From a virus, in the IMG/VR virus record IMGVR_UViG_3300005832_000153, positions 1-21,017 of that record: a stretch of DNA of 21,017 nt. One strand, given 5' to 3'. Below, in pieces: positions 1 through 21,017 of the stretch (position 1 is the stretch's first letter; each line of letters opens with the position of its first letter). Made by a program: the position numbers and the translations under genes. The notes under the pieces were generated by a model, which had not been told where the DNA came from, searched no databases, and saw only the letters and a list, made by a program, of their open reading frames with translations.

Positions 1-33
1 GGATTTGTAAAATTGGTTACTGCCGCATCATAA
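1..33 (+). CDS. C-terminal end of major capsid protein (partial)
   Basis: The window opens inside a reading frame that gives GFVKLVTAAS and then a TAA stop. A short hydrophobic ending of this kind (F-V-K-L plus small residues) is typical of HK97-fold major capsid proteins, where the last beta strand lies at the C-terminus. The position just upstream of a head-tail connector block fits. Only ten codons are visible, so the family call rests on this ending and on context. It could also be another virion protein. Confidence 0.45.
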   Translation, partial: GFVKLVTAAS

Positions 34-48
34 TCGTTTTATAAGTTC

Positions 49-119
49 GCAGCAGGTTTTTACTTCCTTTTTCCTGCTGCTTGGAGGAGGAGAGTTTAAA
101 TCCCTTTCTCTCCTCCTCC
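49..119 (+). terminator. Two tandem hairpins after the capsid gene
   Basis: The first hairpin pairs GCAGCAGG (49-56) with CCTGCTGC (73-80) over a T-rich loop. The second pairs GGAGGAGGAGAG (83-94) with CTCTCCTCCTCC (108-119), a perfect 12-bp stem, followed after a few bases by a run of seven T (128-134). The second could act as an intrinsic terminator or as a stability element at the 3' end of the capsid mRNA. Its 5' arm is itself Shine-Dalgarno-like, and its 3' arm could instead pair with the ribosome binding site of the next gene at 135-142, so a translational role is also possible. Confidence 0.5.
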
Positions 120-143
120 TATTAAACTTTTTTTAGGAGGAGC

Positions 144-341
144 ATGCTAAATAAATCAAGAAATAAAATGATGCTAAATGATCCGTTTAAAGAAAAAATT
201 GAATTTTACTTCTGTAAATTTTGTGATAAAAGTTTTAATATAATCAGTTACAGAGAGTATGATTCAGTTCCGCTATGTCCTGCATGTGATAGAAAGCTTA
301 CAAAAGCTGATGTAAAGACTTCCGCGGTTATTACTAAATAA
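144..341 (+). CDS. Small zinc-ribbon protein
   Basis: A 65-residue protein with two CxxC pairs (C24/C27 and C45/C48), the spacing of a single zinc ribbon that binds one zinc ion. No catalytic motif is present. AGGAGG at 135-140 precedes the ATG by only three bases, a tight spacing, and part of this site is complementary to the CTCCTCC arm just upstream, so initiation may be regulated. Two in-frame ATGs at 168 and 171 have no visible ribosome binding site and are less likely starts. It lies between the capsid gene end and a second, larger Cys-rich gene, which suggests a virion-module accessory or a late regulator. Its function is not recognisable. Confidence 0.75.
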   Translation: MLNKSRNKMMLNDPFKEKIEFYFCKFCDKSFNIISYREYDSVPLCPACDRKLTKADVKTSAVITK

Positions 342-355
342 CAAAGGAGAATTAA

Positions 356-736
356 ATGATAGGCATTATATGTGTTAATTGTGATAATAAAGTAGAAGTA
401 AGAGATGGAAGCAATGTTTATCTTGGTTGTCATAAATGTGGATACCAGTTAGTTAAATTTGATACACAGGTACAGAAGACTTGTTTGGAGTGTGAAAATA
501 GCGAATTGGTTAAAGAAGGAAAAGAAGTAAAAGTCTTTCATACTGGAGGACATCAAATTTATCATATTAAAAGAAAAGGCACCTGGCCCTATGTTCCCAA
601 GGGCACAAAAACTTCTGAGATTATTAAAGCTAAAAAAGAAGAAGAAGAAATGACTGATGATGGTATAGCAGATATTGAAACTGAACCAAGCACAAGGAGA
701 TTAATTAAAAGAGGCAAGATTAAAAAGGGAAAGTAA
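356..736 (+). CDS. Protein with three CxxC motifs and a charged tail
   Basis: A 126-residue protein. The N-terminal half carries three CxxC pairs (C6/C9, C25/C28, C43/C46), enough for one full zinc ribbon plus half of another. After about residue 60 comes a Lys/Glu-rich stretch including a run of four Glu near residue 97, then a basic C-terminus. AAAGGAG lies at the proper distance before the ATG. It follows the 65-residue zinc-ribbon gene by 14 bases and is separated from the glycosyltransferase gene by two bases, so the three are probably cotranscribed and may be translationally coupled. Proteins of this kind often bind nucleic acid or protein partners, but nothing here fixes a role. Confidence 0.75.
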   Translation: MIGIICVNCDNKVEVRDGSNVYLGCHKCGYQLVKFDTQVQKTCLECENSELVKEGKEVKVFHTGGHQIYHIKRKGTWPYVPKGTKTSEIIKAKKEEEEMTDDGIADIETEPSTRRLIKRGKIKKGK

Positions 737-738
737 AA

Positions 739-1746
739 ATGAAATCGGAGAGAAAAGTAAAGATTGATTGGGCATCATCCGAAACAGATAAAGATGGGAA
801 AATTGTTGGTAATTATCTTGGATATGCTACTCATACAAAAAATCTTTTGCAAAGTATTAGAAAAAGGAAAGATATAGAAATAACAAACAAAGCAAAAAAC
901 ACTTTAATAATAACTACTCCTGAAGGATATAAGAATAAGATACAAGGAAAGAAAAACTGGTTATTTACAATGTTTGAGGGAAGTTTACCGGAAGATTATA
1001 TTAAGTCAATTCAGAAAGCAGATTATCTTTTAACTCCTTCAACATGGGTATCTGATTTATTTAAACCTCATTTTAAAAATAAGATTTATACTATTCCACA
1101 TGGAGTAACAAAAGATTATAAATTTAAGAAGAGAAGCTTTCCAGAAAATAAGCCTTTCAGATTTCTTTGGGTAGGAGCACCTAATCCAAGAAAAGGATGG
1201 GAAGAGTTAATTTTTTTATGGAAGCATTGTGGCTTTGAAAATTTTAGTAATATTGAATTATATCTGAAAACCACCGGAGTATCTTTAGAATTGGGAAAGA
1301 TGAAAAATGTTGTTTTAGATGGAAGAAAATTACCTAAACATGAATTGATAAACTTATATAATTCTGCCCATTGTTTTTTACTTCCACATAGAGGAGAAGG
1401 ATTTGGCTTAACTTTAGCAGAAGCGATGGCAACAGGACTTCCATGTATAGCAACAAATTACTCCGGAGTGACAGATTTCTTTGATAGTAAAGTTGGATTT
1501 GCTGTTGACTATGAAATAAAAAAGACAAAGATGATAAATCCCAAAACAAAAGTAGAAGTAGAAATAGATGCTGGATTCCCAATACTGGAGGATTTGGTTT
1601 CTAAAATGAAAGATGTTTTTATGAATTATGATTATGCTTTGAGATTAGGAAAAAAAGCTTCTGATAGAATTAAAAAAAAGTTTACTTGGTACAATTCCGC
1701 AACCACTTTAATAAACGTATTAAAGGAGAATGAAGCGTGGCAGTAA
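739..1746 (+). CDS. GT4-type (GT-B fold) glycosyltransferase
   Basis: A 335-residue protein with a clear family 4 glycosyltransferase signature. G-E-G-F-G-L at 219-224 is followed by L-A-E-A-M-A-T-G-L-P, giving the E-x7-E pair (E220 and E228) that contacts the nucleotide-sugar donor. An upstream segment (about 130-150, with FRFLWVGAPNPRKGWEELI) is the usual start of the second Rossmann domain. The protein is a little short for the family, with a reduced acceptor domain. It sits inside the head-tail gene block and overlaps the next gene by ten bases, so it is expressed late. The substrate may be a virion protein, but host surface glycan or phage DNA cannot be excluded. The family call is firm; the acceptor is unknown. 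Confidence 0.88.
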   Translation: MKSERKVKIDWASSETDKDGKIVGNYLGYATHTKNLLQSIRKRKDIEITNKAKNTLIITTPEGYKNKIQGKKNWLFTMFEGSLPEDYIKSIQKADYLLTPSTWVSDLFKPHFKNKIYTIPHGVTKDYKFKKRSFPENKPFRFLWVGAPNPRKGWEELIFLWKHCGFENFSNIELYLKTTGVSLELGKMKNVVLDGRKLPKHELINLYNSAHCFLLPHRGEGFGLTLAEAMATGLPCIATNYSGVTDFFDSKVGFAVDYEIKKTKMINPKTKVEVEIDAGFPILEDLVSKMKDVFMNYDYALRLGKKASDRIKKKFTWYNSATTLINVLKENEAWQ

Positions 1747-2324
1747 TTACTTATGATGATGTCAAAGTAGAACTTGACATGGATGAAGCAGAAACGAAAT
1801 GGGATACTTTATTAACTAATCTATGCTCTGCTATTCAATCTATCTTTGATTTAAAAACAGGAAGAACAATAGAAGAAACAGCTCATACAGAATATTACTC
1901 CGCTGATATGTATACATCTGAAATTTATTTAAAAAACTTTCCTGTAAAATCTGGAGCATCTTTTTCTTTATATGATGATCCTGATTGGCAGTACGGAAGC
2001 GATACTTTGATCTCAGCAAGTGATTATAAAGTATCGTTGACGGATGGAATTATTTATTATATTTCTCATTTCTTCAGAGGTAAGATGAATATAAAAGTAA
2101 TATATACTGCTGGATATACTGCCACAACTCTACCAGACGCCCACAAACAAATATTCGTTAGACAATGCTCCCATTGGTTTAAAGATGCTAAGAATGGCGA
2201 ATGGCATATTGATAGTATGAGTATTCCACAAGGCGGAAACATAATGAGAAAAAGATTGGATGGAAATTTACTTCCTGAATTTGAAAACTTGGTAATGATT
2301 GAAAGAAGGATTCAATCATGTTAG
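1737..2324 (+). CDS. Head-tail connector protein (gp6-like)
   Basis: A 195-residue protein whose order of elements matches phage gp6-like/YqbG head-tail connectors: an N-terminal helix pair with acidic residues, an aromatic-rich beta segment (EIYLKNFPVKSG), then V-I-Y-T-A-G-Y at about 121-127 followed by a helix beginning P-D-A-H-K-Q. The motif 'V-x-Y-x-A-G-Y then P-x-x-x-K' is characteristic of this family. These proteins form a ring below the portal. The start is GTG at 1737 with AAAGGAG upstream, inside the end of the glycosyltransferase gene. The next gene overlaps its stop. It is longer than many members because of extra C-terminal sequence. Confidence 0.8.
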   Translation: MAVITYDDVKVELDMDEAETKWDTLLTNLCSAIQSIFDLKTGRTIEETAHTEYYSADMYTSEIYLKNFPVKSGASFSLYDDPDWQYGSDTLISASDYKVSLTDGIIYYISHFFRGKMNIKVIYTAGYTATTLPDAHKQIFVRQCSHWFKDAKNGEWHIDSMSIPQGGNIMRKRLDGNLLPEFENLVMIERRIQSC

Positions 2325-2836
2325 AGATAAAACTAACGCCAAAAAAGAATTGGGGAGAATTTGTCAAGAAAGTAAGACTATGGCCTAATAAGAGAAGTCG
2401 TCTAATTTCAAGGATTCTCTCAATGTCTGCTGATGAAGTAATTACTACTTCGCAAACAAAGTACTTGACCGGAGCAAGAAAAAGGGGTTTTTTAAATGTT
2501 GATACAGGGAGACTAAGAAGCAGTTTAACAAAGCACCCAAAATCGGGTGCAGTAAAAAGAGGAAATAGTTATTTTGTAATTGTTGGTACAAATGTTTGGT
2601 ATGGTAGAATGTACCATGAAGGATTCATGAACAGAAAAGTGGATGATATAATAAGACCTAAGAAAGCAAAAGCTTTAATGATTCCACTTAGAGGTGGAAG
2701 AGTTATTTTTAGAAAGAGTGTAAAAGTAGATTCAAGACCAAGACCGTTTTTATCAAATGCTTTAGATGATGTAAAACCAAATATGGTAAGAGTACTTATG
2801 AAAGCAGGTGTTCAATTTGACGACTCCAAATTTTAA
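2318..2836 (+). CDS. HK97 gp10-like head-tail / tail completion protein
   Basis: A 172-residue basic protein. The features are those of the HK97 gp10-like family: an N-terminal helix, a central segment 'VDTGRLRSSL' at about 60-69, a mid-region 'VGTNVWYGRMYHEGF', and the C-terminal 'RPRPFLSNALDD', a version of the family's R-P-F-L ending. These proteins join the head connector to the tail. The gene overlaps the previous one by seven bases (ATG inside the TTAG stop region) and is itself overlapped by the next, the usual order connector, gp10, tail terminator, tail tube. The family assignment is good; the exact position in the virion is inferred from gene order. Confidence 0.8.
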   Translation: MLEIKLTPKKNWGEFVKKVRLWPNKRSRLISRILSMSADEVITTSQTKYLTGARKRGFLNVDTGRLRSSLTKHPKSGAVKRGNSYFVIVGTNVWYGRMYHEGFMNRKVDDIIRPKKAKALMIPLRGGRVIFRKSVKVDSRPRPFLSNALDDVKPNMVRVLMKAGVQFDDSKF

Positions 2837-3254
2837 ATTAAAAGAGATAAAGGCGCAGATTATAACTCAGCTACAGAATATTGATGGCGGAAGTAATTAT
2901 AACAATAAACTTCCGCATGCCAATATTTTCTCTGGTTTTAAATCTTTCGAAACTGTAAATAGTTATCCAACAGTATGTGTTGGATATATTGCGGAGCCTG
3001 ATTCTATTCCCACAGACCAAAGGACTTATGAATGTGATATTACTTCGGAGTTATATGCTTATACAAAAAATAGTTTAAACCCATTGGATTATATACTGGA
3101 TTTTTGCGAAGATATTCAGACTTGTCTTTTAGAAGATCCAAGCTTAAATAGTCTTATTTATCAACTATCATTATCATATGAAATCACATCTATGGAAGAT
3201 TTAGGTGTAGCAGTAATTACTTTAAAAGCAAAGACAGAGTGGACAAATTCTTAA
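2808..3254 (+). CDS. Tail terminator-like protein
   Basis: A 148-residue protein located between the gp10-like gene and the tail tube gene, where siphophages and myophages place the tail terminator (lambda gpU / gp17-like). It has the expected pattern: an N-terminal helix (IKAQIITQLQNI), a strand with 'YPTVCVGYIAEPD', a long helix after 'NPLDYILDFCEDIQ' and a final beta strand ending 'VAVITLKAKTEW'. The longest frame starts at GTG 2808, which has no good ribosome site. TTG at 2817 is preceded by AGGTG at 2806-2810 and is a reasonable alternative start. Function is inferred mainly from order, size and secondary-structure pattern. Confidence 0.62.
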   Translation: MFNLTTPNFKLKEIKAQIITQLQNIDGGSNYNNKLPHANIFSGFKSFETVNSYPTVCVGYIAEPDSIPTDQRTYECDITSELYAYTKNSLNPLDYILDFCEDIQTCLLEDPSLNSLIYQLSLSYEITSMEDLGVAVITLKAKTEWTNS

Positions 3255-3269
3255 ATTAGGAGGAAAGTA

Positions 3270-4361
3270 ATGGCAACAAATATTACAGGTCGTGAATTTA
3301 TATGCGCTATCAAAAAAGCTACTACTTGGAGAACTGCCGTAGAATGTGGTGCAGGATCAGGAGTACTTGTTACTACAGAGGGTTTAGGAGATAAAGCTCC
3401 TAAATTTGTTGATGATGATAGTGCTGGACAGATTGATATTAAATACTCTTATAAGGTATCGGAAAGTTTGCCCGGAAGAACTATTGATGGATACTTTCGA
3501 TATGATATGTGGGATTTGGCAATAGCTTTAGCAATGGGCACTGTTCAGACTCCTGTTGCTGCTGAAGCTACAAGTACAGCATACAAAAGCATGTACACGT
3601 TGAAAGATAATATTGACGATTTATTTGCAACATTAGCAATGAAGAAAGCGGCAACAACTGAAGGAGTATGGGAGGTTCCCTCAGCGAAGATACATGGATT
3701 TACTATCAACGCAATGATTGGTGAGCTTGCTAAGATTCAAGTAAATCTAACAGGAAACAAAATTGAAACGGACGCAACATCAAGAGTAAACAATAGTACT
3801 ACACTTGCAAATGTTACCTATTTAACTGAAGGTGATATTGTTAGGATGAATAGTAATTTCTCTATTTGGATGAATGCCCAAAGTGGAGATGCTCTTGATT
3901 CTGGTGATGCAATATATCCAAATTCTTTTACTCTAACATATAACAGGCCGATGGATGAAAACTGGTCTGCTGGCAATGAAGACTTGGATGAGCCTACGCA
4001 AGGCGGGTTTGCTGATACTACTTTGACATTAAATTTTGATAAGTATAACTTGGACACTTTTATGCAAGCAATAGAAGATGAAACGGCACAGAAGATATTA
4101 ATCACTTTTCAAGGTGATATAATTGCAGGGAGTACGCGGTACAAGTTTAGTTTTTATTTACCAAAAGTAGAATTTCAAAGCGCATCGAGTCCAATGTCTG
4201 GACCTGGAAAAATTCCACACAATATTACTGGAAAGTGTCGGGCTGTTACTACTGCTCCGACTGGTATGGATGATGCGTCTATTGATGCAAGTGTTGGGCA
4301 AGATTGTTTGTCGGCAGTTAATCTATTTGTTGTCAATACAATTTCAAGTTCTGTTATTTAA
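3270..4361 (+). CDS. Major tail tube protein
   Basis: A 363-residue protein with a very strong ribosome binding site (AGGAGGAAAG) before its ATG, as expected for an abundant virion protein. The composition is typical of a tail tube subunit: rich in Thr, Ser, Gly and Ala, no Cys-pair motifs, alternating beta strands, an N-terminal Met-Ala-Thr start and a C-terminal 'NITGKCRAVTTAPTGMDD' region. At 363 residues it is larger than simple tube proteins, so it may carry an added domain. It closes the virion block, and an intrinsic terminator begins 25 bases after its stop. A sheath or another abundant structural role is less likely but possible. Confidence 0.7.
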   Translation: MATNITGREFICAIKKATTWRTAVECGAGSGVLVTTEGLGDKAPKFVDDDSAGQIDIKYSYKVSESLPGRTIDGYFRYDMWDLAIALAMGTVQTPVAAEATSTAYKSMYTLKDNIDDLFATLAMKKAATTEGVWEVPSAKIHGFTINAMIGELAKIQVNLTGNKIETDATSRVNNSTTLANVTYLTEGDIVRMNSNFSIWMNAQSGDALDSGDAIYPNSFTLTYNRPMDENWSAGNEDLDEPTQGGFADTTLTLNFDKYNLDTFMQAIEDETAQKILITFQGDIIAGSTRYKFSFYLPKVEFQSASSPMSGPGKIPHNITGKCRAVTTAPTGMDDASIDASVGQDCLSAVNLFVVNTISSSVI

Positions 4362-4385
4362 AATTTTTAAATGTTTAAAGTTTTT

Positions 4386-4432
4386 AAAAAGGTGAAACCT
4401 TTTGAAATATTTAAGGGTTTCACCTTTTTTTT
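4386..4432 (+). terminator. Intrinsic terminator after the tail tube gene
   Basis: AAAAAGGTGAAACC (4386-4399) pairs perfectly with GGTTTCACCTTTTT (4416-4429), and the T run extends to 4432. With GC-rich base pairs in the stem and eight T after it, this is a canonical Rho-independent terminator. The A-rich 5' flank could also let it work on the other strand. It ends the virion transcript. Confidence 0.9.
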
Positions 4433-4734
4433 ATTTTTAAACTTTTTAAATAAAATAATTTAATCAGGAAATTACAAATATGTAAAAACCCCGCCTAACG
4501 CTCTAATTTGCGTTTTAAGCTACTTTAGGCATGAGGGCATATCAGTATATTAACTTGTGCCAGATCGTTGTTTTTAGATATAGATATTTGATTTTATTAT
4601 ATATTTTAATTAAATATCGGACTGTTTAAATTTTTTTATATTTTTTTTCAGTTTTTTTATAGCCCAAACAAAAACAAGATATAAATAGCTGAAATTATTA
4701 AATAAAAAAAAATGAAAAAAAATGAAAAAAAAGC
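4433..4734. other. AT-rich intergenic stretch with a small foldable element
   Basis: No plausible gene is seen. One sub-segment, 4493-4563, is less AT-rich and can fold. GCCTAA (4493-4498) can pair with TTAGGC (4525-4530), and AACGC (4497-4501) with GCGTT (4510-4514). GGCATGAG (4528-4535) can pair with CTTGTGCC (4556-4563) using two G-U pairs, with a short ATAT/ATAT stem inside. The first and last helices share bases 4528-4530 and would compete. The remainder is mostly A and T tracts. A-runs at about 4703-4732 lie directly upstream of the promoter at 4735 and look like an UP element. Confidence 0.5.
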
Positions 4735-4763
4735 TTGACATATTTTTTTAAATATGGTATAAA
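4735..4763 (+). promoter_or_regulatory. Near-consensus sigma70-type promoter
   Basis: TTGACA (4735-4740), a 17-bp spacer and TATAAA (4758-4763) match the housekeeping consensus almost fully, and A-tracts immediately upstream resemble an UP element. Transcription should start near 4770, at the beginning of the large structured RNA, and can run on into the early genes at 5500. This is the strongest promoter seen in the window. Confidence 0.88.
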
Positions 4764-4765
4764 AA

Positions 4766-5384
4766 ACTCACGTTTTGAGTTTTTGCGGTTCTTTAAAATT
4801 ATTTCGCGCGTCAGAACTTGCCCTGGTTTTATTCGGATCTCACTGATTGACAACGTGAAAAATTTCTTTTCTTTGATATAAGGTGCTTAATAAAACAACG
4901 GCTGACTGGGTTTAGCCCGAGCCGCTGGCAAGTTAGCATAAAAGCTTCTAGTAGCTTAAAACTCATCAGAGTCGTAAACGACTATTTGTCAAAAAATCGA
5001 CAATCCCTAAAACGGACAAGCGAAAAAAGCAGCTTGAGCACCAGAATCCAACAAGTCGCCCGACTTGTTAGGAAATCTAAATCTAATCCCCGACAAATTC
5101 AAATTTTTTCGTCCTATATATTATGTGATCAATCCGGTCAAACCGAGAATCATATAATCCCTGTTTGAAACCCGTTTAAAATATAATTCTTGTGTGAGGG
5201 TATGCTCTTGATCCAATGATCCTATTTTATGCTTAGTCATATAGGGGGAGGTCATGCACAGAGCGTAGAGCAAAGATTAAACACAAGTTGTTTTATTAAG
5301 CGAAGTATTTTAGTAGCACGGCAGGAAAAATTTGAACTAACGAATCTGAAAGGTCATATTAAGTAGGATTTTAGGGGATGCCAA
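4766..5384 (+). ncRNA. Large structured noncoding RNA (ROOL/GOLLD-like candidate)
   Basis: About 620 nt without a credible gene, richer in G and C than the flanks and starting at a strong promoter. Helices found by eye: AACTTGCC (4815-4822) with GGCAAGTT (4927-4934); a nested CGGCT/AGCCG hairpin at 4899-4924; GTCG/CGAC near 4971-4982; TTGTC/GACAA (4986-5003); AACAAGTC/GACTTGTT (5050-5069); ATTATGTGAT/ATCATATAAT enclosing CGGT/ACCG at about 5119-5157; CTTGTGT (5189-5195) with ACACAAG (5281-5287); and CCCTAAAA (5005-5012) with TTTTAGGG (5369-5376). The longest is CTTAATAAAACAAC (4886-4899) with GTTGTTTTATTAAG (5287-5300), extended by a G-C pair, closing a domain of about 390 nt. Size, ornate folding and phage location resemble ROOL and GOLLD RNAs; the class itself was not verified. 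A 60-codon frame inside is not a gene. Confidence 0.65.
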
Positions 5385-5387
5385 TAA

Positions 5388-5491
5388 TCTCCTTTTGATG
5401 GCAGCAATTAATTTTGTTGCCATCTTTAAATACACTATTTTATTTTTAAGTGTATTTAAAGATGGTAATAAATAACAATCTAAAAAGGAGA
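5388..5491 (+). promoter_or_regulatory. 5' leader with overlapping hairpins and anti-Shine-Dalgarno
   Basis: GATGGCAGCAA (5397-5407) pairs with TTGTTGCCATC (5414-5424). CCATCTTTAAATACAC (5420-5435) pairs perfectly with GTGTATTTAAAGATGG (5450-5465). The two stems share 5420-5424, so they compete at their base. TCTCCTTTT (5388-5396) is the exact complement of AAAAGGAGA (5483-5491), the ribosome binding site of the gene at 5500. The whole could close as a junction that hides this site. It may also serve as the 3' end of the large RNA. Confidence 0.5.
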
Positions 5492-5499
5492 AAAGAACA

Positions 5500-5733
5500 A
5501 TGAAAAAATTTAAATTAACATTGTCCAGTGATGAAGGTATTGTAATTGATTGTATTGACTTCGTTGTGACGGAAAATGAAGCTGAAACAAACGAATGCCT
5601 GAACGCGAGTTTTGAGGAAGACTTGGGCGGCATGTTAGTAACACATGATGAAATAAAAAGGTACGAAAGTATGGACGATATGATGATGGAACGGATTTAT
5701 GAAAGTGTTTATTGTGAAATGTTTGACAAATAA
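5500..5733 (+). CDS. Small acidic protein, first gene of the early operon
   Basis: A 77-residue, strongly acidic protein (several EE, DE and DD pairs) preceded by AAAAAGGAG. It has an N-terminal beta-like segment (KFKLTLSSDEGIVIDCIDFVV) and a helical C-terminal half rich in Met and Glu. No known domain is recognised. It is the first gene after the large RNA and the hairpin leader, so its translation may depend on the leader fold described at 5388-5491. Small acidic early phage proteins often bind and block host proteins, but that role is only a possibility here. Confidence 0.75.
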   Translation: MKKFKLTLSSDEGIVIDCIDFVVTENEAETNECLNASFEEDLGGMLVTHDEIKRYESMDDMMMERIYESVYCEMFDK

Positions 5734-5755
5734 TAATCTGAAAGGGGAAAAGAAA

Positions 5756-6040
5756 ATGGGAAAAAAAATTGGGTATTTCGTTCATGTATTCACAAGTTCC
5801 TTAAAAGTCAAAAAGTTGATCGAAGAAAATTTGCAATTTTCTGAAACCTTTAAAAATGAAAAAAGCGGTAAACATTTTGGCGGAGTTAGGACAAAAAGTT
5901 ATAAATGGGAGATTCTGATCAACCATAATACCAAACGTGACCAAAAAAGAAATTTCAAAGAGATTATCAAATATATTGAAAAACATATAGAGGATGATCT
6001 TTGGTATGTTTGTAAATCTGATTTAGTAGAAAAAGTTTAA
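5756..6040 (+). CDS. Hypothetical small basic protein
   Basis: The start chosen is ATG 5756, preceded by AAAGGGG at a good distance. The frame is open back to 5699, but that would overlap the previous gene without a ribosome site. The product is 94 residues, Lys-rich, with a helical middle (LKVKKLIEENLQ), a beta segment (SYKWEILINHN) and a second helix (FKEIIKYIEKHIEDD). No family is recognised. Its TAA stop lies inside the left arm of the first copy of the conserved hairpin, so the gene and the hairpin behave as one unit. Confidence 0.7.
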   Translation: MGKKIGYFVHVFTSSLKVKKLIEENLQFSETFKNEKSGKHFGGVRTKSYKWEILINHNTKRDQKRNFKEIIKYIEKHIEDDLWYVCKSDLVEKV

Positions 6041-6096
6041 ATCAGTATTTAGGAGCATAAAGTCAAAAACTTTATGCTCCTATGAATTGATTTAAA
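6036..6096 (+). repeat. Conserved bipartite hairpin, copy 1
   Basis: The outer stem is TTTAAATCA (6036-6044) with TGATTTAAA (6088-6096). It is followed by an unpaired GTATTT / ATGAAT internal loop and an apical stem AGGAGCATAAAG (6051-6062) with CTTTATGCTCCT (6070-6081), capped by a seven-base loop. It contains the stop codon of the upstream gene and has no T run after it, so it is not a standard terminator. Confidence 0.9.
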
Positions 6097-6121
6097 TTGT
6101 AACTTATAAAAAAAGGATATT

Positions 6122-6352
6122 ATGATGGATAAAAAATCGGAGTTAAAAAAATATCCAGAAGCTTATAAATGTCCATTTTGTGGCAGATTATTATATGGTA
6201 TCGCTGTTGAAATAAAACATGGTGAAATTGATTTCAGTAGGTACTATGAGTTAAATTGGGATAAAGATGGCTTTTACTATATTTCGAAAAGAACACATAG
6301 TCCTTTCCTGTGTAAAATGAAACTTAGAAAAACCACAAAAAAAAGGAGATAG
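6122..6352 (+). CDS. Small protein with a CPFCGR zinc-knuckle motif
   Basis: A 76-residue protein with C17-P-F-C20-G-R, the first half of a zinc ribbon, and only one further Cys (near residue 65, in SPFLCKMK), so the zinc site would be incomplete unless His residues contribute. The C-terminus is basic. AAAAGGA precedes the ATG, and a second ATG follows immediately. It lies between hairpin copy 1 and the 299-residue gene with a four-base gap, indicating cotranscription. Many phages carry such short 'CPxCG' proteins of unknown role. Confidence 0.7.
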   Translation: MMDKKSELKKYPEAYKCPFCGRLLYGIAVEIKHGEIDFSRYYELNWDKDGFYYISKRTHSPFLCKMKLRKTTKKRR

Positions 6353-6356
6353 ACAA

Positions 6357-12901: not shown

Positions 12902-13237
12902 ATGAAAGTAAAATATACAAAACAAGCTTTTGTTGCTCTTAAAAAAAATATTAAAAGATGGGAAAACATAAGGGATAAAAAAGAAAATTTTTTTGGTTCT
13001 GATTGTCCTTTATGTACGCTGATTCATAAAAATTCTGAAACAGATTGCGAAGGTTGTCCTATAGAGCAGTACACGGGAATTGACGATTGCAGAAGTACTC
13101 CTTATTATGATTTCGTAGATAAGTTCTACACATATTATGGATGTAAATTTGCTTATGGTGTAATGTCTGCTGCGCAAGAAGAAGTTGATTTTTTAAAAAA
13201 GGTGCTTTGTAAAATGTTGCTTGATAAAAAGTTTTAA
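12902..13237 (+). CDS. Cys-rich protein, tandem paralogue 2
   Basis: A 111-residue protein that aligns with the preceding gene without gaps over most of its length. The start MKVKYTK, the CPLC pair (C35/C38), DCEGCPI, TGIDDC, TPYYDF and the ending EEVDFLKKVLCKMLLDK are shared. C45 of copy 1 is Ser here, so this Cys is probably not essential. Divergence is concentrated in the N-terminal third and around residues 75-90. The upstream bases, including AAAGGAGTAAAAAA, are nearly identical. Both copies look intact. Confidence 0.75.
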   Translation: MKVKYTKQAFVALKKNIKRWENIRDKKENFFGSDCPLCTLIHKNSETDCEGCPIEQYTGIDDCRSTPYYDFVDKFYTYYGCKFAYGVMSAAQEEVDFLKKVLCKMLLDKKF

Positions 13238-13250
13238 TAAGGAGTAAATT

Positions 13251-13625
13251 ATGAAGTTATATGGTGAACATTTTACAGACCAAGATATAAGAAATATAAA
13301 AGGGAGATATGAAAATGGATTAATAGAATTACTATCCGCTAATATATCTCCCAATAATAACAAGTACATTGACCCGTGTGATTACCAAAGAGATATTGCT
13401 GTATATATTCCGACTGTATATGTAGACACGTTAAAGCTATTAATAAAAAAGGATTTGATTTGTAAAAGCAGTATTGAGTGCCAAGAAATTATTAAAATGA
13501 TTTCTAAAGAAGAACTTAAAACGAAGAAAAAGAAAAAACTAAAAAGGATAATTAGGAAAAGATATGGAAAAGAAAAGGTTGATGGGATAATGAGAGAATT
13601 AAAAAACTTTAACGATCTGAGGTAA
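13251..13625 (+). CDS. Hypothetical protein with a basic C-terminus
   Basis: A 124-residue protein preceded by AAGGAG. The N-terminal half (LYGEHFTDQDIRNIKGRYENGLIELL) looks like a helical domain. The C-terminal third is strongly basic (KTKKKKKLKRIIRKRYGKEK). No domain is recognised. It ends three bases before the helicase gene and is surely cotranscribed with it, so a role next to DNA or RNA is plausible but unproved. Confidence 0.65.
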   Translation: MKLYGEHFTDQDIRNIKGRYENGLIELLSANISPNNNKYIDPCDYQRDIAVYIPTVYVDTLKLLIKKDLICKSSIECQEIIKMISKEELKTKKKKKLKRIIRKRYGKEKVDGIMRELKNFNDLR

Positions 13626-13628
13626 AAG

Positions 13629-15020
13629 ATGGAAATAAATGTGATCGACAGTGTTACTTCAAAAATAAACTTGAAGTCAATAAGTAAATATGATTTTAAA
13701 AAGCTTTGTAAATGCGTGGAGTATAAAAAAGTATTTTGGAAAAAGACTCCATATAAGATGGAAAAGACAGATACTATTGGCTGTGCTATTGATAAAAGAA
13801 ATGGAGAGTTTTTAACCGGATTACTTTCACGAATATTAGAACAGTGTAAAAAGTTAAAAATTATTCCTAAGGTTAATTATGGTTGTAGTCATTTAAAAGA
13901 ATGGCCAGAACAGAATAATTACCCTGTTTTAAAAGAAATTACTTTTAAAGATTATCAAAATGATTTAATATGGGAAATGACAAAGGAATCAAGGGGCATA
14001 ATAAAAGGAGCAACAGGAATAGGAAAAACAATTATTGCTTTAGGCTTTGCTTCTCAATTTCCAAAAGCAAATATTTTATTCCTGTGTCATACTACCCAGA
14101 TTTTAAATCAAACATATAAGGAGATGGAAAAGTTTGGCTTTAATCCCTTTAAAATAGGAGGCGGAAGTAAAGTAAAGGACAATGGAGGAGTTTTGCCAAG
14201 AGTTGTTATTAGTACTATTCAAAGCTTTTCAAAGCTGCATTATTCTTTATATGCAGAGCATTTTGATATTATAATAGTAGATGAGGCTCATCATTGTCAG
14301 AATAAAACAAGTCAATACTTTAAAGTATTGGCAAGCTGTTTGGCAGATATTAAAATAGGATTGACTGCCACACTTCCTACTCAAACAGAAAAGCTTTTGA
14401 CAATCGAAGGGCTGTTCGGCCCAGTTATTGGTGATCTTGGAATAGTAGAAGCACAAAAACAAAAGATTCTATCAGATGTTAAAATTAAGCTTTTAAACGT
14501 ACCATATAACGCTAAAATAGGTGATTATAGAACTTATAAGGATTTATATAAGAATGGAGTTATCTTTAATCGTAAGCGAAATGGCCTGATATGTGATGAA
14601 GTAAAAGAAGCGTTAGCAAATAGCTTGATTACTTTGATTATGGTAAAAGAAATAAAACATGGTGAACTAATAAAAGACAGATTGAGAAAGAAAAAAATAC
14701 AAAGTCACTTTCTTAAATCTGCTACTAATAAAAAACTAATCAATGAAGTAAAGGAGGGAATGAAACAAAGAAAAGTCAATGTGGTAATTGCAACCGATAT
14801 TTGGAGAGAAGGGGTAGATATTCCAAGTATTGATTGCGTTATAAATGCCTGCGGATTTAAAAGCGAAATAATGACTTTGCAGTTTGTGGGAAGAGGATTG
14901 AGAAAAGTAAAGGGAAAAGAATACTGTCTTATAATAGACTTTCTTGATCCTTATAAACACTTGGCAGAACACTCAATTCAAAGACTTCAAATCTATAATA
15001 AAAATGGGTGGCTGAGATGA
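13629..15020 (+). CDS. SF2 DEXH-box helicase (UvsW/RAD25-like)
   Basis: A 463-residue superfamily 2 helicase. Motif I is GATGIGKT at 127-134, preceded by the Q-like 'FKDYQNDLI'. Motif II is DEAHH at 218-222, motif III the 'GLTATL' segment, motif V 'TDIWREGVDIPS', and motif VI Q418-F-V-G-R-G-L-R425. All catalytic residues are present. The compact size and short C-terminal domain resemble phage T4 UvsW and related DEXH proteins that unwind branched DNA and control the change from origin- to recombination-dependent replication. The ATG is preceded by GAGGT. The stop overlaps the start of the next gene (ATGA). A general repair or RNA helicase role is the alternative. Confidence 0.88.
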   Translation: MEINVIDSVTSKINLKSISKYDFKKLCKCVEYKKVFWKKTPYKMEKTDTIGCAIDKRNGEFLTGLLSRILEQCKKLKIIPKVNYGCSHLKEWPEQNNYPVLKEITFKDYQNDLIWEMTKESRGIIKGATGIGKTIIALGFASQFPKANILFLCHTTQILNQTYKEMEKFGFNPFKIGGGSKVKDNGGVLPRVVISTIQSFSKLHYSLYAEHFDIIIVDEAHHCQNKTSQYFKVLASCLADIKIGLTATLPTQTEKLLTIEGLFGPVIGDLGIVEAQKQKILSDVKIKLLNVPYNAKIGDYRTYKDLYKNGVIFNRKRNGLICDEVKEALANSLITLIMVKEIKHGELIKDRLRKKKIQSHFLKSATNKKLINEVKEGMKQRKVNVVIATDIWREGVDIPSIDCVINACGFKSEIMTLQFVGRGLRKVKGKEYCLIIDFLDPYKHLAEHSIQRLQIYNKNGWLR

Positions 15021-15418
15021 AGAAGGAATTAAAGGAAGCATTAAATAAAAGAAGAAAAGAATTGGAAGAAATGTTAGATATAAAAAAACAGAGTAGCTAT
15101 AATTTAGCAATAGAAATAAGTAAAATAGAAGATAAGATATATTATAATAGTAAGTTTTTAGAAATTATAGATGATTTGGAATTAGAAGAAAAGGCGCCGG
15201 TTAGATTAAAGACAAAAATTAGTTGGACTAAACATATTAAAAGAATTATAGAAAAAAGTAATCTTTCTTCTACTGATTTTATATGTAATTATGGCAATGA
15301 ATATATTTATAATGAACTTCTTGCGAAAGGTATTATTAAAGATATAGATGATAAATTAAAAAGGAAATATATAAACATAATAAATACTGTTATCAGTAGA
15401 ATTAGAAAGGAAGAGTAA
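15017..15418 (+). CDS. Hypothetical coiled-coil protein
   Basis: The start chosen is ATG 15017, which overlaps the helicase stop as ATGA, a usual coupling arrangement. GTG at 15008 would add three residues. The product is 133 residues: an N-terminal coiled coil of about 50 residues rich in Lys and Glu, and a C-terminal domain beginning 'SWTKHIKRIIEKS'. That C-terminal domain resembles the whole of the 71-residue protein encoded two genes downstream (similar length, W-x-K start, G-x-I-K turn, basic helical end). The function is unknown; the replication-gene context suggests a DNA-metabolism accessory. Confidence 0.62.
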   Translation: MKKELKEALNKRRKELEEMLDIKKQSSYNLAIEISKIEDKIYYNSKFLEIIDDLELEEKAPVRLKTKISWTKHIKRIIEKSNLSSTDFICNYGNEYIYNELLAKGIIKDIDDKLKRKYINIINTVISRIRKEE

Positions 15419-15420
15419 AG

Positions 15421-15612
15421 ATGATCACTTGTCCTTGGTGTAATAAAAAAATTATTCCTAGCACACAAATAATAAATGCCGATAATTATGGTGGAGGTCT
15501 ATTTCATTTTAGATGTAGAAAATGTAGCAAGGTTATTAAGGCTTGGTTTGAAAGAAAGATTGTAATAAGAAATGTTGAAAAATCAGACAGAAAAGAAGGA
15601 GACTGGGGATGA
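15421..15612 (+). CDS. Small zinc-ribbon protein
   Basis: A 63-residue protein with C4/C7 (CPWC) and C32/C35 (CRKC), a complete zinc ribbon, with 'YGGGLFHFRC' before the second pair. The end is charged. A GGAAGAG-type site precedes the ATG; the gene starts two bases after the previous stop and overlaps the next by four. It is probably translated by coupling. The function is unknown. Confidence 0.7.
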   Translation: MITCPWCNKKIIPSTQIINADNYGGGLFHFRCRKCSKVIKAWFERKIVIRNVEKSDRKEGDWG

Positions 15613-15824
15613 AATATGAAAAGACAGGAGTACAATGGAAGAAAAATTTGGAACCGTTAGTAAAAGTATTCCCTGAGATAACTTCGGGACAAGCTTACCG
15701 TTATTTGAAATTAGTTGGAGTTATAAAGCAGCCAGAGTATGACTATATTAAAAACAATTACAAAGGTATTATTTCAGGAACACTTTGCAGGTTAAAAACA
15801 AAATTGAGAGAAGAAAATGTTTAG
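15609..15824 (+). CDS. Hypothetical small protein
   Basis: A 71-residue, basic helical protein. The ATG overlaps the previous stop (ATGA) and is preceded by GAAGGAG. It looks like the C-terminal domain of the coiled-coil protein at 15017: both have W-x-K near the start, a turn 'GVIK' or 'GIIK', then Y-x-x-I-I and a basic helix ending R-x-E/R-E-E. If so, it is a single-domain paralogue. It overlaps the primase gene by eight bases. The function is unknown. Confidence 0.65.
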   Translation: MKYEKTGVQWKKNLEPLVKVFPEITSGQAYRYLKLVGVIKQPEYDYIKNNYKGIISGTLCRLKTKLREENV

Positions 15825-16719
15825 TACTTTTGATGTTATCTCATATTTGGAGGATAGGGAGATAGAGTACTGGACAAGTGGTAAAAATGTTAAAGATGGA
15901 AATATTGCTATCACTTGTCCAGTTTCTTTCTGCAATGACAACTCAAACCATCGTGGAATAAGCCTTGAAACAAAATTTAGTAATTGCTGGAAGTGTGGAG
16001 AAGTACTTTCTCCTATTGATCTAATAATGATTTTAGATCAGTGCAATTACAAAAAGGCGGAAAGCATTTTAAAAAAGTATCAAGAAGAAGAGTACTATCA
16101 AAAAGAAGGTGAAAGAATAGTAAGCAGGAAAAGAATAAGTTTACCAAAGGAATGCCTAAATGACATTCCAGAATCACACAAAAAATATTTAATAAGGAGA
16201 AATTTTGATCCTCTTTATTTAACCAAAAGATATGATCTAAAATTTATAACAAACTTAAATAAAAAGTATGCTTTTAGAATTATAATTCCATTTTATTTGA
16301 ATAGCAGATTAATTACTTTTAGCACCATGTCAATAGCTGATAATTCTTTTCAGAGATATAAACATCAATCCAAGAGCGAAGCAGTAATTGATTGTAGCAG
16401 AACACTATACAATATAGATCATTGTGGCACGAGTTGTATAATAGTCGAAGGTGTTACAGATGTATGGCGTATAGGAGATGGCGCTGTTGGTATGATGGGA
16501 GTGTTTTTTACAAAGGAGCAAATACAAATGCTGATTGACAAGGGCATAAAAAAAGTATTTGTTTGTTATGATGCTGATGCTAAAAAAGAAGCAAAAAAAC
16601 TTGCCCATCAAATAAGTGGAATAATAGATTACGTTGAACTAATTATTTTAAAAAGGGATGACCCCGACAAGCAAGATAAAAAGACTATCATGGAATTAAG
16701 GAGATTATTAATTGAATAA
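15817..16719 (+). CDS. DnaG-type primase with zinc finger and Toprim domain
   Basis: A 300-residue protein. The N-terminus has a zinc-binding set C34-x4-C39, H45, C57-x2-C60, comparable to the CHC2/T7 gp4-type primase finger. The Toprim domain contains the catalytic Glu in V-E211-G-V-T-D and the D252-A-D254 pair, the two signature motifs, both intact. There is no helicase domain, so it works with a separate helicase (a DnaB-like gene lies at 18946). The product would make RNA primers at the replication fork. It is shorter than bacterial DnaG (about 600 residues), as is usual for phage versions. The start overlaps the previous stop by eight bases. Confidence 0.85.
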   Translation: MFSTFDVISYLEDREIEYWTSGKNVKDGNIAITCPVSFCNDNSNHRGISLETKFSNCWKCGEVLSPIDLIMILDQCNYKKAESILKKYQEEEYYQKEGERIVSRKRISLPKECLNDIPESHKKYLIRRNFDPLYLTKRYDLKFITNLNKKYAFRIIIPFYLNSRLITFSTMSIADNSFQRYKHQSKSEAVIDCSRTLYNIDHCGTSCIIVEGVTDVWRIGDGAVGMMGVFFTKEQIQMLIDKGIKKVFVCYDADAKKEAKKLAHQISGIIDYVELIILKRDDPDKQDKKTIMELRRLLIE

Positions 16720-16794
16720 AATTTAAAAAAGTACTTTAATTTAAATAATATAGAATTAAAAAAGACATAAAAAGTTAAGTTTAAAAAAAGCATA

Positions 16795-16824
16795 TTGACT
16801 TTTTACAAGGAAGTATAGTATAAG
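16795..16824 (+). promoter_or_regulatory. Promoter for the initiator leader
   Basis: TTGACT (16795-16800), an 18-bp spacer and TATAAG (16819-16824) form a good sigma70-like promoter, five of six matches at -35 and five of six at -10. It lies just after the primase gene, so the downstream leader and the gene at 17016 can be transcribed separately from the primase operon. Confidence 0.7.
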
Positions 16825-16860
16825 ATAATTTGTTTGGGTGGCTACCAGACAAAAGCAAAT

Positions 16861-16994
16861 AGCATCCCGATCAGAAATTAAAACCCTAATATAGTTAAGA
16901 GATAAGGCTTCTTTTCGGGATGCTTTTATAAGGCAGGAATTAGCCATTCCATTTATTGCCTAATTTCCTTATCTCTTAACTATATTAGGGTTTT
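16861..16994 (+). promoter_or_regulatory. Interleaved inverted repeats in the initiator leader
   Basis: Two inverted repeats interleave in the order A, B, A', B'. A is AGCATCCCGA (16861-16870) and A' TCGGGATGCT (16915-16924); A' is followed by TTTTAT, so A/A' is terminator-like. B (16880-16907) and B' (16967-16994) are perfect 28-base complements. A third hairpin between A' and B' uses AGGCA (16931-16935) / TGCCT (16957-16961) with GGAAT/ATTCC inside. A and B helices cannot both form fully without a pseudoknot. A GTG frame of 18 codons (16838-16894) spans A and stops within B. Attenuation, antisense control, a pseudoknot or a DNA-level site are all possible. Confidence 0.75.
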
Positions 16995-17015
16995 GGTTTT
17001 TGGAGAAGTCAACAT

Positions 17016-18215
17016 ATGATAGACTATAATAATGCTTCTGATATTATTGGTGGAGGATATAGTTGTATTAAACATGATTTAATAAAATGCTTTGGTTTAA
17101 AGGGCGCAATGTATTTAACGATTCTTTTGGAAAAGAGAAGATATTTAATAAAAGAAAAACATCTTAAACCAGATGATTATTTTTTTTGCAGGAAAAAAGA
17201 GATTAAGGAATTTTCTGGTATAAATGAAAAATCACAAAAAGCAATTTGTGATGAATTTGAAAAGTTAAATATAATATCAAGCAAATTACAAGGACTTCCA
17301 GCTAAAAAATATTATTTGATTAATAACAGTAACTTAGTGCGTCTTATCAACAAAGGCATAAATGACCGTACTAGTAAGGTCAAATCGACTTATCAAGAAA
17401 AGTCAAACCGACCCAACATAATAAATAATAAAAAGAATAATACTAGAAGAAATAAATCTTTCAAATATAATTTGAAAGATATTAGCGTTGAAAACGCTAA
17501 TGTTACAAAAACTTTAAAAAAAGGAATATTAAAACAATATTCAATGTCTGTTAGATATGTTTATAGTTTGTGGATAAAACTTGGTTTAAAAGGTCATATA
17601 AAAAGTAGAAATCTTATATCATCTTTAAATATACTTCAAAAATATATTTCAAAGCACAAGCTTATCAAAGTAGTTCCTGCCATTAGAGTTTATTCAGAAC
17701 AGTTTAAAGATCAATATAGTACTTTTACCAAGAAGTCATGCTTTAATGCTGATATTAAAACTTTCTTTACAGGATTTGATAAATATACAAAAAATGTTGT
17801 GAAAAGAAATTTTGGAATATTTAATATGCCTGTACTCTTTAAGGAATGTAAAAAGGGGTCAAATTATATGACCAGTAAATATTCTAAACTTCCTAAAGAT
17901 AGTTATCCTCTAATAACTACAAACTTTATAAAGCAGTGGAATAATATTTATGAAGATAAGATAGATTCAAAAGACATTAAATCATTAAAGCACATTATAA
18001 AATTTAGCAAGCTGTTTAATGATTTTGTAAAAAGCAATATTAACAAAATAACTCCATCCTTAGTTTATTCATATAAGCAATTCCCTCATCATTTTCTTGA
18101 AAACTATTTCAAATTTCTCCAGATAGAAAACAACGTTAAATTAGAGTTTTTATCCTATTATATAACGTCAAATTCATTTAGGAACTATTTGAGAGATATG
18201 AAGCTAATGGAATAA
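17016..18215 (+). CDS. Winged-helix protein, putative replication initiator
   Basis: A 399-residue protein with TGGAGAAG upstream. The first 105 residues look like a winged helix-turn-helix domain. 'YFFCRKKEIKEFSGINEKSQKAICDEFEKLNIISSKLQGLPAKKYYLIN' shows the helix, turn, recognition helix and wing with G-L-P-A-K-x-Y, typical of DNA-binding domains in phage replication initiators and DnaD-like proteins. Residues 106-165 form a low-complexity Lys/Asn/Arg linker. The C-terminal 230 residues are Lys- and Tyr-rich and unrecognised. The primase lies before it and a DnaB-like helicase after it, as expected for an initiator or helicase loader. The DNA of the linker holds repeats and palindromes (17343-17501) suggesting an internal origin. 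The replication role is inferred. Confidence 0.6.
   Translation: MIDYNNASDIIGGGYSCIKHDLIKCFGLKGAMYLTILLEKRRYLIKEKHLKPDDYFFCRKKEIKEFSGINEKSQKAICDEFEKLNIISSKLQGLPAKKYYLINNSNLVRLINKGINDRTSKVKSTYQEKSNRPNIINNKKNNTRRNKSFKYNLKDISVENANVTKTLKKGILKQYSMSVRYVYSLWIKLGLKGHIKSRNLISSLNILQKYISKHKLIKVVPAIRVYSEQFKDQYSTFTKKSCFNADIKTFFTGFDKYTKNVVKRNFGIFNMPVLFKECKKGSNYMTSKYSKLPKDSYPLITTNFIKQWNNIYEDKIDSKDIKSLKHIIKFSKLFNDFVKSNINKITPSLVYSYKQFPHHFLENYFKFLQIENNVKLEFLSYYITSNSFRNYLRDMKLME
17343..17501. other. Candidate replication origin inside the initiator gene
   Basis: Three imperfect 23-bp tandem units start at 17343, 17366 and 17389; units 1 and 3 share CTTATCAA, and units 2 and 3 share GTCAAAYCGAC. An 18-bp palindrome with one mismatched pair is at 17364-17381. 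An A/T-rich stretch follows (about 17416-17456). Two perfect inverted repeats end the block: 10-bp arms at 17457-17466/17470-17479, and 9-bp arms ATTAGCGTT/AACGCTAAT at 17481-17489/17493-17501. The order repeats, A/T-rich element, palindromes within the linker of an initiator gene resembles the lambda O origin. Confidence 0.45.
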
Positions 18216-18328
18216 GCTTATCTTACTATGCCATTTAGCGGAGGTCTTGAGAAGTTAGTTTATTATATATAGACTATACTTTTGCTTTTAAATAAGCTTA
18301 AAACGCAAATAAACAAGGAGGTAAAATT

Positions 18329-18592
18329 ATGGAAAATATTTCGCCGCCACCCAAACGAATAATTAAAGAAGATATAAAAATAGGGTGTAAAGAAAAAGAA
18401 AAAAAAGATATTATGCAGGAATTTTTACCACAGCTTTCCGACGAAGATTTGGTAAAAGAATTTAGGAGAATTGTTTTTGAGTATGACAGATATATTGTGG
18501 AATTTGCCAGAAGAAAGATAAAAGCGGAGGTTTGTATGTTTGAAAATGGGCATATAAATCTGATTGGAATAAGGAAGATAATTGAACTTTAA
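18329..18592 (+). CDS. Hypothetical protein, paralogue of the next gene
   Basis: An 87-residue protein with a strong ribosome site (AAGGAGG). The middle segment 'LSDEDLVKEFRRIVFEYDRYIVEFARRKIKAEV' resembles 'GTEEDLIDMLERALFAFNGLQSEFARRRIEVTI' of the following protein: the same positions of acidic pairs, hydrophobic residues and E-F-A-R-R-[KR]-I. The two are diverged tandem paralogues. The N-terminus differs and is Lys-rich. They directly precede the DnaB-like helicase gene, so an accessory replication role is possible, without further evidence. Confidence 0.68.
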   Translation: MENISPPPKRIIKEDIKIGCKEKEKKDIMQEFLPQLSDEDLVKEFRRIVFEYDRYIVEFARRKIKAEVCMFENGHINLIGIRKIIEL

Positions 18593-18609
18593 AAAGGGAG
18601 ATTACGAAA

Positions 18610-18942
18610 ATGAAAAAGAAAAAAAATGATATTAGTAAATTTGAAGATTTTGTTGAAGATGTAGTTGATAAGAAGAGAGAAGCAAATATGGAAAGATTAC
18701 AAAAAGATTTAAAAGAGAGATGTGAAAGTGGAACAGAGGAAGATTTAATAGATATGTTAGAGAGGGCTTTATTTGCTTTTAATGGTTTACAATCTGAATT
18801 TGCCAGAAGGAGAATAGAAGTTACAATAGATGATGGAAATGGTGAATATTTTAGTGTTGGCTATAGTAACAACAATATAACTAATAATAGTAGAGAAATT
18901 AGAATGTTTTGCATTGAGTCCATAAAAAAACGGTTGAGGTAG
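18610..18942 (+). CDS. Hypothetical protein, paralogue of the previous gene
   Basis: A 110-residue protein, AAAAAGGGAG upstream. The region about residues 40-72 matches the preceding gene's product (E-D-L, then E-F-A-R-R-R-I at its end). The added C-terminal part is rich in Asn, Gly and Ser (DGNGEYFSVGYSNNNITNNS) and ends in a basic helix. It stops three bases before the helicase ATG, so the two are coupled. No family is recognised. Confidence 0.68.
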   Translation: MKKKKNDISKFEDFVEDVVDKKREANMERLQKDLKERCESGTEEDLIDMLERALFAFNGLQSEFARRRIEVTIDDGNGEYFSVGYSNNNITNNSREIRMFCIESIKKRLR

Positions 18943-18945
18943 AGT

Positions 18946-20505
18946 ATGGCAAGCTTCCGAAGAAAAATAATAGATAATACGATAGAAAAAAGAATTGTGA
19001 CCGGAGCTATTGTTGATGATGAATATCTTTTATTTTTAAAAAGACTTTACAATAAAAAGTATTTTAAAATATCTTTCGCAAATACTGTTTTGAAATGGGT
19101 GTTCAATTATTATTCTAAATACAATAGAGCACCGAGGGCAGAAATAGAGGAGTTATATAGAGAGAATAAAAGAAGTTTAAAAAAGTCTGAAGCTGATATA
19201 GTTAAAGAATTTCTTTATAAACTTTCTAAACAACATGAACAGGAGCAGGTATTCAATAGAGAATACCTGCTTGATCAAACAAAGAAATATTTTAAAGAAA
19301 GAAGTTTAAAATTATTATTTACTGAAGGAAAGAGTTTATTAAAAAAAGGAAACACGGATCAGGTAGAGAAGTTATTGGATAGCCATAAGCAGTCATGTCA
19401 ATTAACAACTAATTGGGTTAATCCATTAGACCCAAAATATATAAAATCAGTATACAGTAAAAAAGATCAAAGAGAATTATTTATACTACCAGGAGAATTG
19501 GGGAGGTTAATTGGGCCGTTTAGAAGAGAATGGTTTGTGGCGTACTTTGGCCCAATGAAAAGAGGAAAGACTTTTCAACTAAAAGATTTTGAAATTCTTG
19601 CCCTAACAAATAGGGCATTAGGAAAAGGATTGAAAGTAGCAAGTATAAGTTTGGAAATGCCGCATGAGGATAACTCGATGCGGACGTGGCACAGAATAAC
19701 GGGATTGCCAGAAGAAGAAAAGCAATATATAAAATATCCTGTATTCGACTGTGCGAAAAATCAAACTGGAACTTGTACTTTTAAAAAGACAAATAGTAAT
19801 AAAGGAAAATTATCTTTGTTTGATAAGAATGGAGAGAAGCTTATTTTCTCTCCAGATATGATTTATAAGCATTGTAATTATTGTAGGTTCAAAACTAATA
19901 AAAGACATAAAGGTAAATTTGAACCAACTATTTGGTGGCAGGCAAAAAAAAGATATAAGATGGAGGAGAAAGATGTTTTAAAAAAGGCAAGAAGTATAAG
20001 AAAGAAATTCGGAAATAATTTTAGGCATAGAAGTTTTCCGGCTTATACTGCTTCTTTGCAGGATATTAAGAGAGAATTAAATGATCTTGAGTATATGGAG
20101 AATTTTGTTCCCGATGTTATTTGTATTGACTATGCGGATATTTTGAAAACTTCTTTGCAAGGGAGAGATGGGTCAGATGAAATTTGGAAAGGGCTGAAGG
20201 GTATGGCTGGGGAAAGAAAGTGTTTGGTTGTTTCTGCTTCTCAAACAAATAGAAAAAGTATAGGTAAGAATAGGATAGGGCAAGTGGATGTGTCTGATGA
20301 TATACGAAAGCTTGCCCATATTGATTTAGGAATGGGTATAAATCAAAACGACATTGAAAAAGATTATGGCGTGATGAGGATAAACTTTTTAGCTTTCAGG
20401 CACAAGAAAAGTATGGAGAATTTGGAAGTCACTGTATTACAAAATTTGGATGTTGGCAATCCCCTGCTTGATAGCATGATAATTAAAGGAGGACTAAAAT
20501 TATAA
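18946..20505 (+). CDS. DnaB-like replicative helicase with four-Cys insertion
   Basis: A 519-residue protein with a RecA/DnaB-type motor. Walker A is GPMKRGKT at 202-209, Walker B VICIDYAD at 391-398, the H3-type motif 'LVVSASQTNRKS' follows, and a late basic motif 'FRHKKS' fits the H4 region. The first 140 residues are helical, comparable to the DnaB N-terminal domain. Between the Walker motifs lies an insertion of about 100 residues with C269, C277, C310 and C313, which could bind one zinc ion. Similar insertions occur in a group of phage DnaB-like helicases. It should unwind the fork and work with the primase at 15817. TGAGGT precedes the ATG. Confidence 0.85.
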   Translation: MASFRRKIIDNTIEKRIVTGAIVDDEYLLFLKRLYNKKYFKISFANTVLKWVFNYYSKYNRAPRAEIEELYRENKRSLKKSEADIVKEFLYKLSKQHEQEQVFNREYLLDQTKKYFKERSLKLLFTEGKSLLKKGNTDQVEKLLDSHKQSCQLTTNWVNPLDPKYIKSVYSKKDQRELFILPGELGRLIGPFRREWFVAYFGPMKRGKTFQLKDFEILALTNRALGKGLKVASISLEMPHEDNSMRTWHRITGLPEEEKQYIKYPVFDCAKNQTGTCTFKKTNSNKGKLSLFDKNGEKLIFSPDMIYKHCNYCRFKTNKRHKGKFEPTIWWQAKKRYKMEEKDVLKKARSIRKKFGNNFRHRSFPAYTASLQDIKRELNDLEYMENFVPDVICIDYADILKTSLQGRDGSDEIWKGLKGMAGERKCLVVSASQTNRKSIGKNRIGQVDVSDDIRKLAHIDLGMGINQNDIEKDYGVMRINFLAFRHKKSMENLEVTVLQNLDVGNPLLDSMIIKGGLKL

Positions 20506-20540
20506 ATAAAATTATATAGTTAAAATTTTTTTAAAAAAAA

Positions 20541-20570
20541 TTGCTGTTTTATTTTTTTATATGTTATAAT
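20541..20570 (+). promoter_or_regulatory. Extended -10 promoter
   Basis: TTGCTG (20541-20546), an 18-bp spacer and a perfect TATAAT (20565-20570) with TG one base before it (TGTTATAAT). The gap from the helicase stop is very AT-rich. It should drive the acidic-protein gene at 20620. No terminator is seen after the helicase gene. Confidence 0.8.
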
Positions 20571-20619
20571 AGTACTGTAGTTCTAAATTTAAACTTTTTT
20601 AATAAAGGAGATTTATTTT

Positions 20620-21017
20620 ATGGATATCAAAAAATTAAGGCTGATGGTAAAGAAAGTAAACGAGGTTAGGGAGAAAGAAGATAAAATAAAACTTCGGGGC
20701 AATGATAATTTGAAAGAGGACTTTATGCAAGCCCTGGAGGAACTTGAAGATGATGACAGGCTTGATGATGTTCCCGATGAAGTAATAGATTTTTACGAAG
20801 AGCTTGTTTCTGAAGAAGAGGAAGAAGAGGAAGAAGAGGAAGAAGAGGAAGAAGAGGAAGAAGAGGAAGAAGAGGACGAGGAAGAGGAAGAAGAGGACGA
20901 GGAAGAAGAGGACGAGGAAGAGGAAGAAGAGGAAGAAGAGGAAGAAGAGGACGAGGAAGAGGAAGAAGAGGAAGAAGAGGAAGAAGAGGACGATGAAGAG
21001 GAAGAAGAGGAAGAAGA
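20620..21017 (+). CDS. Protein with a very long Glu/Asp tract (cut by window end)
   Basis: AAAGGAG precedes the ATG at 20620, and the frame runs off the window after 132 codons. The first 64 residues are a charged, probably helical segment (DIKKLRLMVKKVNEVREKE, then ALEELEDDDRLDDVPDEVIDFYEEL). From residue 65 to the window edge, 68 consecutive codons encode only Glu or Asp, mostly GAA/GAG with scattered GAC and one GAT. The tract comes from a GAAGAAGAG-type repeat. Strongly acidic proteins can mimic DNA or bind basic proteins; whether a folded domain follows is not visible. Its own promoter suggests separate expression. Confidence 0.75.
   Translation, partial: MDIKKLRLMVKKVNEVREKEDKIKLRGNDNLKEDFMQALEELEDDDRLDDVPDEVIDFYEELVSEEEEEEEEEEEEEEEEEEEEEDEEEEEEDEEEEDEEEEEEEEEEEEDEEEEEEEEEEEEDDEEEEEEE
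20812..21017 (+). repeat. GAR-type microsatellite in coding DNA
   Basis: Only GAA, GAG, GAC and GAT codons occur from 20812 to the window edge, in nine-base patterns (GAA GAA GAG) and longer blocks including GAC GAG. The purine strand is continuous apart from the C of GAC and the T of GAT. Slippage would change length in frame. Confidence 0.93.

Follow-up and report, generated by a model that had tools for sequence, protein, structure and literature searches.

A structured gene-free stretch headed by a boxA-like element in a phage fragment: a candidate antiterminated leader of an early operon

Genomic setting of the gene-free stretch

The window analyzed here is a 21,017-base phage fragment from IMG/VR, classed as linear and incomplete, in which a gene-free stretch carrying a promoter lies between two blocks of genes. 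The left block encodes a glycosyltransferase, a head-tail adaptor, a tail completion or neck protein, a tail terminator and a tail protein (end 4361), the group-1 glycosyltransferase gene (739-1746) being located directly upstream of the head-tail connector genes. The right block comprises small genes without assigned role and genes for a DUF3150 protein, an AAA ATPase, a DEAD/ResIII helicase, a primase and a DnaB-like helicase. After the tail genes, a plus-strand inverted repeat followed by eight T (AAAAAGGTGAAACC...GGGTTTCACCTTTTTTTT, 4385-4432) has the features of an intrinsic terminator and is predicted to end the tail-gene operon upstream of the leader promoter. Between this terminator and the promoter lies another hairpin-forming stretch (CCCCGCCTAACGC...GGCATGAGGG, 4483-4545) which, read on the minus strand, ends with GGGGTTTTT and is terminator-like; no minus-strand gene is located nearby. 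ARAGORN detected no tRNA gene in the 21-kb fragment, itself incomplete. A search for the host based on the AAA protein retrieved relatives in genomes that were at most 34% identical, the nearest being found in planctomycete MAGs.

Promoter and absence of a gene

The gene-free stretch opens with a plus-strand sigma70-type promoter (4735-4763) in which a TTGACA -35 element (4735-4740) and a TATAAA -10 element (4758-4763) are separated by 17 nt, matching 11 of 12 consensus bases, in keeping with the near-consensus promoter noted in an earlier reading of this DNA from its sequence alone (hereafter the sequence-only reading). An automatic promoter scan missed it because the scan demands a T at position 6 of the -10 element. 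The DNA upstream of 4735 is rich in A-tracts and, from the promoter spacing, transcription is expected to start near 4770.

The gene-free RNA would measure about 620-730 nt (4735-5499 region). The longest ATG/GTG/TTG open reading frame wholly within 4362-5499 spans 60 aa, and a codon-usage gene finder called no gene anywhere in this gap, this finder being a simple codon model which left some truly coding stretches empty. A conserved protein in one frame was searched for among the gap ORFs with Pfam, PHROG and tblastn, and no convincing match emerged. These results agree with the earlier view that the stretch holds no credible gene. Similarly, the G+C content of the RNA body (0.33-0.39) is higher than that of its flanks, as previously stated (0.23-0.30 just upstream and about 0.31-0.33 downstream), but it does not exceed that of the coding sequence of the phage.

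Predicted folding of the RNA body

The main domain (4885-5301, plus strand) is closed by a long-range helix of 15 Watson-Crick pairs (4885-4899/5287-5301), one pair longer than the 14-bp helix previously described at 4886-4899/5287-5300. Since only 1 of 1000 dinucleotide shuffles of 4765-5395 reached 14 bp, such a helix arises rarely by chance. Inside this domain, the local hairpins that had been anticipated are predicted with probabilities of 0.93-0.99 at 4970-4983, 4986-5003, 5050-5069 and 5120-5158, with pairing probabilities of 0.99 for 5050-5057/5062-5069 and 0.95 for both 5120-5129/5149-5158 and 4970-4974/4979-4983. An outer helix around the RNA body (4793-4799/5307-5313, plus strand) is a prediction with a pairing probability of 0.78, and its 5' arm overlaps the boxA-like element described below.

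Compared with shuffled sequences, the folding energy gave z-scores of -2.2 for 4765-5395, -3.7 for 4796-5313 and -5.7 for 4886-5300, the last segment having been picked after the helix had been seen. Three coding controls from the same genome ranged from -4.4 to -5.8. Because these controls are equally low, folding energy alone proves nothing, and the overall stability of the window RNA is only moderate. Within the AAA coding sequence, two neighboring segments (in 7700-8817) have z-scores of -5.6 and -5.7, matching any part of the leader.

Border with the first gene

The first downstream ORF (5500-5733, plus strand) encodes 77 aa with no family match and is preceded by a Shine-Dalgarno sequence (AAGGAG, 5485-5490). 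Directly upstream of the latter, a long plus-strand hairpin (5411-5474) has 24-nt arms that are 92% complementary, with no T-tract after it; a strong hairpin likewise lies near the first ORF in several of the related loci described below. Rfam matches at 5411-5474 were rejected, as they correspond to AT-rich hairpins resembling microRNA models. From the leader to the first ORF, only weak terminator-like stems were found and none is followed by a long T-tract.

A shorter plus-strand hairpin (AGGGGAT/ATCTCCT, 5373-5396) is predicted with a probability of 0.94 in a short construct. Its 3' arm and the TTTT that comes next are also complementary to the Shine-Dalgarno region (5482-5491), and the minimum free energy structure of the last 130 nt contains an alternative 9-bp pairing of the 5388-5396 segment with the Shine-Dalgarno sequence. 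In this model, the pairing of 5388-5396 with either 5373-5379 or the Shine-Dalgarno region could possibly gate the first gene as an on/off switch.

A non-coding stretch at the same place in related phages

Relatives were reached by using AAA protein alignments as queries (39-52% identity), searches with the tail protein, DUF3150 or a single AAA sequence having found no kin. They share DUF3150, two small genes (9652 and 9986 in the window), the DEAD helicase, the primase and DnaB, arranged in two gene orders: that of the window, and a permuted one with the primase directly upstream of the leader. Twelve loci, the window and 11 others (designated by L numbers), cover the region upstream of the DUF3150/AAA block. 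In all twelve, across both gene orders, a non-coding stretch heads this block, with a length of 257-724 nt when counted up to the first ORF from either the motif or the expected start. The recurrence of a stretch of similar size at the same place lends weight to the part of the sequence-only reading which saw here a large, gene-free, promoter-led and structured phage RNA.

The RNA bodies of the relatives do not align with that of the window, including by nhmmer against all the related loci collected, and therefore no homology is claimed for them. Significant similarity between bodies is restricted to some pairs of relatives such as L114 and L128. In these two, the 3' domain adjoining the first gene retains GATCCTGTGGG...CCGGCGC.ATA.AAG.TAAGGATCTG while a hairpin of 9-10 bp differs on both sides (GTCGGTG/CACTGAC versus GAGATTC/GAATCTC). 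Flanks that are kept around a hairpin changed on both sides support that RNA structure is kept, at least in L114 and L128; such compensatory change was seen in this pair only and not in the RNA of the window. A search of IMG/VR with this 3' motif retrieved just those two records. Several relatives fold better than their shuffles (L007, z -5.9; L009, -4.0; L110, -3.9; L120, -3.8), and a closing leader-trailer helix common to all leaders was not found.

Several other candidates were discarded. A 28-nt match of the window RNA in G018 and a 16-nt match in L009 fall within a gene and an ORF, respectively, and when the RNA was compared with phages and plasmids by blastn, only chance matches emerged, in AT-rich parts. 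The gap at 7523-8195 in L095 (673 nt, G+C 0.54) proved to be coding, and other gaps left by the gene finder are also partly coding. A search with the DEAD helicase led to three additional records: L241, with a TTGACA-17-TATGAT promoter followed by a G+C-rich leader of about 600 nt; L242, whose gap is coding; and L240, which has no such gap.

A boxA-like element at the start of the leader

In rRNA operons, a boxA located near the promoter recruits NusB and S10 to form an antitermination complex, and it has been described as necessary and sufficient for this recruitment (PMC10250234). The published boxA consensus is GYTCTTTAANA (PMC5725501). The window contains an exact match to it, GTTCTTTAAAA, on the plus strand at 4788-4798, 24 nt after the -10 element. 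Over the whole window, three perfect matches occur versus 0.37 expected. The second, also on the plus strand (7434-7444), falls within the small ORF 7340-7558, which precedes the AAA gene, and the third (12610) is on the minus strand within a gene.

A TCTTT element was first spotted by eye near the leader starts, and the relaxed pattern GNTCTTTDANA was fixed after viewing these leaders; so defined, it has a single copy in 9 of the 12 leaders, versus 0.34 expected, a count reached by none of 1000 leader shuffles. The reversed motif, used as a control, was absent from the same 12 leaders. The remainder of these loci, about 212 kb, contains the relaxed pattern 4 times on the plus strand. The stricter GYTCTTTRANA, which is close to the published consensus, occurs in 3 of the 12 leaders versus 0.11 expected. 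The rate in the leaders differs from that in the rest of the loci with p = 7.6e-10 for the relaxed and 4e-4 for the strict pattern. When entire phage records are considered, the motif and its reversed control are equally rare, which indicates that the enrichment is specific to the leaders. Exceptions are L007 and L009, in which no clear boxA was seen near the leader start, L115, with one mismatch (GCTCCTTGAAAA), and the later-found L241, outside the 12, where the same promoter precedes a long non-coding leader without boxA.

In the position of a boxB, the window has a doubtful plus-strand hairpin (ACTCA/TGAGT, 4766-4780, pairing probability 0.78). It resembles boxB but is left uncounted, since the expected start site falls within its 5' arm; hairpins seen by eye ahead of boxA in L115, L142 and L120 are clearer. 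Judged from the sequence, the stretch resembles rrn- and nut-type leaders on two counts, a boxA that fits the consensus and the location of this boxA soon after the promoter, with no strong terminator before the early genes.

Comparison with known large RNAs and antitermination leaders

The sequence-only reading had likened this RNA to ROOL and GOLLD by size, setting and complexity, as a possible divergent member or a new class; kinship with either is not supported by the covariance models. None of the 4227 Rfam families reached its cut-off in the window. At E<=5, neither ROOL nor GOLLD was found in 4500-5520, the positive control covering the ROOL model only: this same model (RF03087) finds the known ROOL of plasmid pMP118 with an E-value of 1e-29. 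ROOL was also absent from 27 related phage records searched with its model. A match to RAGATH-6 was discarded, with an E-value of only 0.57. On these comparisons, the window RNA appears to be none of the known giant phage RNAs.

ROOL is, like the window RNA, carried by phages or plasmids, about 570-660 nt long, driven by a promoter, highly structured and without known function. It often lies beside tRNA genes, a frequent but not obligatory neighborhood, whereas the window fragment has none. ROOL has been found to self-assemble into an RNA-only nanocage (PMC12286853). GOLLD is also a large structured phage RNA; it differs in often exceeding 800 nt, in its conserved 3' region, for which the window RNA has no alignable homologues to compare, and in its tRNA neighbors. 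In the Vibrio phage ICP1, the most abundant transcript is a non-coding RNA of about 800 nt (PMC7567579). This transcript is, like the window RNA, large, gene-free and away from tRNAs but, unlike it, free-standing with its own terminator (AACCTCGCC...GGGGTTTTCTTTT). By eye, no boxA was seen near the start of either the ICP1 RNA or the pMP118 ROOL.

In the boxB-boxA-boxC leader of rRNA operons and in lambda nut, as in the window, boxA follows the promoter closely; the transcript which it opens is long and untranslated in rrn and early in lambda. The window copy fits the consensus exactly. These known leaders differ in that the window has no rRNA and no recognized N protein, its boxB-like hairpin being doubtful. 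HK022 put is an early phage leader RNA that acts in cis on the polymerase. Compared by description only, it shares with the window the idea of a cis-acting early leader, but put sites are far shorter.

Interpretation and alternative explanations

Collectively, these data lead us to favor, with somewhat better than even confidence, an untranslated 5' leader of the early operon, with a structured body and under rRNA-style antitermination. Host RNA polymerase would start at the sigma70 promoter, at about 4770, and the nascent RNA would at once expose boxA. If this element works as its counterparts in rRNA and lambda nut leaders do, NusB and S10 would be recruited to it. An untranslated transcript of 730 nt is otherwise open to Rho. 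The NusB/S10 complex would make the polymerase Rho-resistant, allowing it to cross these about 730 nt into the early genes, while the RNA body would fold as a domain closed by the 15-bp helix. The strong hairpin before the first Shine-Dalgarno sequence would mark where leader and mRNA meet, and may be a site for RNase III or for the control of translation initiation. In its simplest form, this interpretation would have boxA open the early transcript to serve the purpose that nut sites serve in lambda, the leader being here unusually long and structured.

The earlier description is thus partly supported: a large, promoter-driven, gene-free and structured RNA agrees with the data, and kinship to ROOL and GOLLD does not. 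It had overlooked boxA as well as the fact that the stretch heads the early operon with no strong terminator to cut it off from the first gene; together, these three features argue for a leader rather than for a free-standing ornate RNA.

A free large RNA acting in trans and working like ROOL or GOLLD (abundant, perhaps self-assembling) is possible, although we consider it unlikely. Cleavage at the hairpin preceding 5500 would free such an RNA from the early transcript, and boxA would only ensure its efficient synthesis. Its size, its structure, its phage setting and its place right behind a strong promoter are consistent with this proposal, and other phages, ICP1 among them, make such RNAs in bulk. 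In addition, phages are compact, and the upkeep of 250-700 nt at one place suggests a product. However, body sequence and length (250-720 nt) vary widely among phages whose AAA proteins are 40-52% identical, whereas ROOL and GOLLD are recognized across phyla by one model; furthermore, the RNA has no Rfam match and, unlike that of ICP1, no terminator of its own. A body that stays in place despite rapid change in sequence and length fits slightly better with a role in cis (structure, spacing, processing or masking) than with a conserved ROOL-like particle. Only tentatively can one envision that such large phage RNAs act in trans as a class of their own, similar to ROOL and GOLLD in role yet devoid of a shared sequence model, and with bodies that evolve fast; they would be made from early promoters through rRNA-style boxA antitermination and then cut from the early mRNA.

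It is improbable that the stretch is a DNA element, for instance an origin of replication or a site for packaging, with inverted repeats that would function as DNA. This explanation draws on the very A+T-rich segment at 4600-4735 (G+C near 0.23) with its adjoining A-tracts, on the location of the region after the primase in L007, L009, L115, L121 and L142, and on L115 and L142, where the conserved part is the AT-rich one ahead of the promoter. Against it, the structured part follows a promoter and lies on the early operon's sense strand, boxA is confined to the plus strand, with 0 copies on the minus strand, and 4735-5500 contains no direct-repeat iterons. Both functions, as DNA element and as leader, could coexist. 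Even less probable is an ordinary long 5' UTR devoted to translation control only, in which 5388-5396 would mask the first Shine-Dalgarno sequence or free it by pairing with 5373-5379: the nine-base complementarity to AAAAGGAGA and the competing 7-bp hairpin fit this scheme, but it accounts for the last 130 nt only and the masking is absent in most relatives. Finally, a decayed or unrecognized coding sequence, or a chance gap, would explain the unexceptional folding energy but is very improbable given the lack of an open frame and of protein similarity, the presence of a promoter, boxA and a helix beyond chance, and the same gap in relatives.

If the preferred interpretation, an antiterminated early leader, is correct, a widespread and unannotated phage group devotes 250-700 nt of leader to structured RNA and has borrowed an antitermination signal of host ribosomal RNA to make it. 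BoxA, NusB and Rho would then offer a testable handle on large phage RNAs, and gene-free gaps heading early operons would be worth screening for boxA.

Other features of the early regions

The permuted early module can be delineated by comparing 6357-10198 of the window with 7018-10723 of L009 and 7333-10853 of L007, all genes being on one strand. An Rfam scan found no self-cleaving ribozyme in the window. Such ribozymes are present between the early genes of several relatives, with three type-II hammerheads and two pistols in L007 (3668-6919), four pistols in L115 (8324-12356), five pistols in L142 (4196-8230) and one twister-P5 in L114 (16012-16066).
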